Part shown: piece by piece, positions 1-64,000 of the stretch
How the letters are laid out: every line of letters begins with the position of its first letter
How positions within the stretch are numbered: position 1 is the stretch's first letter
Assembly (NCBI RefSeq): GCF_000243255.1
Contig: NZ_CM001436.1
Location: forward strand, 904,077-968,076
Length of the DNA: 64,000 nucleotides
Direction: 5' to 3'
From: Methanoplanus limicola DSM 2279
GTDB taxonomy: Archaea > Halobacteriota > Methanomicrobia > Methanomicrobiales > Methanomicrobiaceae
Program-made: the position numbers and the translations under genes
The notes under the pieces: generated by a model
Database searches by the model: none
What the model was told of the DNA's origin: nothing
Seen by the model: the letters and a program-made list of their open reading frames with translations, nothing else

Positions 1-116
1 CATACATAAGTATGAGTTAGTCATGATTAATATAATTAGCGAAAGGCCCTTCGGCATTCCGCGAAATGATGCGAATGCCAATCCATATATGGGATGAACG
101 CCAGATCTGATATTTG
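1..116 (+). promoter_or_regulatory. ribK-ribB promoter region with inverted repeat
   Basis: An AT-rich TATA-like stretch lies at about 28-38. A perfect 7-bp inverted repeat (GGCATTC at 53-59, GAATGCC at 73-79, 13-bp spacer) sits where transcription would be expected to start, about 25 nt downstream of the TATA-like stretch. The downstream kinase carries an N-terminal winged-helix domain, and such bifunctional riboflavin kinase/regulators (RbkR) are known in archaea, so the repeat is a candidate autoregulatory operator. That role is inference. Confidence 0.45.
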
Positions 117-791
117 ATGTCCCAGGCAGATGATCTTGTACCATTAAAAAAAATCGGACTTTTGGGAGGAATAAACAGTTCTGTAGCCATATCATCTCTG
201 AAACTTGCAGAGGAACTTGGAACAAGCAAACAGACTGCCTCAAGAAGACTGATCTCACTTGAAAATGAAGGATTAATTACCAGATCCAGCAGGACAGACG
301 GCCAGTATATAATGATAACAGAGAGCGGGGAGAACCTTCTCAGAAAAGAATATGCCGACTATAAAAGTATTTTTGAGAGAGAAAAAGGCTATTTCAGATT
401 TGAAGGAAAAGTTGTCAGCGGACTTGGCGAAGGAAGATATTACGTCAGTATTCCTGAATACCTGGTTCAGTTTAAGGAAAAACTTGGTTTTGAGCCATAT
501 CCCGGCACGCTCAACCTTAAGCTCGACCCCGCAGGTATTGAAGCCAGAAGAAAACTGGATAACCTGAGATGGACAGAGATAACCGGATTTACATCCAATG
601 ACAGAACCTTCGGAAGTGCAGGATGTCTGAAATGCAGCATAGGCGGCTACATGTGCGCAATAATCGTGCCAGGAAGGTCACATTATCCCGAAGATACCGT
701 GGAGATAATATCGGAAGTCAGGCTCAGGGATAAAGAAGGGCTAAAAGACGGAGACATAATTACAGTAGAGGTTGAATACAATGATAGATAA
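117..791 (+). CDS. ribK: CTP-dependent riboflavin kinase with N-terminal HTH domain (RibK/RbkR type)
   Basis: Makes FMN from riboflavin using CTP, the archaeal route unrelated to bacterial RibF. Residues about 10-75 form a winged helix-turn-helix (SKQTASRRLISLENEGLI is the recognition region). Residues about 95-224 are the DUF120 kinase domain, with GLGEGRYYVS, PYPGTLNLKL and a conserved FTSNDRTFGSAGC stretch. The family's usual two-domain length is about 220 residues, so it looks complete. A TTG precedes the chosen ATG directly; ATG at 117 is preferred. The gene overlaps ribB by 11 bp, indicating a translationally coupled riboflavin operon. The HTH plus the inverted repeat upstream suggest that it also regulates its own operon. 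Confidence 0.93.
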   Translation: MSQADDLVPLKKIGLLGGINSSVAISSLKLAEELGTSKQTASRRLISLENEGLITRSSRTDGQYIMITESGENLLRKEYADYKSIFEREKGYFRFEGKVVSGLGEGRYYVSIPEYLVQFKEKLGFEPYPGTLNLKLDPAGIEARRKLDNLRWTEITGFTSNDRTFGSAGCLKCSIGGYMCAIIVPGRSHYPEDTVEIISEVRLRDKEGLKDGDIITVEVEYNDR

Positions 792-1455
792 AGCAGTAAA
801 AGCACTAAAAGACGGCGATATAGTCCTTATTTTTGATTTTGATGATCGTGAGGGCGAAACAGATTTCGCAGTAAGAGCAGACGCAGTAACACCTGAAATT
901 ATCGCAAGGATGAGAAATGACGCAGGTGGTCTCATCTGCACAGCCATCGAAGGCAGAATTGCAGAAAAACTGGGACTTCCCTTTGCAGGTGATGCACTCT
1001 CCGGCACAAACCTTGTTGAAAAGATTGGAGATATACCATATGACTCTGCAAACCACTCATCCTTCTCCCTCTTTCTGAACCACCGCGATACATTTACCGG
1101 AATTACCGACAATGACAGAACCCTGACTGCAAATAAGCTTGCAGAGCATGTGAAAAAAGCTGCAAACGGCGGGAGTCCGACTTTTGCTGAAGAGTTCAGG
1201 ACACCGGGCCATATGGCTACACTGAGGGCAAACGAAAGACTTCTTGACCAGAGAAGAGGTCAGACCGAACTGTCAATTGCTCTTGCAAACATTGCAGGAA
1301 TCACACCGTGCATCACAATATGCGAGATGCTCGATGACAAATCCGGAAGGGCGCTCACAAAAGAGGATGCAAAAAAATATGCAGAAGAGCATAATCTCAT
1401 ATTTATTGAAGGATCAGAGATTGTAGAATACTGGAACAGAACCAAAAACAACTAA
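781..1455 (+). CDS. ribB: 3,4-dihydroxy-2-butanone 4-phosphate synthase
   Basis: Converts ribulose 5-phosphate to formate and 3,4-dihydroxy-2-butanone 4-phosphate, the four-carbon precursor of riboflavin. The archaeal short form is visible: acidic loop DREGETDF near residue 25, RNDAGGLIC, HRDTFTGITDNDRTLT (substrate and metal loop) and RTPGHMATLRA. At 224 residues it is a stand-alone RibB without the GTP cyclohydrolase II half found in bacterial fusions. ATG at 781 lies inside the end of ribK; an in-frame TTG at 772 is possible but less likely. Co-transcription with ribK puts two riboflavin/FMN steps under one promoter. Confidence 0.93.
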   Translation: MIDKAVKALKDGDIVLIFDFDDREGETDFAVRADAVTPEIIARMRNDAGGLICTAIEGRIAEKLGLPFAGDALSGTNLVEKIGDIPYDSANHSSFSLFLNHRDTFTGITDNDRTLTANKLAEHVKKAANGGSPTFAEEFRTPGHMATLRANERLLDQRRGQTELSIALANIAGITPCITICEMLDDKSGRALTKEDAKKYAEEHNLIFIEGSEIVEYWNRTKNN

Positions 1456-1965
1456 TAACTATAAAAACTCTATTTTTCCCTCAGATTAACTAAATATAAA
1501 CAGCAGACAGAGTAATAATCCCGGATCAGACCAACCGGAGAGATAATGCTTAGAATTTCTTAAAATATCCGGAAAAACGGTTTTTCAGTGCAATATGAAG
1601 ATTGAACGCTGACAGTATAGTATATTGCAGAACTTTCCGGAATGGTCAGGAAAGTATGCTTATTACTATGAAGTGCGGTATAAGGGCATGATCTGGAATA
1701 ATCTCCTTTACACTCCGATCATCCCAGACATTATGCAGTGCACTATAAATCTTTCCGGTTTAAGAAAATGATAACAGATGTAAAAAAAATCGTCGTAACT
1801 GATCCACTTTCCGTCAGAAAGAGAAACTAAAATATATTATAATTAAAAACAGTTAATTAGAGTATTAGTAAGGTTAAGAAAACAAAAATATATTCTCGCA
1901 GAAAAATAAGGAACAATAAGAAAATAACCCACAGCCAAAAATACCAGTACATATGTCAGAATTTC
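1456..1965. other. 510-bp gap, no gene; weak insertion-sequence-like traces
   Basis: No credible reading frame was found. A short T-rich stretch just after ribB (about 1470-1480) could end transcription. The words AATGGTCA (1641-1648) and CTGATCCA (about 1799-1806) match the two halves of a direct repeat seen at 29581-29636, but here they are some 150 bp apart and do not form a clear element end. The rest is AT-rich and probably contains the promoter of the PAS gene that follows. Confidence 0.4.
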
Positions 1966-3135
1966 ATGCATGATAATAATAATTCCGGGGAGAATAGCAA
2001 TAGATTACCACTGGATGAATTAAGACAGGTGCTGACCGGCCACGGAAAAAATTCATTCAGAAAGAGTAACTGCCATCAGAGCCATGAGACGCAGACAGAA
2101 GTTGAAAAATTCCACCTTCTTGCGAACAGGTTTGCTGAATGCATAATAGTAGTCAGGACAGATGACCTGAGAGTTCTTGATATGAATCAGTCTGCCCTCA
2201 GAGACCTTGGATACAGCAGGGAAGATTATTTAAATCTCACTCTTAACGACATCATACAGATTCCGGAAAAAAACACAGAAACTGACAGTATAAATTCGTA
2301 TAAGGCTATAGCGCCTGAAAAATCATTTCTGTATAAGAAAGATGGCAGTACACTCATTGCTGAATACACAATAGATGAAGTTACCTTTGGAAAAACCCGT
2401 TGCCTGATAATAATTGCCAGAGATATTACAGAATATGAAAAAATGCACTCATTAATCAGAGAATCAGAATACCATTACAGAGTCACAATAAATTCCATAC
2501 CGGATGAGATGGTGGTTGTGGACAGTGACTTAAATATAATAATCTGCAACACTGCATTTGAAAAATTAACCGAAAAAAATGGCCATAATGGAGAGATAAT
2601 TGGATCTTCACTGATGGAAGTAGCACCATACCTGACAGGAAAGCACGGACTGGAATATAAATATATATTCAGATCCGGGGCAAGGCTGGATACAACCCTT
2701 AAAATTGAAACCGGCAGCAAAAAAAAGATATATGAAGTTATTAAAACGCCGGTGGAAGAAAAAGGCAGTGTTGGAAAGATAGTCACTCTTTTAAGGGACA
2801 GAACAAAACACCATGAACTCGAAGATATCAAAAAAGAGGCATTCTTCCAGATAGAGAAAAACATGGAACAGTTTGCAATATTAAACGATCATATCAGAAA
2901 CCCGCTTCAGGCAATTGTCGGGCTTGCAGATCTCGAAGGATCGGACTTTTCAAATAAAATTATTGAACAGGCAAGAGAGATTGATGATATCGTAAAAAAG
3001 CTTGACTCAGGCTGGATAGACTCAGACAAAGTACGTGAGATGCTCATCAGGCATTACGGAATAAAAGTTCATAAAAGGCAGAATCTTTCTCCACCGGAAA
3101 TATCCAGGAATAAAGATGAGAATCCTGAAAATTAA
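1966..3135 (+). CDS. PAS-PAS sensor protein with kinase-like dimerization tail, no ATPase domain
   Basis: A cytosolic protein of 389 residues: a short N-terminal segment, PAS domain about 55-155 (VRTDDLRVLDMNQSALRDLG), a second PAS about 170-275, and a C-terminal helical module about 290-365. That module contains NMEQFAILNDHIRNPLQAI, which aligns with a histidine-kinase H-box (SHELRTPL) but with Asp at the usual His position and His at the following acidic position. No N, G1 or G2 box of a HATPase domain follows; the protein ends about 100 residues later. The same architecture recurs at 4830-5981. It may sense a ligand or redox state and act by dimerizing with, or receiving phosphate from, another kinase. 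Function is inference. Confidence 0.75.
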   Translation: MHDNNNSGENSNRLPLDELRQVLTGHGKNSFRKSNCHQSHETQTEVEKFHLLANRFAECIIVVRTDDLRVLDMNQSALRDLGYSREDYLNLTLNDIIQIPEKNTETDSINSYKAIAPEKSFLYKKDGSTLIAEYTIDEVTFGKTRCLIIIARDITEYEKMHSLIRESEYHYRVTINSIPDEMVVVDSDLNIIICNTAFEKLTEKNGHNGEIIGSSLMEVAPYLTGKHGLEYKYIFRSGARLDTTLKIETGSKKKIYEVIKTPVEEKGSVGKIVTLLRDRTKHHELEDIKKEAFFQIEKNMEQFAILNDHIRNPLQAIVGLADLEGSDFSNKIIEQAREIDDIVKKLDSGWIDSDKVREMLIRHYGIKVHKRQNLSPPEISRNKDENPEN

Positions 3136-3324
3136 TAAACCGGACCAATCCCGAAGAGAACATTCAGATTACACATATTACAGCAAATATTTGTAATTAC
3201 CATACGCCAGTCACGGCATTCTGACAAAACCGGTTTTAATATAGACTATTCTGAACAGGAGAATAAATCAATCCCAAAAGGTTAATCCGGTATAAAGACA
3301 CCAGAGTCAATAGAGGAGAATATC

Positions 3325-4497
3325 ATGCAGGACGAAAATATGGGGGAATTGAGAAAATTTGTAAGCCCGGAATTTATCACCGGAATTAACTCCAGAATTT
3401 TTGCCGGCAGATATGCAAAAAACTTCAGGGCCGGAAAAGTGCTGCTTACAGTAGATCCAAATATATCCAATATCTGGTGGATGGATGAAATACTGCACAG
3501 CCTTGATGAAGAAAGAGTCGAATATACTGAATTCTCCGGCGTTACCGAAAATCCCAAGAGATATGAGGTCATGAAAGGTGCAGAACTATTCCGGGAAAAC
3601 AGATGTGATGGAATTGTTGCTGTCGGAGGCGGAAGCACCCTTGACTGTGCAAAAGGAATAGGAATTATCGCTGCAAATGGCGGTGACATCACCGAATATA
3701 TAGGAGTAGATCTTGTATCCAGTCCAATGCCCCCGCTAATATGCATCCCCACAACAGCAGGAAGTTCGGCAGATGTGTCGCAATACGCAGTCATAAGCGA
3801 CAATAAATATAAAAAACTCATCATATCCAAATCAGTGGTGCCTGACGTATCACTCCTTGACCCGCAGACCCTGACAACACAACCAGAAGAAGTTACATAC
3901 GGGAGTGGAATTGATGCACTCTTCCACGCAGTAGAGGCATTCTGCTCAAACGGTTCTTCAAGAGTTACTGACATCTTTGCATTAAAAGCAATTGAGGAGC
4001 TTTCATCCGGACTTGTGGAAGTTGCAGAAGACCCCTTAAATATTGAACTCAGGGAAAAGACGATGTTTGCAAGCCTCTACGCCGGCCTTGCCTTCTCTAA
4101 TGCAGGTCTTGGCCTCATTCACGCGATGTCTCATTCGATAGGCGGGCTTCTTGACATTTCCCACGGAGTCAGCTCAATGCTTGTAGCAGGTCCTGCAATT
4201 AATTATAATTACGCTTTCTGCCCGGAAAAATACAGAAAAATATCAGCTGCAATGGGAATAGATGAATCACGCCTCACAGATGCCGAACTGAAAGAAACTC
4301 TGATAAATGCCATATACGATGTCGCAGGAGAATATACAGGAAAGATTATCGGTGAGTTCAGGCCAAAAAGAGATCTTGAAGAGACAATTGTTAAAAGAAC
4401 CAGCAATGATCCATGCATTGCTACAAATCCCGGCATCCCAAACGAAGATGAGCTTGGAAAAATATGGAGAGAAATCTCCGGTATACAAATCCCATAA
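3325..4497 (+). CDS. Iron-containing alcohol dehydrogenase family protein
   Basis: A 390-residue member of the group III (iron-dependent) alcohol dehydrogenases, NAD(P)-linked enzymes interconverting alcohols and aldehydes/ketones. The nucleotide-binding GGGSTLDCAKG and the PTTAGSSADVS loop (usually PTTAGTGSEVT) are present. Metal ligands are all recognisable: Asp and His of GIDALFHAVEAF, His of HAMSHSIGG and His of DISHGVSSM. An RBS (GAGGAG) precedes the ATG. It sits between two paralogous PAS proteins but has its own 190-bp upstream region. Some Methanomicrobiales use secondary alcohols as hydrogen donors, but those enzymes are usually zinc or F420 types, so the substrate cannot be assigned. 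Confidence 0.88.
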   Translation: MQDENMGELRKFVSPEFITGINSRIFAGRYAKNFRAGKVLLTVDPNISNIWWMDEILHSLDEERVEYTEFSGVTENPKRYEVMKGAELFRENRCDGIVAVGGGSTLDCAKGIGIIAANGGDITEYIGVDLVSSPMPPLICIPTTAGSSADVSQYAVISDNKYKKLIISKSVVPDVSLLDPQTLTTQPEEVTYGSGIDALFHAVEAFCSNGSSRVTDIFALKAIEELSSGLVEVAEDPLNIELREKTMFASLYAGLAFSNAGLGLIHAMSHSIGGLLDISHGVSSMLVAGPAINYNYAFCPEKYRKISAAMGIDESRLTDAELKETLINAIYDVAGEYTGKIIGEFRPKRDLEETIVKRTSNDPCIATNPGIPNEDELGKIWREISGIQIP

Positions 4498-4829
4498 TAT
4501 AACTAAACTCAGTTCAAATAAATTCAGCTATTATTTAGATCTTAAAATTAAAAACAGATACACATACCTTTTTTAAATGAAAGAACTATTTTAATTCATT
4601 TACGCCGAATCTGTACCTGAAGTAATTCCGGTATCAATGAAAATATCAGTATGGAATTGCAGACAGACAATTAAAACCTGTCCACAATCTGACAATTAAT
4701 ATATGCCGGATTACAAAAAGTAAAAATGATCCGTTAAACACATAATATTCAGGCGTAAAGAATCTTTTCACCCGATTATATAGCCGGTGTTAGAAGAAGC
4801 AAAACCAGAAAATTCAGGAAATTCAGAAT
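4498..4829. other. Intergenic region between the alcohol dehydrogenase and second PAS gene
   Basis: This 332-bp AT-rich gap has no supportable gene or RNA. It presumably ends the alcohol dehydrogenase transcript and carries the promoter of the next PAS gene. Confidence 0.4.
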
Positions 4830-5981
4830 ATGGATGAAAATAATTACGGTAATAACCTTGAAGAAGTAAGAAAAGGAATTATCGGCCTTGGTGAAGCTTC
4901 AATCAGGAAAAATTATTATCCGGCACTTCTTGACAAGCAGAGAGAACTCGAGAGATTCAGGGCAGTAATTGAACAGACCCCTGATATGGTCTTTATAATA
5001 TCATGTCCCGGAGGAGAGATTATTGACGCTAATCATATGGCACTGGCTGCAACAGGACTCACTCATGAAAATCTGAATCCTGAAAAGATTGGTAAAATAC
5101 TTGAATTTGAGGATAAAATACCGATTGAAATCAGACTTAATACTGAATGCAGAGAGTCAGAAATATTAAGAGGTTTCCTGAAAACCCATCCGGCAGAAGA
5201 CAGGGAAAAAATACCTGTTGAAGTAAGCCTTGGAAAATCAAAATTCGGAGGTAATATATTTGCATCAGTGGTATGCAGGGATATTACCAGACAGAGAATG
5301 ATGGAGAGGGCAATACTTGAGTCTGAACTTCAGCTGAGAACAACAATAGATGCAATACAGGATGCAGTTGTTGTACTGGACCGTGATTTAAAAATTGTAC
5401 TCTTCAATGACAGTTTTGCAGACCTTTACCTCAAATGGGACGCAGGGGATTTAAAACCGGGCATCAGACTGAATTTATTCTTAGAGCCGATCACAGAGCA
5501 GGACATATCCAATGTCAAGGAACTATTATTATCGGACGATATTCTTAATTTTGCAAGAAAAGTCAATTCCGGAGATGAAACTGCCGTATATGACATCAAA
5601 AAAATCCCAATAATTGATTCCGGCAGAGTTGGCCAGACTGTTCTTGTAATTAAGGACATCACGGCAGAACAGCTTACAGAGCAGATTAAAAAGGAAGCTT
5701 TTGAGCAGATAGACCGAAATATGGAGCAGTTTGCAATCCTAAACGATCATATCAGAAACCCGCTCCAGGCGATAGCCGGAATTGTTGATTTAAAAGACCC
5801 TGAACTGTCTGAAAAGATCATGCCATATGTATGTGAGATTGACAGTATTGTAAGAAAACTTGATGTCGGATGGCTCGAATCTGAAAAAGTCCGGAAAATG
5901 ATTGCAAAACATTATGCTGTGTCATTAATTGACAGAAAAGATATCAGGGAAGTTATCAATTATCTCGACCTTCATCAGTGA
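4830..5981 (+). CDS. PAS-PAS sensor protein with kinase-like tail, paralog of the 1966-3135 gene
   Basis: A 383-residue paralog of the upstream PAS protein. Residues about 45-150 form one PAS (VIEQTPDMVFIISCPGGEII), about 170-275 a second (TIDAIQDAVVVLDRDLKIVL). The tail repeats NMEQFAILNDHIRNPLQAI, followed by IVRKLDVGWLESEKVRKMI and a short end. As in the first copy, the H-box His is displaced and no ATP-binding domain is present. The tails are far more similar than the PAS domains, which suggests a shared output partner with different inputs. It is separated from the alcohol dehydrogenase by 332 bp and from the next, convergent gene by 137 bp, so it is probably monocistronic. Confidence 0.75.
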   Translation: MDENNYGNNLEEVRKGIIGLGEASIRKNYYPALLDKQRELERFRAVIEQTPDMVFIISCPGGEIIDANHMALAATGLTHENLNPEKIGKILEFEDKIPIEIRLNTECRESEILRGFLKTHPAEDREKIPVEVSLGKSKFGGNIFASVVCRDITRQRMMERAILESELQLRTTIDAIQDAVVVLDRDLKIVLFNDSFADLYLKWDAGDLKPGIRLNLFLEPITEQDISNVKELLLSDDILNFARKVNSGDETAVYDIKKIPIIDSGRVGQTVLVIKDITAEQLTEQIKKEAFEQIDRNMEQFAILNDHIRNPLQAIAGIVDLKDPELSEKIMPYVCEIDSIVRKLDVGWLESEKVRKMIAKHYAVSLIDRKDIREVINYLDLHQ

Positions 5982-6118
5982 ATATCTGCAGATAGATATT
6001 CAGCAACCTTACCGGAGTGAAAAGTAACCATGCAGATGAACACATTGCATAGCGTCATTTTACCCGGATATGATGTGACATTAAGAGGCTTAAGGAAGAG
6101 CCTGAAGTACAGGTCAGC

Positions 6119-6550
6119 CTAATCAGAACCGCTGCATCTTCTGATAAGTATCTCTTCCATAATATTTCTGGAACTGCAAAAACCCTCACCCTCATAAGCC
6201 CCGACTCTGACAACGTCTGCTTCTATACCCCTCTCAATAAGAGATTTTTTCAGATTTTCGATATTAAAATACTGGTTAAATCCTATCGTAATAATATCGG
6301 GATTAATCTCCTCAATAGGCAGAAACATATCCTTATCGTCACCGAGTCTTGCATAATCCACCGGCTTTAAAGCCGAAACCATCCTGAGCCTCTGATATTC
6401 AGGAACTACAGGCTTTGGCTTATGTTTAATATTCACATCACGTGCAATAATGACACTCAGATGGTCACCGAGATTTCCGGACTCCTCAAGGTAGAAGAGA
6501 TGACCGGGATGAAGTATATCAAATGTCCCGGTTGCAACGACTTTCTTCAG
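6119..6550 (-). CDS. ribL: FAD synthetase (archaeal RibL), apparent CTG start
   Basis: An archaeal nucleotidyltransferase that adenylylates FMN to FAD. Read from a CTG codon at 6550-6548, the protein begins LKKVVATGTFDILHPGHLFY (first residue Met if initiator), the exact place where relatives begin. The nucleotidyltransferase HxGH motif (HPGH), RDVNIKHKPKP, EYQRLRMVSALKPVDYA and DIITIGFNQYF follow; total about 143 residues, the family's size. No ATG, GTG or TTG exists in frame between the upstream stop and the HPGH motif; the first GTG would cut the enzyme in half. GAGGTGAT, a strong Shine-Dalgarno, lies just upstream and the CTG overlaps the stop of the JAMM gene as CTGA, mimicking the usual ATGA coupling. 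Confidence 0.88.
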   Translation of the reverse strand: MKKVVATGTFDILHPGHLFYLEESGNLGDHLSVIIARDVNIKHKPKPVVPEYQRLRMVSALKPVDYARLGDDKDMFLPIEEINPDIITIGFNQYFNIENLKKSLIERGIEADVVRVGAYEGEGFCSSRNIMEEILIRRCSGSD

Positions 6551-6918
6551 GATATCACCTCAGGTTCTGCTATACGCCCGTCAGCCCTGAAACATCTCCA
6601 TGATGTGAGATCATAAGGTGGCCCGACTATAATATGCCACCTTCCTGACGCAGGAAAAAACCTCAAATCTGCATCTGAAGGTCTTAAAGCGCCTGAAGGA
6701 TGAGAATGTGCACTTCCGGCATTATTTGTTGATAGCGGAAGCATATACTGGGAAAAACTGGCACTTGTCCGCCCTGTAATAGTTCCGGGTGCAAGCTCAA
6801 ATTCATCAATAACTCCGTTATTTACCTTAAGCAGGGCCAGAAACTCATCAGGATGCTGACTTTTCCCAAGAGCAAGAAGCGTCTTTATAAGCTCCATCTT
6901 TATTTTAATATCGGGCAT
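6547..6918 (-). CDS. JAMM/MPN-domain metalloprotease family protein
   Basis: A single-domain JAB1/MPN/Mov34 protein of 123 residues. The zinc-binding JAMM signature is complete: a catalytic Glu in QHPDEFLALL and HSHPSGALRPSDADL. Archaeal relatives cleave isopeptide bonds of ubiquitin-like SAMP modifiers or act in sulfur transfer; which applies here is not visible. ATG at 6918 follows GAGGGT at a good distance; an in-frame TTG at 6930 lies further upstream. It is the first gene of a two-gene operon, its stop codon overlapping the apparent CTG start of ribL. No ubiquitin-like partner gene is adjacent. Confidence 0.87.
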   Translation of the reverse strand: MPDIKIKMELIKTLLALGKSQHPDEFLALLKVNNGVIDEFELAPGTITGRTSASFSQYMLPLSTNNAGSAHSHPSGALRPSDADLRFFPASGRWHIIVGPPYDLTSWRCFRADGRIAEPEVIS

Positions 6919-7121
6919 CTGTACCCTCAAATATTAAACCTGCTGAATAATTACTGTTCCGAAGAAGTACTAATACAACAGAGAATGGTGTCAGCAGCTG
7001 AAAACAACAGGATTTATTCATAGTTCATGGAATAATCACAAAAACGGCATTAAAAAATAACCAGACAGTATAACAGACGATTTATGAAAGATTTATTAAC
7101 AATAATTCATTACAGAAGACT

Positions 7122-7571
7122 ATGTATTCAAAAATCCTTGTGGCGGTTGACGGTTCAGAGACTTCCGGGAAGGCTCTTTTAAAAGCGATAGAACTTGCAG
7201 AAGGCTGGAAAGCAGAAGTTAATGCGGTTTATGCAATAGATCCGGGAATATACGGCACATCCGTTGTTGACCCGTCAGTAGGAGTGATGGACCCAACCTC
7301 AGAGAGAATTTATAAGATGCTCAATGAAGAGGGCAGAAAGGTCATAGATAAATGCCATGAAATCTCAGATTCTGCCGGTTTCGAAGTGAATTATCAGATT
7401 AAAATCGGAGATGCAAGAGATATTATCACAGAACTTGCTGAAGAGATGAAAGCTGACCTCATAGTGATAGGTTCTACAGGGAAAGGGATTACAAAGAGGC
7501 TTCTTCTTGGAAGTGTCAGCTCATATGTTGTCACACACAGTAAAATATCAACCCTGATTGTAAGGGGTTGA
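7122..7571 (+). CDS. Universal stress protein (UspA family)
   Basis: A 149-residue single Usp domain. The start ILVAVDGSETSGKAL and the ATP-binding C-terminal loop GSTGKGITKRLLLGSVSS (G-2x-G-9x-G-S/T pattern) show an ATP-binding member. Such proteins are soluble dimers of uncertain, stress-related role. It stands alone: more than 190 bp of AT-rich DNA upstream and a convergent neighbour downstream. Confidence 0.93.
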   Translation: MYSKILVAVDGSETSGKALLKAIELAEGWKAEVNAVYAIDPGIYGTSVVDPSVGVMDPTSERIYKMLNEEGRKVIDKCHEISDSAGFEVNYQIKIGDARDIITELAEEMKADLIVIGSTGKGITKRLLLGSVSSYVVTHSKISTLIVRG

Positions 7572-7660
7572 ACAGAGGACAGAACAAAAATAGATCCGCG
7601 ACATAAATCCTGAAAAATATTTATCCGGACAACTAAAGAACAAATTTTTCAGAGAACTCT

Positions 7661-9097
7661 TCAGAAAGGACCGTCCTGCTCAAAACTTCGCCCGAATCTG
7701 ACTGCAAGTTCTGCCTTATAGAGTTCTTTGCCAAGATATGCGGCATGATCCAGCAGTGAGATCTTTCCGGATTTCATTACTTCATGGAATATATCCTCCC
7801 AGTGGTCACCGGTCACTGCCGTGCCGTTGTTCACCGCAATAATTCTGCCGTTTACAACACCTATTCTGAAGTTGCCGCATGGGTCAAAAGATACTTCATC
7901 AGGCATTTTATCCGCTTCTTTGATACTGTCAAATTCAGGTTCAGGTTCACGCCTCTTTCTCTTCTCCTTAATACAAAAGAGGGAAAGTCCGACATCCTTG
8001 GGGTACGGCCTCTCTGATGCGAGGTGCATCATATCCACAGCACGCCTCATCTCACGGACAGAACCGGCAGTCTTGTCCGAATGTTCGCTCGTAAAGATTA
8101 TCGAAGCCTTAGCTTCCATCGCAAGTGAAGATAGAAGTGCATTGACCCCTATTGAATCAGCATCAATAAGCTCGGTCACATTTCCGGCACCGAAGAATAC
8201 CGGGCATCTCCCCTCTTCAGTCTTACTATATGCCACAATATCACACAGTGAGTCCAGAAGACCTGAACCTGCGGGCTGCAGGAGAGGGTCGGCAATTATC
8301 CTGCCAATGCCGTATTTTTGTGCAGACCGGATATTCTCCTGAAGTGACCTCTCCCCCGGGACAACAACCACCGCAGCACCGGATTTTGCAATATCTTCTG
8401 CTACCAGAGGGATATTTCTCTCCTGAAGTGAGAGAATAATGTCAGCATAAGGGAGAGCGGCACGGATGAGCGCAGGGTCCTGCGTATCGGCCGCGCAGAT
8501 GATATCATCAGCTCCGCCCCTCACAAGCTCAAATGTCCTTATTACATCGTCAGTTGTGGCATCAAAGCCAAACCCTAAGTCTATTATGTCTGCACCGGAA
8601 TTCCTGAATCTTAACACCTCTGATATTATATCCGGTCTTTTATGCGCATCCATAATCTCAGCAAGTACTTTTATCCTGGAATCTCCGCCAATTTTAAGGC
8701 TTTTTATTGTAAAATCACAACCTGCCGCGGATTCAAGCTCTTCAAGTTTATTACGGGCCTCCTGCTTCCTGCACGATGATATGAGGTCGTCTGCCGGAAT
8801 ATCAGTAGAGAGTTCAATATCACCGGACATTGAGAGGACCATGCCGATATCGGCCGCATGCCGTGGGCCAAGATATACAGGCACCCCGGTTCTCTCACAA
8901 ACGCCTGAAAAGTCCGCAGTGCACATCCCGGATACTATAACCATACTGTAATCACCTTCAAGGATCAGCTTCTCAAGCTTTGAAGGGGTCAGAAAAGAGG
9001 CAATTTTCCCCGTAATCCTTACATCCACGTCAAAACCTTCCGAAGCCTTCCTGACAGTCTCATATGCCGCTTCTCCGGTTGGAAGTAGTATGCGCAT
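7661..9097 (-). CDS. Dihydropteroate synthase-like protein (methanogen type)
   Basis: A 478-residue protein of the methanogen dihydropteroate-synthase-related family, expected to act in tetrahydromethanopterin synthesis by joining a pterin to an aminobenzene riboside; the exact reaction of this branch is less certain. An N-terminal domain of about 150 residues precedes the TIM-barrel pterin-binding half: GADIIDLGFGFDATTDDVIR, AADTQDPALIRAALPYADII, AAVVVVPGERS and FFGAGNVTELIDADSIGVNA resemble barrel strands. A C-terminal domain of about 100 residues follows. ATG at 9097 is only 22 bp from the divergent PHP start, so promoters of both must lie in each other's coding sequence. MptA at 30.1 kb makes the pterin for the same pathway. 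Confidence 0.82.
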   Translation of the reverse strand: MRILLPTGEAAYETVRKASEGFDVDVRITGKIASFLTPSKLEKLILEGDYSMVIVSGMCTADFSGVCERTGVPVYLGPRHAADIGMVLSMSGDIELSTDIPADDLISSCRKQEARNKLEELESAAGCDFTIKSLKIGGDSRIKVLAEIMDAHKRPDIISEVLRFRNSGADIIDLGFGFDATTDDVIRTFELVRGGADDIICAADTQDPALIRAALPYADIILSLQERNIPLVAEDIAKSGAAVVVVPGERSLQENIRSAQKYGIGRIIADPLLQPAGSGLLDSLCDIVAYSKTEEGRCPVFFGAGNVTELIDADSIGVNALLSSLAMEAKASIIFTSEHSDKTAGSVREMRRAVDMMHLASERPYPKDVGLSLFCIKEKRKRREPEPEFDSIKEADKMPDEVSFDPCGNFRIGVVNGRIIAVNNGTAVTGDHWEDIFHEVMKSGKISLLDHAAYLGKELYKAELAVRFGRSFEQDGPF

Positions 9098-9119
9098 AAC
9101 ACTTCAGTTAAGTAATCCA

Positions 9120-9824
9120 ATGAAGAAAAATACTACTGATCTGATGCTTAATTGTGATCTGCATATTCACACTGACTATTCACGGGATGGTGAGAGCAGT
9201 GTTGAAGATATAATTGCAAGGGCTGTAAAAACAGGACTTGACGTAATTGCAATAACCGATCATGACACCATTGAAGGTGCCTTAAAAGCGGTTGAATATG
9301 CCGAAGAATATTATCCGGAACTTCTGGTAATTCCCGGAATAGAGATATCGACAAAACAGGGCCACCTCATCGCACTGGGGATAACAGAAGCAATACCTCC
9401 AAAGATTGATTTTGAAAAGACGGTCGCCGCCGCAAGGGAGAAAGGCGCCTTCCTGATACTGCCGCACCCCTTCCACCAGTGGCGCCACGGTGCCGCACTG
9501 AAGGTAAAGGATGCAATCAGAATAGTTGATGCGGTAGAATCCTTCAACAGCCGTTACATATTCGGTACTGCCAATAAAAAAGCTGAGAGAAAAGCCGCGT
9601 ATTTCAATAAAACCTGTGTCGGCGGGAGCGATGCCCACAATGCAAAATTTGTCGGCTACGGGAGAACAATAATTGACGCAGAGAAAGATCAGGAATCAGT
9701 TTTTTCCGCAATAAAAGAGGGAAATGTGGAGATAATGGGGAAGATGACGCCTATCAGGAGCTATACAAGGCAGTCTTTCAGAAATACGAAGAAAAAAATT
9801 GCAAGAAGAGTTTACAGAAGATGA
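9120..9824 (+). CDS. PHP-domain metal-dependent phosphoesterase
   Basis: Residues about 9-200 are a PHP domain of the YciV/TrpH-like kind: DLHIHTDYSRDGESSVEDII, ITDHDTIEGALKA, PGIEISTKQGHLIALGI, LPHPFH and GGSDAHN supply the His/Asp/Glu ligands of a metal cluster. Relatives hydrolyse small phosphoesters or nucleotide 3'-phosphates; the substrate is unknown here. A basic tail (NTKKKIARRVYRR) could bind nucleic acid. The start is uncertain: ATG 9120 is chosen, ATG 9144 begins closer to the domain, ATG 9090 would overlap the divergent gene. The stop overlaps the truA start (ATGA), so the two are coupled, which hints at an RNA-related role. Confidence 0.85.
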   Translation: MKKNTTDLMLNCDLHIHTDYSRDGESSVEDIIARAVKTGLDVIAITDHDTIEGALKAVEYAEEYYPELLVIPGIEISTKQGHLIALGITEAIPPKIDFEKTVAAAREKGAFLILPHPFHQWRHGAALKVKDAIRIVDAVESFNSRYIFGTANKKAERKAAYFNKTCVGGSDAHNAKFVGYGRTIIDAEKDQESVFSAIKEGNVEIMGKMTPIRSYTRQSFRNTKKKIARRVYRR

Positions 9825-10603
9825 AAATAGCCTTTAAACTGGGGTATTTTGGGGATAATTTCCACGGGTCACAGCAGCAGTCCAACAGAAGGACAGTAGA
9901 AGGGGAATTTATAACAGCCTGCATAGATCTCGGGCTTATCAGAGACCGGAAGAGTTCAGGATTTTCGATATCCGGAAGAACAGACAGGGGAGTGCATGCA
10001 AGATGCCAGATCTGCTCTTTTTTTACTGACCATCCCGAAAGGGCAGTCTTTGCAATCAATGAGAAACTTCCGGGTGACATCTGGTGCTTTGCATATGCAG
10101 AGGTGGATGACAGCTACAACCCAAGGTACGATGTTTTCAGCCGGAAATACAGGTATTACTTCTATGAAGAAGGCCTCGACCATGAGAGTATGCAGAAAGC
10201 CTCACAATACATAAAAGGTGTGCATGATTTCACATCCTTTGCAAAGATTAAAGGCAAAGATCCGGAGAGGAAAATTCTGGAGTCTGAGGTGTTCACTGAC
10301 GGCGAATATACTGTCTTTGAGATAGAGGGGCACAGTTTTCTGTGGAATATGGTACGGTGCCTCGCATATGCACTTAATCTCTGCGGAAAGGGACTGTTAA
10401 GTCCTGAGGAGATCAGATCTGCACTTGAAAACCCTGGAATGCCAAGATATCCGGCTATGCCACCTGAAGGACTCCTTCTGTGGGACCTTAAAACAGAAGC
10501 TGAATTTAAGCCGATGATTCCGGGTGAAAAATCACTGGAATTCAAAAAGGAAGAGGAGAGAAAACTGGCGCAGGGCAGAAAAATTCTTGAAGTAATAAAC
10601 TAA
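9821..10603 (+). CDS. truA: tRNA pseudouridine synthase A
   Basis: Isomerises uridines of the tRNA anticodon arm (positions 38-40). The catalytic Asp55 lies in SGRTDRGVHA, and YNPRYDVFSRKYRYYF, GVHDFTSFAK and SFLWNMVRCL are family signatures. Length 260 is normal. A lysine/glutamate-rich tail after about residue 225 is an extra compared with the shortest family members. Coupled to the PHP gene by a 4-bp ATGA overlap. Confidence 0.94.
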   Translation: MKIAFKLGYFGDNFHGSQQQSNRRTVEGEFITACIDLGLIRDRKSSGFSISGRTDRGVHARCQICSFFTDHPERAVFAINEKLPGDIWCFAYAEVDDSYNPRYDVFSRKYRYYFYEEGLDHESMQKASQYIKGVHDFTSFAKIKGKDPERKILESEVFTDGEYTVFEIEGHSFLWNMVRCLAYALNLCGKGLLSPEEIRSALENPGMPRYPAMPPEGLLLWDLKTEAEFKPMIPGEKSLEFKKEEERKLAQGRKILEVIN

Positions 10604-10709
10604 AGCAAAATTAAGAGAATAACTATTTAACAACGATTACAGCCCGGATTAAATATAAAAAAGAGAACCGGAAGGGGAACTGTGCCCCTGTCAGCCGGAA
10701 CTATTATTA

Positions 10710-11621
10710 TCAGACCGGGGTTATATCCACAGACCCTGGCTTAAATATCCCGACCATCCATGACGGCACAGGTGCTGAAGTCTTTGCAATTACCAGGAAA
10801 TCATCCTTGTTCGTAACGACTCCACGGTATGTTGCGGTAATCTGATAATCGCTGTCAAAGAGCGCCATTCCAAACATACCTATCGTTATATGCTTCGCAG
10901 GATACGTTGCACTCTCTCCAAGCGCCATTGTTCTTCTGACATTATCAATCATAAGAATTGCAGAATCGCCGCTGCTTATAGCTGTTACAGGAACGCCTGC
11001 AAAGTCCAGGTTTGTGTTATCCGGAAGCCTGACATCATACTGCGCACTGTACGAGAGAGGATAGCCGTATGCTTCAAGGTGATCATTTCCGGTGACCAGA
11101 GATATATATCCGGCAGCGAGAACTGCAACGATGAGCACAACCACAATGAGAATATTTCTCCCGGTATGACTCACCGTTCTGCCTTCCTCTTTCTGTTTCT
11201 TCAAGATCTCCGACTCAATCTCTTTACGCTTCTTCTCTTCCTCAGCTTTCTTCTTCTCCTCTTCACGCGCCCACTCTTCACGCTCTTTCTCTTTTTTTGC
11301 TTCCTCAGCCTGCCTTTCAGCCTCAAGCCTTGCAAGTTCCTGCTCCTTCTTCTTCTCAGCCAGCAGGCGCTCCTCCTCAGCCTTTTTCTCGGCTTCTATA
11401 GCTTCATATTTTCTGGCCTTTTCAGCTATATCATTATCATTCTTCTCTTTTTCAATGCGTTTCCTCTCATCCTCACGGAATTTTTCAAGCTCCTCCTCCG
11501 TCATATTCTCTTTGTTCTCAGGAACAGGTACAACGCCTTTATCCTCATCAGAAGGCAGTTTTACAGCCTCACCAACTTTTTTAGTCAATCCTTCAATTGA
11601 TTTTTTATCAGGTAATTTCAC
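10710..11621 (-). CDS. Single-pass membrane protein with long charged coiled coil
   Basis: No family recognised. Of 303 residues, about 40-150 are a continuous Lys/Glu/Ala/Arg-rich coiled coil, cytoplasmic by charge. A transmembrane helix (ILIVVVLIVAVLAAGYISLV) lies near 157-177 and about 125 residues follow outside the cell, forming a beta-rich domain with no cysteines or catalytic motif that I recognise. A strong RBS (GAGGTGAG) precedes a GTG start. It lies downstream of the J-domain gene on the same strand, 102 bp apart, so the two may be co-transcribed. A role linking envelope and cytoplasm is inference only. Confidence 0.7.
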   Translation of the reverse strand: MKLPDKKSIEGLTKKVGEAVKLPSDEDKGVVPVPENKENMTEEELEKFREDERKRIEKEKNDNDIAEKARKYEAIEAEKKAEEERLLAEKKKEQELARLEAERQAEEAKKEKEREEWAREEEKKKAEEEKKRKEIESEILKKQKEEGRTVSHTGRNILIVVVLIVAVLAAGYISLVTGNDHLEAYGYPLSYSAQYDVRLPDNTNLDFAGVPVTAISSGDSAILMIDNVRRTMALGESATYPAKHITIGMFGMALFDSDYQITATYRGVVTNKDDFLVIAKTSAPVPSWMVGIFKPGSVDITPV

Positions 11622-11723
11622 TATACCTCACCTCTGAAAATTCAGATTTCTTTAAGATTATTTAAGCTTATTGTCTTATACCGGATATATCTTTCCGGTT
11701 CAGCAGCAGAGCTGCCTGAAATA

Positions 11724-12359
11724 TCACATCTTCCTGATGAGATAGCTCTCACCATCTATGACAACATACTCACATCCGCCCTGTATGTAGTGCTCTGCGT
11801 CTTTAACGACAGTTTCAGCACCATCTATCATGAAACGCTCCTGACCGTCATGCTTAAACCTCAAAATTCCTCCGGAATCTATCAGACGGTCATTGTAGAC
11901 AATATAATCATGTTCACCTGTGATAATATGCCGGGCAGACTGGATTTCAACCTCCTCACCGTCAATCAGGAATTTTTCAGGTTTTTCAGAGTAATATTCA
12001 TAATCAGCCATAAGTGAGTATTCATCCCTGCCGTCTTCTGAACCGTTCTTATCATATGAAGCACCACTGTCAGAATGCCCCTCCTTAAATCTGCTGCCAC
12101 CTCCGGCACCACCACCGAAGGCGCCATCTGCATCTGCATCACCCCCGTTCCGGCCCAGTGAATAATCATATTCACGGCGCATCTTTGGATCTGAAAGAAC
12201 CTCATAGGCCGTAGTAATCTTCATAAAGAGAGATTCTGCATTGGGATGGGTCGATATATCCGGATGAAAGGCCTTTGCAAGGCTCCGGTATGCACTTACA
12301 ATCTCTTCGGAAGACGAATCCAGAGTGAGACCAAGAATATCATAATAGTTCTGCGGCAT
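11724..12359 (-). CDS. J-domain protein with novel duplicated C-terminal module
   Basis: Residues 4-66 are a J domain with the HPD motif at 32-34 (AFHPDISTHP), able in principle to stimulate a DnaK ATPase. There is no zinc-finger or canonical DnaJ C-terminal domain. A Gly/Asp/Ser-rich linker follows, then about 80 residues containing an internal duplication: KFLIDGEEVEIQSARHII and RFMIDGAETVVKDAEHYI, each followed by a Tyr-rich strand. I do not recognise this module. No dnaK or grpE is in the window. The downstream neighbour is the coiled-coil membrane protein, a possible partner. Confidence 0.82.
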   Translation of the reverse strand: MPQNYYDILGLTLDSSSEEIVSAYRSLAKAFHPDISTHPNAESLFMKITTAYEVLSDPKMRREYDYSLGRNGGDADADGAFGGGAGGGSRFKEGHSDSGASYDKNGSEDGRDEYSLMADYEYYSEKPEKFLIDGEEVEIQSARHIITGEHDYIVYNDRLIDSGGILRFKHDGQERFMIDGAETVVKDAEHYIQGGCEYVVIDGESYLIRKM

Positions 12360-12528
12360 AGGATATTACTCCGCTTATTTCATATTAAACAGAAATTATA
12401 AGTAAATAACCGATTCAGAATCCAAAAGAGGCTTTTGAAGGTAAAAAATGACTTTGCTAAAATTAATCAGAGAGCCAAGCCAAAATATCATTATAAATTA
12501 TGACAAATCTTAAAGAGAGGTTTTAATA

Positions 12529-13410
12529 TTGGCAGAAATTCCGGAAGAGGAATATATTCTTAAAACAACGTCGGCATGTGCCGGATGCAGTGCATCTCTG
12601 ATACTCCGGTATGTCACAAAAGCCGCAGGGCCTGATACAGTCCTTGTAGTCCCTGCGTGCTGTACAAGTGTTATCCAGGGGATTTACCCTGATACCGCAA
12701 TGAACATCCCGGTGTACAATGTCGCATTCGCTTCAGCGGCAGCAGTCGCTTCAGGTATGAGCGAGGCATTCCGTGCCGAGGGAAAAGAGACAAATGTGAT
12801 CTGTTTTGCCGGTGACGGAGGAACAGTGGATATAGGCATACAGGCGCTCTCGGGTGCGCTTGAGAGGGGCACAGATTTCCTCTACATCTGCTATGACAAC
12901 GAAGCATATTCAAATACAGGCATGCAGCGTTCGGGGGCAACACCACTCGGTGCAAGAACGACCACAACTCCGGTCGGAAAAACCGAATTCAAGAAAGACC
13001 TGGACGCAATAATTGCCGCACACAATCCTGTATATATGGCAACCGCATGCAGCGCCTATCCTGAGGATCTCTATAAAAAGATAAAAAAAGCGCTCTCAAT
13101 TCCCGGCCCCAAGTTTATGCATGTGCTTGCACCATGCCCCCCCGGCTGGAGATATCCGTCAGACAAGACGATTGATATGGGAAAACTTGCCGTTAAGTCC
13201 GGAATGTGGCTCTTATACGAGAGAGAGAACGGAAAACTGAGCATCACAGGTGCATCAAAGGCCGCAATGGTGAAGAGAATTCCGGTCCTCGACTACATTA
13301 AAGTCCAGGGCAGGTTTAAAACAGCCACAGAAGAGGACATTCAGGCATTGCAGAAGAGTGTTGACCTTGGGATTGAAAAACTGAAGAAGGAGGCTGAAGG
13401 AATATGCTGA
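12529..13410 (+). CDS. porB: Pyruvate:ferredoxin oxidoreductase, beta subunit
   Basis: The thiamine-diphosphate-binding subunit of 2-oxoacid:ferredoxin oxidoreductase. In methanogens it mainly makes pyruvate from acetyl-CoA, CO2 and reduced ferredoxin. CAGCSAS near residue 17 and later cysteines (CCTSV, ending with APCPPGW) fit the proximal 4Fe-4S cluster ligands. FAGDGGTVDIG is the ThDP/Mg site, and ALERGTDFLYICYDNEAYSN with the TP-x-GARTTTTPVG segment is diagnostic. Length 293 is normal. The start is TTG, with AGAGAGG a few bases upstream. It leads a tightly packed operon, overlapping porA by 7 bp. Pyruvate is the likeliest substrate from the four-subunit composition. Confidence 0.88.
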   Translation: MAEIPEEEYILKTTSACAGCSASLILRYVTKAAGPDTVLVVPACCTSVIQGIYPDTAMNIPVYNVAFASAAAVASGMSEAFRAEGKETNVICFAGDGGTVDIGIQALSGALERGTDFLYICYDNEAYSNTGMQRSGATPLGARTTTTPVGKTEFKKDLDAIIAAHNPVYMATACSAYPEDLYKKIKKALSIPGPKFMHVLAPCPPGWRYPSDKTIDMGKLAVKSGMWLLYERENGKLSITGASKAAMVKRIPVLDYIKVQGRFKTATEEDIQALQKSVDLGIEKLKKEAEGIC

Positions 13411-14516
13411 CTATCGCAACCGGAAATAAGGCAGTTGCCACTGCTGTAAGGGATGCAAAGCCAAAGGTTGTCGCTGCATACCCGATTACACCACAGACAG
13501 AGATTGTAGAGAATATTGCGGATTTTGTCTCTTCAAAAGAGCTTGAATCAAGATATATTCCTGTTGAGTCCGAGCATTCCTCAATGGCGGCCTGCATGGG
13601 ATCGTCAATTGCAGGTGTAAGAACATTCACCGCAACATCATCACACGGACTTGTATATATGTGCGAGATGCTGCATATGGTCGCCGCAGCAAGACTGCCC
13701 ATAGTTATGGCAAATGCAAACCGTGCACTTGGTCCCGGGTGGAATGTCTGGGCCGAGCAGTCGGATTCACTCTCAATGCGCGATTCAGGATGGCTTCAGG
13801 TATATGTATCGACCGTGCAGGAGGCATATGATGCAACGCTTATGGCATTCCGGATAGCAGAGGACAATGATGTCCTGCTGCCTGTTATGATAAACCTCGA
13901 CGGATTCCTGCTGACCCATATCATGCAGGGCTTTGAGACCGTCGAAGCAGGGGATTTCATCCCGGAAAATGACCTGCCACACAGGATTGACGTCAACAAT
14001 CCGGGCGGATACGGCACGCTCACCCCGCCAAACGAGCACTTTAAATTCAGATGGGATATTGAACGGGCACAACGCGACTCGGTCAGGGTCATAGAAGAGA
14101 CAGAAATCGAATTTGAGAAGCGCTTTGGCAGAAAGTACGGCATGACCGAGGACTACCGCGCCGAAGATGCCGAGGTTATCATTGTTGCAATGGGCACTCT
14201 TGGCAAAGAGATGGAAGTTGCGGTTGACATCCTCAGGGAAGAAGGCATTAAAGCAGGTTCAGTAAGAATACGCTGGTACAGGCCGTTTCCTGACCTGAAG
14301 AGCAGGCTTGAGGGCCGGGATATTGTTGTAATAGACCGTGACTATTCATTCGGGTACGGTGGAATCGTTGCAAATGAGATAAGGGCAAAGTGCAATGTTA
14401 AGCCTTACTCGGTCATTGCCGGACTCGGAGGACAGGAAGTGACATATGACGACATCGCCGGATTTGTCAGGGACAGAAAGACAGATTCAGAATTCTGGTT
14501 CGGGGTGAATGAATAA
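13404..14516 (+). CDS. porA: Pyruvate:ferredoxin oxidoreductase, alpha subunit
   Basis: 370 residues with the signature YPITPQTEIVENIADF near residue 30 and PVESEHSSMAACMGSSIAG, which close over the thiamine site. The C-terminal third (IIVAMGTLGKEMEVAVDIL and following) is the transketolase-C-like domain. It overlaps porB by 7 bp and shares one base with the gamma subunit (TAATG). The order B-A-C-D differs from the C-D-A-B order known from Methanothermobacter por operons. Confidence 0.9.
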   Translation: MLTIATGNKAVATAVRDAKPKVVAAYPITPQTEIVENIADFVSSKELESRYIPVESEHSSMAACMGSSIAGVRTFTATSSHGLVYMCEMLHMVAAARLPIVMANANRALGPGWNVWAEQSDSLSMRDSGWLQVYVSTVQEAYDATLMAFRIAEDNDVLLPVMINLDGFLLTHIMQGFETVEAGDFIPENDLPHRIDVNNPGGYGTLTPPNEHFKFRWDIERAQRDSVRVIEETEIEFEKRFGRKYGMTEDYRAEDAEVIIVAMGTLGKEMEVAVDILREEGIKAGSVRIRWYRPFPDLKSRLEGRDIVVIDRDYSFGYGGIVANEIRAKCNVKPYSVIAGLGGQEVTYDDIAGFVRDRKTDSEFWFGVNE

Positions 14517-15043
14517 TGTACGAGATAAGGCTTCATTCAAGGGGCGGACAGGGCGGAGTTACAGCAGCAAAGCTCCTCGCACATGCCGCATTCCTTGACG
14601 GAAAAAACGCAACCGCAGCACCGTTCTATGGTGCTGAGAGGCGCGGCGCCCCTGTTGTCTCATTCATCAGAATTGACGACAGACCGATTAAGATCTATTC
14701 ACAGATAAGAAAACCCGATCTGGTGATTGTTCTTGATATGGGAGTCATGGATACAGTAAATGTTCTTGACGGTCTGAAGGAAGGCGGATCAGTTCTCATC
14801 AACAGCCCGAATCCTGCTGAGTTTGAAGGTTATAAGACCTACAACGTGGACCTCACAAATATCGCACTATCCCTTGACCTGGTCATATCCGGAAGCCCGA
14901 TTCTCAACACCCCTCTTCTGGGCGCTCTTGCAAAATTAGGACTTGTATCAAGGGAATCTGCAAGAACTGCAATAAAAGAGGCGTTTAAGGATGAGAGAAA
15001 TGCAGAGGCGGCTATGAAGGCATATGAGGAGATGAAGATATGA
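14516..15043 (+). CDS. porC: Pyruvate:ferredoxin oxidoreductase, gamma subunit
   Basis: 175 residues; the gamma-domain signature RLHSRGGQGGVTAAKLLA opens the protein, followed by PFYGAERRGAPV and a small Rossmann-like core. It completes the catalytic heterotetramer with the alpha, beta and delta subunits. Start and stop codons overlap those of its neighbours, indicating translational coupling. Confidence 0.9.
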   Translation: MYEIRLHSRGGQGGVTAAKLLAHAAFLDGKNATAAPFYGAERRGAPVVSFIRIDDRPIKIYSQIRKPDLVIVLDMGVMDTVNVLDGLKEGGSVLINSPNPAEFEGYKTYNVDLTNIALSLDLVISGSPILNTPLLGALAKLGLVSRESARTAIKEAFKDERNAEAAMKAYEEMKI

Positions 15044-15285
15044 GTGCAAAACTTGCTATTTCGAGGCCAAAGACCGGTGCTGTCGGAAAGACAGGGTCAT
15101 GGAGGACTTTCAGACCGGAAATTGACCAGGAACTCTGTAATAAATGCGGAAACTGCGAGAAATTCTGCCCGGACGGAGTCATTGACAGGGAATATAATAT
15201 TGATCTTGACTTCTGCAAGGGATGCGGGATCTGTGCAGATGTCTGCCCTAAAAAGGCCATTAAAATGGTCAGGGAATCGAAATAA
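15040..15285 (+). CDS. porD: Pyruvate:ferredoxin oxidoreductase, delta subunit (2x4Fe-4S ferredoxin)
   Basis: 81 residues with two CxxCxxCxxxC motifs (CNKCGNCEKFC and CKGCGICADVC), the ferredoxin-like electron conduit to the external ferredoxin. ATGA overlap with the gamma gene. A T-rich stretch soon after the stop (about 15294-15300) may end the operon transcript. Confidence 0.9.
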   Translation: MSAKLAISRPKTGAVGKTGSWRTFRPEIDQELCNKCGNCEKFCPDGVIDREYNIDLDFCKGCGICADVCPKKAIKMVRESK

Positions 15286-15671
15286 AAAAAATAATTTTTA
15301 AGCAGTTTTCAGCATAACCTTCCGGATACATTTCAGGCAGGGCGCAATGATGCCTCAAAATCCTTCCGGGCAATAAATCCTGTAAATGCCGGATGAAATT
15401 TAAGGGAATTAACTAAAATATAAAGGAGCGGAACTGCTCCAGTATATTTAAAATTCCGGCATCATACACCAGACGCTCTCATTTCCGGGTTTTGGGGGCG
15501 GGATTATTTTTGAGAGAGCTGAGATCAGGATTTTTAAGTTATTTTCAGTTTATAATACGGAGATACTGGACATTTTGTCAATATTATAGACACTTATCTG
15601 CGGAAAGGCTTTGTATTATTGTTATTATGGTTTATCTTCATTATGTCAGCCCAGGCGGCTCTTTAGTCTGC
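15286..15671. other. Intergenic region between the convergent por operon and repeat-protein gene
   Basis: A 386-bp region with no credible gene; a 62-codon frame at 15492-15680 has no RBS, no recognisable features and overlaps the end of the repeat-protein gene. Confidence 0.4.
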
Positions 15672-16409
15672 CTATTCTGAAACTGTGCCCTCACAGGAAC
15701 CTCTATGAGGGAATCTGCCATTTCCTCTCTCACCGGCACCTTCAGGCGGTGTCAGTTCTCCCTTATGTCCGTCCATGAACGCTTTCATAAGTTCACGGGC
15801 GGTTTCGTTGTCACCGGACTCAAGAGCTGCACGAATGTCACTGACATCACAGCCCTGTTCCTCAAGACTGTCAAGGTGTGTGTTCATGCGGTCCCCGGCT
15901 TCACCGGATGCTGAATATCTGCCTTCTCTCTCACCGGCACCTTCAGGCGGTGTCAGTTCTCCCTTATGTCCGTCCATGAACGCTTTCATAAGTTCACGGG
16001 CGGTTTCATTGTCACCGGACTCAAGAGCTGCACGAATGTCACTGACATCACAGCCCTGCTCCTCAAGACTGTCAAGGTGTGTGTTCATGCGGTCCCCGGC
16101 TTCACCGGATGCTGAATATCTGCCTTCTCTCTCACCGGCACCTTCAGGCGGTGTCAGTTCTCCCTTATGTCCGTCCATGAACGCTTTCATAAGTTCACGG
16201 GCGGTTTCATTGTCACCGGACTCAAGAGCTGCACGAATGTCACTGACATCATAGCCCTGCTCTTCAATATTTTCAAGTGCTTTTGTTATCATCTCTCCCC
16301 TGTTGATGCTCTTATCTGCAAATCCTTCATCCGCAGATACAGGGAATACAATAACTGCCGACAGAAACAGAAAAGTCAGTCCTGCCGCAATAATTCCTTT
16401 TTTCTTCAT
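15672..16409 (-). CDS. Secreted protein made of near-identical 67-residue repeats
   Basis: Family not recognised. A signal peptide (KKKGIIAAGLTFLFLSAVIV, then a VSA-DE cleavage region) is followed by three copies of a 67-residue unit containing EEQGCDVSDIRAALESGDN, ETARELMKAFMDGHKGEL and a PPEGAGER linker. Each unit looks like a pair of short helices plus a Pro/Gly-rich linker. The repeats are almost identical also at the DNA level (period 201 bp), so copy number probably changes by recombination. A perfect AGGAGG precedes the ATG. No anchor or sorting signal is visible at the C-terminus, so it is probably secreted free or bound through the repeats. Metal or peptide binding is only a guess from the acidic character. 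Confidence 0.78.
   Translation of the reverse strand: MKKKGIIAAGLTFLFLSAVIVFPVSADEGFADKSINRGEMITKALENIEEQGYDVSDIRAALESGDNETARELMKAFMDGHKGELTPPEGAGEREGRYSASGEAGDRMNTHLDSLEEQGCDVSDIRAALESGDNETARELMKAFMDGHKGELTPPEGAGEREGRYSASGEAGDRMNTHLDSLEEQGCDVSDIRAALESGDNETARELMKAFMDGHKGELTPPEGAGERGNGRFPHRGSCEGTVSE
15730..16266. repeat. Tandem direct repeat, 201-bp period, about 2.7 copies
   Basis: Copies begin at 15730, 15931 and 16132; the word TTCAGGCGGTGTCAGTTCTC recurs exactly 201 bp apart. The third copy stops matching near 16266. Only a few single-base differences were seen (for example TTTCGTTG versus TTTCATTG). It lies wholly inside the secreted-protein gene and keeps its frame (67 codons). Confidence 0.95.
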
Positions 16410-16903
16410 TTATTACCTCCTAAAGCGGGACTGCCTCATACAGCCCACGTAAAATATGTTTTACAATATGTAATATAATTGTTACTGATGCTCAGAGTTA
16501 AACGATCTGAATAAGAGAGTCATCCGGGTGAAACTAACTGCTATCCTGTAACCTCAGATGAATGATTACAGAAGAGAGGAAAGAAAGAAGGGAGAAAAAT
16601 AAAAAATACTCCACTTAAACATGCCCACTTCGGAAATCAGGGATTTTTAGTTATAACCACAGCCAGGGAAGTGAACCAGAATAAGGGATAATTTAAAAAA
16701 AAGGTAAATATGGATATTGAATAAAAAAATCAACCACAATTATGCAGTATCTCATTGAATTCAGATAAATATCTACATTGTAAAAAACACATAGCGCTAC
16801 ATAAATTACCGCAGAAGAAGCGTTCTTTAAAAATGCAGTAAAAGAAACAGAATAAAAACAAACAATAGGATAAACAAAAAAGGGCCTTGAACTTAAGGCA
16901 GTA
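16410..16903. other. AT-rich gap between the repeat-protein gene and tRNA-Asn
   Basis: No gene seen in 494 bp. The right side receives the 3' end of the tRNA transcript, and the left side must contain the promoter of the minus-strand repeat-protein gene. Confidence 0.4.
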
Positions 16904-16976
16904 CGCCCCCAACAGGACTCGAACCTGTGACATTCTGGTTAACAGCCAGACACTCTACCAACTGAGTTATGGAGGC
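16904..16976 (-). tRNA. tRNA-Asn (GTT anticodon)
   Basis: Read on the minus strand: acceptor GCCTCCA pairs with TGGGGGC, the D-arm contains AGTTGGTAG, the anticodon stem TCTGG/CCAGA encloses loop CTGTTAA with anticodon GTT, and the T-arm ACAGG-TTCGAGT-CCTGT is canonical. Discriminator is G. The CCA end is not encoded. No intron. A TATA-like box lies about 35-40 bp upstream. Confidence 0.95.
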
Positions 16977-17009
16977 ACTCAGTGTTGCCATACAATGTTA
17001 CCTTATACA

Positions 17010-17018
17010 GATATAAAC
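17010..17018 (-). promoter_or_regulatory. Candidate TATA box of tRNA-Asn
   Basis: On the minus strand this reads GTTTATATC, centred about 38 bp upstream of the tRNA 5' end, a normal distance for an archaeal tRNA promoter allowing a short leader. Confidence 0.45.
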
Positions 17019-17019
17019 A

Positions 17020-17322
17020 TTACGAAATGTTCCCGGAAAGCCTGACCTTGAGATCCTCAAGCCGGAATATCAGGGCATCAATCTCTGAATCAAGGTTTTC
17101 CACAAGCTCAGATGCCTTTTCGGTTGCAACAGCTCCTGAAGGCGAAGCCCTGATATAACCAAGCTGTTCAAGGACTTTTAACGAATATCTGACCCTGTGC
17201 ATCGGAATCCCAAGAATATCGGATAGTTTCATAATACCTATCGGCTGATTCTTTTCAACAACAAGTATCACCTCAAGGTGCCTGCCGATAAGCTCAATCT
17301 CTGACTGAAGTTTCTGAAGCAT
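17020..17322 (-). CDS. Small winged-helix DNA-binding protein
   Basis: A 100-residue protein. Residues about 25-75 look like a winged helix (IMKLSDILGIPMHRVRYSLK, then VLEQLGYIRASPSGAVATEK) and the last 25 residues form a leucine-containing amphipathic helix suitable for dimerization. This pattern is common among small methanogen transcription regulators; no ligand domain is present. It lies directly upstream of, and on the same strand as, tRNA-Asn. Target unknown. Confidence 0.72.
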   Translation of the reverse strand: MLQKLQSEIELIGRHLEVILVVEKNQPIGIMKLSDILGIPMHRVRYSLKVLEQLGYIRASPSGAVATEKASELVENLDSEIDALIFRLEDLKVRLSGNIS

Positions 17323-17549
17323 AATCCAACCTTAAACTGAAATATTCGCATCCGGACGCTTAAAAACCCGGAATGATACTGCCGGAACAATTCAGACATT
17401 CTGATAATTGTCCGGTAACTTTTTGATAATATGTCATATTCAGAAGATAATTATATTCATATGCCTGCGCACCGGAACCGACCTTAAAGAACCGGTAACC
17501 GGCATAAAATATAACATAAATGAGAAATAATGAGTCAGGATCTGATTAT

Positions 17550-17777
17550 TCAGTCCTGGCTCATCAGCCAGTTCTTATCCCTCTCATAATGCCTCTTAAA
17601 AACCAGAGAGAGCAGAATGGCAGATATCGCGCAGACTGCTGCAATGGTCATGCTGTAAAAAGGGATCACACCAAAAAGTGCAATAACCGAAAGAGCAGCA
17701 AGAAGAATAATCACATTGAGCATAATTGTCAGCTTGGCAAATTTCATCTTAAAAATCTGTTTTGCAGAGTCATCCAT
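17550..17777 (-). CDS. Small membrane protein with two predicted helices
   Basis: 75 residues: a charged N-terminus, then two hydrophobic segments (LTIMLNVIILLAALSVIALF and MTIAAVCAISAILLSLVF) and a basic/Trp tail. Family unknown. It is divergent from the M24 peptidase gene that starts 61 bp away. Small size and absence of homology information keep confidence moderate. Confidence 0.55.
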   Translation of the reverse strand: MDDSAKQIFKMKFAKLTIMLNVIILLAALSVIALFGVIPFYSMTIAAVCAISAILLSLVFKRHYERDKNWLMSQD

Positions 17778-17838
17778 TTCAGAATAATATGCCGCCCATT
17801 CTAAAAGTACTTACGGCTTTGGATCAAAAACTTAAACT

Positions 17839-18975
17839 GTGAACTCTCCAGACCTTTTAGATAATCTTCTGGCTGAATCAGGCGCATCAGCATATGTTAT
17901 CTACGCCTCATCCGAATCTCCGGATATGAGATACCTGACCGGATTTTCAGTCACTGATCCTGTATTATATATCAGAAAAGCCGGAAAAGAAGGACTGTTA
18001 ATACTCCCGCAGATGGAAGTTGAAAGAGGAAAAAAAGAGGCAAAATGCCCCGTAATATGCAGAGGAGATGCTGGATTTTTCAGGCACTTTGAAGAGAAAA
18101 AAGATCCAAAGGATGCAAATGCCGCAATGATTGCGGAAATTGCCGGCGGAGAAATCATCGTTCCTGACGAATTCCCCCTCTCACTTGCCAGAAAACTAGA
18201 AGATTACTGCAAAGTCAGTCTGGGAAGGCCCGCAGTGGCAGAGATGAGAGCAGTAAAAAGAGAAGACGAGATAAAAAATATCAGGCACACACAGAAAACA
18301 ACCGAAGAGGCAATAGATTACGCAGCTGGCATAATCAGAAATGCAGTCTCTGACAACGGAGAATTATATTACAATGACAATCCCCTCACTTCAGATTACC
18401 TGAGAGGTGAGATTCACTGCTATCTCATGAGAAGGGGATTTGAAGCACGCGAGACCATAGTCGCCTGCGGAAAGGAGACCTCAATGCCGCACAATACAGG
18501 AAGCAGCATATTGGTTGAGAACGAACCAATATTAATTGATCTCTTCCCGCGTGATACAAAGACCGGATATTACGCCGATATGTCACGGACATTTGTCAGG
18601 GGCGAACCTGACAGAGAACTCGTCCGGATGTACAATGCCGTAAAAGAGGCATGGATTCTTGGAAAGAAAAAAGTCAGATCCGGAATTTCCGGAAGTGAAA
18701 TTCACAATGCCATAGTCACTTACTTTAAAAGCCAGGGCTATGAATCCGGAAATGAAGGATTTACACACAGCCTGGGGCACGGAGTAGGGCTTGCAGTCCA
18801 TGAGATGCCCCCGGTATCACCAACAGATGCAGTTCTTAAAACCGGAAATGTGGTAACAATTGAGCCGGGATTATATTACAACGACATCGGAGGAGTCAGA
18901 ATAGAAGACATAGGGATGGTCTGTGAGAATTCTTTTGACTGCTTTACAGACTATCCTGCGGAGTTAATATTATGA
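17839..18975 (+). CDS. Xaa-Pro aminopeptidase/dipeptidase family (M24B)
   Basis: 378 residues in two domains: creatinase-like N-domain about 1-135 and pita-bread catalytic domain about 145-378. The five metal ligands are visible: Asp of IDLFPRD and Asp of YYADMSRTFV, His of HSLGHGVGLAVHEMPP, Glu of TIEPGLYY and Glu of GGVRIEDIGMV. It should cleave peptides before proline. The start is GTG at 17839, with no strong RBS, so a leaderless transcript is possible. Coupled to map by a 4-bp ATGA overlap, which suggests a joint role in peptide turnover and N-terminal processing. Confidence 0.88.
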   Translation: MNSPDLLDNLLAESGASAYVIYASSESPDMRYLTGFSVTDPVLYIRKAGKEGLLILPQMEVERGKKEAKCPVICRGDAGFFRHFEEKKDPKDANAAMIAEIAGGEIIVPDEFPLSLARKLEDYCKVSLGRPAVAEMRAVKREDEIKNIRHTQKTTEEAIDYAAGIIRNAVSDNGELYYNDNPLTSDYLRGEIHCYLMRRGFEARETIVACGKETSMPHNTGSSILVENEPILIDLFPRDTKTGYYADMSRTFVRGEPDRELVRMYNAVKEAWILGKKKVRSGISGSEIHNAIVTYFKSQGYESGNEGFTHSLGHGVGLAVHEMPPVSPTDAVLKTGNVVTIEPGLYYNDIGGVRIEDIGMVCENSFDCFTDYPAELIL

Positions 18976-19865
18976 TAGAAGAAGAAATTAAGGAAAAATA
19001 TCTGCTGGCCGGAAAAATAGCGTACAAATGCCTCACAGATGCAGCAGCAAGAGTAAAACCGGGCGTCTCAATCGCAGAGATGGTTGAAGCAAGCGAAGAC
19101 CAGATCATTGAAATGGGCGGTGAGATTGCATTCCCGCTGAATATATCAATAAATGCCGATGCAGCGCATGACACACCATCACCGGGAGATGAAAGGGTCT
19201 TTGAAGAAGGAGATCTCGTAAAGGTGGACCTCGGAGTCCATATCGACGGATATGTTGCAGATACTGCCAGAACAGTTGATCTCGGCGACAACGCACTGCT
19301 CGTAGAAGCCTCAAGAGAGGCGCTTAACACAGCAATAAGAATGATAAAACCCGGAATTGTAACGGGTGAGATCGGTGCGGCGGTCCAGAATGAGATAGAG
19401 AAGAGAGGTTTTAAACCGGTTTCAAACCTGACAGGGCATGGTCTTGACCACTATATGCTCCACGGGATACCGATGATCCCAAATGTTGCAATAAACGGCG
19501 GTACAACACTTGAGGAAGGTATGACCTTCGCAATAGAACCTTTTGCAACAACAGGAACAGGTCACGTATCAGAGTCACCAAGGGTTGAAATTTTTTCACA
19601 GATCGCAAAACGGCCCGTCAGGATGCCCGCCGCTAAAAGGCTTTACAAGGAGATAATGAAGAAGAACAGTCTGCCCTTTGCGCGCAGGCATTATTACAGT
19701 GAGAAATCCGACATGGCACTTGCACAACTGATCAGAAACGGAGTACTACGCGGGTATCCCGTTCTTCATGACATCAGCGGATCACTGGTCTCACAGGCTG
19801 AACATACCCTCATTGTAACAGGAGACGGATGCCTGGTAACCACAGCAGAGAACAACAGAATATAA
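18972..19865 (+). CDS. map: Methionine aminopeptidase, type II archaeal
   Basis: 297 residues. Removes initiator methionine. Metal ligands are seen in KVDLGVHIDGYVADTARTVD, GHGLDHYMLHG (His), FAIEPFATTG (Glu) and the final AEHTLIVT (Glu). The insert typical of the archaeal/eukaryotic type II enzyme between the last two ligands is present, with no N-terminal extension. ATGA overlap with the M24B peptidase upstream. Confidence 0.94.
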   Translation: MIEEEIKEKYLLAGKIAYKCLTDAAARVKPGVSIAEMVEASEDQIIEMGGEIAFPLNISINADAAHDTPSPGDERVFEEGDLVKVDLGVHIDGYVADTARTVDLGDNALLVEASREALNTAIRMIKPGIVTGEIGAAVQNEIEKRGFKPVSNLTGHGLDHYMLHGIPMIPNVAINGGTTLEEGMTFAIEPFATTGTGHVSESPRVEIFSQIAKRPVRMPAAKRLYKEIMKKNSLPFARRHYYSEKSDMALAQLIRNGVLRGYPVLHDISGSLVSQAEHTLIVTGDGCLVTTAENNRI

Positions 19866-20145
19866 CAGTTATAAAGAGAGTAACTGCATACGATCCTGCA
19901 ATAGTTAAAGACAGATAACAGAAATCTGTTTTTTCAGGCATACTTCCGGAAAAACCGCCCCCGAAATAGAGATCCGGAGAAAACAAAATGCCACACAGAA
20001 CATCACGATATAGACCGGCATCGGAAAAAAACCCATATTTTAAGAAATAAAGAGCGATTAAAACCAATAAAGACCGTATTTCCGGCCAATCAACCATTAA
20101 AGATACTATTATCGCATTAAGGCTATAACATTATATGTTACACGC

Positions 20146-21429
20146 ATGTCCGAAGAAAAAAATTCCAGAATAATAGAAATACTAGAACTTCTCCTGACAG
20201 CGGAGTCGGTAAATAACTTTGAAGAACTGAATAAAACAGACCTGCCAAAAAAATACTGGAAAATGGCAGATAAAAACGGTTTATCACTGGATATTGAAAG
20301 ACCGCTGATAATAAGCGAAACACTGATAAAAAATATTCTTGATATTGAAGGTTCATATGAGATTATAGAGAAAAATCCTTTCGTAAAATGTGATGAATTT
20401 GGAAAAAGGATGAATATAACCTCATTATCTCCGGCAGTAAAATGGTTTTACAAAACTACCGGAGATGACCGCGCCCTCTTAAACCCCGCATTATCCTACC
20501 TGATGGAAAAAGAAGGAATTGAAGGTATATCGTACAGTGAATCAAAGTCAGCATCACCCGATTACCTGAACTCAAGGGAGTACCTTGAGAAGAAGATTGA
20601 AGATTTAATCGGTGATGATGAAGAGTTAAAAACCGCAAGAAATCTGATAATAATCAGTTCTCCTGAAGAGATTGAAAATACAGTTGATGATCTCGTCTGC
20701 ACCTGGAGGCAGACAGAGGCGATAAAAAAGATCAATACAGCCTTAAAAAACAGGGAATTTTTAAGAGAGAGAAAGATTTACGAGATAGGAAAACTTCTCT
20801 TTGTCGGCCCTCCAGGCACAGGAAAAACCTCCCTTGCACTTGCAATGGCAAAAAAACTGGATATGCCGCTTCTGGAAGTCAGGCTTGCAATGGTGACCTC
20901 ACAGTATCTCGGTGAGACATCCAAGAATATCGACCGCATCTTTGACCTTGCAAGAAGGCTCTCACCCTGCATACTTTTCATAGATGAATTTGACTTTGTC
21001 GCAAAGAGCAGAGTTACAGATGATAACGGCGCAATGAAACGGGCAGTCAATATGCTCCTTAAAAATATTGACACTCTAAGCTTTGTCAGAAACGGAGTTC
21101 TGTTAATAGGCGCAACGAACCATCCGGGAATTCTTGACGAAGCGGCATGGAGACGTTTTGACGATGTCGTTGAGTTCCCCCTCCCTGACTACGAGAGAAG
21201 AAAGGAGATCCTCAAAAAGATAACACAGAACCTCACCTGTCTCTGTGATTATGATGAACTCGCATCTGAGACCGAAGGATTCTCCGGTTCGGACCTGAGA
21301 ATCATGATAAAGGAGTCCCTGATTGCCGCTCTTATGCGTGACAGTTACGAGATGAATGAGAACGACATTGAGCAGGGAATGGAGATCATAAAAGGCAGGG
21401 ACATAATAAGGCAGGGCGCCTCAACATGA
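20146..21429 (+). CDS. AAA+ ATPase with uncharacterised N-terminal domain
   Basis: 427 residues. Residues about 1-205 are a helical N-domain I do not recognise. The C-terminal half is a classical AAA module: Walker A GPPGTGKTS at 221-229, Walker B ILFIDEFD, sensor GATNHP, arginine-finger region EAAWRRFDD, and a lid domain (SGSDLRIMIKESLIAALM). The order resembles the proteasome/Cdc48/katanin clade rather than clamp loaders. A single AAA module makes a hexameric remodeler likely. It overlaps the metallo-beta-lactamase gene by ATGA, and rpoL follows, so it may act on nucleic acid or protein complexes; substrate unknown. Confidence 0.85.
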   Translation: MSEEKNSRIIEILELLLTAESVNNFEELNKTDLPKKYWKMADKNGLSLDIERPLIISETLIKNILDIEGSYEIIEKNPFVKCDEFGKRMNITSLSPAVKWFYKTTGDDRALLNPALSYLMEKEGIEGISYSESKSASPDYLNSREYLEKKIEDLIGDDEELKTARNLIIISSPEEIENTVDDLVCTWRQTEAIKKINTALKNREFLRERKIYEIGKLLFVGPPGTGKTSLALAMAKKLDMPLLEVRLAMVTSQYLGETSKNIDRIFDLARRLSPCILFIDEFDFVAKSRVTDDNGAMKRAVNMLLKNIDTLSFVRNGVLLIGATNHPGILDEAAWRRFDDVVEFPLPDYERRKEILKKITQNLTCLCDYDELASETEGFSGSDLRIMIKESLIAALMRDSYEMNENDIEQGMEIIKGRDIIRQGAST

Positions 21430-22145
21430 GGATAGAAATCCTTGGAACCGGTGATACCGTAGGTACACCCAGAGTGGGATGCGACTGTGAAAACTGCCTT
21501 AAGGCCGTTAAAACAGGTACTGAGAGACTCAGGACATCCATGCTTATCAGTTCGGAAGGAAAAAATGTGCTCATAGATACATCACCTGATTTAAGATACC
21601 AGCTCTTAAAATCAGGATCACCACATATTGATGCAGTCCTCTGGACACATGCCCACTACGACCACATAGCCGGCTATAACGAGTTCTACAGGGTCCAGGA
21701 CTTCCCGCCCGCATACGGCCCGGAAGGGATACTGAGCGATGTATCCGATTTTTTCCATTTTTTAAAGATAGATAAGAATTACGTACAGCCTTATGAGCCG
21801 TTTGAGTTATTCGGAGTAACATACACATTCGGGGAAGTATACCATCCTCCGGTTTACACCTGCGGCATACTAATGGAAGTAAACGGGAAAAAGATCGGCT
21901 ATACTGCAGACACGGCAAAAAACATCCCAAAGAGAACAAAAGAGCTTTTCAGAGACTGTGACATGCTCTTTCTTGACGCTCTCATGCCCCCCGGCATCCA
22001 CATAGGGAAGCATATGAATTATGATGATGCCGCCGAACTTGCAGCAGAACTTGGGGCAAAAGAGCACAGGTTTATCCATTTAAGCCACAGGATCCCGTCA
22101 TCCTGGAAAAATGTCGCAAAAGACGGTGAAATATACATATATTAA
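21426..22145 (+). CDS. Metallo-beta-lactamase-fold hydrolase (PhnP-like)
   Basis: 239 residues. The zinc motif HAHYDHIAGY near residue 74, a later conserved Asp (YTADTAKN) and C-terminal HLSHR match the MBL fold. The early GDTVGTPRVGCDCENCLKAV with paired cysteines resembles the structural zinc site of PhnP-type cyclic phosphodiesterases, so a phosphodiesterase acting on cyclic phosphates is the best guess. It is coupled to the AAA+ ATPase gene. Confidence 0.85.
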   Translation: MRIEILGTGDTVGTPRVGCDCENCLKAVKTGTERLRTSMLISSEGKNVLIDTSPDLRYQLLKSGSPHIDAVLWTHAHYDHIAGYNEFYRVQDFPPAYGPEGILSDVSDFFHFLKIDKNYVQPYEPFELFGVTYTFGEVYHPPVYTCGILMEVNGKKIGYTADTAKNIPKRTKELFRDCDMLFLDALMPPGIHIGKHMNYDDAAELAAELGAKEHRFIHLSHRIPSSWKNVAKDGEIYIY

Positions 22146-22209
22146 ACAATTCATAACAGGCCAAGACCAAAGATATATACTCAGATAAAAACCAAATATA
22201 TGGCTGTCT

Positions 22210-22479
22210 ATGGAGATCAAAATTTTAGAGCTTAAAGAAGATCTTGTCCGGATTCTCTTTGTGGGAGAAGGACACACCTTCATGAATGCACTCTCTGATG
22301 AAATATTAAAAGATCCGCAGGTTGATGTAGCAAACTATTCAAGCAGATTTAAGTTTACTGACCCGATTCTGACAGTAACTGTAAAAGAAGGCGGGGACCC
22401 TGTAGGGGCGGTCTTAAAAGCCGCAGGAAAGATCAGTGAAAACTGCGATTATCTCAAATCAGAGATAATGAAAGCCTGA
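22210..22479 (+). CDS. rpoL: DNA-directed RNA polymerase subunit L (Rpo11)
   Basis: 89 residues with the subunit L/Rpb11 core: VGEGHTFMNALSDEILKDPQ, the VANYS segment and KEGGDPVGAVLKAAGKI. It pairs with subunit D to seed assembly of the archaeal polymerase. A TATA-like GATATATACT lies about 40 bp upstream of the start, so it probably has its own promoter despite following the MBL gene closely. Confidence 0.93.
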   Translation: MEIKILELKEDLVRILFVGEGHTFMNALSDEILKDPQVDVANYSSRFKFTDPILTVTVKEGGDPVGAVLKAAGKISENCDYLKSEIMKA

Positions 22480-22621
22480 ATAAAGGCAGATTAGTAACAG
22501 TTACTTTAAAGCATAAATATTTCCGGCAGCTTCTTCCGGACAAAAATATTTTTTCCCATGCGGAAACTGAAACATTAAAGAGATATTTTAAAAAAGTATT
22601 TCAGATATTTAAGAAAAAATA

Positions 22622-23233
22622 TCAGACTCTTTCTGTAAAGGCAATAGAGCCTGCAACCCTTGTAATTTTAACCCTTACTTTCTGTCCTGGTTTTGCTTTG
22701 CTGACATACATGGTATATTTGCCAATCTTTACAACGCCGTCTCCCCTCTTGGAAAGGAACTGGATTTCAACGTCCATCTCTTTGCCTTCCTCGACATTGT
22801 TTGCAGGGTCAAACGCTTTTGATTTTCTCTTTCTTACAGGCCTGTGCCCTCCGCAGGCATCACAGCGAAGCATAAGAATGCGGCCGTCCTTTACAAGGCG
22901 CGTATCAGGTTTGCCACACTCAGAGCAGATAACATAATCCTCAGTGTATTTTGATATCAGCCCTGCTATCTGGCTCTGGTCAAACTTACCGTTAAATATC
23001 GCCCTTGAACCTTCGATCTTTCCGGCAGTACCTATCTCACCAAGCAGATATTTCATAAGATGTTCCTGCTCGCGCCTCAGAGTTGATGCAATTTCCGAAA
23101 AATTCTCCAGAATTGTGGTTTTGCCCTCAATATACACCCTGGCCGCAGGGACAGTGAAACGGCCTTCATCACCGGAGGTTTCCGTGATATTGCTGTATGC
23201 CTTCTTTAAAAGTGCCTCATACGAATCAGTCAT
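22622..23233 (-). CDS. eif2b: Translation initiation factor aIF2, beta subunit, with C-terminal TRAM domain
   Basis: Part of the aIF2 trimer that brings Met-tRNAi to the ribosome. Residues about 1-135 are the aIF2-beta fold, ending in a zinc ribbon with [20 protein letters not shown] and CDACGG. A basic linker leads to a TRAM domain about 145-203 ([20 protein letters not shown], then [18 protein letters not shown]), an RNA-binding beta barrel appended to aIF2-beta in several methanogens. ATG at 23233 is chosen; an in-frame ATG 7 codons upstream is less likely. The gene is convergent with rpoL. Confidence 0.92.
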
Positions 23234-23429
23234 GTAATATATATTCGGGTGCATCTGTAATTAATACCTGTTTTTAAGGAAAGATAAAGTGAAAAAATCC
23301 CGTGAAATATACAGTGCTAAAAATTATTATTTATTTTAAGAATCAGGATTTAATAAGCAGACTGCAAATTATCAATAAATACAGATCCAGTGCAGCTGGG
23401 AAACAAAAAAATACGGATGTAATACACAA

Positions 23430-26369
23430 ATGTCTTCAGTTAAAAAGAGAAGCGCACAGGCAGATAAGCCACCCACAATATCCAAAGATAAATCCATCCT
23501 TCTTTTATCAGGAGTATTATCATTTTTAATTCTGACTTCAGAGATAAACCTCTACATATATGCGGGTCCTCTTCAGTTTTATCTTGCCCATATATTCATA
23601 TTCCCCGTAATATTCTTCTCCGTATTTATACCGGAAAAAGGGTTTACACTCTCGGTAGCAACAGGATTTTGCTATCTTCTGGTCTCAATGGCCACCATTT
23701 CAGACGGGATGAGAGATATATTATCATCAGCGCTTGTATTTCTTGCATATATCACAACAGGGCTGCTGCTTTCAATAGTAATTCAGGAGATTAAGGAGAA
23801 AGAGAAGGAGATTGAGGAAAGCAGGAAATTTTACGAGAATTTATTTGAAAATTCTCCGGACGGAACAATTATCTGCTCAGGAGATGGTGAAATTCTCTTC
23901 ATCAATGAGACAGCAACAAAAATTCTCGACATAAAAAAGGAAAAAATACTTGGAGAAAATATTTCAGATATAGGAATTAACCCGGAAAGTCCTGAACAGA
24001 TAAAGGAAAACAACACAAAAGCGGAGATGGAATCATCAAAATTAAAATTTACAGGGGATAATAATCAGGAAATATGGGTCGAAATCTACGGAAAGGAGAT
24101 TGACAAAAAAACCGGAACATGCCAGATCCTGTTGCACAATATAACTGACAGCGTTAAAGCCGAAGAAGCGTTGCTGAAAAGTGAGACAAGACTCAGGGAA
24201 CTTACCAGTCAGCTTCCGGAGGTAATTTTTGAACTTGACAGGGAGGGAAATTTCACCTATGCCACACGGTACTCCATGAATATCTTCGAAAGATCACCTG
24301 AAGAACTGACATCGGGAACGAAGTTATGGGATGTAATTGTACCTGAAGATTCACAGAGGGCACAGAATAATTTTGAATGGTTCATGAACGGAAGAATAAT
24401 TGGTTCAGTCGAATACAGAGCCATCAAACCTGACAAAAGGGAAGTTCCAATACTTGTTCATTTCAGCTATATAATCATAAATAATGAAATCCAGGGACTC
24501 AGAGGTGTTGCACTTGACCTGAGCCAGAGGAAACATATTGAAAAAGCGCTCAGACACAGTGAGAAGAATTTTAAAACACTCTTTGAAAACTCAATTGACG
24601 CTATAATTACACACAATATTTCAGGCAAAATATTCGAGGGCAATGAGAGTGCACACAGGCTATTAAAGACCGGAAATGATGAACTCAGGTCCAGAAATAT
24701 ACTTGATTTTTTCCCGAAATCTGAAAAAGAAAGGATAAACAGAATAATTAATGAGATAAAATCCGGAAAAAGCGTACTATTTGAGTCAACCATACTTTCG
24801 GCCGACAACAATATTTTAAATGTTGAGATGAGCTCAAAAATGATTGATCCGGCAGAGGAAAAAATTCAAACGATAATCAGAGATATAACCGAACGTAAAA
24901 AGAGCGAAAGGGCACTTACCGAGAGCGAGAAAAGGTTCAGGAACCTGACTGATCTTCTGCCCCAGACCATATTTGAGACTGACAGGGAAGGGAAGATAAC
25001 ATTTCTGAATAAGATGGGTTTCAGGACCTTCGCGATAAATGCTGATAAACCGGACTATGAACTCAATATCACAGATTTGGTATGTGCCAGTGAAAAAGAA
25101 AAATTAATGTCGGAATTTTTAGCAATACTGCCGGAAAAAGCATCAAACGTATCTGATGAAGGGAGGGAATACACTGGAGTAACATCAGTCAATAAAAGTC
25201 TGCCACTCCTCATATACCTAAGCCCCATCGGTGCACAGGGAGAATGCAAAGGTGTCAGAGGTGCTGCAATAGACATAAGCGGGATTAAAAAAGCAGAAAA
25301 AGAACTAAGGAAGAGTGAACAGAGGCTCAATCTTGCAATAGAAGGTGCCGGGATATGTGTCTGGGACTGGAATATGGAGAAGGACGAGATGTTCTTTGCA
25401 GGTAACTATCAGGAATTATTCAGATGCTCCCTGTCAGAGCAGAATGAAAATAACGAGTCCTGGCGCGAAGTACTGCAGCTTAAGTTCTTCTCAGATATAA
25501 TGGCCTTCTTTTCAGACATAACTGATGTTGACCAGAAAAAGTATTCCAGGGAAAGCCGCCATTTTGAATCTGAATATAAGATGAAATGCAGGGACGGAAG
25601 CCACAAATGGATAAATGTACTAGGCAAGGTTGCAGAATGGGATGAACAGGAAATCCCGACAAGAATTGTTGGAATAATGATCGACATAACTGAGATTAGA
25701 AATTACCAGAATGCACTATTTGAATCAAACAAGAAATTAAACCTCCTGTCCAGCATAACCAGGCATGACATCCTCAATCACCTTGCCGGCGTAAAAGGTT
25801 TTACCGACCTCCTTGACAAAAAAACACCAGAAGGAAATCCCGAACTGAAGCATTATGTAAAACTGATACGCCAGGCGGCAGACAACATCCAGGACCAGAT
25901 CACATTTACAAGGGATTACCAGAATATCGGAGTTAAATCACCAATATGGCAGAATGTTCTTTCTGTAGTTAATTCAGCCCGCGCCAGGGCACAGTTAAGG
26001 AACGTTAAGGTCAGCGTATACCTGGATAATTTTGATATCTACGCCGATCCGATGCTTGAAAAGATATTCTTCAATCTTATGGACAATGCCATAAGGCATG
26101 GAGAAAATGTCACTAAAATAGATGTCACATTTGAGAAAAATTCAGACGGCGGCACGCTTATATTCAGTGACAATGGCATAGGCGTCCCTGAAAAGTTCAA
26201 GAAAAAGATATTTGAGCATGGGTTTGGAACCAATACCGGGCTTGGATTATTCCTTGTAAAAGAGATACTCGATATAACAGGCATGAAAATTACAGAGACA
26301 GGAAAAGAAGGAGAAGGTGCAAGGTTTGAGATAAGGATTCCGCGTGAGAGCATCAGATATCATGAATAA
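23430..26369 (+). CDS. Membrane-bound multi-PAS sensor histidine kinase
   Basis: 979 residues. About four transmembrane helices between 25 and 120 (SILLLSGVLSFLILTSEINL is the first) are followed by a short coiled coil and five PAS domains beginning near 130, 250, 375, 495 and 630. The H-box SSITRHDILNHLAG near residue 778 provides the phosphoacceptor His. The HATPase domain has the N-box MDNAIRHGEN, G1 FSDNGIGVP and G2 NTGLGLFLVKEIL. The HD-I/L-xN H-box is typical of methanogen kinases. No cognate receiver is fused; the single-domain regulator 150 bp downstream is the natural partner. Signal unknown. Confidence 0.92.
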   Translation: MSSVKKRSAQADKPPTISKDKSILLLSGVLSFLILTSEINLYIYAGPLQFYLAHIFIFPVIFFSVFIPEKGFTLSVATGFCYLLVSMATISDGMRDILSSALVFLAYITTGLLLSIVIQEIKEKEKEIEESRKFYENLFENSPDGTIICSGDGEILFINETATKILDIKKEKILGENISDIGINPESPEQIKENNTKAEMESSKLKFTGDNNQEIWVEIYGKEIDKKTGTCQILLHNITDSVKAEEALLKSETRLRELTSQLPEVIFELDREGNFTYATRYSMNIFERSPEELTSGTKLWDVIVPEDSQRAQNNFEWFMNGRIIGSVEYRAIKPDKREVPILVHFSYIIINNEIQGLRGVALDLSQRKHIEKALRHSEKNFKTLFENSIDAIITHNISGKIFEGNESAHRLLKTGNDELRSRNILDFFPKSEKERINRIINEIKSGKSVLFESTILSADNNILNVEMSSKMIDPAEEKIQTIIRDITERKKSERALTESEKRFRNLTDLLPQTIFETDREGKITFLNKMGFRTFAINADKPDYELNITDLVCASEKEKLMSEFLAILPEKASNVSDEGREYTGVTSVNKSLPLLIYLSPIGAQGECKGVRGAAIDISGIKKAEKELRKSEQRLNLAIEGAGICVWDWNMEKDEMFFAGNYQELFRCSLSEQNENNESWREVLQLKFFSDIMAFFSDITDVDQKKYSRESRHFESEYKMKCRDGSHKWINVLGKVAEWDEQEIPTRIVGIMIDITEIRNYQNALFESNKKLNLLSSITRHDILNHLAGVKGFTDLLDKKTPEGNPELKHYVKLIRQAADNIQDQITFTRDYQNIGVKSPIWQNVLSVVNSARARAQLRNVKVSVYLDNFDIYADPMLEKIFFNLMDNAIRHGENVTKIDVTFEKNSDGGTLIFSDNGIGVPEKFKKKIFEHGFGTNTGLGLFLVKEILDITGMKITETGKEGEGARFEIRIPRESIRYHE

Positions 26370-26522
26370 CTGAGGATGCAGAAATAAAAAAGAAGGGGTC
26401 ATCACAAACATAATTAAAGCACCATTATAGAAATTACAGATAGAACCGGTTACTAAAGAGATCAGAAAAAACATCATTTAAAGATATAGAATCAATAAAC
26501 AAAAAAGAATAAGAGGATATAA

Positions 26523-26894
26523 ATGTCAGATAAAAAACTTCTAATCATTGAAGACGACCCAATCATTTCAGAACTGATAATGTGGCGCTTAAAAGATATG
26601 GGCTATACAAACTGCAGATTTGTAAAATCAGGAGAAGATGGCATCACAGTTGCAGCAGAATTTATTCCTGACCTGATAATTGTAGATATAACCCTTGAAG
26701 GTGATATTGATGGTATTGAAGCAATCGAAGAGATAAAATCAGCAAATGCAGAAATTCCGTTTATCTACCTCAGTTCACATATGGAAGATGATATAATTGA
26801 GAGGGCACTTGCGACAAAGCCGTCCGGATATATAGCAAAACCTTTTGAAGATTTTGAACTGAGAATGGGCATTGAAATTGCCCTTAACAGGTAA
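26523..26894 (+). CDS. Single-domain response regulator (receiver)
   Basis: 123 residues, a CheY-like receiver without an output domain. Acidic pocket EDD at 10-12, phosphoacceptor Asp55 in LIIVDITLEGD, Ser/Thr switch in YLSSH, and Lys in IAKPFED. Its position 154 bp after the five-PAS kinase on the same strand suggests they form one phosphorelay; the downstream target would have to be a protein rather than DNA. Confidence 0.9.
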   Translation: MSDKKLLIIEDDPIISELIMWRLKDMGYTNCRFVKSGEDGITVAAEFIPDLIIVDITLEGDIDGIEAIEEIKSANAEIPFIYLSSHMEDDIIERALATKPSGYIAKPFEDFELRMGIEIALNR

Positions 26895-27132
26895 AACCAA
26901 ATATTAAGCCAATAAAACTAAAAATAAGCATTATTTAGTGAGAAATAATAATCACTGAACCGGGCACCCGATATAAAATAAATGGTTCTTCTCCAAATAA
27001 ATGAACTACCCTGCCTTTTTCAGCAGGAATCAAAGTCCGGAAAAAAGATAAAAATCAGACCTTTTTTTCCCTTACACTCCGGACATTATCAGCAGATATT
27101 ATCATTTTGTAGATACAGATATTTACTCAGTT

Positions 27133-29205
27133 ATGCTATCTCCGCGGGATATTGAATATATTGAAGGCTGCCTGAAGAGGCCGCTTTCTGCCCTTGAAAA
27201 CGCATGTTTTGAAAACCTCTGGAGTGAACACTGTTCATACAGGTCCACAAAGCCATTGCTTAAAACCCTCCCGACAGAGGGCGAAAATGTCATATTGGGG
27301 CCTGGCGATGATGCAGCAATCGTCAGATTTTCCGAAGGCAAAGCCATTGCAATCGGCATGGAGTCACATAACCACCCAAGTTATGTTGATCCATATGACG
27401 GTGCCGCAACAGGTGTCGGCGGAATTGTAAGGGATATAATCTCAATGGGTGCAACGCCCATCGCACTTATGGACCCCCTCTACTTCGGTGACCTTTCAGA
27501 AGAGAAGAACAGATATCTCTTCGAGCATGTCGTCCAGGGAGTCGGCGATTACGGGAACTGCATCGGAGTTCCGGTTGTCAGAGGCGAGCTTACATTCAAC
27601 AGGGATTATGGCGGAAACCCGCTTGTAAACGTCGTCTGTGTAGGAGAGGTATCCCCTGACAATTTCCTGACCGCGAGAGTTAAAGGGCCTAAAAACCGGC
27701 TTATACTCTACGGTGCATCAACAGGCAGGGACGGACTCGGCGGTGCATCATTTGCATCAAGGGATCTCTCAGAAGAATCTGAGGCAGAGGACAGGCCGGC
27801 CGTACAGGTTGGCGACCCATATACAGAAAAGCTCCTGATAGATGCCACTCTTGAGATGGAGAAGACCGGAAAGATCCTCTCATGCAGAGATTTAGGCGCA
27901 GCCGGACTTGCCGGTGCATCCTCTGAGATGTCAAGCACATTCGGCGCAAGGATCGCTGCTGACCGCGTACATCTGCGCGAGGGTGGCATGAACGAAGTTG
28001 AAATCATGCTCGCGGAATCACAGGAGAGAATGTTGATGGAAGTATCTCCTGACGATGTCGATGAACTTACCGCCATTATTGAGAAGTATGATCTGAAATG
28101 GAGCGATATCGGGGAAGTCACAAAAGAGAACAGGTATATTGTAACATTCCACGGCAAGGTAGTCTGTGACCTGCCCGTAGATCTCCTGGTAGGCGGAACT
28201 CCGGACGAAAAATGGCCGGCTAAACCTTACGACATTGAAAAAAGCTACAGTAAACCGGAATCCGATATAAAAGAACTGGTCCTGAAAGTTCTGGCACACC
28301 CGGACATCGCTGACAAAAGCTGGGCATACAGCCAGTATGACCACGATGTCCAGTTAAGAACAGTCTCCACAGCCGGAGGTGCGGCATGCCTGAGATATGA
28401 CGGAAAAGGCCTGTTCCTCTCATGCGGGTGTTCACCGGAGAGAATCCGCTTAAAGCCATATGAAGGGACGGCAGAGACTGTATATGAGAATGCAGCAAAC
28501 CTTGCCTGCCTCGGTGCTGAGCCGCTCTGCGTTGTAAACTGCCTCAACTTCGCAAGCCCTGTACATGAGGAGATCTTCTGGCAGATCAGCGAATCAGTAA
28601 GGGGTATGGGAGATTTGTGCAGAACGCTTGGAATACCTGTAGTAGGCGGAAATGTATCCCTTTACAATGAATCTGACGAGTTCGGCACAAGCATCCCGCC
28701 GACACCATGTATAGGGATGGCAGGAAGGGGAGAAGTCAGAAAGTTCACAATGGCATCTCCCGGAATGACGCTTGCAGTGGCCGGAGAGTTCAGGGACGAA
28801 ACGGGAGGCAGTATCCTTGACTACATAACAGGATGCGGCGGAAAAGGACCTGAAGTTCCGGACGTAAAAATACTTGAAGAGATCAGGAATATGATTAATA
28901 CCGGAGCAATATATTCAGCATCAGACATCTCAAAAGGCGGAATACCGGCATCAATCATCGAGATATGTCCGGGTGCTGATATAACCATAAGTGGAGACGC
29001 GGCCGTACAGCTCTTCTCAGAATCATCAGGCAGATTCCTGATCGCATATGACAAAACTCCGGAATGCACAGGCATAAAACTGCATGAAATCGGAAAAGTC
29101 TGTGAAGAGGGACTTATCATCAGAACAGATGACAGTGTAATTTCAGTCAGCAAAGATGAGATTGAAACCGCACTTTCATCCATAACCTCCCTGATGAAAT
29201 TCTAA
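27133..29205 (+). CDS. purL: Phosphoribosylformylglycinamidine synthase subunit PurL
   Basis: 690 residues, the small-form PurL of archaea and Gram-positives. It converts FGAR to FGAM with ATP and ammonia supplied by PurQ, with PurS as the third subunit; neither is in the window. NLWSEHCSYRSTKPLLK, GPGDDAAIV, ESHNHPSYVDPYDGAATGVG (20 residues), GGNVSLYNE and SDISKGGIPASIIE are clear family motifs. Own promoter region upstream, 238 bp from the response regulator. Confidence 0.95.
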   Translation: MLSPRDIEYIEGCLKRPLSALENACFENLWSEHCSYRSTKPLLKTLPTEGENVILGPGDDAAIVRFSEGKAIAIGMESHNHPSYVDPYDGAATGVGGIVRDIISMGATPIALMDPLYFGDLSEEKNRYLFEHVVQGVGDYGNCIGVPVVRGELTFNRDYGGNPLVNVVCVGEVSPDNFLTARVKGPKNRLILYGASTGRDGLGGASFASRDLSEESEAEDRPAVQVGDPYTEKLLIDATLEMEKTGKILSCRDLGAAGLAGASSEMSSTFGARIAADRVHLREGGMNEVEIMLAESQERMLMEVSPDDVDELTAIIEKYDLKWSDIGEVTKENRYIVTFHGKVVCDLPVDLLVGGTPDEKWPAKPYDIEKSYSKPESDIKELVLKVLAHPDIADKSWAYSQYDHDVQLRTVSTAGGAACLRYDGKGLFLSCGCSPERIRLKPYEGTAETVYENAANLACLGAEPLCVVNCLNFASPVHEEIFWQISESVRGMGDLCRTLGIPVVGGNVSLYNESDEFGTSIPPTPCIGMAGRGEVRKFTMASPGMTLAVAGEFRDETGGSILDYITGCGGKGPEVPDVKILEEIRNMINTGAIYSASDISKGGIPASIIEICPGADITISGDAAVQLFSESSGRFLIAYDKTPECTGIKLHEIGKVCEEGLIIRTDDSVISVSKDEIETALSSITSLMKF

Positions 29206-30122
29206 GTGAACGTAGAAAAATAGATAAAAATGCATAAATAATTAACCTTTGCAGGATGCGGGGGTTAAACCCAAAAACTTTATTTCAGACAATAATAAAA
29301 CATAAATACCACAGGATTAAAAAACAGTTTTTCCTCCAGAGATAATATTATCAGCACTTCAGTAATTCCTCCTGCAAAAAAGAACTGCCGGTGCCTTAAA
29401 TATAACTATAATCTGAACAATTTTACAGGACTCTCATTAAGTGTTATCCTAAAATATCAGAGATGACAGTACAGGCAGTGATGAGATTGCTGTTTAATAA
29501 TGAAGGTTTATGAGGATGACAATATACCTCCCACTGCCACCTCTGGAAAAAATTTCTGTATTATAGGCAAATTACCTGTAAATGGTCATGATAATCTGAT
29601 CCACTATTAGCCGGAATGGTCACGAAAACTGATCCACCAGCAGTAACGCTGCCAGTGAACAGAATATAAAATAAAGACTTTTTTGCAGACCGGAAATATG
29701 CCAAAGCCGCCCACAGCATTCGGAATAATGACAGACATAAAGATATTCATGCGTCCCTGTGAGGAACAGAGAATACAATTCTGATTTTAAACCTGGAGAA
29801 AAATAGTCGTAAAACAGACTGTACCCGAATAATGCACATCAAAAAAGAATGACATACAAAGACTGCAATATGAAATAGAGAGATTTCAGACAATAACACA
29901 TCAGGGAATAATAACAGGTCAATTAAACTAACTTATAATCATAAATACTAAAATATTACAAATGTAAACAGAGAAGTTACCGGCCAACTTCATAAATATT
30001 ATAATATCACCACAAAAAACTTAAAGAGACTATTTACTATAGAAACCAACCGGGAGAAAATGCGGAATTTATGAATATATCCCGCAAAAGACCCTGAGAG
30101 GTTAGGACAGAGGTTAAATCAG
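29206..30122. other. 917-bp non-coding gap between purL and mptA
   Basis: No credible gene. Contains a direct repeat at 29581-29636 resembling an insertion sequence end (listed separately). Near the right end, a TATA-like ATAAATATTATAATATC (about 29992-30008) lies roughly 120 bp before mptA, predicting a leader of about 90 nt. That leader carries a tiny possible reading frame starting ATGAATATATCC near 30072; I do not claim it is translated. GAGGTT just before the mptA ATG is the likely RBS. Confidence 0.5.
29581..29636. repeat. Short direct repeat resembling an IS21-type terminal repeat (remnant)
   Basis: Two imperfect copies, 34 bp apart: 29581-29603 and 29615-29636. Both have AATGGTCA, a GA-rich 7-8 bp spacer and CTGATCCA; CCGG lies just before the second copy. 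Multiple short repeats at element ends are a trait of IS21-like insertion sequences. No transposase, and no second end nearby, so at most a relic. The family assignment is memory-based inference. Confidence 0.35.
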
Positions 30123-31064
30123 ATGGATCTACCAGATACACAGTCCACCCTTCCGGATGTTCGCATCAACTTAACAAGGGTAGGTGTCAGAAACGTAAAA
30201 AAACTCATTGAAGTTGCAAGACCGGGGAAGCGCCCTGTAATTTTTATCTCGAACTTTGATGTTTATGTTGACCTTCCAAGCAGCCTTAAAGGCGCCAACA
30301 TGTCAAGAAACTTCGAAGTAATAGATGAGGTTCTTCAGCAGGCAACAGAGGGAGAGGTTGACGGTATTGAGGAAGTATGCAATTCAGTGGCAAGAAAACT
30401 CCTCGACCACCATGAATACGCTGACAGAACGGAAGTCAGGATGAAGAGTACATTCATGATCAGACGTGAAACTCCGGTTTCAAAGACTGAATGTGACGAA
30501 GTTGTAAACGTTGTCGCAAGAGCGGTTGCAAAAAGAAATAACTCAAATCCAATTGTCAGAAAAAGCATAGGCGCTCAGGTAACAGGAATAACCGCATGTC
30601 CCTGTGCCCAGAACATAATGAAGGAGATTGCACACAATAAACTCCGCGATTTAGGTATAGAAGAGGATAAGATTGAGGCATTCTTAAATGAAGTTCCGAT
30701 GGCCACACACAATCAGCGTGGACAGGGATTCCTCTGCATTGAAACAGACGATGATCAGCACGTAAATCTCGAAAATATCATCAATGTCCTTAAAAATTCA
30801 ATGAGTGCAAAGATATATGAACTTCTCAAACGCGGTGACGAAAGTCATGTTGTCTTTTCAGCGCACAAAAACGCAAGATTTGTTGAAGACTGTGTACGTG
30901 AGATGGCCAAGAGAGTCCTTTTGGAATTTGAATTCCTACCCGGAGATTCGCTTGTTACGATTAGGCAGACAAATGAGGAGAGTATTCACCAGCACGATGC
31001 CTATGCGGAGAGGAAAGCAACAATTGCAGAACTCCGTGCTGAAATGAATGAAAATTACTTATAA
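30123..31064 (+). CDS. mptA: GTP cyclohydrolase MptA (archaeal, methanopterin pathway)
   Basis: Fe(II)-dependent type IV GTP cyclohydrolase (FolE2 superfamily) making 7,8-dihydroneopterin 2',3'-cyclic phosphate, the first step to tetrahydromethanopterin. 313 residues. The conserved SIGAQVTGITACPCAQ segment carries the active-site Cys, and PMATHNQRGQG and the later His-rich SIHQHDAYAER are family motifs. A solitary gene with its own leader. It supplies the pterin used by the dihydropteroate-synthase-like enzyme at 7.7-9.1 kb. Confidence 0.94.
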   Translation: MDLPDTQSTLPDVRINLTRVGVRNVKKLIEVARPGKRPVIFISNFDVYVDLPSSLKGANMSRNFEVIDEVLQQATEGEVDGIEEVCNSVARKLLDHHEYADRTEVRMKSTFMIRRETPVSKTECDEVVNVVARAVAKRNNSNPIVRKSIGAQVTGITACPCAQNIMKEIAHNKLRDLGIEEDKIEAFLNEVPMATHNQRGQGFLCIETDDDQHVNLENIINVLKNSMSAKIYELLKRGDESHVVFSAHKNARFVEDCVREMAKRVLLEFEFLPGDSLVTIRQTNEESIHQHDAYAERKATIAELRAEMNENYL

Positions 31065-31231
31065 TTGCCAGCAATTATTTCTCATCATATAGATCAGTTC
31101 TAAACGACACATGCGCATAAGACAAATGCACAATGAAATTACAAAAAATAATACTTTTCTTTTTAAAAATAATACCTGCCCGATTAACAACGAAAGGTAT
31201 TTTTAACGATAAAACTGAAATTAGAAATTAG

Positions 31232-31282
31232 CGTACTGATTTCAAGGTACGTGTGTTGCAAAATAACATAGTGTATTTACAC
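31232..31282. promoter_or_regulatory. Inverted repeats upstream of frhADGB
   Basis: Two perfect short palindromes: CGTAC at 31232-31236 with GTACG at 31247-31251 (10-bp spacer), and GTGTATTTACAC at 31271-31282. They lie 46-96 bp before the frhA start in an AT-rich leader. They are candidate operators for hydrogen- or redox-dependent control of the hydrogenase, but function is inference. Confidence 0.35.
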
Positions 31283-31327
31283 AAGTATAGCTAACCGAAC
31301 AAAAAATAAAATAATGAGGCGATAAAT

Positions 31328-32698
31328 TTGTCGAAAGTTGTAGAGGTTTCCCCAACCACAAGGCATGAGGGGCACACCAAGCTCGTTCTCAAAGTCAACG
31401 ATGAGGGCATAATCGAGCGTGGTGACTGGCTCAGCCTTACACCAGTGAGGGGTATTGAAAAACTCGCCATTGGAAAGTCAATGCATCAGGCACCGAAGAT
31501 TTCTTCACGTGTCTGCGGTATCTGTCCGATAGCGCATACCCTCGCCGGAATCGAAGCAATGGAAGGTTCAATCGGATGTGAAATTCCTGATGACGCTTAC
31601 CTTCTGCGTATAATCCTTCAGTGCGCAAACAGGCTCTCAAGCCACGCACTGCACAACATACTGTCACTCCCGGACATGTACCTTCCTGGTACGGATACAC
31701 ACATCAATCCGTTCACATCAGAAGAACCTGTCCGAAGTGTAGCACTCCGTATCCAGAGGCTGCGTGAGATTGGACAGACAGTCGGAGAGATTGTCGGCGG
31801 AGAGCCAATTCGCCCAAGCAACCCGCGTATCGGTGGTATGTACAAGAACATCACACCACGTGCAAAATCAAAACTTTTTGACCTCGCAAAAGAGGGATCA
31901 GAACTTGCACGCGAACATATGGAGTTCATGATCACAGTCTTTAAGGACTGGGAGAACCGCCAGACAGCATCTGTTGCATCCGGATATGAAGTCGAAAAGA
32001 ATGACAAGTTCGGATTCCACGACCAGGGATACATGGCTGTAGATCCACTCTACGCAAGCTCAAACCTTGATGCTGAGCCGATGTGGTTCCCTGAGCGCTG
32101 GACAGAAGTTCGGCCGTGGGACTGGTACATGGGAGAACAGGAGATCACACTTGACGATCCAAACTACCCAAACCACGCAACCACACCTGCCGGAAACAAG
32201 GCATGGCCACAGATGGAAGCCTGCACTGCGGTTCCTATGTATGACGGTCAGCCAATTGAGGTAGGTCCGCGTGCACGTCTCGCGAAATTCCGCAATTACG
32301 ACAAGAAAGGTGCAATGGGTCTTCAGATTGCACGCCAGATGGAATATCCTGACTGTCTCTACAGCATGATCGAGGCAATAGATGCAATAGACACATCAGG
32401 ATCAGTCATTGCAGACGAGATCCCACAGGGTGACGGTTCACTCGGATGGGCAGCAAATGAAGCACCACGCGGTACAGATGTCCACCTTGCAAAGGTAAAG
32501 GACGGACGTGTACAGTGGTATTCACTGCTCGTGCCTACGACATGGAACTTCCCGGTATGCAGCCGTGCACTTGAAGGTGCACCATGGCAGCTTGCAGAAG
32601 TTATTGTTCGCGCCTACGACCCATGTGTGTCCTGTGCTACACATATGATGGTGGTCGATGAAGAGAAGAAGGTAGTCGCCCAGAAGCTTATTCAGTGA
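31328..32698 (+). CDS. frhA: F420-reducing [NiFe]-hydrogenase, alpha (large) subunit
   Basis: Carries the NiFe(CN)2CO active site that splits H2. 456 residues. Metal ligands: RVCGICPIAHT with Cys63 and Cys66, and DPCVSCATH with Cys433 and Cys436; His439 marks the maturation cleavage point, leaving a 17-residue tail for FrhD to remove. All four ligands are Cys codons, so this is not a selenoprotein. The start is TTG at 31328, after GAGG. First gene of the classical frhADGB order, with which it is translationally coupled (GTGA overlap with frhD). Confidence 0.95.
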   Translation: MSKVVEVSPTTRHEGHTKLVLKVNDEGIIERGDWLSLTPVRGIEKLAIGKSMHQAPKISSRVCGICPIAHTLAGIEAMEGSIGCEIPDDAYLLRIILQCANRLSSHALHNILSLPDMYLPGTDTHINPFTSEEPVRSVALRIQRLREIGQTVGEIVGGEPIRPSNPRIGGMYKNITPRAKSKLFDLAKEGSELAREHMEFMITVFKDWENRQTASVASGYEVEKNDKFGFHDQGYMAVDPLYASSNLDAEPMWFPERWTEVRPWDWYMGEQEITLDDPNYPNHATTPAGNKAWPQMEACTAVPMYDGQPIEVGPRARLAKFRNYDKKGAMGLQIARQMEYPDCLYSMIEAIDAIDTSGSVIADEIPQGDGSLGWAANEAPRGTDVHLAKVKDGRVQWYSLLVPTTWNFPVCSRALEGAPWQLAEVIVRAYDPCVSCATHMMVVDEEKKVVAQKLIQ

Positions 32699-33270
32699 GT
32701 CTGATGTTGATGCAGGACTGGTACGCAGAATATATGATTGTCGGATGCGGTAACACGCTACAGACCGATGACGGTTTTGGCCCGGCAGTCATCTCCGAAC
32801 TGAAAAAACTGAATCTTCCGGAAAATCTAAAGACTCTTGATGCAGGCCTTGCAGGTCCGCATTACCTGTTTACCCTCATGGCTCAGGCCGATATAACCGT
32901 TAAAAAGATGGTTATACTCGACATCATGGACTTTGGCGGAAAACCAGGTGAAATCACAAGAGTTACTCCGGATCTGCTCGCTCCCGGAGCTTACACTGAC
33001 CCACATTCCTGGGGCCTTAAAGAACCACTTCAGGTGTTAGCAGAGAGAACAGAAATAGTAATCTTTGGGTGCCAGCCGGAAAGCATTGACATTTCCCAGA
33101 TTGAAAATGAGGCAGAAGATGCCGAATTCTGGGTCACTGAATCTGTCAGGGAGGCCATTCCCAAAGCAGTGCAGCTTGCATTAGCTGAAGTAGGAGTGGA
33201 TTATGGGACTACTATCACGTCTCAAAGAGATCTTCACAGGGAAAGAGGAGGAAGAGGTCAGGAAGCCTGA
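32695..33270 (+). CDS. frhD: Hydrogenase maturation endopeptidase FrhD
   Basis: Cleaves the C-terminal tail of FrhA once nickel is inserted. Of 191 residues, the HybD-fold core shows GCGNTLQTDDGFGPAVI, DAGLAGPHYLFTL, VILDIMDFGGKPGEI, DPHSWGLKEPLQVL and FGCQPESID, with Asp/Glu/His residues that bind nickel. The chosen GTG overlaps the frhA stop (GTGA); ATGs at 32704 and 32710 are alternatives. The last 20 codons overlap the frhG reading frame and are rich in Arg/Gly, unlike the conserved core. Confidence 0.92.
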   Translation: MSLMLMQDWYAEYMIVGCGNTLQTDDGFGPAVISELKKLNLPENLKTLDAGLAGPHYLFTLMAQADITVKKMVILDIMDFGGKPGEITRVTPDLLAPGAYTDPHSWGLKEPLQVLAERTEIVIFGCQPESIDISQIENEAEDAEFWVTESVREAIPKAVQLALAEVGVDYGTTITSQRDLHRERGGRGQEA

Positions 33271-34201
33271 AGTTCCGGTTATAAAAAAGGAAGAGGAGAT
33301 TCCAAAAACAGTGGAAGAACCTGCTCCTGAACCGGTAGTGAAAGCACCTGCCGAAAAACCTGCAGAAAAACCCAAAGATGTGGAGATTCACCAAACGCTG
33401 GATGGAGATAAAAAGGAGGAAAAGCCTGTGGCAAATAAAATAACAGTTGGGCACGTACACATGTCCGGATGTACCGGATGTCTCGTGTCACTTGCAGACA
33501 ATTATGAAGGCCTCTTCAAGATTCTTGATGATTATGCAGACCTCGTCTACTGTCTGACATTAGCAGATGTCAGGCACATCCCTGAAATGGATGTTGCACT
33601 TGTAGAAGGTTCAGTATGTCTTCAGGACGAGACTTCAGTTAGAGAGATCAAAGAAACAAGAGAGAGGGCAAAAGTTGTTGTTGCTCTTGGAGGATGTGCA
33701 GCATACGGAAACATCACAAGATTCTGCCGTGGCGGTCAGTGGAACCAGCCGCAGCACGAGTCATATGTCCCAATCGGGGACCTTATTGATGTCGATGTAG
33801 TCATACCATCATGCCCTCCGGGTGCAGAGTCAATCAGAAATGTATGTGTAATGGCATACCTGCTTCTTCAGGGAACTGACGAGCAGAAAGAGCTTGCAGC
33901 AGCATACTTAAAGCCACTCATGGACCTTGCAAAGCGTGGTACAGAGGCATGCGGATGTGACCTCATGTATGATGTCATAAACCAGGGCCTCTGTATGGGA
34001 TGCGGTACATGTGCAGCAAGCTGCCCAGTACGTGCAATCACAATGGAATACGGCAGACCTGCCATCGACCGCGATATGTGTATCAAATGCGGAGCATGCT
34101 ATGCACAGTGCCCACGCAGTTTCTTCAACTTCGATGTCATCAACCAGTTTGAGGGCATAATGGAAGCAATTGATGGTGCAATGGGCAAGGGAGGTGAGTG
34201 A
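33203..34201 (+). CDS. frhG: F420-reducing hydrogenase, gamma (small, FeS) subunit with unusual N-terminal extension
   Basis: Passes electrons from the NiFe site to FrhB. The conserved region starts near residue 78: HVHMSGCTGCLVSLADNYEG, GSVCLQDE, ALGGCAAYGN and SCPPGAES bind the proximal cluster, and two ferredoxin motifs follow (CMGCGTCAASC, CIKCGACYAQC). Before this lie about 75 extra residues: an amphipathic start (MGLLSRLKEIFTGK) and a Lys/Glu/Pro/Ala-rich linker. The ATG at 33203 has a GGAG RBS and overlaps frhD by 68 bp. A second start, GTG at 33428, is preceded by AGGAGG and would give the ordinary-length subunit. Both forms may be made. Confidence 0.92.
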   Translation: MGLLSRLKEIFTGKEEEEVRKPEVPVIKKEEEIPKTVEEPAPEPVVKAPAEKPAEKPKDVEIHQTLDGDKKEEKPVANKITVGHVHMSGCTGCLVSLADNYEGLFKILDDYADLVYCLTLADVRHIPEMDVALVEGSVCLQDETSVREIKETRERAKVVVALGGCAAYGNITRFCRGGQWNQPQHESYVPIGDLIDVDVVIPSCPPGAESIRNVCVMAYLLLQGTDEQKELAAAYLKPLMDLAKRGTEACGCDLMYDVINQGLCMGCGTCAASCPVRAITMEYGRPAIDRDMCIKCGACYAQCPRSFFNFDVINQFEGIMEAIDGAMGKGGE

Positions 34202-34202
34202 A

Positions 34203-35066
34203 ATGGTGCTCGGAAACTATAAATCAGTGATCTCAGCCCGTGCAGCAGATGCAGAAATTCTCAAGCGCTCGCAGGACGGCGGTATCGTAACCCAGCTCTT
34301 TGCATACGCACTTGAAGAAGGCATTATTGACGGGGCAATCGTTGCCGGACCAGGCGACGAGCCATGGAAGCCGGAACCTGTTGTAGCAACAACAAGGGCA
34401 GAGCTTCTTGCAGCACGCGGCACCCGTTATACAATCAGCCCGAACATGATGCTCATCAAGGAAGCAACACGTTCATACGGTCTTGACAAAGTAGGTATTG
34501 TAGGAACACCATGCCAGATGCAGGCACTCAGAAAGGCACAGCTTTACCCAATGGCTATGCGCAAAGTTCCTGACAAGATTGCTCTTGCAATCGGAATCTT
34601 CTGCATGGAGAACTTCCCGTACCAGGGTCTTGAGGCAATCGTCGAGGACCACTGCAATGTAAAGATGGAGTCCGCAGACAAGATGGATATCGGAAAGGGC
34701 AAGTTCTCTGTATATACAGAGCGCGGTGCAATTTCACAGATACCACTCAAGGCTACACACAAATACGAACAGCCAGGATGCCACGTATGTCTTGACTACG
34801 TTGCAAACCTTGCAGATGTCTCAACCGGATCAGTAGGAAGTCCGGACGGATGGAGCACAGTCTTTGTCCGCACAAAGAACGGAGAAAATGTCTGGTCAAA
34901 AGCAATTGACGCCGGATACTTCGAGACAAAGGACATCGCATCTGTAAAGCCAGGCCTTGACCTTGTAACAAAACTTGCAACCGACAAGATCGACAAGAAC
35001 AAGAAATCTGTCGAAGCACGTGCAACCTTTGGTGTAAACAAAGGCCTGCGCAACCCATACATCTAA
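34203..35066 (+). CDS. frhB: F420-reducing hydrogenase, beta subunit (F420-binding flavoprotein)
   Basis: Binds FAD, one 4Fe-4S cluster and F420, and delivers hydride to F420. SQDGGIVTQLFAYALEEGII, RGTRYTISPN, GTPCQMQALRK and FCMENF, then QPGCHVCLDYVANLADVS and TGSVGSPDGW, are FrhB signatures. ATG at 34203 follows GGGAGGTGA one base after the frhG stop; an in-frame upstream start at 34170 would add 11 unrelated residues and is rejected. 287 residues, normal. A T-rich tract follows the stop. Confidence 0.95.
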   Translation: MVLGNYKSVISARAADAEILKRSQDGGIVTQLFAYALEEGIIDGAIVAGPGDEPWKPEPVVATTRAELLAARGTRYTISPNMMLIKEATRSYGLDKVGIVGTPCQMQALRKAQLYPMAMRKVPDKIALAIGIFCMENFPYQGLEAIVEDHCNVKMESADKMDIGKGKFSVYTERGAISQIPLKATHKYEQPGCHVCLDYVANLADVSTGSVGSPDGWSTVFVRTKNGENVWSKAIDAGYFETKDIASVKPGLDLVTKLATDKIDKNKKSVEARATFGVNKGLRNPYI

Positions 35067-35082
35067 TTTTTTTCTTTTTTTC
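35067..35082 (+). terminator. Poly-T terminator after frhB
   Basis: Immediately after the frhB stop lies a run of 14 T interrupted by one C. U-rich tracts without a hairpin are the usual terminators of archaeal transcription. It ends the frhADGB operon and no other T-run of this length is nearby. Confidence 0.65.
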
Positions 35083-35244
35083 AGATTTAAGGTATATTCT
35101 GCCGGCACTGCAATTATCATGCAATATTCACAGAATACGGACAGTGTAATTATCCGGAATTATGGCAGAACAGAAATGTGACTCATACGACAGACACCCT
35201 GCCGACTGAATACTAAAAAGTCACCCATGAGCCTGCGGGTTCAC

Positions 35245-35282
35245 AGATGATGAATGAAACAGTGTATTGTTTCATAGGAGAT
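35245..35282 (+). promoter_or_regulatory. Palindromic site upstream of the CheY-CheC-kinase operon, copy 1 of a repeated motif
   Basis: A perfect 8-bp inverted repeat, ATGAAACA (35254-35261) and TGTTTCAT (35268-35275), with a 6-bp spacer. A further half-site GTTTCATGAG lies about 30 bp downstream. The surrounding 38 bp recur with about five differences at 63792-63829. About 80-110 bp upstream of the response regulator start, it could be an operator. Confidence 0.5.
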
Positions 35283-35359
35283 AAATAAAAAGTTTTGCTG
35301 TTTCATGAGAGAAATTTATTGAACATTAAAATCAATAAGTTGTTTCAGGAAGGAAAAAT

Positions 35360-35716
35360 ATGGTTAAAATTCTGGTCACAGATGATTCAGTATTTCAGAG
35401 AAATATAATTACTGAAATACTCTCTGAATCGGGTTATGAATATAGCGAAGCAAAAAACGGACTTGAAGCTCTCGATATTTTAAAGTCAGAAAAACCTGAT
35501 CTTATTCTTCTGGATCTGCTTATGCCTGAAATGGACGGTTTTCATTTCCTTGAAGAATTCAATAAATCCGGATACAATATTCCTGTAATTGTTCTGACTT
35601 CAGACATCCAGAATACAACAAAAAAAAGATGTATGGAACTTGGTGCCGCAGGTTTCCTGAATAAACCTGTTGAAAAGGAAGAACTCCTTCTTCTGATAAA
35701 AGGACTGACCGGGTGA
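35360..35716 (+). CDS. Single-domain response regulator (CheY-like)
   Basis: 118 residues, receiver domain only. Acid pocket Asp8-Asp9, phosphoacceptor Asp52 in LILLDLLMPEMDG, Thr switch in VLTSD and Lys in FLNKPVEK. GGAAGG RBS upstream. It is followed after 10 bp by a CheC-type phosphatase and then a histidine kinase, so the three form a self-contained circuit. Confidence 0.92.
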   Translation: MVKILVTDDSVFQRNIITEILSESGYEYSEAKNGLEALDILKSEKPDLILLDLLMPEMDGFHFLEEFNKSGYNIPVIVLTSDIQNTTKKRCMELGAAGFLNKPVEKEELLLLIKGLTG

Positions 35717-35726
35717 TTTTATTAAT

Positions 35727-36326
35727 ATGTCAGTTAAATATTCAGAAAGAGACATTGATGCTGTACGTGAGATATTAAATATCGGAATAGGCCGTGCTGC
35801 GGGCATGCTGAATAAAATTACAAAGTCACATATCACGCTTACAGTTCCTGATGTTGAGATAATATCTCCAAAAGAATTCAGGGAGCGGAAAAATACCGGA
35901 GATGAAGACAACCTTGCAACAGTAAAACTTGAATTTAAAGGCGAATTTTCAGGAACTACAGCAGTCCTCTTCCCCCCTGACAGTGCTGCAAACCTGGTTA
36001 TGGCAATAACGGGAGAAGAAGCCGGAACACCTGAACTGGACGCTATCAGGATAGAGACACTTAAGGAAGTGGGCAATATTATAATCAACGGCGTCATGGG
36101 GTCTGTCGGAAATATAATAAAAAGCCCGCTGAATTATGAAATTCCGGCTTACAACGAAGAATCAATAGTTAATCTGGTATCAGAATCAAAAATTGTCGAA
36201 GAAGACGGGATAATACTTGCAATGACAAAATTCAGAGTTGCAGATCTAAATGTTGAAGGAACCATAGTAATGGTCCTTGAGACAGGGTCCATGAACACAC
36301 TTCTGGAAAAAATCAACAGTATCTAA
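35727..36326 (+). CDS. CheC-family CheY-P phosphatase
   Basis: 199 residues with both active-site repeats of the CheC/FliY/CheX family (D/S-x3-E-x2-N): DAVREILNIGIGRAAGML near residue 11 and ETLKEVGNIIINGVMGSV near 110. It would dephosphorylate the CheY-like protein encoded just upstream. No CheA, CheW, methyl-accepting protein or CheD is in the neighbourhood, so this looks like a signalling module outside chemotaxis, or an orphan piece of it. It lies 10 bp from the receiver gene and 1 bp from the kinase gene. Confidence 0.88.
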   Translation: MSVKYSERDIDAVREILNIGIGRAAGMLNKITKSHITLTVPDVEIISPKEFRERKNTGDEDNLATVKLEFKGEFSGTTAVLFPPDSAANLVMAITGEEAGTPELDAIRIETLKEVGNIIINGVMGSVGNIIKSPLNYEIPAYNEESIVNLVSESKIVEEDGIILAMTKFRVADLNVEGTIVMVLETGSMNTLLEKINSI

Positions 36327-36327
36327 A

Positions 36328-37437
36328 ATGCCGCCTTATGGATCATTCAGGATAACAGAGAATTTCCCTATAGGAATATGCCTCATAGACCATAATTTCG
36401 TTGTAGTTTACCGGAATAAGATACTCGAAAAATGGTCGGGAAATACAAATTCAGAGATAATCGGGAGATCAATACTGGAGTGCTACCCACACCTAAAGGA
36501 TGCCCTGTACCTTGAAAGGATAAAATCTGTCTTAAACGGCGGTCCGCCGGACATATTTTCTTCTCAGCTTCACGAACCTCTCATTCCCTCATATCTTCCT
36601 GACGGAAAGAAGAGAACGCAGACATTTACACTGATGCCTTACACCGGAGAGGACAAAACCTCAGGTGCACTGATAATTGTTGAGGATGTAACAGAACTCA
36701 GAAAAGAAGTCGAGGCATACAGGAGAATGAAGGATAAAGCAATCAATGCCCTGAATGAAAGAATAGAGGCAGAAAAAGAAGTTTTAAGAGCAAATGAGGA
36801 GGCAAACCTCTATCTTGACATTCTCCTTCATGACATAAACAATCTCAATACAATTATTCTTGGATATTCCGGACTGCTTGAGGAATCCGGAGATAAATCA
36901 ACAGAAGATTTTGCAAGCAGGATTTCACTTGCTGCAAAGCGAAGTGCAGGAATTATTGAGTCCGTTTCAGGAATCAGAAAAATAAGAGAGAATAATTCAG
37001 AGTTGATTCCGGTATCCCTGGATAAAGCTATAAAAGATGCAATAGGACATTTCAAAGGTTCAGCCATTGAATATACGGGGAGCGGGTACAGAGTTATGGC
37101 AGATGAACTCCTGCCCGATGTTTTCTTAAATATCATTGGAAACAGCATAAAATATGGCGATGATTTTGTAAAGATTAAAATCATTGCAGGAGATTCCGGA
37201 GAATGCATAGATATAAAAATTGAGGATGACGGGCCGGGAATACCAGGAAATAAGAGGGATGAAATTTTTGACAGATTCAGCAGAATTAAAGACACAGGAC
37301 CTGAAGGTAAAGGACTTGGCCTTTACATCGTAAAAAACCTTGTCCAGAGATATGGCAGTGACATTTCAGTTACAGACTCAGATATAGGTGAAGGAGATAG
37401 TGGAATAGCGTTTACATTCAGACTCAATAAGGCCTGA
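36328..37437 (+). CDS. PAS-domain histidine kinase of the CheY-CheC operon
   Basis: 369 residues, soluble. PAS domain about 8-110 (ICLIDHNFVVVYRNKILEKW), coiled coil about 115-155, H-box DILLHDINNLNTIILGYSG with the phosphoacceptor His, then a HATPase domain with N-box NIIGNSIKYGDD, G1 EDDGPGIPG and G2 GKGLGLYIVKNL. One base separates it from cheC. The linker ANEEANLYLDI plus the HDINN box recur in the GAF kinase at 37967-39550, indicating a shared ancestor and possibly shared receivers. Confidence 0.92.
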   Translation: MPPYGSFRITENFPIGICLIDHNFVVVYRNKILEKWSGNTNSEIIGRSILECYPHLKDALYLERIKSVLNGGPPDIFSSQLHEPLIPSYLPDGKKRTQTFTLMPYTGEDKTSGALIIVEDVTELRKEVEAYRRMKDKAINALNERIEAEKEVLRANEEANLYLDILLHDINNLNTIILGYSGLLEESGDKSTEDFASRISLAAKRSAGIIESVSGIRKIRENNSELIPVSLDKAIKDAIGHFKGSAIEYTGSGYRVMADELLPDVFLNIIGNSIKYGDDFVKIKIIAGDSGECIDIKIEDDGPGIPGNKRDEIFDRFSRIKDTGPEGKGLGLYIVKNLVQRYGSDISVTDSDIGEGDSGIAFTFRLNKA

Positions 37438-37462
37438 ATAACAAAATTACTAAAAAAAAGAA

Positions 37463-37948
37463 TTATTCTTTTCTGTAGATATCAACAGGATCAATGGCAG
37501 CATCAATAATCTGATCAAAATTAATCTCATCAAGCCATCCTGCTTTTTCAAACATACCCATAAAGCAGATCCCCATAACCTTACAATTATATTTTGAGAG
37601 GACCGTTTTCATATCAGCAGCAGAAACAGGGACGTTATCCATTGAAAGTCCACCCATAATCACAATAAGTGCCGGGTCTATCCTGTCAGCACTGCCTGAA
37701 ATCTGCATACCAACCTCCGGGACATTTATCATAGATTTGGCTGAACTCTCCTCTAATAACGGCACAAAAATATTCTGTACAGGCATTGACCTTATACCAT
37801 AAGAGAGAAGCTCCACAAATGGAGTACATGTACCGGGACATCCATAATAAACAATCTGCGATCCCTCTTTAAGATCCATATTAGAAATGTATTCCTTAAA
37901 CGGCCTTAACATTCCGGGAACACCCTTAAGTGTTGAAACTTTTTCCAT
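37463..37948 (-). CDS. Conserved archaeal protein, DUF2124-like
   Basis: 161 residues of a single alpha/beta domain. IVYYGCPGTCTPFVELLSYG near residue 35 has a Cys pair (CPGTC), and IVIMGGLSMDNVPVS and VMGICFMGMFEKAGWLDEIN look like strands and loops of a Rossmann-type fold. I associate this pattern with DUF2124, found in methanogens and of unknown function; that assignment is from memory. The gene lies opposite to the two kinases around it, with only 25 and 18 bp between neighbouring ends. Confidence 0.72.
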   Translation of the reverse strand: MEKVSTLKGVPGMLRPFKEYISNMDLKEGSQIVYYGCPGTCTPFVELLSYGIRSMPVQNIFVPLLEESSAKSMINVPEVGMQISGSADRIDPALIVIMGGLSMDNVPVSAADMKTVLSKYNCKVMGICFMGMFEKAGWLDEINFDQIIDAAIDPVDIYRKE

Positions 37949-37966
37949 AGTATTCAGTTTTAGCGG

Positions 37967-39550
37967 GTGATTATAAAATTATTCCGCGGCGGGAACCTGA
38001 CCACCTCAAACATTATGAATATAAAAAACAAAACAGATAATTCAATGCAGAAATATTTCGACTGTCATGACCCGGAATTTCTTGAGGAGATACTTGATGT
38101 TCCCTGTATAATATGTGACAGCGGTTTAAACATTATATATTTAAGCAAAAAATTTGACAGAATACTCTCATATATCCAGGAATTACCAGAAGAGAGGAGT
38201 AGTTTTAGTTCTGAGAGTTCCAAAGAATATATTCCGGAAATCAATGAACAGCTTAAACTTAATGCCGGAAATGAAATAAAAAAAGCAGAAATAATCCTGA
38301 ACGGCAACAATTTCACCTTCTCCGTCAGAAAATTTGGAAATAAGAGTACAGAAGGATTCATTCTCAAATACGAACCTGAAGTAAAACCGGCAGACTGTGT
38401 TGCAGATGTGATGAAACTCAATAAAATACTGCATACAATTAACAGGATAATATGTGCAACATCTTCTGCTGACAACCAGAAGGACCTCCTGCCCATTGCT
38501 CTTAAAATGACGGTTGAACTGATGAACTTCGATGCCGGAGCTATATATTTTCCTGACAGTGATATGGGCTCGGCATCGATGGATGTCTATTATGGCCTTT
38601 ATGATCTCTTCTTTGACTCTGAAATTGACCTTAAATCAGAAGAATCAAACTACTTTGGAGTGTTCAGAGATAATAAAGCCATTTACATTGAACAGTATCT
38701 TGGTGTGCCGCATGAGGAGGATGAGAGTGGGGTCTTCTCAATGGCTATAATTCCGGTTACGGCAGATGACAGGACCATCGCAATATTAAGCATTGCCACA
38801 AGCAACCTCCACAGGTTTTCAGAACTTGAAAAAGAGACTCTTGAAGCGGTAGGAAAGGAGATCGGAGGATTTTTCAGGCTTGCAAAACTTCAGAGAGAAC
38901 TAATATATGCCAATGAGGAGGCAAACCTGTACCTCGATATTATGACCCATGATATAAACAATGCAAATCTCATATCACAGGGTTATCTTGAAATTCTTGA
39001 AGATATTTCGGATGAAAAATCCGGGAATTATGTAAAAAAGGCACTATCGGGAGTTGTACAGAGCAGCGATATAATAAGAAATGTCTCTGTAATCCGGCGT
39101 TTCAGGGAAGATAATCTGAAACCTAAGAAGATATCACTTGACAGAACACTAAAAGAGGTCATCCGGAATTATCACGATGCTGACATCAGATATGATAACT
39201 GCGGGCTCAGCGTTACGGCTGATGAGCTTTTGCCGGAGGTTTTCTTAAACCTCTTTGGAAACAGCCTGAAGCACGGTGGAAAAGAGACCACAATAACAGT
39301 ATCTGTAAAAGAGGAGGACGAGAGAGTTGTCGTTAATGTCTGTGATAACGGCAGAGGAATACCGGATGACCAGAAACCAAATATATTCAGGAGATATTAC
39401 AAAGGAAAAATTCAGTCTTCCGGAAAAGGTCTTGGGCTGTCAATTGTGAAGATGATCCTTGAGAGATATGGTGCAGAGATATATGTAACTGACCGTGTCA
39501 CAGGGGATTACAAAAAAGGTGTATGTTTTAAAATAATATTTCACGAATAA
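37967..39550 (+). CDS. GAF-domain sensor histidine kinase
   Basis: Up to 527 residues. A PAS-like N-domain about 30-135, a GAF domain about 145-310 (MNFDAGAIYFPDSDM, then MAIIPVTADDRTIAILSIAT), the linker ANEEANLYLDI, H-box IMTHDINNANLISQGYLE and a HATPase domain with N-box LFGNSLKHGG, G1 CDNGRGIPDD and G2 GKGLGLSIVKMIL. The start is uncertain: GTG 37967 gives the longest form; ATG 38015 or 38045 are plausible. No transmembrane segment. It is a close relative of the kinase at 36328-37437. Confidence 0.9.
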   Translation: MIIKLFRGGNLTTSNIMNIKNKTDNSMQKYFDCHDPEFLEEILDVPCIICDSGLNIIYLSKKFDRILSYIQELPEERSSFSSESSKEYIPEINEQLKLNAGNEIKKAEIILNGNNFTFSVRKFGNKSTEGFILKYEPEVKPADCVADVMKLNKILHTINRIICATSSADNQKDLLPIALKMTVELMNFDAGAIYFPDSDMGSASMDVYYGLYDLFFDSEIDLKSEESNYFGVFRDNKAIYIEQYLGVPHEEDESGVFSMAIIPVTADDRTIAILSIATSNLHRFSELEKETLEAVGKEIGGFFRLAKLQRELIYANEEANLYLDIMTHDINNANLISQGYLEILEDISDEKSGNYVKKALSGVVQSSDIIRNVSVIRRFREDNLKPKKISLDRTLKEVIRNYHDADIRYDNCGLSVTADELLPEVFLNLFGNSLKHGGKETTITVSVKEEDERVVVNVCDNGRGIPDDQKPNIFRRYYKGKIQSSGKGLGLSIVKMILERYGAEIYVTDRVTGDYKKGVCFKIIFHE

Positions 39551-39566
39551 ATATTACAGAGTAATT

Positions 39567-40763
39567 TCATTTTAACATGCATTCAGCAACCTCCTTTTTA
39601 AAGAGCCAGTTCCTGAATACAATAGGAGTTACAATTGTTGTCAGAAGGCTCATAACAACTATTGAGGCATAGACCTCCTGCCCTATGAGTGAGAGGTTAA
39701 GCCCAAGCAGTGCAACAATCATTGCAACCTCACCTCTCGGAGACATACCAAAACCTATTGCCAGAGAATCCCTTCCGGAATAACCGAGGAGTTTTGCAGG
39801 AATGCCACAGCCGATGACTTTAGTCAGTATTGCAATAACTGTAATTACTGAAATGAATATCATTACAGGAACTGTCAGCGCTTTCAGGTCAACAAGTATC
39901 CCAAGGGAAACAAAGAATACCGATGCAAATATGATGTAGAGATATTCAGCCCCTTCCGCGAGATCACGACTGTGTTCAAGATTAATCCCGTTAAATGAAA
40001 CTCCGGCGATGAATGCACCGATTATTGCAGATATACCGATGAACTCCGAAAGTGCGGCAAAGAGAAATGCTGTCATCACTGCAAAGATAAAGACAAATTC
40101 CGGGTATTTTTTCGCAATCGGAGTATCATCCATCTTCCGGATAAGCTTTGATATGAACAGGATTCCAACCAGTGCAATAAGGATCAAAAAACCAACCTGC
40201 TTTACAATAATGAATATAAAACCCTCAGGGGTAAAATTTCCGGATGCGACATCTGCTGTTACTGAAAGCGCAAGCAGACTGAGGATGTCATCAATTACTG
40301 CCGTTCCGATTATTGCTTTTGCAACATCTGTATCAAGCAGGCACATCTCCTTTAAGACATTTGCAGTTATCGCAATGGACGTTGCAGTAAGTGCAGTTCC
40401 GATAAAAAGGGCACTTCCCGGATCGTAACCAAAGGCAAGGGAGACGAAATAACCGCCAAGCCATGGTACAATAATACCGATCAGCCCGATTATCCCGTAC
40501 CTGATATTTGTAAGGTCTTTTAACTCAAACTCAAAGCCTATCACAAACATAAGAATAACAGCACCAAGACCTGCAATAGCCTGAACAAATTCGGTATATG
40601 TGATAAGCCCTAAAACAGACGGTCCGACAATAAGTCCAAGAAGAATCTCACCTACAACAGCAGACTGGTTTATCTTTGATGCCAGAAGGTATCCGGCAAG
40701 TGCAAAGAAGAGCAGCAGAGTCATCTGTAGTTCAAGATTAGGTATAGCACTCATTCTATGCAT
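39567..40763 (-). CDS. Monovalent cation:proton antiporter, CPA2 family
   Basis: 398 residues, about 12 membrane helices. GTALTATSIAITANVL and the ion-binding Asp pair in GTAVIDDILSLLAL are characteristic of electrogenic Na+/H+ (NapA-like) exchangers; a K+/H+ role cannot be excluded. No TrkA-N/RCK regulatory tail is present. ATG 40763 or ATG 40754 could be the start. Sodium export would suit a methanogen, which uses a sodium gradient made by Mtr. Confidence 0.88.
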   Translation of the reverse strand: MHRMSAIPNLELQMTLLLFFALAGYLLASKINQSAVVGEILLGLIVGPSVLGLITYTEFVQAIAGLGAVILMFVIGFEFELKDLTNIRYGIIGLIGIIVPWLGGYFVSLAFGYDPGSALFIGTALTATSIAITANVLKEMCLLDTDVAKAIIGTAVIDDILSLLALSVTADVASGNFTPEGFIFIIVKQVGFLILIALVGILFISKLIRKMDDTPIAKKYPEFVFIFAVMTAFLFAALSEFIGISAIIGAFIAGVSFNGINLEHSRDLAEGAEYLYIIFASVFFVSLGILVDLKALTVPVMIFISVITVIAILTKVIGCGIPAKLLGYSGRDSLAIGFGMSPRGEVAMIVALLGLNLSLIGQEVYASIVVMSLLTTIVTPIVFRNWLFKKEVAECMLK

Positions 40764-40992
40764 ATTAGAACCGCAGAATATATCAGTTTATTGGAGAACT
40801 GACAGTTAAAAGACTTATATATTTCCATTTTACTGACTTACTGCGGATAAGATCAATGTGAACCCATAAAAGCAGATTAAGAAGAATAATATGATTTATT
40901 CACAGACCAAAGAGAATATTCAGGAACAATACTATTGGCATAAGGCCAATAATTATTAAAAATGCTGTATCATAATTCACTGCCTGATCCAA

Positions 40993-41574
40993 ATGAAAAA
41001 TAATGATGCATTCTCCGGGCTTGAGGCCGTCCTGATTCTCATAGCATTTGTGGTAGTGGCAGCTGCATTTTCATTTGTAACTCTCAATACAGGTTTTTTT
41101 ACCATACAGAAGTCGCAGAAGGTAATATACGACTCAGTTGATACAACCGGACATCCGGTTATAACCGAAGGTGCAGTCTATGGCCTTGCTAATGATACCA
41201 GCAATAAGATAAACAGGTTCAGGCTAACCATAGGTTCACCATACAGGTCAGATTATGATAAAGACCTCAATAACTTTAAGATAACTTTTACTAATTATGA
41301 GACAGTTCTGAATATCCTCCCTTCAGACCCTCTGTACAACCCTTCAGGGCCGGAAATTAACCACTGGGCGATTGTCAGGGCTGAAAAAGAGAGCGGCATG
41401 GAGATACTGTCAGGCACTGACAAAGTAACAATTGAAATTCTTCTCAGTCCGGAATACGAGACAGGCCCAAAAGAGGGGTTCAGGATATCAATCATTCCGG
41501 AAGGCGGTGCACCCTTCTCGATATCATCCGAAGGGCCGGACTCGATAAAAAAGATAAATATTATTCAAAAATAA
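40993..41574 (+). CDS. Archaellin/type IV pilin-like protein
   Basis: 193 residues. A short class III signal peptide (MKNNDAFSG) with Gly before the predicted cleavage site, then the hydrophobic assembly helix LEAVLILIAFVVVAAAFSFV, closely matching archaellins of Methanomicrobiales (AFTGLEA-type). The rest is a beta-rich pilin head. Prepilin peptidase would remove the leader. There is no fla/arl motor operon or second archaellin in the window, so it may be a minor filament subunit or an orphan adhesive pilin. Confidence 0.85.
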   Translation: MKNNDAFSGLEAVLILIAFVVVAAAFSFVTLNTGFFTIQKSQKVIYDSVDTTGHPVITEGAVYGLANDTSNKINRFRLTIGSPYRSDYDKDLNNFKITFTNYETVLNILPSDPLYNPSGPEINHWAIVRAEKESGMEILSGTDKVTIEILLSPEYETGPKEGFRISIIPEGGAPFSISSEGPDSIKKINIIQK

Positions 41575-42221
41575 GCATAGATGGCTATTATTCCAAAAAT
41601 TAAAGAGATAAACAGGCTTACCAGAGTAAGCTGCAGGGAGCTTTCAGTTCTCCGGCATGCCCTGCTCAGTTCACCGTCTCTTGACCGGATAAGACGTGAC
41701 AATTCCTTTAATTTATCCTTTACATGCTCTTTATCATCCCTATCAAGGAAGACAAGTATGTCATTTGAAATATTTCTCTCAAGCGGAGGGAGATCTGAAA
41801 AAGGCATCTTAATATCATTTTCAGAAATTATCCGGTCAAGAATCCTCTTCCATCCCTGAATCTCCTCATCGGTTGTTGATTTGGGGATAATTTTTTCATC
41901 TTTTGATATCAGCGCAATCAGATATTCACGGAGATACCGGCTGAGTCCATAGCGGTAATTGATGTCCTCCTGACTGAGGTTTGATATTGCCTCATAGATA
42001 TTTAATATGTCATCTGAGCTATTGATGGACTCAAGCTGAAACCCTTCAGTTAAGCTTCTGAAAAATTTTGCCTTAAACCTCTTTTCATGCCTGATATCAT
42101 CCCTTTCACGATAATTCTTTGAGTTTCTCATTCTGACAGTAATCAGTGCTGAAAACATCAGAACTGTGTAAATTACAAAGATTATAACTAAGGCATATGC
42201 CGGATTTATTGATATAGTCAT
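41565..42221 (-). CDS. Two-helix membrane protein of unknown family
   Basis: 218 residues: an N-terminal membrane helix (YALVIIFVIYTVLMFSALIT), about 150 charged, helical residues that should lie in the cytoplasm, and a C-terminal membrane helix (LTLVSLFISLIFGIIAIYAY). No catalytic motif. Its 3' end overlaps the pilin gene tail by 10 bp, on the opposite strand. Function unknown. Confidence 0.68.
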   Translation of the reverse strand: MTISINPAYALVIIFVIYTVLMFSALITVRMRNSKNYRERDDIRHEKRFKAKFFRSLTEGFQLESINSSDDILNIYEAISNLSQEDINYRYGLSRYLREYLIALISKDEKIIPKSTTDEEIQGWKRILDRIISENDIKMPFSDLPPLERNISNDILVFLDRDDKEHVKDKLKELSRLIRSRDGELSRACRRTESSLQLTLVSLFISLIFGIIAIYAYF

Positions 42222-42573
42222 GCGGAAAAACTCCTCTTATTATTTAATGTATATTGATGATATACCATTCTGTCTTCAGAGTGAAGACAAATACAACATC
42301 ATCAGAAGAACCAAATGCGAAATAATAATTCCCGCACCGGCAGTTCCGGAAGGATACATCAGATAAGGAATGGCATAAAATTTAAAATTCCACCCATCCC
42401 GGGCAGCTTATACTAATAATAAAGAATTCTTCATCAACAGACATATTATGAGACGGAGGTGTGAACGCATTTATTGCCGGAAATGAGAGAAACTGAATGG
42501 CAGAGATTCCCAATATCTGCCGCTCATTATAAATCCCATTCTGACAATATTGACTTTCAGGAGAGATGAAAAG
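42222..42573. other. Intergenic region between divergent membrane genes
   Basis: About 350 bp with no credible gene. Must hold promoters for the minus-strand two-helix protein and for the plus-strand surface-protein/ABC operon. AGGAGAG at about 42560 is the RBS of the downstream gene. Confidence 0.4.
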
Positions 42574-43806
42574 ATGAAACATCCGGGCAGAATTAAAATT
42601 CATATAACCTTTCTGATAATATTCATTACACTATTGTTAATTACCCAGGCAGCTGCTGATCAGCCATCAGTAATTGTGACCGGTACTGATGTATCACCGG
42701 CAGTGCTGATGCCCGGTGAGAAGGGACTTGTAACTTTTACAATCAAAAATACAGCAACAACCGCGACAATAACCGAGACTACCGGAAAAACGGCAGTTAC
42801 TGACGGAACCACAGTAAGCACGGAGATATATCCGACAATTAAAAGCGTCTATCTTGACGGAAAAAAAGAGATAAAGGTTCTTGGCGGCAATTCACAGTTT
42901 TCAGGCGACATAGGCCCCGGACAGGAGATTAAACTTACATTTCTGATAGAAGCTCCGGCTGTAAAAGGGATATATTTCCCTGTCCTTATAATCGGAGTTT
43001 TGAATGCTGAAAACCTGAGATATCCTGTACCTGTTAATGTCAATATGCCCGTATCTGCCATGAAAAAACCGGTCATCTCCCTTGAGAGAACAAATCAGGG
43101 ATATGCTGTTCCGGGGGATAATTTCACGGTTGACTTTTCGATTACGAATACAGGAAAGAGCACTGCCGGGGACCTGACTTTAAGGATTGAACCGGATAAC
43201 CCATCTGTAGCTGCTTCCGGAAAGTCTGTATTTTACGCAGGCGATATGAAGGAAGGTGAAAGTTATGCCTTCTCAGTCCCCCTTCAGACTGACAAAAATG
43301 CAGATACAGGGATATATGACCTCCCGGTGAGGATCTCCTACAGTGATCCGGACGGAAATTATGTGACGATTACCGGGACAACCGGAATTGACTTTCGCGG
43401 GAAGGCCGGACTTTCAATCGCCTCAATGAAGACCGATCCTGTTCTTGTATCTGAAGGGGATGAATTTGAAGTCCTGATAAGAATAGAAAATACAGGCACA
43501 GGAGAGGCAAAATCCACATATGCAGGCCTGGACCTCCCATTTGAAGGAACGAAGGGTGCATTTGTAGGAAAGATTAAACCAAACAATGATGCACCCGCCG
43601 TATTCACATACATCGCAGGAAAATCCGGAGATTATCTGTATAACCTGACTGTTGAGTACGAGGATGATACCGGAGCATACAGTGAGACCTACACGCTCAG
43701 CCTGAATGTCAGGAAAAATGACGGCTGGATAGCTATTGTTGTAATTCTGACAGTTCTTGCAGTAGCCGGGTTTGTCTTTTACCGTCATTATGCCAGAAAA
43801 AAGTGA
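42574..43806 (+). CDS. COG1361-like surface protein with CARDB-type domains, ABC-exporter partner
   Basis: 410 residues. Signal peptide (ITFLIIFITLLLITQAAA), then about three tandem immunoglobulin-like domains of the S-layer/NEW1-CARDB type (VTFTIKNTATTATI, VDFSITNTGKSTAGDLTLRI, VLIRIENTGTGEAKSTYAGL), and a C-terminal membrane helix (WIAIVVILTVLAVAGFVFYR) with basic stop-transfer. It is followed after 11 bp by an FtsX-like permease and an ATPase, an arrangement common in methanogens, where the exposed domains probably work with the exporter. ATG 42574 has AGGAGAG upstream; TTG 42550 rejected. Confidence 0.82.
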   Translation: MKHPGRIKIHITFLIIFITLLLITQAAADQPSVIVTGTDVSPAVLMPGEKGLVTFTIKNTATTATITETTGKTAVTDGTTVSTEIYPTIKSVYLDGKKEIKVLGGNSQFSGDIGPGQEIKLTFLIEAPAVKGIYFPVLIIGVLNAENLRYPVPVNVNMPVSAMKKPVISLERTNQGYAVPGDNFTVDFSITNTGKSTAGDLTLRIEPDNPSVAASGKSVFYAGDMKEGESYAFSVPLQTDKNADTGIYDLPVRISYSDPDGNYVTITGTTGIDFRGKAGLSIASMKTDPVLVSEGDEFEVLIRIENTGTGEAKSTYAGLDLPFEGTKGAFVGKIKPNNDAPAVFTYIAGKSGDYLYNLTVEYEDDTGAYSETYTLSLNVRKNDGWIAIVVILTVLAVAGFVFYRHYARKK

Positions 43807-43817
43807 GGGGAACCCGG

Positions 43818-45020
43818 ATGCTGAATGACCTTAAAGTGTCGGCATTTCTTGCTGTAAGGGCAATTAAGAGAGGCGGCAGGGCCGGATTTTTACTGAATGT
43901 CCTGATAATTGCAATGGTATTTATGAATATGATACTCCTCTCCTCAATAATCTCAGGTTCTGTCAATCTCTTTTATGAGCAGACTATTGACTATGAAACG
44001 TCTGATGTGATTGTAAAACCGGATGATAATAAAAGAGTTATAAGCTCATCGGATGAAACTGCAGATAAGATCAACAAAATTCCGGGTGTGAGGCGTGCAG
44101 CCCGGCACTACTCTCTGGGAGCAACGCTGTCAAATGAGGACAAATCCATAAGCATACCGGTAACCGCAATAAAGCCAAGGGATGAGACTGAAGTTACAAA
44201 GGTTAGTGAAACAATTGTCTCAGGAAATTATCTCGGAAGCGGGGACCTGGACGAGATAATAATCGGCTTTCAGGTTGCCGGAAACGAGGACGAGAGGAAG
44301 GACTTTTTTGACTCGCTTGGCGGGGCCAGGGTGGGAGACACCATCGAAGTTGCGTATGCAAACGGCGTTATAAAGGATTACAGGATAAAGGGGATATTTC
44401 AGACGAAGTCCTGGACGGTCGATTTATCAGCGTTTATTACGTGGGATGAGATGAATTCGGTGCTTGGATATGAAAACACCGAAGCTTCTGAAATTCTGGT
44501 GAAATCAATGAACGGCTACTCTCCTGATGAGGTAAAGTACAATATGCTCTCCTTTAATGTACCAGATAAAATTCAGACATGGGAAGAGTCAATGACCGGA
44601 ATTATTGAGGAGTCGCTTGAGACGTTCAGTATTATAAACAATATATCCCTGCTGGTAAGCCTCATAATAGCCATTGTTGTGATATTTATTGTTATGATGA
44701 TTAAAGCGATAAACAACAAAAAGCAGATTGCCATTTTAAAGGCCATCGGGATTCACAAAAACATAATTGTAAACTCATACGTCATTCAGGTGCTGCTGAT
44801 CTCAATCATAGGAATTATTCTTGGACTTATCGGCATTGAAGGCATAATTGCATATTTCACAGCGCACCCGATGGAGTTCCCGGACGGAAACGTGACCCCT
44901 TATGTTGAGACAGCCGTTCTGATTGAGAATGCTGTCATGCTCACGGCAGTATCATGTGTAGCGGGCTACATCCCGGCCAGAAGAATTGCCGGAGAGAATA
45001 TCCTGGAGGCAATGAGGTGA
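43818..45020 (+). CDS. ABC transporter permease, FtsX/MacB (LolC/E-like) family
   Basis: About 400 residues: an N-terminal membrane helix (FLLNVLIIAMVFMNMILLSS), a large extracytoplasmic MacB-PCD-like domain about 45-260, and three C-terminal helices near 275-400 (LLVSLIIAIVVIFIVMMIKA first) with the FtsX-type loop KKQIAILKAIGIHKNIIVNS. The family performs mechanotransmission or lipoprotein/peptide export rather than simple transport. ATG 43818 with GAGGGG upstream. Four bases separate it from the ATPase gene. Confidence 0.88.
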   Translation: MLNDLKVSAFLAVRAIKRGGRAGFLLNVLIIAMVFMNMILLSSIISGSVNLFYEQTIDYETSDVIVKPDDNKRVISSSDETADKINKIPGVRRAARHYSLGATLSNEDKSISIPVTAIKPRDETEVTKVSETIVSGNYLGSGDLDEIIIGFQVAGNEDERKDFFDSLGGARVGDTIEVAYANGVIKDYRIKGIFQTKSWTVDLSAFITWDEMNSVLGYENTEASEILVKSMNGYSPDEVKYNMLSFNVPDKIQTWEESMTGIIEESLETFSIINNISLLVSLIIAIVVIFIVMMIKAINNKKQIAILKAIGIHKNIIVNSYVIQVLLISIIGIILGLIGIEGIIAYFTAHPMEFPDGNVTPYVETAVLIENAVMLTAVSCVAGYIPARRIAGENILEAMR

Positions 45021-45024
45021 GCAA

Positions 45025-45705
45025 ATGCTGATAGAAGCGCAGGGGCTTACAAAAACCTATAAGATGGGCGCTGTCGATGTCAATGCACTCAGGGGTGTTG
45101 ATTTTTCAGTTGGAAAGGGTGAGTTTGTCGGGATAACAGGTTTTAGCGGAAGCGGGAAATCAACCCTTCTTCATCTGGCCGGCCTTCTGGATGATCCTAC
45201 AGCAGGCAGTCTGAAGATTGGAGATACTGACATCTCAGGCCTTTCAGACCATGAAAAGACAGAATTCCGGCTCAGAAGATTCGGTTATGTCTTTCAGGAC
45301 TACGCCCTTGTATCAGAACTGAATGCAGTGGAGAATGTATATCTGCCGTCCCTTGCCAGAGGTGAGGACAGGGAGGCAGCAGAGAAGCACGCCATTGAGA
45401 TGCTTGAAATAGTCGGTATATCAGGAAGGGCAGATCATCTCCCGTCTGAACTTTCAGGCGGTGAGCAGCAGAGGGTGGCAATCGCGAGGGCACTCATAAA
45501 CAGTCCGGAGATTATGTTTGCCGATGAACCGTGCGCAAACCTTGACAGTGTCAATTCCAGAAACGTCCTTGATCTATTCAGAAAGGTGAGTGAAGAATCA
45601 GGGCAGACTATCCTGATGGTCTCACATGAGGAGTGGCATGCAGAATATTTTGAGCGTATAATCAGACTGCATGACGGAGAGATTGCCGAGGATAAGTACC
45701 TATGA
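45025..45705 (+). CDS. ABC transporter ATP-binding protein, LolD/MacB family
   Basis: 226 residues. Walker A GFSGSGKST, Q-loop FGYVFQDYALVSELNAVENV, signature LSGGEQQRVAIARAL, Walker B IMFADEPCANLD and switch His in VSHEEW. It energises the FtsX-like permease directly upstream. Together with the COG1361-like protein the three form one operon. No accompanying export substrate is obvious; the PGF-CTERM protein downstream is a possible neighbour but has its own promoter region. Confidence 0.92.
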   Translation: MLIEAQGLTKTYKMGAVDVNALRGVDFSVGKGEFVGITGFSGSGKSTLLHLAGLLDDPTAGSLKIGDTDISGLSDHEKTEFRLRRFGYVFQDYALVSELNAVENVYLPSLARGEDREAAEKHAIEMLEIVGISGRADHLPSELSGGEQQRVAIARALINSPEIMFADEPCANLDSVNSRNVLDLFRKVSEESGQTILMVSHEEWHAEYFERIIRLHDGEIAEDKYL

Positions 45706-45815
45706 ATTCTGAATGCCAGTTCAGTCCCGTACAGAAGAACGGATATCTGCGATCGGGGAAGTAGCGGTAATCATCACCCATATACTATTTTAACGGTAAA
45801 AACAATTAATTTCCA

Positions 45816-47015
45816 ATGAATAAAGTACTGACCGGATTCAGATATGCTGCAATACTGATTGCAGTTCTGATTATAATAATTCCTGCATCGGCGGAGATGG
45901 TATGGGAAAACACTGTAATTCCTGTTGAAAACGGAAGTTTTACAGGAGGGGACATCTCCGGAAACAATATAATATTTCTGAAATCGGAAGGTATGAATCT
46001 CAAATTAAACAGGATCTGCCTTTACAGCACAGAGGAAGAGAAAGTAAGAATTATCGGAACTCCTTCCCTGAATATGACAGTTACAGGATACGGCATCTCA
46101 GGAAACTACGCAGTATGGTTTGAGGAAGATGGATCTATTTTTGATACGAATGAATCACTGACAAAACCAAATACAGTCTTTCTTGCAAATCTTGAAAATA
46201 ACACAACAAAAGCCCTTAATCTCTCACCAACCGCAAAATGGCCAAAAATAAGCGGTGACAGAATATTCTGGTCTGAAGATGACGAAAATTCATACTATGA
46301 CATTGCAAATATCTATGACATCCGGACGGAGGAAAGCACCCCAATTCCGGAGATAAAATCAATAGACTCTGCAGGAGTTATATTTGAGAGCGGAAATATT
46401 GCATATCAGGATCTTAAGGGAGATTTATGCATATATAACCCTGAGTCAAAGGAGAACATAACCGTATTTGTTACTGAGCACAGCAATATTTCAAATTCGG
46501 GTGTTCAGTACTTTGACATGGCAGGAGATTATGTGATATATATTAAATCTAAAATAGTCTTCGAAGGTACTGATAAGGGGAGTTATGATGAACCCTGGAT
46601 CTATGAAATTTCCACCGGAAAGTCAAGTCTGATAAGTCCATTAACCGGAGAATTCACAGATTCACTTACAAAAGACGAGAAAAAGGCTACAATAACTTCA
46701 CCTTTCACAGACGGAAAGAGAGTGGGATTCGGTCTTATTAAAAGTGAGTCAGAATCTGCAATAATTCTTATCGATCCTGTTGCAGGGAACTCATCAGTAA
46801 TCCGGGCTGACGATTCAGTAAGTGGCATTAAGATTGACGGCAGCCGGATGATATGGGGCAGATCGATATTCCCGTCCTTTGATCAGGCACTGATCTATGC
46901 CAGGGAAAAAGAGGAGAGGACTGAATCAACAGCCGCTCCGGGATTTACAGTAATCGCAGGAATAACCGGGGCGTTACTGTCAGTTCTGATTCTGAACCGG
47001 AGGAAGGGACTTTAA
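45816..47015 (+). CDS. Secreted beta-propeller-like protein with PGF-CTERM sorting signal
   Basis: 399 residues. Signal peptide (AAILIAVLIIIIPASA), then about 340 residues of repeated beta strands with the pattern G-N-x-hydrophobic-W (ISGNYAVWFEEDGS, ISGDRIFWSEDD, IDGSRMIWGRS), consistent with a TolB-like beta-propeller. The C-terminus, APGFTVIAGITGALLSVLIL followed by NRRKGL, matches a PGF-CTERM: PGF, hydrophobic helix, basic end. Archaeosortase A should cut there and attach the protein to a lipid. Many Asn-x-Ser/Thr sites suggest N-glycosylation. Confidence 0.8.
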   Translation: MNKVLTGFRYAAILIAVLIIIIPASAEMVWENTVIPVENGSFTGGDISGNNIIFLKSEGMNLKLNRICLYSTEEEKVRIIGTPSLNMTVTGYGISGNYAVWFEEDGSIFDTNESLTKPNTVFLANLENNTTKALNLSPTAKWPKISGDRIFWSEDDENSYYDIANIYDIRTEESTPIPEIKSIDSAGVIFESGNIAYQDLKGDLCIYNPESKENITVFVTEHSNISNSGVQYFDMAGDYVIYIKSKIVFEGTDKGSYDEPWIYEISTGKSSLISPLTGEFTDSLTKDEKKATITSPFTDGKRVGFGLIKSESESAIILIDPVAGNSSVIRADDSVSGIKIDGSRMIWGRSIFPSFDQALIYAREKEERTESTAAPGFTVIAGITGALLSVLILNRRKGL

Positions 47016-47052
47016 GCTCCCTTTTTGAATATCAAAGCAAAAGCAAAAAAAA

Positions 47053-47946
47053 TTATAAATTTATCTGTCTCTTCATAACCCTCCAGAGCCTGATTCCGTT
47101 TACGAAGAGCAGAAGGCCGATAAGGGACGTTATAAAGCCGAGAGTAATAAGCAAAATTCCTATTATTGTAACCGGTTCAATGAACATATAAACCGAAAGA
47201 GGGAGCGAGATCAGAGCAATTATCATCCGGCTTATGAAACCTTCAGGAACGGCACTCCTGCCTTTTTTCACACGCATAAGAAGCATAAGAGCGCTTGCAA
47301 GCATCCATAAACCCAAAACTGCCATCAGAAATGTAACCCACAACTGAAGAGGGAGATCAAATGCCACAATTCCGGCAAAGAAGACACCAAAACCCCTGAA
47401 GACATCTGTCCAGGTGAATATTTCCGGTTTCCTGTTTCTGAAAGGTTCAAAGATCATAACCAGTCCAAGAACTGATATTAAAGCCGGAATTATGAAGCTG
47501 AAAATTCCAAGAAATGTATCAAACGGATGAAAGATGATATGAAAACCAAACATAACCAGAAAAATTCCGCCAAGGACTAACAGGTGCCATTCCCTCTTCT
47601 GCTCCTCAAGAACCTTTTTAGTATCCTTAAACTCCTTACGTCTGATGTCCGAGATTAATGTAATAAAAGTGTCGCTTATCATCAGAAGAAGGGGTGCATC
47701 GTCGATTAAATGCAGAAGGGGATTTTTTTTAGGGTCATACCTGTCAAGATGTACCCGCCATTCATTTTCCGTCTCATGGACGTGATACCTTCCCTTCCGG
47801 TAACTTGCAACTGTATCAGGTGAAGGCACATTAATGTCCGATTTCAGCCACTCATCTCCAAGTGGTTCGGTGACCTCTTCCTTTGGAACTTCAACTTCCC
47901 AGACGCCCTGGCTGAGAGGCTGAAGAAAATCATCCAGCTTTGTCAA
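47053..47946 (-). CDS. Polytopic membrane protein of unknown function
   Basis: 297 residues. The first 115 are hydrophilic with a WRVHLDRYDPKKNPLLHLID stretch. About six transmembrane helices follow between 115 and 290 (LLVLGGIFLVMFGFHIIF first), arranged as three hairpins. I recognise no catalytic or transport motif. Probably monocistronic, convergent with the PGF-CTERM gene. Confidence 0.7.
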   Translation of the reverse strand: MTKLDDFLQPLSQGVWEVEVPKEEVTEPLGDEWLKSDINVPSPDTVASYRKGRYHVHETENEWRVHLDRYDPKKNPLLHLIDDAPLLLMISDTFITLISDIRRKEFKDTKKVLEEQKREWHLLVLGGIFLVMFGFHIIFHPFDTFLGIFSFIIPALISVLGLVMIFEPFRNRKPEIFTWTDVFRGFGVFFAGIVAFDLPLQLWVTFLMAVLGLWMLASALMLLMRVKKGRSAVPEGFISRMIIALISLPLSVYMFIEPVTIIGILLITLGFITSLIGLLLFVNGIRLWRVMKRQINL

Positions 47947-48101
47947 GTATTCACACTCCCTGATATTTTATCGGTCTTTACATTAATAACAGAGTCGATA
48001 AAATTTTCAGATAACCTGCCGGTTATCGGGCAAATAATTTTTCATCCGGAGAATATTTCCAACCCAACATTTATCCATATATAAATCAGATAGAAGATTT
48101 T

Positions 48102-48599
48102 ATGAGTGGCAGAATACTCATTGCCTGTGCTACAAAATACGGCTCTACATACGAGATAGCTGAGTTTATGGGTGATGAACTTAAAAAAACGGGATTGTCA
48201 GCAGATGTATATGCGGCAAAGGACGTAAATGACGTATCAGGCTATAACATAATAGTCATTGGAAGTCCGGTCTATGCCGGAAAATGGCTCCCGGAGGTCA
48301 CCAATATGGTAAAGAGAAATCTTGCTGTGCTTAAGGAGAAGAAAGTTGCAGTATTCTCAGCCGGAATTTCAGTGAAGGACGATACGCCTGAGAACAGGGA
48401 TAAACTAAAAGAGGCCTCAGAAGAGGCCTTAAGAGAGATAAAACCAGTTTTAGAAGGATTTTTTGCCGGAAAGATGACTTACAGGGAACTGTCTTTACCG
48501 CATAAAATTATAGTTAAAGCAGTAAAAGCACCGGAAGGCGACTTCAGGAACTGGAGAAAGATCAGAGATTGGACACTTTCCCTTGCAGAATATCTGTGA
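48102..48599 (+). CDS. Flavodoxin-like protein (HemG-like)
   Basis: 165 residues of a flavodoxin fold. The FMN phosphate loop CATKYGSTYEIAEFM near residue 9 and VIGSPVYAGKWLPEV near 50 are characteristic of the flavodoxin_5 branch that includes menaquinone-linked protoporphyrinogen oxidase; in methanogens such proteins are likelier electron carriers or quinone-like reductases. The C-terminal Trp-rich helix (DFRNWRKIRDWTLSLAEYL) is shared with that branch. Confidence 0.85.
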   Translation: MSGRILIACATKYGSTYEIAEFMGDELKKTGLSADVYAAKDVNDVSGYNIIVIGSPVYAGKWLPEVTNMVKRNLAVLKEKKVAVFSAGISVKDDTPENRDKLKEASEEALREIKPVLEGFFAGKMTYRELSLPHKIIVKAVKAPEGDFRNWRKIRDWTLSLAEYL

Positions 48600-48655
48600 A
48601 AAGTTCCTGAAATCAGATAAATATCCTGCAGGAGATGATAAATCAGGAGTCTCTG

Positions 48656-49222
48656 ATGAATGTGGACTTCAGAACTGAACAAAAAATAGTTCTTGCTATA
48701 TGGGTAACTGCTGTCATTATTATACTCTCGGTTTACTGTCTAAACCCGGAATATTTTAACTTTTTAAAATTTGGACCATTTGCAGAGAAATATTACTTCA
48801 CGGCCCTTCTGGTTTACTTTATTGTATTATCACTCCGGGGCCTTACACTTCTGCCGTCAACTCCGGTTTTAATCGCAGGGATTCTGGTATTCAACCCATA
48901 TCATGTATTTTTTGTAAATATCTCCGGAACTTTGTTATCTGCAATACTTGTTTACCGTTATTCCGGGTATCTTCAGCTTGGGGATTATTTTGAGAGCAAA
49001 TTTCCGGCAGAGATTTTATGGGTCAGAAACCTCTTCAGGGAAAGGGAGATTCCGGTCATTGCAGGATGGAGTGTCTGCCCGTTTACTCATACCGATGTGA
49101 TAATTTATGTCAGTGCATCGCTAAATATCCGGCTTAAGAAGTGCCTTGCCGGAGTTTTAATCGGTGAGTCTTTCATCAACGCCTTTTACATAATTTCAGT
49201 TACGAATATTCTCGGGCTTTAA
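48656..49222 (+). CDS. VTT/TVP38-like membrane protein
   Basis: 188 residues, about five transmembrane helices. LLPSTPVLIAGILVFNPYHVFFVNIS and the later VIAGWSVCPFTHTDVIIYVSASLNI (each read in shorter pieces) resemble the re-entrant loops of the DedA/TVP38 (VTT) superfamily, lipid scramblase-like proteins. Assignment is by pattern only. ATG 48656 with CAGGAG upstream is preferred to ATG 48635, whose RBS would be too close. Starts 57 bp after the flavodoxin gene, probably one operon. Confidence 0.68.
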   Translation: MNVDFRTEQKIVLAIWVTAVIIILSVYCLNPEYFNFLKFGPFAEKYYFTALLVYFIVLSLRGLTLLPSTPVLIAGILVFNPYHVFFVNISGTLLSAILVYRYSGYLQLGDYFESKFPAEILWVRNLFREREIPVIAGWSVCPFTHTDVIIYVSASLNIRLKKCLAGVLIGESFINAFYIISVTNILGL

Positions 49223-49495
49223 ATGACAGAATTAACGCCTCTTAAATAATATGTCATGATCTGATTTTGTGAAAATACTCTGTTTTCACGGGAAATACAC
49301 CTGAAAATAAGTACAGTTAATCTGAAACAGACGGAATTGAAGGCTGAAATGTAAATAGAGACCTCTATACCGGAGAATAAGGGAGCACTTTTCTATTTTC
49401 AGGAATTCCGCAGGTTTAAACCGGAATTATAGGCATTATACTCATCTGCCAGTAAGTTATTTATCCAAATAATATAACCCCATATTATACCGAGT

Positions 49496-52237
49496 ATGAA
49501 TATCTATGCCCTCTCTCCTGACGAACAACTCGCTGCAATGGAGTCATCAGCTGACGGCCTGAGCGATGCTGAAGTCATAAAACGTCAGAAAAAATACGGG
49601 TATAATGCAATAGAGAAACGGCGGGGCAAAAACTACGTCAGAGAATACCTTGTCCAGTATGTCCAGTTCTTTGCAATACTCCTGGAAGTTGCAGCAGTTC
49701 TCTCCCTTATTGCCAACCGGTATGCCCCCGGAGAGGGATATGATATTTTAGGGTTTGCCATATTCGGGGCGGTGGTTGTCAATGCAACCTTCGCCTTCTG
49801 GCAGGAATACAGGGCAGACAAAACAGTAGAAGCCCTCAGAAAACTGATACCGTCATCGATCACGGTCAGGCGAAACGGAGAGAACCAGAAGATTAAGGCA
49901 GTATCACTTGTTCCGGGCGACATCCTGATACTGGAGGAAGGCGACAGGATCGGCGCCGATGCGGTTGTCATCAGTGAAAATTCACTCTATGTAAATAATG
50001 CAACCCTAAACGGGGAATCACGCCCGGCACGAAGAAATACAGAACCAACTGAAGCTGAATCACCCCTTGATGCAAAAAATGCCGTTTTTGCCGGAACAAC
50101 AGTCACAAGCGGAAATGCCATTGCATTGGTGACCACAACCGGAGAGAATACAGAATTTGGAAAGATCGCCTCCCTTGCAGGCAATGTCCGGAAGAGACTG
50201 ACCCCGATGCAGAAGGAGATCATCCGGATTACAAGAATTCTCACCTATGCAGCTCTCTTTATGGGGGCAGTTTTTCTGGTTCTCGGATATCTCTCAGGAA
50301 AAGGTCTCCTTATGGCTGCCATATTTGCCCTGGCCCTTGTTGTGGCAAATGTGCCGGAAGGAATGCTTCCGACAATAACCCTCTCCCTCTCACTTGCAAG
50401 CCAGAATATGGCAAAGAGAAACGCCCTCATAAAAAATCTTGACTCTGCACAGACGCTTGGGAGCGCTACAGTCATCTGCACGGACAAGACCGGCACACTG
50501 ACCAGAAATGAGATGACGGTCAGGGAGATCTACCTTACCGGCGGAGAGGAGATAACTGTCACCGGTGAAGGCTATTCCCAGGAGGGAGACTTTGAATACT
50601 CAGGCGGAAACGATACATCAGAAGAACGGCTGGAGCAATTCCTGAATGCCGGCCGGCTGAACTGCCGTGCCCGTTTTTCCGGAGAGGAGAACTTCGGAGA
50701 TCCGACTGAACTCGCAATTGTTGCTGCGGCGAACAAAAAAATGCCGGCCACTGATGACTATGAAAAGACCGGCGAATTCCCCTTCACCAGTGACCGGAAG
50801 ATGATGTCGTCCGTATATGTGCATGAAGGGAGAAATTACCTCTTTTCCAAAGGGGCCTTTGAGATTCTTCTGCCACTCTCCACTCATTACATGAACAGTG
50901 AGGGCAGAGCTGTTCCATATGATGAAGCTTCAAAGAGGGAATTTTTAGAGAAAGCCGAAAGTTTTGAGAAGAGGGCATACCGTGTCCTGGCAGTTGCATT
51001 CAGGGAGGGTGAGAAGGAAGAAAAGCTTACCATGCTCGGACTTGTCGCCATAATGGATCTTCCAAGGGAAGAGGTTTATGAGGCGATAAAGAAATGCAGA
51101 AGAGCCGGTATCAGGGTTATGATGCTTACCGGAGACAACCCGAACACAGCAAGGGCCATCGCAGAGAAGATAGGTATGCATGTGGACATCACGCTCACAG
51201 GTGATGAACTCAGACGGATGCCGGATGATGAACTCCGGGAAACACTGACATCGCACTGCGTCCTCTGTGCCAGGATGCGATCAGAGCAGAAGCTAAGAAT
51301 TGCAACCCTCCTTCAGACGAACGGGGAGGTGGTTGCAATGACCGGAGACGGCGTCAATGACGCACCTGCCCTTAGAAAAGCTGATATCGGAATATCAATG
51401 GGAATTAAGGGTACTGAAGTAGCAAGGGAGGCATCAGATATGATCCTGCTGGATGACAACTTCGCCTCCATAGTTGCAGCTATTGAAGAGGGAAGGACGG
51501 TTTACTTCAACATCAAGAAATTTGTGACCTACATATTATCGTCAAACATTCCGGAGATCGTTCCCTATATTCTCCAGTTCTTCCTGAGAATTCCCCTGCC
51601 GCTATCTGTTATCCAGATCCTCACCATTGATCTCGGATCAGATATGCTCCCCGGACTTGCGCTTGGCAGTGAAAAACCGGAGGACGACATCATGAACAGG
51701 CCTCCGGTTGGCAAAGATGAACGGATACTTGATGCCGAAGTCTTCAAACGGGGATATTTCTTCCTCGGAGCGATAGAAGGGACTGCCGCAATGGTGGCAT
51801 TTCTCGGATTTCTCTTCCTTTCCGGGTGGCAGTACGGAGATCTCTCCATCACAAACAGTACGCTGCATTATCAGGCGATGACCATGACACTGCTTGGAGC
51901 AATCACCTGCCAGCTTATGAATGTCTGGACGCTTAGATCATGGGAGAATTCAGCATTCAGCAGGGGGCTTTTCACCAATAAACTGCTGATTGTTGCTATA
52001 ATCATTGAGATCATCTGGATTGTCATGATCCTCACGGTTCCGCCGGTACAGTACATCTTCAACACGGCATACGTCCCGCTGCCATTCCTGATACTGCTCA
52101 TACCCTTCCCGATTCTGCTCTTTGTCCTGCATGAGCTCTATAAATGGAGGATACGGACAAAAAGAGAAAAAAATACCCCTAAAAAGCCGGGAGAAGATGA
52201 AGCAGGATGCGGGGAGGATATTCCAAATGTCTGCTGA
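49496..52237 (+). CDS. P-type cation ATPase resembling Na+,K+-ATPase (type IIC-like)
   Basis: 913 residues in ten helices. Phosphorylated Asp330 lies in CTDKTGTLTRNEMTV; the actuator loop reads NATLNGES (Asn where TGES is usual); the hinge is MTGDGVNDAPALRKADIGISMG (in two parts, TGDGVND). Ion-site residues follow the animal Na+,K+-ATPase: VPEGM with Glu288 in M4, SNIPEIVP with Asn684/Glu687 in M5, IDLGSDMLP with Asp712/Asp716 in M6. By alignment of the M8 region, Asn809 stands where the third Na+ site has Asp. No beta subunit gene is adjacent. It probably pumps Na+ or K+; direction and stoichiometry are unknown. Own promoter. Confidence 0.9.
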   Translation: MNIYALSPDEQLAAMESSADGLSDAEVIKRQKKYGYNAIEKRRGKNYVREYLVQYVQFFAILLEVAAVLSLIANRYAPGEGYDILGFAIFGAVVVNATFAFWQEYRADKTVEALRKLIPSSITVRRNGENQKIKAVSLVPGDILILEEGDRIGADAVVISENSLYVNNATLNGESRPARRNTEPTEAESPLDAKNAVFAGTTVTSGNAIALVTTTGENTEFGKIASLAGNVRKRLTPMQKEIIRITRILTYAALFMGAVFLVLGYLSGKGLLMAAIFALALVVANVPEGMLPTITLSLSLASQNMAKRNALIKNLDSAQTLGSATVICTDKTGTLTRNEMTVREIYLTGGEEITVTGEGYSQEGDFEYSGGNDTSEERLEQFLNAGRLNCRARFSGEENFGDPTELAIVAAANKKMPATDDYEKTGEFPFTSDRKMMSSVYVHEGRNYLFSKGAFEILLPLSTHYMNSEGRAVPYDEASKREFLEKAESFEKRAYRVLAVAFREGEKEEKLTMLGLVAIMDLPREEVYEAIKKCRRAGIRVMMLTGDNPNTARAIAEKIGMHVDITLTGDELRRMPDDELRETLTSHCVLCARMRSEQKLRIATLLQTNGEVVAMTGDGVNDAPALRKADIGISMGIKGTEVAREASDMILLDDNFASIVAAIEEGRTVYFNIKKFVTYILSSNIPEIVPYILQFFLRIPLPLSVIQILTIDLGSDMLPGLALGSEKPEDDIMNRPPVGKDERILDAEVFKRGYFFLGAIEGTAAMVAFLGFLFLSGWQYGDLSITNSTLHYQAMTMTLLGAITCQLMNVWTLRSWENSAFSRGLFTNKLLIVAIIIEIIWIVMILTVPPVQYIFNTAYVPLPFLILLIPFPILLFVLHELYKWRIRTKREKNTPKKPGEDEAGCGEDIPNVC

Positions 52238-52573
52238 GTAACCATGCCGGCAGTCTGAAAGAAAAGAATGGTTTTTTTTGTTCAGGAAAGGCAGGTATGA
52301 TGAGTAATTATCCGGAAAAAACACATTTTAGTTCTGAGTTTGAATCAGTCCCATTCACGACTATAAATTTACATTGTCAATTATACAATCATACTAAATT
52401 AACATTTGGGCTGATTAAAAGAGACTCAAAATGATAAAACGGAATACCTGGATATTATTAATACAGCGGTAAGAGGAAAGAGAGAACTAAAACAAAAATT
52501 CTTACGTATAAATCTGACTGTAAGGAAGATACTAAAAAACAAAAAATAATATATTAATAATATTAGCTACATA
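52238..52573. other. Convergent gap between the P-type ATPase and giant surface-protein gene
   Basis: 336 bp, AT-rich, no credible gene. Presumably the two transcripts end here; a short T-run occurs around 52271-52279. Confidence 0.4.
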
Positions 52574-55500
52574 TCAATCATTCTTTCTCTTTTCCCAGAT
52601 GTACACTCCAATAACTGCAATAATTATGCATATAATCAAAATTATAAGCCAGGCAGACGATGAAACCGGTTCTTTAGTTGCTGCACCGCCTGTTCCTGAG
52701 GCTGTAGTCGGCTCGACTGCTGCTCCGGTTTCTTCCTCTGCAAACAGTGCGTATGTACTGAAGTGTGTAACCTGAATGGTGATCGTCCGATCATCGGTGT
52801 TTTTCTGTCCCTTAAGAATCTCCCATTCTCCGGTATCTTCATTAAACCAGCCGACTTCAACACTCTGGCCATACATGCTCCACTCCTCTTCAGAGAGGAT
52901 GAAAGTAAGGGTTGCTGCGGGTGTAAAAGTAGTTCCGTCCGGAAGGAGTTCATATGCATAGAGCATCACGGGATCTTCAAGACCGGAAATTACTGTTACA
53001 GAAGGTGCAGCCTCTTCAGGTATTGCAGACATGCCGATCTCGCTCTGAACATTGCCGTCCGAACTGCGGACAGAGAAACCTGCATCCACACTGAGATATG
53101 CCGACATATTGCCTGCCCATATATTAACGGGCTCTTCAGTCAGACCCTCATCTCCGAAGGCCAGAACTCCAAGGTTTATGAAATTTTCAGGAACTGTATA
53201 AGGTCTTTCAGTAGGAGTTGTTGTGGGTATGGGAGTAGACACAGCAGTTGAAACCGGCCAGATCTCATTATCATCACCGCTGGAACTATCTCCGCCACCG
53301 GAACCCCCACCGCCGGAACTTGTGGCTGCTATATAATTTGCTTTTGTCTTAGCTGCATCACCATACCTGTTTGTCGCAGTCAGCGAGACAGAATATGTTC
53401 CGGCCGTACTGTACGTATGCACAGGGTTCTGAACGGTCGATGTCGATCCGTCACCGAATGACCAGTTCCACGCAGTCGGAGCAGGACTGCCGGAGCATTT
53501 ACTTGTGAATGATACCGGGAGAGGAACATTTCCGCTCGTAACATTGGCTGCGAAATCGGCAGTCATCGGGTTTGAAACCGTGATATAATCGTTTTTGACT
53601 ATTGTATCTAAGCCTTTGGAGTTGTTGACCGTAAGAGTGACATCATAGATCCCTGTCGATGCATATATGTGTGCGGGGTTCTTCAAAGTCGATGTCACAC
53701 CGTCGCCGAATGACCAGTTCCATGTAACCGGACTGTTTATTGACAGGTCAGTGAACTGAACGGTAAGCGGAACCTTTCCTGCAACAGGATTCGCAGAGAA
53801 CTCCGCAACCGGCGCAGCCAGCGGTGAGAAGCTCACCAGCACCTTGGAGGAGAAACCATCCGGTGAAAATCCGACGAAGGTATAGATCCCGCCTTCCAGA
53901 CTGTATGTTGTATCAAGGACAATGACAGTGCCGTCCTCCGATAAACTAAGCATTCTGAAGTAATCAGGGCCGCCGCAGAGATCGGTGACATACGCCTCGG
54001 AGGCTGTCATTGTTATATACGCATTGCTGACGTTTATTCCGCCGAACGAGGATTTATCAATCCTCATCGTGTAAGTGACCTCTCCAAGTTCGCCATCAAG
54101 CTGGTTCAATACTGCAAGCTGGAATGCACGCCCCTGGCTTTCATTCACAGCTCCACGTGTTATGGTGATATTGAGCTGAGTTGACGGACTGGTCAGGCCG
54201 GAAAGGCTGCCGGAGATATTGGCACTGATACCCGTACTGACCGAACCCACATCACCCTGAAGATCGACGGAGTTCGAGATGTTGCCGATGCTGGCACCTG
54301 TGGCAGTACCGTTCCATGTGTTGGAACTGTTCACCAGACCGGTGGTCCTGATAGAGATAACTATTCCCGGATTAGTAACGACAATTGTTGTGTTGTCGGC
54401 AGATACTGTGGCATTGTGATTATCTGCAACATTTATACTGACCTCGTTTGTAGTGTCATTATAGGTCATGTTTTCAACGATTAGAGACTGATCCCTGTTA
54501 AGGGCCGCCTCTACGGGGGTTATGTTGACTGAGCCGTCATCCATCATTTCAAATGGATATGTTCTGTTGTCTCTTGTCCAGAAGGCATTTACAAATTCTA
54601 TGTCATCATACCCGGGTATCCCCCTGGAGTAGACTTCAAGATCGATGAGTGATTCAATTCCGGTAAGGTCGTCATTTGAGACTGCTTCTATCCGGAGCCA
54701 GCCGTTTTCATTCCTGATAGTCTTGCTGACTATGGTTAAGCCCGGTACTGAGCTGTTGACAGTGGCATCTGCGACAAACATTATAGATTTGTTGAATTCA
54801 AGGACAAATGAGACATTTCTGACTTCATATAGATCCGAAGCGGCTATTGTAAAAGTACCTTCGGACTCTACAGGCAGTACTCCGTCAGGTGCAGCGATTT
54901 CGGTAACCTTCTCGACATGGATTTCACCGTCATGCAGTACCATACTGCATTTCCCGGTCAGAGAATCTGCGTCGGCCGATGTGAAGTTCAGGGCTGAAGT
55001 ATTCCTGGGATTGAAGACATTGTCGACAGCTCTGAAATTAACCTCGGCAATTTCCACACTTCCGGAGTACGAAAGACCGTTGGTATCGGAGATATTTATT
55101 GTAAGCAGACCGTTAAGGTTGTCTATATCGCTGCTGAAGACCGAACCGCTTATAAACGCCGAAGCACTCGCATTTTCAACTGTAACCGTTGTTGGGTCGT
55201 ATGATAATGCGAAATCTATAGCAGTTACACCGACAAGGTCAGAGGCCCTGACGGGTAATTCTGCAACTTTGCCTTCGGCGATCCTGCCGTCGGGTGCAGT
55301 CAGCGTAACAGTTGCAGGGACAGGCTTCATCTCAAATGAAACCTCAGTCACATTACCAAGTGTGACGGTGACATCTGCCGTTACATTAAGGTAGCCCGAC
55401 TTGGTTAGCATGAGTTCATATTCACCGGGGATTAAGCTCAAACTGTCGTTTGTAAGTTTATGAGTGTTTACACCGTCAAGCCAGATAGAAGCTCCCACAG

Positions 55501-58500
55501 GAGTGGAATTAACCTGAAGCGTGCCCGCATTTCTTACAAGAGTAAAGTCGGCCAGAGTGGTATTGTCAGGCGTGACATCAACAACCTTACTGGAATTTTC
55601 ATAACCGGACAAAGTAACATTAACTGTATAGCTTCCAACGGATTGATCAGCGAATGTCCAATTTGTAGTTTTACCAGTATCAATACCATTGAGTGAAATC
55701 GAAGCTCCGGAAGGAGTGGAATTAACCTGAAGCGTGCCCGCATTTCTTACAAGAGTAAAGTCAGCCAGAGTGGTATTGTCAGGCGTGACATCAACAACCT
55801 GACTTGAATTTTCATAACCGGACAAAGTAACATTAACTGTATAGCTTCCAACGGATTGATCAGCGAATGTCCAATTTGTAGTTTTACCAGTATCAATACC
55901 ATTGAGTGAAATCGAAGCTCCAACAGGAGTGGAGTTGACCTGAAGCGTGCCCGCATTTCTTACAAGAGTAAAGTCGGCCAGAGTGGTATTGTCAGGCGTG
56001 ACATCAACAACCTTACTGGAATTTACATAACCGGACAAAGTAACATTAACTGTATAGCTTCCAACGGATTGATCAGCGAATGTCCAATTTGTAGTTTTAC
56101 CAGTATCAATACCATTGAGTGAAATCGAAGCTCCGGAAGGAGTTGAATTGACCTGGAGAGTGCCGGCTTTTCTTACAAGAGTAAAGTCAGCCAGAGTGGT
56201 ATTGTCAACGGTTACATCAACAACCTTACTGGAATTCTCATAACCGGACAAAGTCAGGTTCACAGTATGACTGCCAACGGAGAGGTCAGTGAACGTGCTG
56301 TTGGTTACATTACCCGTATCGACACCGTCAAGCCAGATTGAGGCTCCAGAAGGAGTAGAATTGACCTGAAGCGTGCCCGCATTTCTTACAAGCGTAAAGT
56401 CAGCCAGAGTAGTATTGTCAAGCGTGACATCAACAACCTGACTTGAATTCTCGTAACCGGACAAGGTAAGGTTCACAGTGTGCAGACCTACGGAGAGGTC
56501 AGTGAACGTGCTGTTGGTTACATTACCCGTATCAACACCGTCAAGCCAGATTGAGGCTCCAGAAGGAGTAGAATTGACCTGAAGCGTGCCCGCATTTCTT
56601 ACAAGCGTAAAGTCGGCCAGAGTGGTATTGTCAACGGTTACATCAACAACCTTACTGGAATTCTCATAACCGGACAAAGTCAGGTTCACAGTATAACTGC
56701 CAACGGAGAGGTCAGGGAATGTGCTGTTCGTTACATTACCGGTATCAACACCGTCAAGCCAGATTGAGGCTCCAACAGGAGTGGAGTTGACCTGAAGCGT
56801 GCCCGCATTTCTTACAAGAGTAAAGTCGGCCAGAGTTGTATTGTCAAAGGTTACATCAACAACCTTACTGGAATTCTCGTAACCGGACAAAGTCAGGTTA
56901 ACAATATGACTGCCAACGGAGAGGTCAGAGAATGTGCTGTTCGTTACATTACCGGTATCAACACCGTCAAGCCAGATTGAGGCTCCAACAGGAGTGGAGT
57001 TGACCTGAAGCGTGCCCGCATTTCTTACAAGAGTAAAGTCGGCCAGAGTTGTATTGTCAAAGGTTACATCAACAACCTTACTGGAATTTTCATAACCGGA
57101 CAAAGTAACATTAACTGTATAGCTTCCAACGGATTGATCAGCGAATGTCCAATTTGTAGTTTTACCAGTATCAATACCATTGAGTGAAATCGAAGCTCCC
57201 GAAGGAGTTGAATTAACCTGGAGAGTGCCGGCTTTTCTTACAAGCGTAAAGTCAGCCAGAGTTGTATTGTCAACGGTTACATCAACAACCTGACTTGAAT
57301 TTTCATAACCGGACAAAGTCAGGTTAACAGTATGACTGCCAACGGAGAGATCAGTGAACGTGCTGTTCGTTACATTACCCGTATTGACACCGTCAAGCCA
57401 GATTGAGGCTCCAACAGGAGTGGAGTTGACCTGAAGCGTGCCCGCATTTCTTACAAGAGTAAAGTCAGCCAGAGTGGTATTGTCAACGGTTACATCAACA
57501 ACCTTACTGGAATTCTCATAACCGGACAAAGTCAGGTTAACAGTATGACTGCCAACGGAGAGGTCAGGGAATGTGCTGTTCGTTACATTACCGGTATCAA
57601 CACCGTCAAGCCAGATTGAGGCTCCAGAAGGAGTAGAATTGACCTGAAGCGTGCCCGCATTTCTTACAAGAGTAAAGTCAGCCAGAGTGGTATTGTCAAC
57701 GGTTACATCAACAACCTGACTTGAATTTTCATAACCGGACAAAGTCAGGTTAACAATATGACTGCCAACAGGAAGATCTACGAAGGTGCTGTTGGTTACA
57801 TTACCCGTATCAACACCGTCAAGCCAGATAGAAGCTCCCACAGGAGTGGAGTTGACCTGAAGAGTACCCGCATTTCTTGAAAGCAGGAAGTCGACGGCAG
57901 TAATATTGTTCTGGGTTACTTTCACCTCCTCCTGGCTTGAGCTTTCATATCCGGAGAGTGTGACAGTAACATTGTAGCTACCGACCTGAAGCTTATCCAG
58001 GGTCTTATTGGTTAGATAACCTGAATCCACCCCGTTCAGGTAAATTTTTGCTCCACCCGGAGTGGAATTCACACTAAGGATACCATACTCAACAACATCT
58101 CCCTGGAAGACCGGATAACTGTTTTTGGCTTCAAATACTCTCCAGATCTTTGAGGTATCCGCACTGACGCTGATTATATCCGGCGACCATTTTAGACCGT
58201 TGTCGGGAGTTGTTCCGGTAAGGAAGCCATAGTCCATAAATTTGGTCAGATTGGAGATCAGGGTTCCTTCTGTATTAGCACCACTGTTATAGTTACGATA
58301 GCAATTCGTAATCACGCTGCCGCTGCCGGTACTACCGACAAGACCACCGTAAGTGGTGGAAGAGGCATTACCAACTGCAAAACTGTTTGTAATCGAACAT
58401 AAATTCTGTCCCACAAGACCACCGGCAAAATTACCGCCCTCGGCAGTGGCGTCTCCGGTGGAATAACAGTTATTTATAGAACCACCAGGGTTCTCCAGCC

Positions 58501-61500
58501 CTGCAAAACCGCCGGCAAAACCGCCCTCTGCAGTGGAATCTCCGGTGGAATAACAGTTATTTATCGAACCGCCGGTATCCTGGCCCAAAAGACCACCGGC
58601 AAAACCACCGCTCCCTGCAATGGCGTCTCCGGTGGAATAACAGTTATTTATCGAACCATCGGTATCCCCTCCCATTAGACCACCGGCAGAACCACCGGCA
58701 CCGGCAGTGGCACTTCCAGTGGAATAACTGTTATTTATCGGACTGTTGGTACTCTGGCCCACAAGGCCGCCGGCAAAACCACCGTTCCCTGCAATGGCAT
58801 CTCCAGTGGAATAACAGTTAATTATCGGAGCACCGGCATCCTGTCCCAAGAGACCGCCAGCAAAATTACCGTCAGCAGTGACAGTCCCGGAAGAGGAGCT
58901 GTTAATTATCGAACCGAAGGCATCCTGTATCCCCACAAGACCGCCGGCAAAATTACCGTCCGCAGTGACGTTTCCGGAAGAGGAGCAGTTAATAATATAG
59001 CCCATGTTATGTCCGGCGAGGATACCAACGTAAGTACTTCCATGGACCCCTCCGGCACCTGCCGCCACATTCAGGTTATTTATACTACTATTAATGCCCA
59101 GGACGCCGAAGAGACCGACATTATCGGAACCGGCCAGATTCAGCGTGAGGTTGCTTATGGTATAGCCCTGACCGCTGAAATTTCCGGTGAATAAATGTGT
59201 AATGTTTCCGATCGGGTTAACCAGAGTATCGTCAAAAATGGAGATGTTATTAATGACAGTGAAATTCTTACCCCAATCATCCGGACTTCCGGATAATTCG
59301 TTAATATCGGAACTTGTGCTTATCTGGTATGGATCATCTGCAGTTCCGCTTCCGCCGCTGTATTTGGGGAGTCCGACAGTAAGGATAAATGTTGTTTCAG
59401 ACTTTTCAATTTCTCCCAGGCCCCCTACTACAATTCCTGTGGCCGTGATGGTAATTGGAATCTCAGTTCCCCTCTCACAACTCTCCGATACCTGAAGAAC
59501 AACACTATAGTTTTTTGATACCCCAGGACCAATATCCTCGGCAGGTCCGGTATAAACCCATTGGATTGTTCCATTAGCTGTAATATTTGTGTAAGGGTTT
59601 ACGTATTCACAACTCAGATCCTTATAATTTAATGCGTAATTTATCATGAGGCCAGGTCCAAGCTCCTGACCTGATGAATTCGGATACAGATTCTCTAAAG
59701 TCATATTGATTGTAACATTCCTGCCGGGAAAAACTCTCAGGGATGATATGTCGGTTGTCAAACCGATATGCGGGAGATTAAGTTCCACTGTAGTTATATT
59801 GGACTCTTTTACCAAATGCCCGTCTCCGGTTCCCTGTGCAAGAAGCGTGTTTACCGCTACATTGCCACCTGTAGACACTACACTGGCAGAGACATTGAAT
59901 GTCCTGATTCCCCCTGTTTCAAGATCCCCTACATCCCAGATAAGACAGTTGCCGCTTACCGAAGCAGCAGGATCGGATGATTTATAATCAAAATCTCTGA
60001 GGCAGTAGGTTACATTGACACCGGAAAGTGGAACAGTACCTGTGTTTGTGAGATCTATCGTGAAGTTGACAGTCTCTCCTATTTCGGAAAGATTGTTCCT
60101 GTCAGACGAAGAACTAACGGAGAGTCCTGCAGCAATGGGGTCACGGGCAACCGCATACCACTGGGCCGGAACGGTAAGACCTCCGGAAATAAGACCTGAG
60201 CCTGTAGCTGTGTCTCCGACCTTCCACCAGTTTATATCCAGGCTGACATCATGCGGATTCCAGGCTACATACGTCCTGCGGCCCGAAGAATCTACGAATG
60301 CCGCAGTAAACGGCTGGGAATAACTACCTGCTTCAGCCGCAGCGGAATAGCCGAATACAGATGGATCCGGTGTGCCGTATTTATCGATCGCCCAGAACCA
60401 TGTCAGGGCCTCGGACGTAGTCTGCGAGTCTCCCACATAGTCGTCTTTGAGAGTATTGAACCAGTTAAGATTGTATTCTATCGGGCCGCTTTCATTCCTG
60501 GATTCCTCAATGGCGTTCATGAACCAGTTGTAAGGAGAGTATGAAATTTCCGAGTCCTTAATCGCTGTAGCGACTCCTCCAATAGCACGCTGTTCGTTAA
60601 CAGTCGCCCTCCTGGCGCCGGAAGCATTATCCACAGAATAATCATAACCACCATTATTGTTGTAGTCCATGGCCCTGCACCACAGGTTGGTATATTCAAG
60701 ATCTCTCGCAAAATTGAGCGTGTATCCTCCCATCGGGAACCAGAAGTTGTACATGTCGGAAACAGGTGATAGTCCGAACTCCGATCCGTACTGTGCCTGG
60801 GCCATAAACAGTTTTGTAACCTGAGAGGTGGCATTCGGGTAGCCCTCGGGAACGGAAGGCCAGTCAATATACGGATTACCCCAGTTAACAGCGGTGTCCC
60901 ACATCGTATCCCCGACATTATAATCTACGGGGCGGGTGGAGTTACCGGTGACCTGCGGGAGATAGTCACCGTTTATCGACCATTTGGCTGCTGTTTTAGT
61001 ACCGACGGTACTGGCGTCAGGGACAAAAGAACCTGTTGTATCGGCCCAGTAGGATTCCTTGTTGTAAAGGTTCGTTGTATAGAGATAGATTCCAAGATCT
61101 GTGATGTCCTGGCGGTTTGTAGCCGTACCCCACATGATGATCCCGGACCATGCCTGCATAGTTTCTCCCAGAGAATTGTCATCTTTCCCTTCCGACAATG
61201 GGGCATTATTGCTGTTCAGTGGGAAACCCTCTGTCCATGACTGTCCGTTCCACTGGTCAAAGAAGTTCATCTTTGAATACTTCATGTCAGCATTTGTATA
61301 GAACTGACCGCAGTCCGCGTCGTATGCTATCGACATGACCAGCTGGTCGATGAATGCTCCGTACTCATCCTCGCCCGCCCAATCCTGATCGAAGAAGGCT
61401 GTCATTGCGGCTGAAGTAATAAAATACCCGTAAAGATATTGATCGTCATTCCAGTTGATGGCGTTTCCGAAACCGTCCATAGGCGTATCAGATGGCGATT

Positions 61501-63598
61501 CGGCCTTATAGGTCGTCGGGAAGTTGTTAATTTGCCCCTCTTTATAGGGGCCCTGGGCCGGGTACATAAACACGGCGCCGGCAGTTTCATTATATAAGAA
61601 GAAATATGGAGAATACTGATCTTTTTCTCCAGAAGTGTCTTTACTTGTCCGGAAAGGTGTTTCCCGGGTAAACATCTCGAAGAAATTCTCAATACCTTCT
61701 ATATTATGAGTAAAGGACTGGTTTGCGTAATACGTCCGATGGGTTGTATTTGTCTGGTTATACCACTCTGTTCCTTCCCACCATGCAGGCATCCCATAAG
61801 GTTCCAGATCCGAAACGCTTTGCCCCAAGACTGCCGATTCGTCCTCTGCCAGCGTGCTTAACTGCTTTTCCACGGCCAGTTTACCGGCCATATAGCGTAA
61901 AATCAATCCATAATTATAATTTGCATTGGATTCGCCGCCGTCAAGTTCCGTTCCATATGGAGGATAGTCCCCGGTATTCTTGTTCGTATAACTGTCCTCG
62001 TCACAGTTGATTATATTCCAGAGTAACTGATCGCCGTTGGAGGCGTATTCATCAACTAACGGCATGAAAGGAATAAAGTTGTTGAATACATAGGTCGTCG
62101 AGAAACCGTCCGCTGCAATTGGAAGGAGTTTGCCTTTGGCTGACCAGTACTGATAATGGCCGTTATTCACAGAAGGCATCTTGTCCACCCAATTTCCGGG
62201 CGATGACGGTCTGAGGGTTAAGGAATCCAAATCGCCGTCGAAAACATCTTCATCCCTTCCGTCAGCAAAGCTTTCATACTGATGCCTCTGGAGGCACAGA
62301 ACCGTCTCATCTCCTACACCGGAACCCGTGGGTCCCATCTTTTCAGTAGTAGGTTGATAGGTCGTATGCAACAGGCCTTCGTCATGATCGACCGTATAAG
62401 AGATCTCTGTATCTGTGATATAGTTGAAGGCATAAGGGGCAATTACCTTCGCCCAGTCCTCTGACTCGGAGAGTGCCTCTTCCTTTGTGGGAGTAAATTC
62501 ATCCCGGTTGACTATTCCCTTAGGATATGAAACAACCGGAAGTCCGGCAATAACGAAGTGGCATTTCTCGCAGCCGGCTGTTTTCGGAATAAGGGATATC
62601 CCCTGGGTATCATTGACAAAATCCATTTCACTTTTATTATAGAATACGGCAAAATAGTTCCAGTTCGTAACTGTGGATGTAGGTGTCGTATCCTGGGAGA
62701 GTATATCCTGGTTTGTTCCGACAAGTACACACCCGAGATCTGGAATACCTGTATCAACCACGCTTATATTGACATATGCACGGCCTGACATTTCAGTTCC
62801 ATGAAGTGCAGCGTTAAAAGGGGCACCTGTGTAGAACTTGCATGCCATCATCTCCCCGCTTCCCGGATTATTCCAGGTGAACCATGAAAATGGCGATCCC
62901 TGTGCCATCGTAAATTCCAGGTTATCACTGCTGCTTTTATTCTGAAGCAGGAAATCGATATCCCAGTCGCCCATCCGTGTTGCAATGAGATTGTCGGGGA
63001 AATCATTGCCCCATGAAGGATCTGTCGCTCCTACATTATCTGCCGGGAATACCCTCAGACCTGAGTACCACCAGCCGTTCTGTACTACATGGTATGACGA
63101 GTTCTCAACTGGAAAAGTAGTATTTTTTCCCACGCCCGCTACCGGAATCGACATGGAGAATACAGGACCTGTAACCCTCCCGTCATTATTTTTATTTGAA
63201 AATTCACTTGCAGTGAAGGTCAGACTTAGCGGATCAGCATAGATGTTATCCTGAATAAATGAATTCTCCCATGGTGCAAATACCCCGGACTTTGGTTCCT
63301 GCATATAATAGGTAAGAGTGCTGTTCGGCCAGATCATAAAACCGGCCCATGAATGGAGCCTCTCCACAAGGCTTCCGTTCCGCATGCTGTCTCCTACAGA
63401 CGATTCATCCATAAAGAGCGGTGTCGGGTCCATCTGCCAGGTAACCGGACCGTCAACACCCTGCCATCTCCCTCCGCTGTCGGGAAGTTCGGTCTGTATA
63501 TACGCCTTTCCAATTTGAATCGGTTCTGCCGCCGCATTCGCAGTGCAGAGTAAAATCATTAAAATACCCAAAATCAAGAAGAGTTTACCCGGTTTCAT
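52574..63598 (-). CDS. Giant multidomain surface protein: GH81-like, GLUG, 13 PEGA, cohesin-like, PKD, membrane anchor
   Basis: 3,674 residues from ATG 63598, where a signal peptide (KLFLILGILMILLCTANAAA) begins; upstream in-frame codons to 63679 are unlikely to be used. Going inward: GH81-like glucanase domain (about 63520-60120); a DUF11/CARDB-like region (about 60120-59390); a GLUG repeat domain (about 59170-58255); 13 PEGA repeats (58096-55320); two cohesin-like domains (about 55325-54925 and 54920-54505); a beta-rich region; two PKD domains (about 53820-53325; WNWSFGDG in each); a Gly/Ser and Thr/Pro linker; a C-terminal domain; and a membrane helix (AWLIILIICIIIAVIGVYIW) with basic end. 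The frame is open throughout. It should be anchored by its C-terminus with the catalytic-like domain farthest out. Many NxS/T sites suggest heavy glycosylation. Polysaccharide binding or cleavage, or cell adhesion, is the inferred role. Confidence 0.9.
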   Translation of the reverse strand: MKPGKLFLILGILMILLCTANAAAEPIQIGKAYIQTELPDSGGRWQGVDGPVTWQMDPTPLFMDESSVGDSMRNGSLVERLHSWAGFMIWPNSTLTYYMQEPKSGVFAPWENSFIQDNIYADPLSLTFTASEFSNKNNDGRVTGPVFSMSIPVAGVGKNTTFPVENSSYHVVQNGWWYSGLRVFPADNVGATDPSWGNDFPDNLIATRMGDWDIDFLLQNKSSSDNLEFTMAQGSPFSWFTWNNPGSGEMMACKFYTGAPFNAALHGTEMSGRAYVNISVVDTGIPDLGCVLVGTNQDILSQDTTPTSTVTNWNYFAVFYNKSEMDFVNDTQGISLIPKTAGCEKCHFVIAGLPVVSYPKGIVNRDEFTPTKEEALSESEDWAKVIAPYAFNYITDTEISYTVDHDEGLLHTTYQPTTEKMGPTGSGVGDETVLCLQRHQYESFADGRDEDVFDGDLDSLTLRPSSPGNWVDKMPSVNNGHYQYWSAKGKLLPIAADGFSTTYVFNNFIPFMPLVDEYASNGDQLLWNIINCDEDSYTNKNTGDYPPYGTELDGGESNANYNYGLILRYMAGKLAVEKQLSTLAEDESAVLGQSVSDLEPYGMPAWWEGTEWYNQTNTTHRTYYANQSFTHNIEGIENFFEMFTRETPFRTSKDTSGEKDQYSPYFFLYNETAGAVFMYPAQGPYKEGQINNFPTTYKAESPSDTPMDGFGNAINWNDDQYLYGYFITSAAMTAFFDQDWAGEDEYGAFIDQLVMSIAYDADCGQFYTNADMKYSKMNFFDQWNGQSWTEGFPLNSNNAPLSEGKDDNSLGETMQAWSGIIMWGTATNRQDITDLGIYLYTTNLYNKESYWADTTGSFVPDASTVGTKTAAKWSINGDYLPQVTGNSTRPVDYNVGDTMWDTAVNWGNPYIDWPSVPEGYPNATSQVTKLFMAQAQYGSEFGLSPVSDMYNFWFPMGGYTLNFARDLEYTNLWCRAMDYNNNGGYDYSVDNASGARRATVNEQRAIGGVATAIKDSEISYSPYNWFMNAIEESRNESGPIEYNLNWFNTLKDDYVGDSQTTSEALTWFWAIDKYGTPDPSVFGYSAAAEAGSYSQPFTAAFVDSSGRRTYVAWNPHDVSLDINWWKVGDTATGSGLISGGLTVPAQWYAVARDPIAAGLSVSSSSDRNNLSEIGETVNFTIDLTNTGTVPLSGVNVTYCLRDFDYKSSDPAASVSGNCLIWDVGDLETGGIRTFNVSASVVSTGGNVAVNTLLAQGTGDGHLVKESNITTVELNLPHIGLTTDISSLRVFPGRNVTINMTLENLYPNSSGQELGPGLMINYALNYKDLSCEYVNPYTNITANGTIQWVYTGPAEDIGPGVSKNYSVVLQVSESCERGTEIPITITATGIVVGGLGEIEKSETTFILTVGLPKYSGGSGTADDPYQISTSSDINELSGSPDDWGKNFTVINNISIFDDTLVNPIGNITHLFTGNFSGQGYTISNLTLNLAGSDNVGLFGVLGINSSINNLNVAAGAGGVHGSTYVGILAGHNMGYIINCSSSGNVTADGNFAGGLVGIQDAFGSIINSSSSGTVTADGNFAGGLLGQDAGAPIINCYSTGDAIAGNGGFAGGLVGQSTNSPINNSYSTGSATAGAGGSAGGLMGGDTDGSINNCYSTGDAIAGSGGFAGGLLGQDTGGSINNCYSTGDSTAEGGFAGGFAGLENPGGSINNCYSTGDATAEGGNFAGGLVGQNLCSITNSFAVGNASSTTYGGLVGSTGSGSVITNCYRNYNSGANTEGTLISNLTKFMDYGFLTGTTPDNGLKWSPDIISVSADTSKIWRVFEAKNSYPVFQGDVVEYGILSVNSTPGGAKIYLNGVDSGYLTNKTLDKLQVGSYNVTVTLSGYESSSQEEVKVTQNNITAVDFLLSRNAGTLQVNSTPVGASIWLDGVDTGNVTNSTFVDLPVGSHIVNLTLSGYENSSQVVDVTVDNTTLADFTLVRNAGTLQVNSTPSGASIWLDGVDTGNVTNSTFPDLSVGSHTVNLTLSGYENSSKVVDVTVDNTTLADFTLVRNAGTLQVNSTPVGASIWLDGVNTGNVTNSTFTDLSVGSHTVNLTLSGYENSSQVVDVTVDNTTLADFTLVRKAGTLQVNSTPSGASISLNGIDTGKTTNWTFADQSVGSYTVNVTLSGYENSSKVVDVTFDNTTLADFTLVRNAGTLQVNSTPVGASIWLDGVDTGNVTNSTFSDLSVGSHIVNLTLSGYENSSKVVDVTFDNTTLADFTLVRNAGTLQVNSTPVGASIWLDGVDTGNVTNSTFPDLSVGSYTVNLTLSGYENSSKVVDVTVDNTTLADFTLVRNAGTLQVNSTPSGASIWLDGVDTGNVTNSTFTDLSVGLHTVNLTLSGYENSSQVVDVTLDNTTLADFTLVRNAGTLQVNSTPSGASIWLDGVDTGNVTNSTFTDLSVGSHTVNLTLSGYENSSKVVDVTVDNTTLADFTLVRKAGTLQVNSTPSGASISLNGIDTGKTTNWTFADQSVGSYTVNVTLSGYVNSSKVVDVTPDNTTLADFTLVRNAGTLQVNSTPVGASISLNGIDTGKTTNWTFADQSVGSYTVNVTLSGYENSSQVVDVTPDNTTLADFTLVRNAGTLQVNSTPSGASISLNGIDTGKTTNWTFADQSVGSYTVNVTLSGYENSSKVVDVTPDNTTLADFTLVRNAGTLQVNSTPVGASIWLDGVNTHKLTNDSLSLIPGEYELMLTKSGYLNVTADVTVTLGNVTEVSFEMKPVPATVTLTAPDGRIAEGKVAELPVRASDLVGVTAIDFALSYDPTTVTVENASASAFISGSVFSSDIDNLNGLLTINISDTNGLSYSGSVEIAEVNFRAVDNVFNPRNTSALNFTSADADSLTGKCSMVLHDGEIHVEKVTEIAAPDGVLPVESEGTFTIAASDLYEVRNVSFVLEFNKSIMFVADATVNSSVPGLTIVSKTIRNENGWLRIEAVSNDDLTGIESLIDLEVYSRGIPGYDDIEFVNAFWTRDNRTYPFEMMDDGSVNITPVEAALNRDQSLIVENMTYNDTTNEVSINVADNHNATVSADNTTIVVTNPGIVISIRTTGLVNSSNTWNGTATGASIGNISNSVDLQGDVGSVSTGISANISGSLSGLTSPSTQLNITITRGAVNESQGRAFQLAVLNQLDGELGEVTYTMRIDKSSFGGINVSNAYITMTASEAYVTDLCGGPDYFRMLSLSEDGTVIVLDTTYSLEGGIYTFVGFSPDGFSSKVLVSFSPLAAPVAEFSANPVAGKVPLTVQFTDLSINSPVTWNWSFGDGVTSTLKNPAHIYASTGIYDVTLTVNNSKGLDTIVKNDYITVSNPMTADFAANVTSGNVPLPVSFTSKCSGSPAPTAWNWSFGDGSTSTVQNPVHTYSTAGTYSVSLTATNRYGDAAKTKANYIAATSSGGGGSGGGDSSSGDDNEIWPVSTAVSTPIPTTTPTERPYTVPENFINLGVLAFGDEGLTEEPVNIWAGNMSAYLSVDAGFSVRSSDGNVQSEIGMSAIPEEAAPSVTVISGLEDPVMLYAYELLPDGTTFTPAATLTFILSEEEWSMYGQSVEVGWFNEDTGEWEILKGQKNTDDRTITIQVTHFSTYALFAEEETGAAVEPTTASGTGGAATKEPVSSSAWLIILIICIIIAVIGVYIWEKRKND
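53325..53820 (-). other. Two PKD domains of the giant protein
   Basis: Each about 80 residues with the PKD signature WNWSFGDG, then NPAHIY or NPVHTY and the strand YDVTLTVNN or YSVSLTATN. PKD domains are immunoglobulin-like spacers or adhesion modules common on archaeal surfaces. They lie just outside the membrane anchor, followed by a GGGGSGGG-type linker. Confidence 0.9.
54505..55325 (-). other. Two cohesin-like domains of the giant protein
   Basis: Both repeats begin with an APDG segment (TLTAPDGRIAEGKVAELPV; IAAPDGVLPVESEGTFTIA) and contain the cohesin-type strand pattern AIDFALSYDPTTVTVENASA or NVSFVLEFNKSIMFVADATV, then GLLTINISD-like strands. Cohesins bind dockerins; archaeal examples exist (Archaeoglobus). 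No dockerin motif was recognised in the window, so the partner is unknown. Assignment by pattern. Confidence 0.65.
55320..58096 (-). repeat. Thirteen tandem PEGA repeats, 213-bp period
   Basis: Units of 71 residues beginning AGTLQVNSTPxGASI and ending TTLADFTLVRN. The first (from about 58096) and last (ending about 55320) are diverged; units 2-12 are nearly identical. Two subtypes alternate: IWLDGVDTGNVTNSTF (units 2-4, 6-9) and ISLNGIDTGKTTNWTF (units 5, 10-12). The word CCTGAAGCGTG recurs 213 bp apart (for example 55513, 55726). PEGA domains are beta-sandwich modules of surface proteins. Confidence 0.96.
58255..59170 (-). repeat. GLUG repeat domain of the giant protein
   Basis: About ten imperfect repeats of 25-35 residues with FAGGLVGQ (the GLUG motif) and INNCYSTGDA. 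Repeats of this kind form a right-handed beta solenoid in bacterial adhesins and IgA-peptidase-like proteins. Period near 90-100 bp at the DNA level, with moderate identity. Confidence 0.85.
60120..63520 (-). other. GH81-like (endo-beta-1,3-glucanase) domain of the giant protein
   Basis: About 1,130 residues. Two segments match GH81 landmarks: FGNAINWNDDQYLYGYFITS (family FGNxYYNDHHFHYGYxI) and FDQWNGQSWTEGF with EGKDDNSLGETMQAWSGII (family WxGHSWAxG, GKxxESSSEAxNAxYG). The Asp of the first and the final Glu of the second, expected general acid and base, are kept; the His pair and first Glu are changed. The full-length fold is recognisable from LPIAADGFSTTYVFNNFIPF onward. Activity on beta-1,3-glucan is possible but not proven. 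Confidence 0.72.
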
Positions 63599-64000
63599 AA
63601 TATCTACCCCATTCCCACCCCCACCAGGGAACATGAAATGAACTTCCACCTTAAAATATTTAATAATTATCGCACACAATTATAGCAAATATTTATGATT
63701 TTTTGTATCAGTATCCGGCATATGAAGTAATATATGAAGTAATTAATGAAACAAGAACAGTATCCGGAACAATGAAAGTATGCCAGCTGACAGATAATGA
63801 ATGACAGAGTGCACTGTTTCATAGGAGATTCTAAATCATCAGTGCCTCATATCTCATAATAATTAAGACTCTTTGAGGGATCTGTTTTTGTTATATTCTC
63901 TTACATAAGAACACGGTGAACAACTCTGTTTACTGTTCTGATTTCCTTAATCTTACAAACTTTCTCATTAGACAGTGACAAGGATGAACTCTCAAAACCA
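63599..64000. other. Upstream region of the giant gene to the end of the window
   Basis: About 400 bp, AT-rich. Contains the second copy of the palindromic motif (63792-63829) and probably the promoter of the giant gene. No credible gene was found up to position 64000; a gene beginning beyond the edge cannot be judged. Confidence 0.4.
63792..63829 (+). repeat. Copy 2 of the 38-bp motif found upstream of the CheY-CheC-kinase operon
   Basis: Matches 35245-35282 at about 33 of 38 positions, including TGTTTCATAGGAGAT exactly. The left half of the palindrome is degraded here (ATGACAGA instead of ATGAAACA). It lies about 195 bp upstream of the giant gene start. Confidence 0.5.

What the first reader, a model, noticed from the sequence alone, without database searches (positions are those of the whole stretch)
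49496..52237. Archaeal P-type ATPase with the ion-site residues of animal Na+,K+-ATPase
M4 VPEG, M5 SNIPEIVP and M6 IDLGSDMLP match Na+,K+-ATPase positions that bind K+/Na+, while the M8 position of the third Na+ site appears to be Asn and the actuator loop reads NGES instead of TGES. It could pump Na+ or K+ with a different stoichiometry, relevant to a methanogen depending on sodium gradients.
Basis: partly seen in the sequence, partly recalled or inferred. Interest (0 to 1): 0.6.

Follow-up and report, generated by a model that had tools for sequence, protein, structure and literature searches.

The report
Archaeal sodium–potassium pump with rewired site
This methanogen gene encodes a single-protein relative of the animal sodium-potassium pump; in it and nearly all microbial relatives the acid of the third sodium site is missing from its animal position and one usually sits on the neighbouring helix, so whether 3-for-2 pumping is ancient is testable.

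Summary
Trees place it in P2C, the Na+,K+/H+,K+-ATPase group (100/100), apart from Ca2+ pumps, as a deep sublineage found in methanogens, Campylobacterota and Desulfobacterota. P2C pumps of methanogens are already published (Palmgren 2023) but uncharacterised, so the protein belongs to a known group. What I add: (1) D926 is Asn in 79 of 80 prokaryotic P2C and W924 is never Trp (0 of 81), contrary to the statement that all three Na+ sites are conserved. (2) 68 of 81, including this one (E761), carry Glu at TM7 position 854 where animals have Gln: the site-III acid looks moved from TM8 to TM7. E854 and D926 never co-occur, but only two informative independent contrasts exist, so this is not statistically secured. 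(3) Neighbours and fusions of relatives (cation-chloride cotransporter, TrkA, Usp, PTS EIIA) point to K+/osmotic homeostasis. NGES is a common variant. Most likely function: beta-less Na+ export and K+ import; stoichiometry (3:2 with rewired site III, or electroneutral 2:2) unresolved.

The parts
49496..52237 (+). P2C-type (Na+,K+/H+,K+-ATPase group) P-type ATPase gene, 913 aa
   Evidence: ORF and translation; Pfam; NCBIfam; trees; Foldseek
50009..50020 (+). actuator-domain loop NGES (TGES in most relatives), residues 172-175
50342..50362 (+). M4 VANVPEG (residues 283-289; N324 and E327 of pig numbering)
50483..50497 (+). phosphorylation motif DKTGT (D330)
51530..51565 (+). M5 YILSSNIPEIVP (residues 679-690): Y771, S775, N776, P778, E779 equivalents kept; Ser at T774
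51626..51646 (+). M6 IDLGSDM (residues 711-717): D804 and D808 kept, Ser at T807
51776..51778 (+). M7 Glu761 at the animal Gln854 position (candidate relocated site-III acid)
51911..51922 (+). M8 QLMN (residues 806-809): Q923 kept, W924 to Leu, D926 to Asn
52007..52009 (+). M9 Glu838 at E954 (kept)

Best explanation
The gene encodes a single-subunit (no beta) P2C pump that uses the Post-Albers cycle to export Na+ and import K+, serving K+/osmotic homeostasis. Sites I and II are essentially those of animal Na+,K+-ATPase. The third, Na+-only site is built differently: TM8 Asp926 is Asn and Trp924 is Leu, while TM7 position 854 carries Glu (E761) instead of Gln, so if a third Na+ is bound its charge is balanced from TM7 rather than TM8. 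Shown here: family placement, residues, distribution, neighbourhood of relatives. Inferred: the ions moved, direction, and the role of E761. I cannot choose between 3Na+:2K+ with a rewired site III and electroneutral 2Na+:2K+.
For: P2C placement with 100/100 support; the clade also holds (100) in a tree made blind to the 19 site columns. E327, Y771, S775, N776, P778, E779, D804, D808, Q923 and E954 are kept, whereas the Ca2+-pump branches carry N at 804, E at 923 and no E954. S775 is Ser, not the Lys of H+,K+-ATPases (PMC9463140). PMC9463140: the ngHKA Lys794Ser mutant exchanges 2Na+ or 2H+ for 2K+ electroneutrally; Gln873 in TM7 (the Q854 position, by my alignment) is called a site-III-coordinating residue; Asp923Asn in alpha3 lowers Na+ affinity more than 100-fold without changing K+ affinity. 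E854 and D926 never occur together. Neighbours in relatives: cation-chloride cotransporter gene next to the pump in 3 genomes, TrkA-like genes directly downstream in all 5 loci of a sister P2C clade, Usp gene directly upstream in 9 bacterial loci, PTS EIIA_2 domain fused to Desulfobacterota P2C. Foldseek ranks Na,K/H,K pumps first.
Against: I found no transport or ATPase data for any prokaryotic P2C; PMC10654040 says uncharacterised. The protein scores below NCBIfam's cut-off for the Na,H/K-ATPase subfamily (535 vs 946 bits), and its best raw NCBIfam score is to the PMR1-type Ca2+ model (581, cut-off 798). By TM-score the AlphaFold model is closer to E2 SERCA (0.86) than to Na,K-ATPase (0.77), probably a conformation effect. 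The E854/D926 exclusivity rests on two informative contrasts (sign test p = 0.5). In the window itself the neighbours (flavodoxin, VTT protein) say nothing about K+.
Confidence: 0.68

Rival explanations
1. Same P2C pump, but site III is simply absent and the pump is electroneutral, 2Na+ (or 2H+) out for 2K+ in, as in the Lys794Ser non-gastric H+,K+-ATPase mutant; E761 has another role such as helix packing. (A version of the best explanation that differs in stoichiometry only.)
For: Both features that PMC9463140 found necessary for site III, an available Asp926 and Trp924, are missing in the window protein and in almost all prokaryotic P2C. One P2C sublineage (F324 clade, e.g. L072-L076, L219, L220) has neither acid.
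Against: E761 and its conservation (68 of 81), E954 conserved, and position 854 being Gln in animals and in L215, where D926 is present.
Confidence: 0.4
2. H+/K+ or unselective monovalent exchanger rather than a Na+-selective pump.
For: Loss of Trp924 and of a free Asp926 is linked to loss of strict Na+ selectivity in the ngHKA mutant series (PMC9463140).
Against: No Lys at position 775 and P778 present, both Na+-pump-like.
Confidence: 0.15
3. In the methanogen it runs mainly in reverse: the Na+ gradient made by the methyltransferase Mtr drives Na+ entry and ATP synthesis, as speculated for archaeal P2C in PMC10654040.
For: Methanogens make a primary Na+ gradient; published speculation.
Against: Orthologues occur in non-methanogenic Campylobacterota and Desulfobacterota; neighbours and fusions of relatives point to K+/stress control; the gene is absent from the congener G001.
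Confidence: 0.07
4. It is a Ca2+ pump of type P2A/SPCA/LMCA1.
For: Highest raw NCBIfam bit score is to the PMR1-type Ca2+ model; LMCA1 and SPCA1 rank close behind Na,K/H,K pumps in the PDB sequence search.
Against: The P2C clade is separated from archaeal P2A and SERCA with 100/100 support; the Ca2+-pump N and E at positions 804 and 923 are D and Q here.
Confidence: 0.06

Closest known systems
Archaeal P2C ATPases of methanogens (Palmgren 2023, discussed in PMC10654040 section 7)
   Same: Methanogen host, P2C branch, sites I and II conserved, no known beta partner, uncharacterised. A 41-44% identical clade common in one family (f8, probably Methanosarcinaceae), with the same E854/N926 pair, is probably this set.
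   Different: The window protein belongs to a separate deep P2C sublineage (100/100). The review states that all residues of the three Na+ sites are conserved; here D926 and W924 are not.
Animal Na+,K+-ATPase alpha (PDB 7e1z, 3wgu, 2zxe)
   Same: Same clade and sites I/II; E954 and Q923 kept.
   Different: D926 to Asn, W924 to Leu, Q854 to Glu; no SYGQ beta-assembly motif, much shorter extracellular M7-M8 loop, no KETYY C-terminus.
Non-gastric H+,K+-ATPase and its K794S / SPWC mutants (PMC9463140)
   Same: Aliphatic residue instead of Trp924, hence a similarly incomplete site III.
   Different: No Lys at 775; Asn instead of Asp at 926, Glu at 854.
SERCA / PMR1 / LMCA1 Ca2+ pumps (P2A)
   Same: Overall fold; Asn at the 926 position.
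   Different: D804, Q923, E954, P778 instead of the Ca2+-pump residues; separate clade.

Membership tests
P2C ATPases (broad clade: Na,K / H,K pumps and prokaryotic relatives) | Groups with animal Na,K/H,K-ATPase to the exclusion of Ca2+ pumps | tested here: met
   100/100; clade support 100 with the site columns removed
P2C ATPases (broad clade: Na,K / H,K pumps and prokaryotic relatives) | Site I/II residues E327, S775, N776, E779, D804, D808 | tested here: met
   all identical; T807 is Ser
P2C ATPases (broad clade: Na,K / H,K pumps and prokaryotic relatives) | P-type catalytic motifs DKTGT and TGE | tested here: met
   DKTGTLTRNEM; loop reads NGES, catalytic Glu kept
Na+,K+-ATPase proper (3Na+:2K+, alpha-beta) | Site III: D926 and W924 | tested here: not met
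   N809 and L807
Na+,K+-ATPase proper (3Na+:2K+, alpha-beta) | Beta-subunit assembly motif SYGQ and C-terminal KETYY | tested here: not met
   both absent; PMC9609216 reports the beta motif absent from all its group-I (prokaryotic) sequences
Na+,K+-ATPase proper (3Na+:2K+, alpha-beta) | Score above NCBIfam TIGR01106 curated cut-off | tested here: not met
   535.4 vs 946.1 bits
Na+,K+-ATPase proper (3Na+:2K+, alpha-beta) | Na+-dependent phosphorylation, K+-stimulated dephosphorylation, 3:2 charge movement | not testable with these tools
   needs biochemistry
P2A Ca2+ pumps | Ca2+-pump Asn at 804 and Glu at 923 (SERCA N796, E908) and place in the P2A part of the tree | tested here: not met
   D and Q at these positions; outside the P2A rows
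H+,K+-ATPases | Lys at position 775 (Lys794 in ngHKA) | tested here: not met
   Ser683
P2D (ENA) fungal-type Na+ pumps | NCBIfam TIGR01523 cut-off | tested here: not met
   367 vs 645 bits; no ENA sequence was available for the tree

The most novel reading that the evidence does not exclude
The site-III charge of P2C pumps has two alternative addresses, Glu on TM7 (most prokaryotes, perhaps ancestral) or Asp on TM8 (animals and the Desulfobacterota protein L215), so a three-Na+ pump predates animals but with a differently built third site; a third sublineage with neither acid would be a natural 2-Na+ pump.
Probability: 0.35. Interest if true: 0.7.

Novelty: new variant of a known kind. Interest (0 to 1): 0.5.

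Why it matters
How and when the 3Na+:2K+ stoichiometry that underlies animal membrane excitability arose is open. The published view holds that methanogen pumps already have all three Na+ sites. The counts here say that the animal site-III residues D926 and W924 are almost never present in prokaryotes, but that a Glu on the neighbouring helix usually is. This turns the question into a small mutational test (E761Q, N809D, both) and offers a natural series of pumps with the acid on TM7, on TM8, or on neither.

Tried and rejected
(1) I first took the 657-674 aa P-type ATPase near the pump in L034/L035/L044 for KdpB; its sequence has the CPH metal motif, and the one genome of these tested (G007, L035) has no KdpA, so it is a P1B pump and is dropped as K+ evidence. 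(2) NGES as a functional novelty: rejected, it alternates with TGES/TGEA/SGES/DGES in close relatives. (3) Ca2+ pump: rejected by tree and residues. (4) Statistical proof of E854/D926 coevolution: the sign test cannot reach significance. (5) Plasmid collection: only matches under 60% identity (listed rows 37-40%), no close homologue. (6) Cation-chloride cotransporter in the window's own genome: not found (no positive control). (9) Palmgren's primary paper was not held, so whether it mentions these residues could not be checked.

Full report
Observation. Pfam finds the N-terminal, E1-E2, hydrolase, cation-ATPase and C-terminal domains above cut-off. NCBIfam scores are highest for the PMR1-type Ca2+ model (581 bits) and the IIC Na,H/K model (535), both below their curated cut-offs, so family models alone do not decide. 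A whole-genome search finds only two E1-E2 ATPase genes in this 3.2-Mb genome: this one and an 823-aa one that is otherwise dissimilar.

Relatives. Orthologues at about 60-81% identity occur patchily in Methanomicrobiales, Methanotrichaceae, Campylobacterota and Desulfobacterota. The next tier (about 41-47%) includes a clade common in one family of the phylum (f8), probably Methanosarcinaceae and probably the archaeal P2C pumps described by Palmgren (PMC10654040). The gene is absent from the congener G001, where the flavodoxin and VTT genes lie in the same order but different genes follow. Its nearest relative is a Methanospirillaceae protein (80%), not a member of its own family (68-71%), which suggests horizontal transfer, though loss is not excluded. 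It is under purifying selection (dN 0.143, dS 1.88).

Phylogeny. A careful IQ-TREE analysis of 43 proteins puts the window protein with animal Na,K- and H,K-ATPase and other prokaryotic pumps in one clade (100/100), separate from SERCA and archaeal P2A pumps. The window lineage (100/100) branches beside all other P2C including the animal pumps (91/87 for that rest). A second tree with the ion-site columns removed recovers the same P2C clade with support 100. The animal sequences fall among prokaryotic ones. Only two animal P2C references (human-like Na,K alpha1 checked against PDB; H,K residues taken from the alignment) and SERCA1a were used; no other eukaryotic P2C was available.

Ion sites (pig numbering). 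In the 84 prokaryotic P2C of that tree, E327 is kept in all, and S775, N776, E779, D804, D808, Q923 and E954 in nearly all. This matches a Na+/K+ pump and not a Ca2+ pump. At site III, D926 is Asn in 79 of 80 and Asp in one (L215, Desulfobacterota); W924 is never Trp (0 of 81). The TM7 residue Q854 is Glu in 68 of 81, Gln in 9, Ser in 2, Asn in 2. The 854/926 pairs seen are E/N (67), Q/N (8), S/N (2), N/N (2) and Q/D (1, plus the animals); E/D is never seen. The M7 alignment around this residue is free of gaps in most rows. In the window protein the residues are E761, Q806, L807, N809 and E838. [quoted passage not shown] Two predictions follow: a rewired three-Na+ pump with the acid on TM7, or an electroneutral two-Na+ pump. 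The data do not choose. Tree-aware testing found 5 changes at 854 and 2 at 926, with opposite direction in both informative contrasts, which cannot reach significance.

Context. In the window the neighbours are a flavodoxin and a VTT-domain protein, not informative. In relatives: a prokaryotic cation-chloride cotransporter gene is adjacent in three genomes (L033/L171, L162, L167); a Usp-like gene is directly upstream in nine bacterial loci; a Na+/H+ exchanger gene lies close by in L034/L177 and L159. In a sister P2C clade (L192-L196) TrkA-like genes follow the pump in all five loci, in tandem pairs in three; in L197/L198 a Usp gene precedes it. Several Desulfobacterota P2C pumps carry an N-terminal PTS EIIA_2 domain. 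These are K+, salt and stress modules and support a K+/osmotic role. The window genome has one TrkH and no KdpA.

Structure. An AlphaFold model from a 38-sequence alignment has mean pLDDT 80.9. Foldseek's best hits by E-value are Na,K- and H,K-ATPase chains; by TM-score an E2 SERCA chain fits better, which I read as a conformation effect.

Verdict. The new element is the consistent change of site III and the distribution of its acid between TM7 and TM8, which I did not find noted in the papers held. Palmgren's primary paper was not held, so it may mention these residues.

Noticed in passing
L126-L135 (Campylobacterota): P2-ATPases of about 1330 aa (40% identical, P2A part of the tree) begin with a roughly 430-aa Na+/H+ exchanger domain (PF00999 in the one tested, L127): an antiporter fused to a P-type pump.
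   Followed up: partly
L208-L211, L213, L214, L217, L218 (Desulfobacterota): P2C pumps with an N-terminal extension of about 150 aa; three tested match PTS EIIA_2 (PF00359), a domain known (from general knowledge of E. coli PtsN) to regulate K+ transport.
   Followed up: partly
L205, L207, L216, L222: P2C clade members whose M5 ligands are changed (S775 to His, in some N776 to Leu or Ala), so ion specificity probably differs despite their place in the tree.
   Followed up: no
window 52574-63679 (-): Predicted 3701-aa secreted surface protein with about a dozen near-identical repeats of roughly 70 aa (NAGTLQVNSTP...LADFTLVR) and a C-terminal hydrophobic anchor.
   Followed up: no
L034:3587-5557, L035:5369-7390, L044:7596-9584: A P1B-like (CPH motif) metal ATPase gene lies within about 4.5 kb upstream of the P2C pump in three Methanomicrobiales loci.
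   Followed up: partly
L045 / G421:C87: The Methanothrix harundinacea MAG copy of the pump is split into two open frames (823 and 341 aa): frameshift or assembly error.
   Followed up: no
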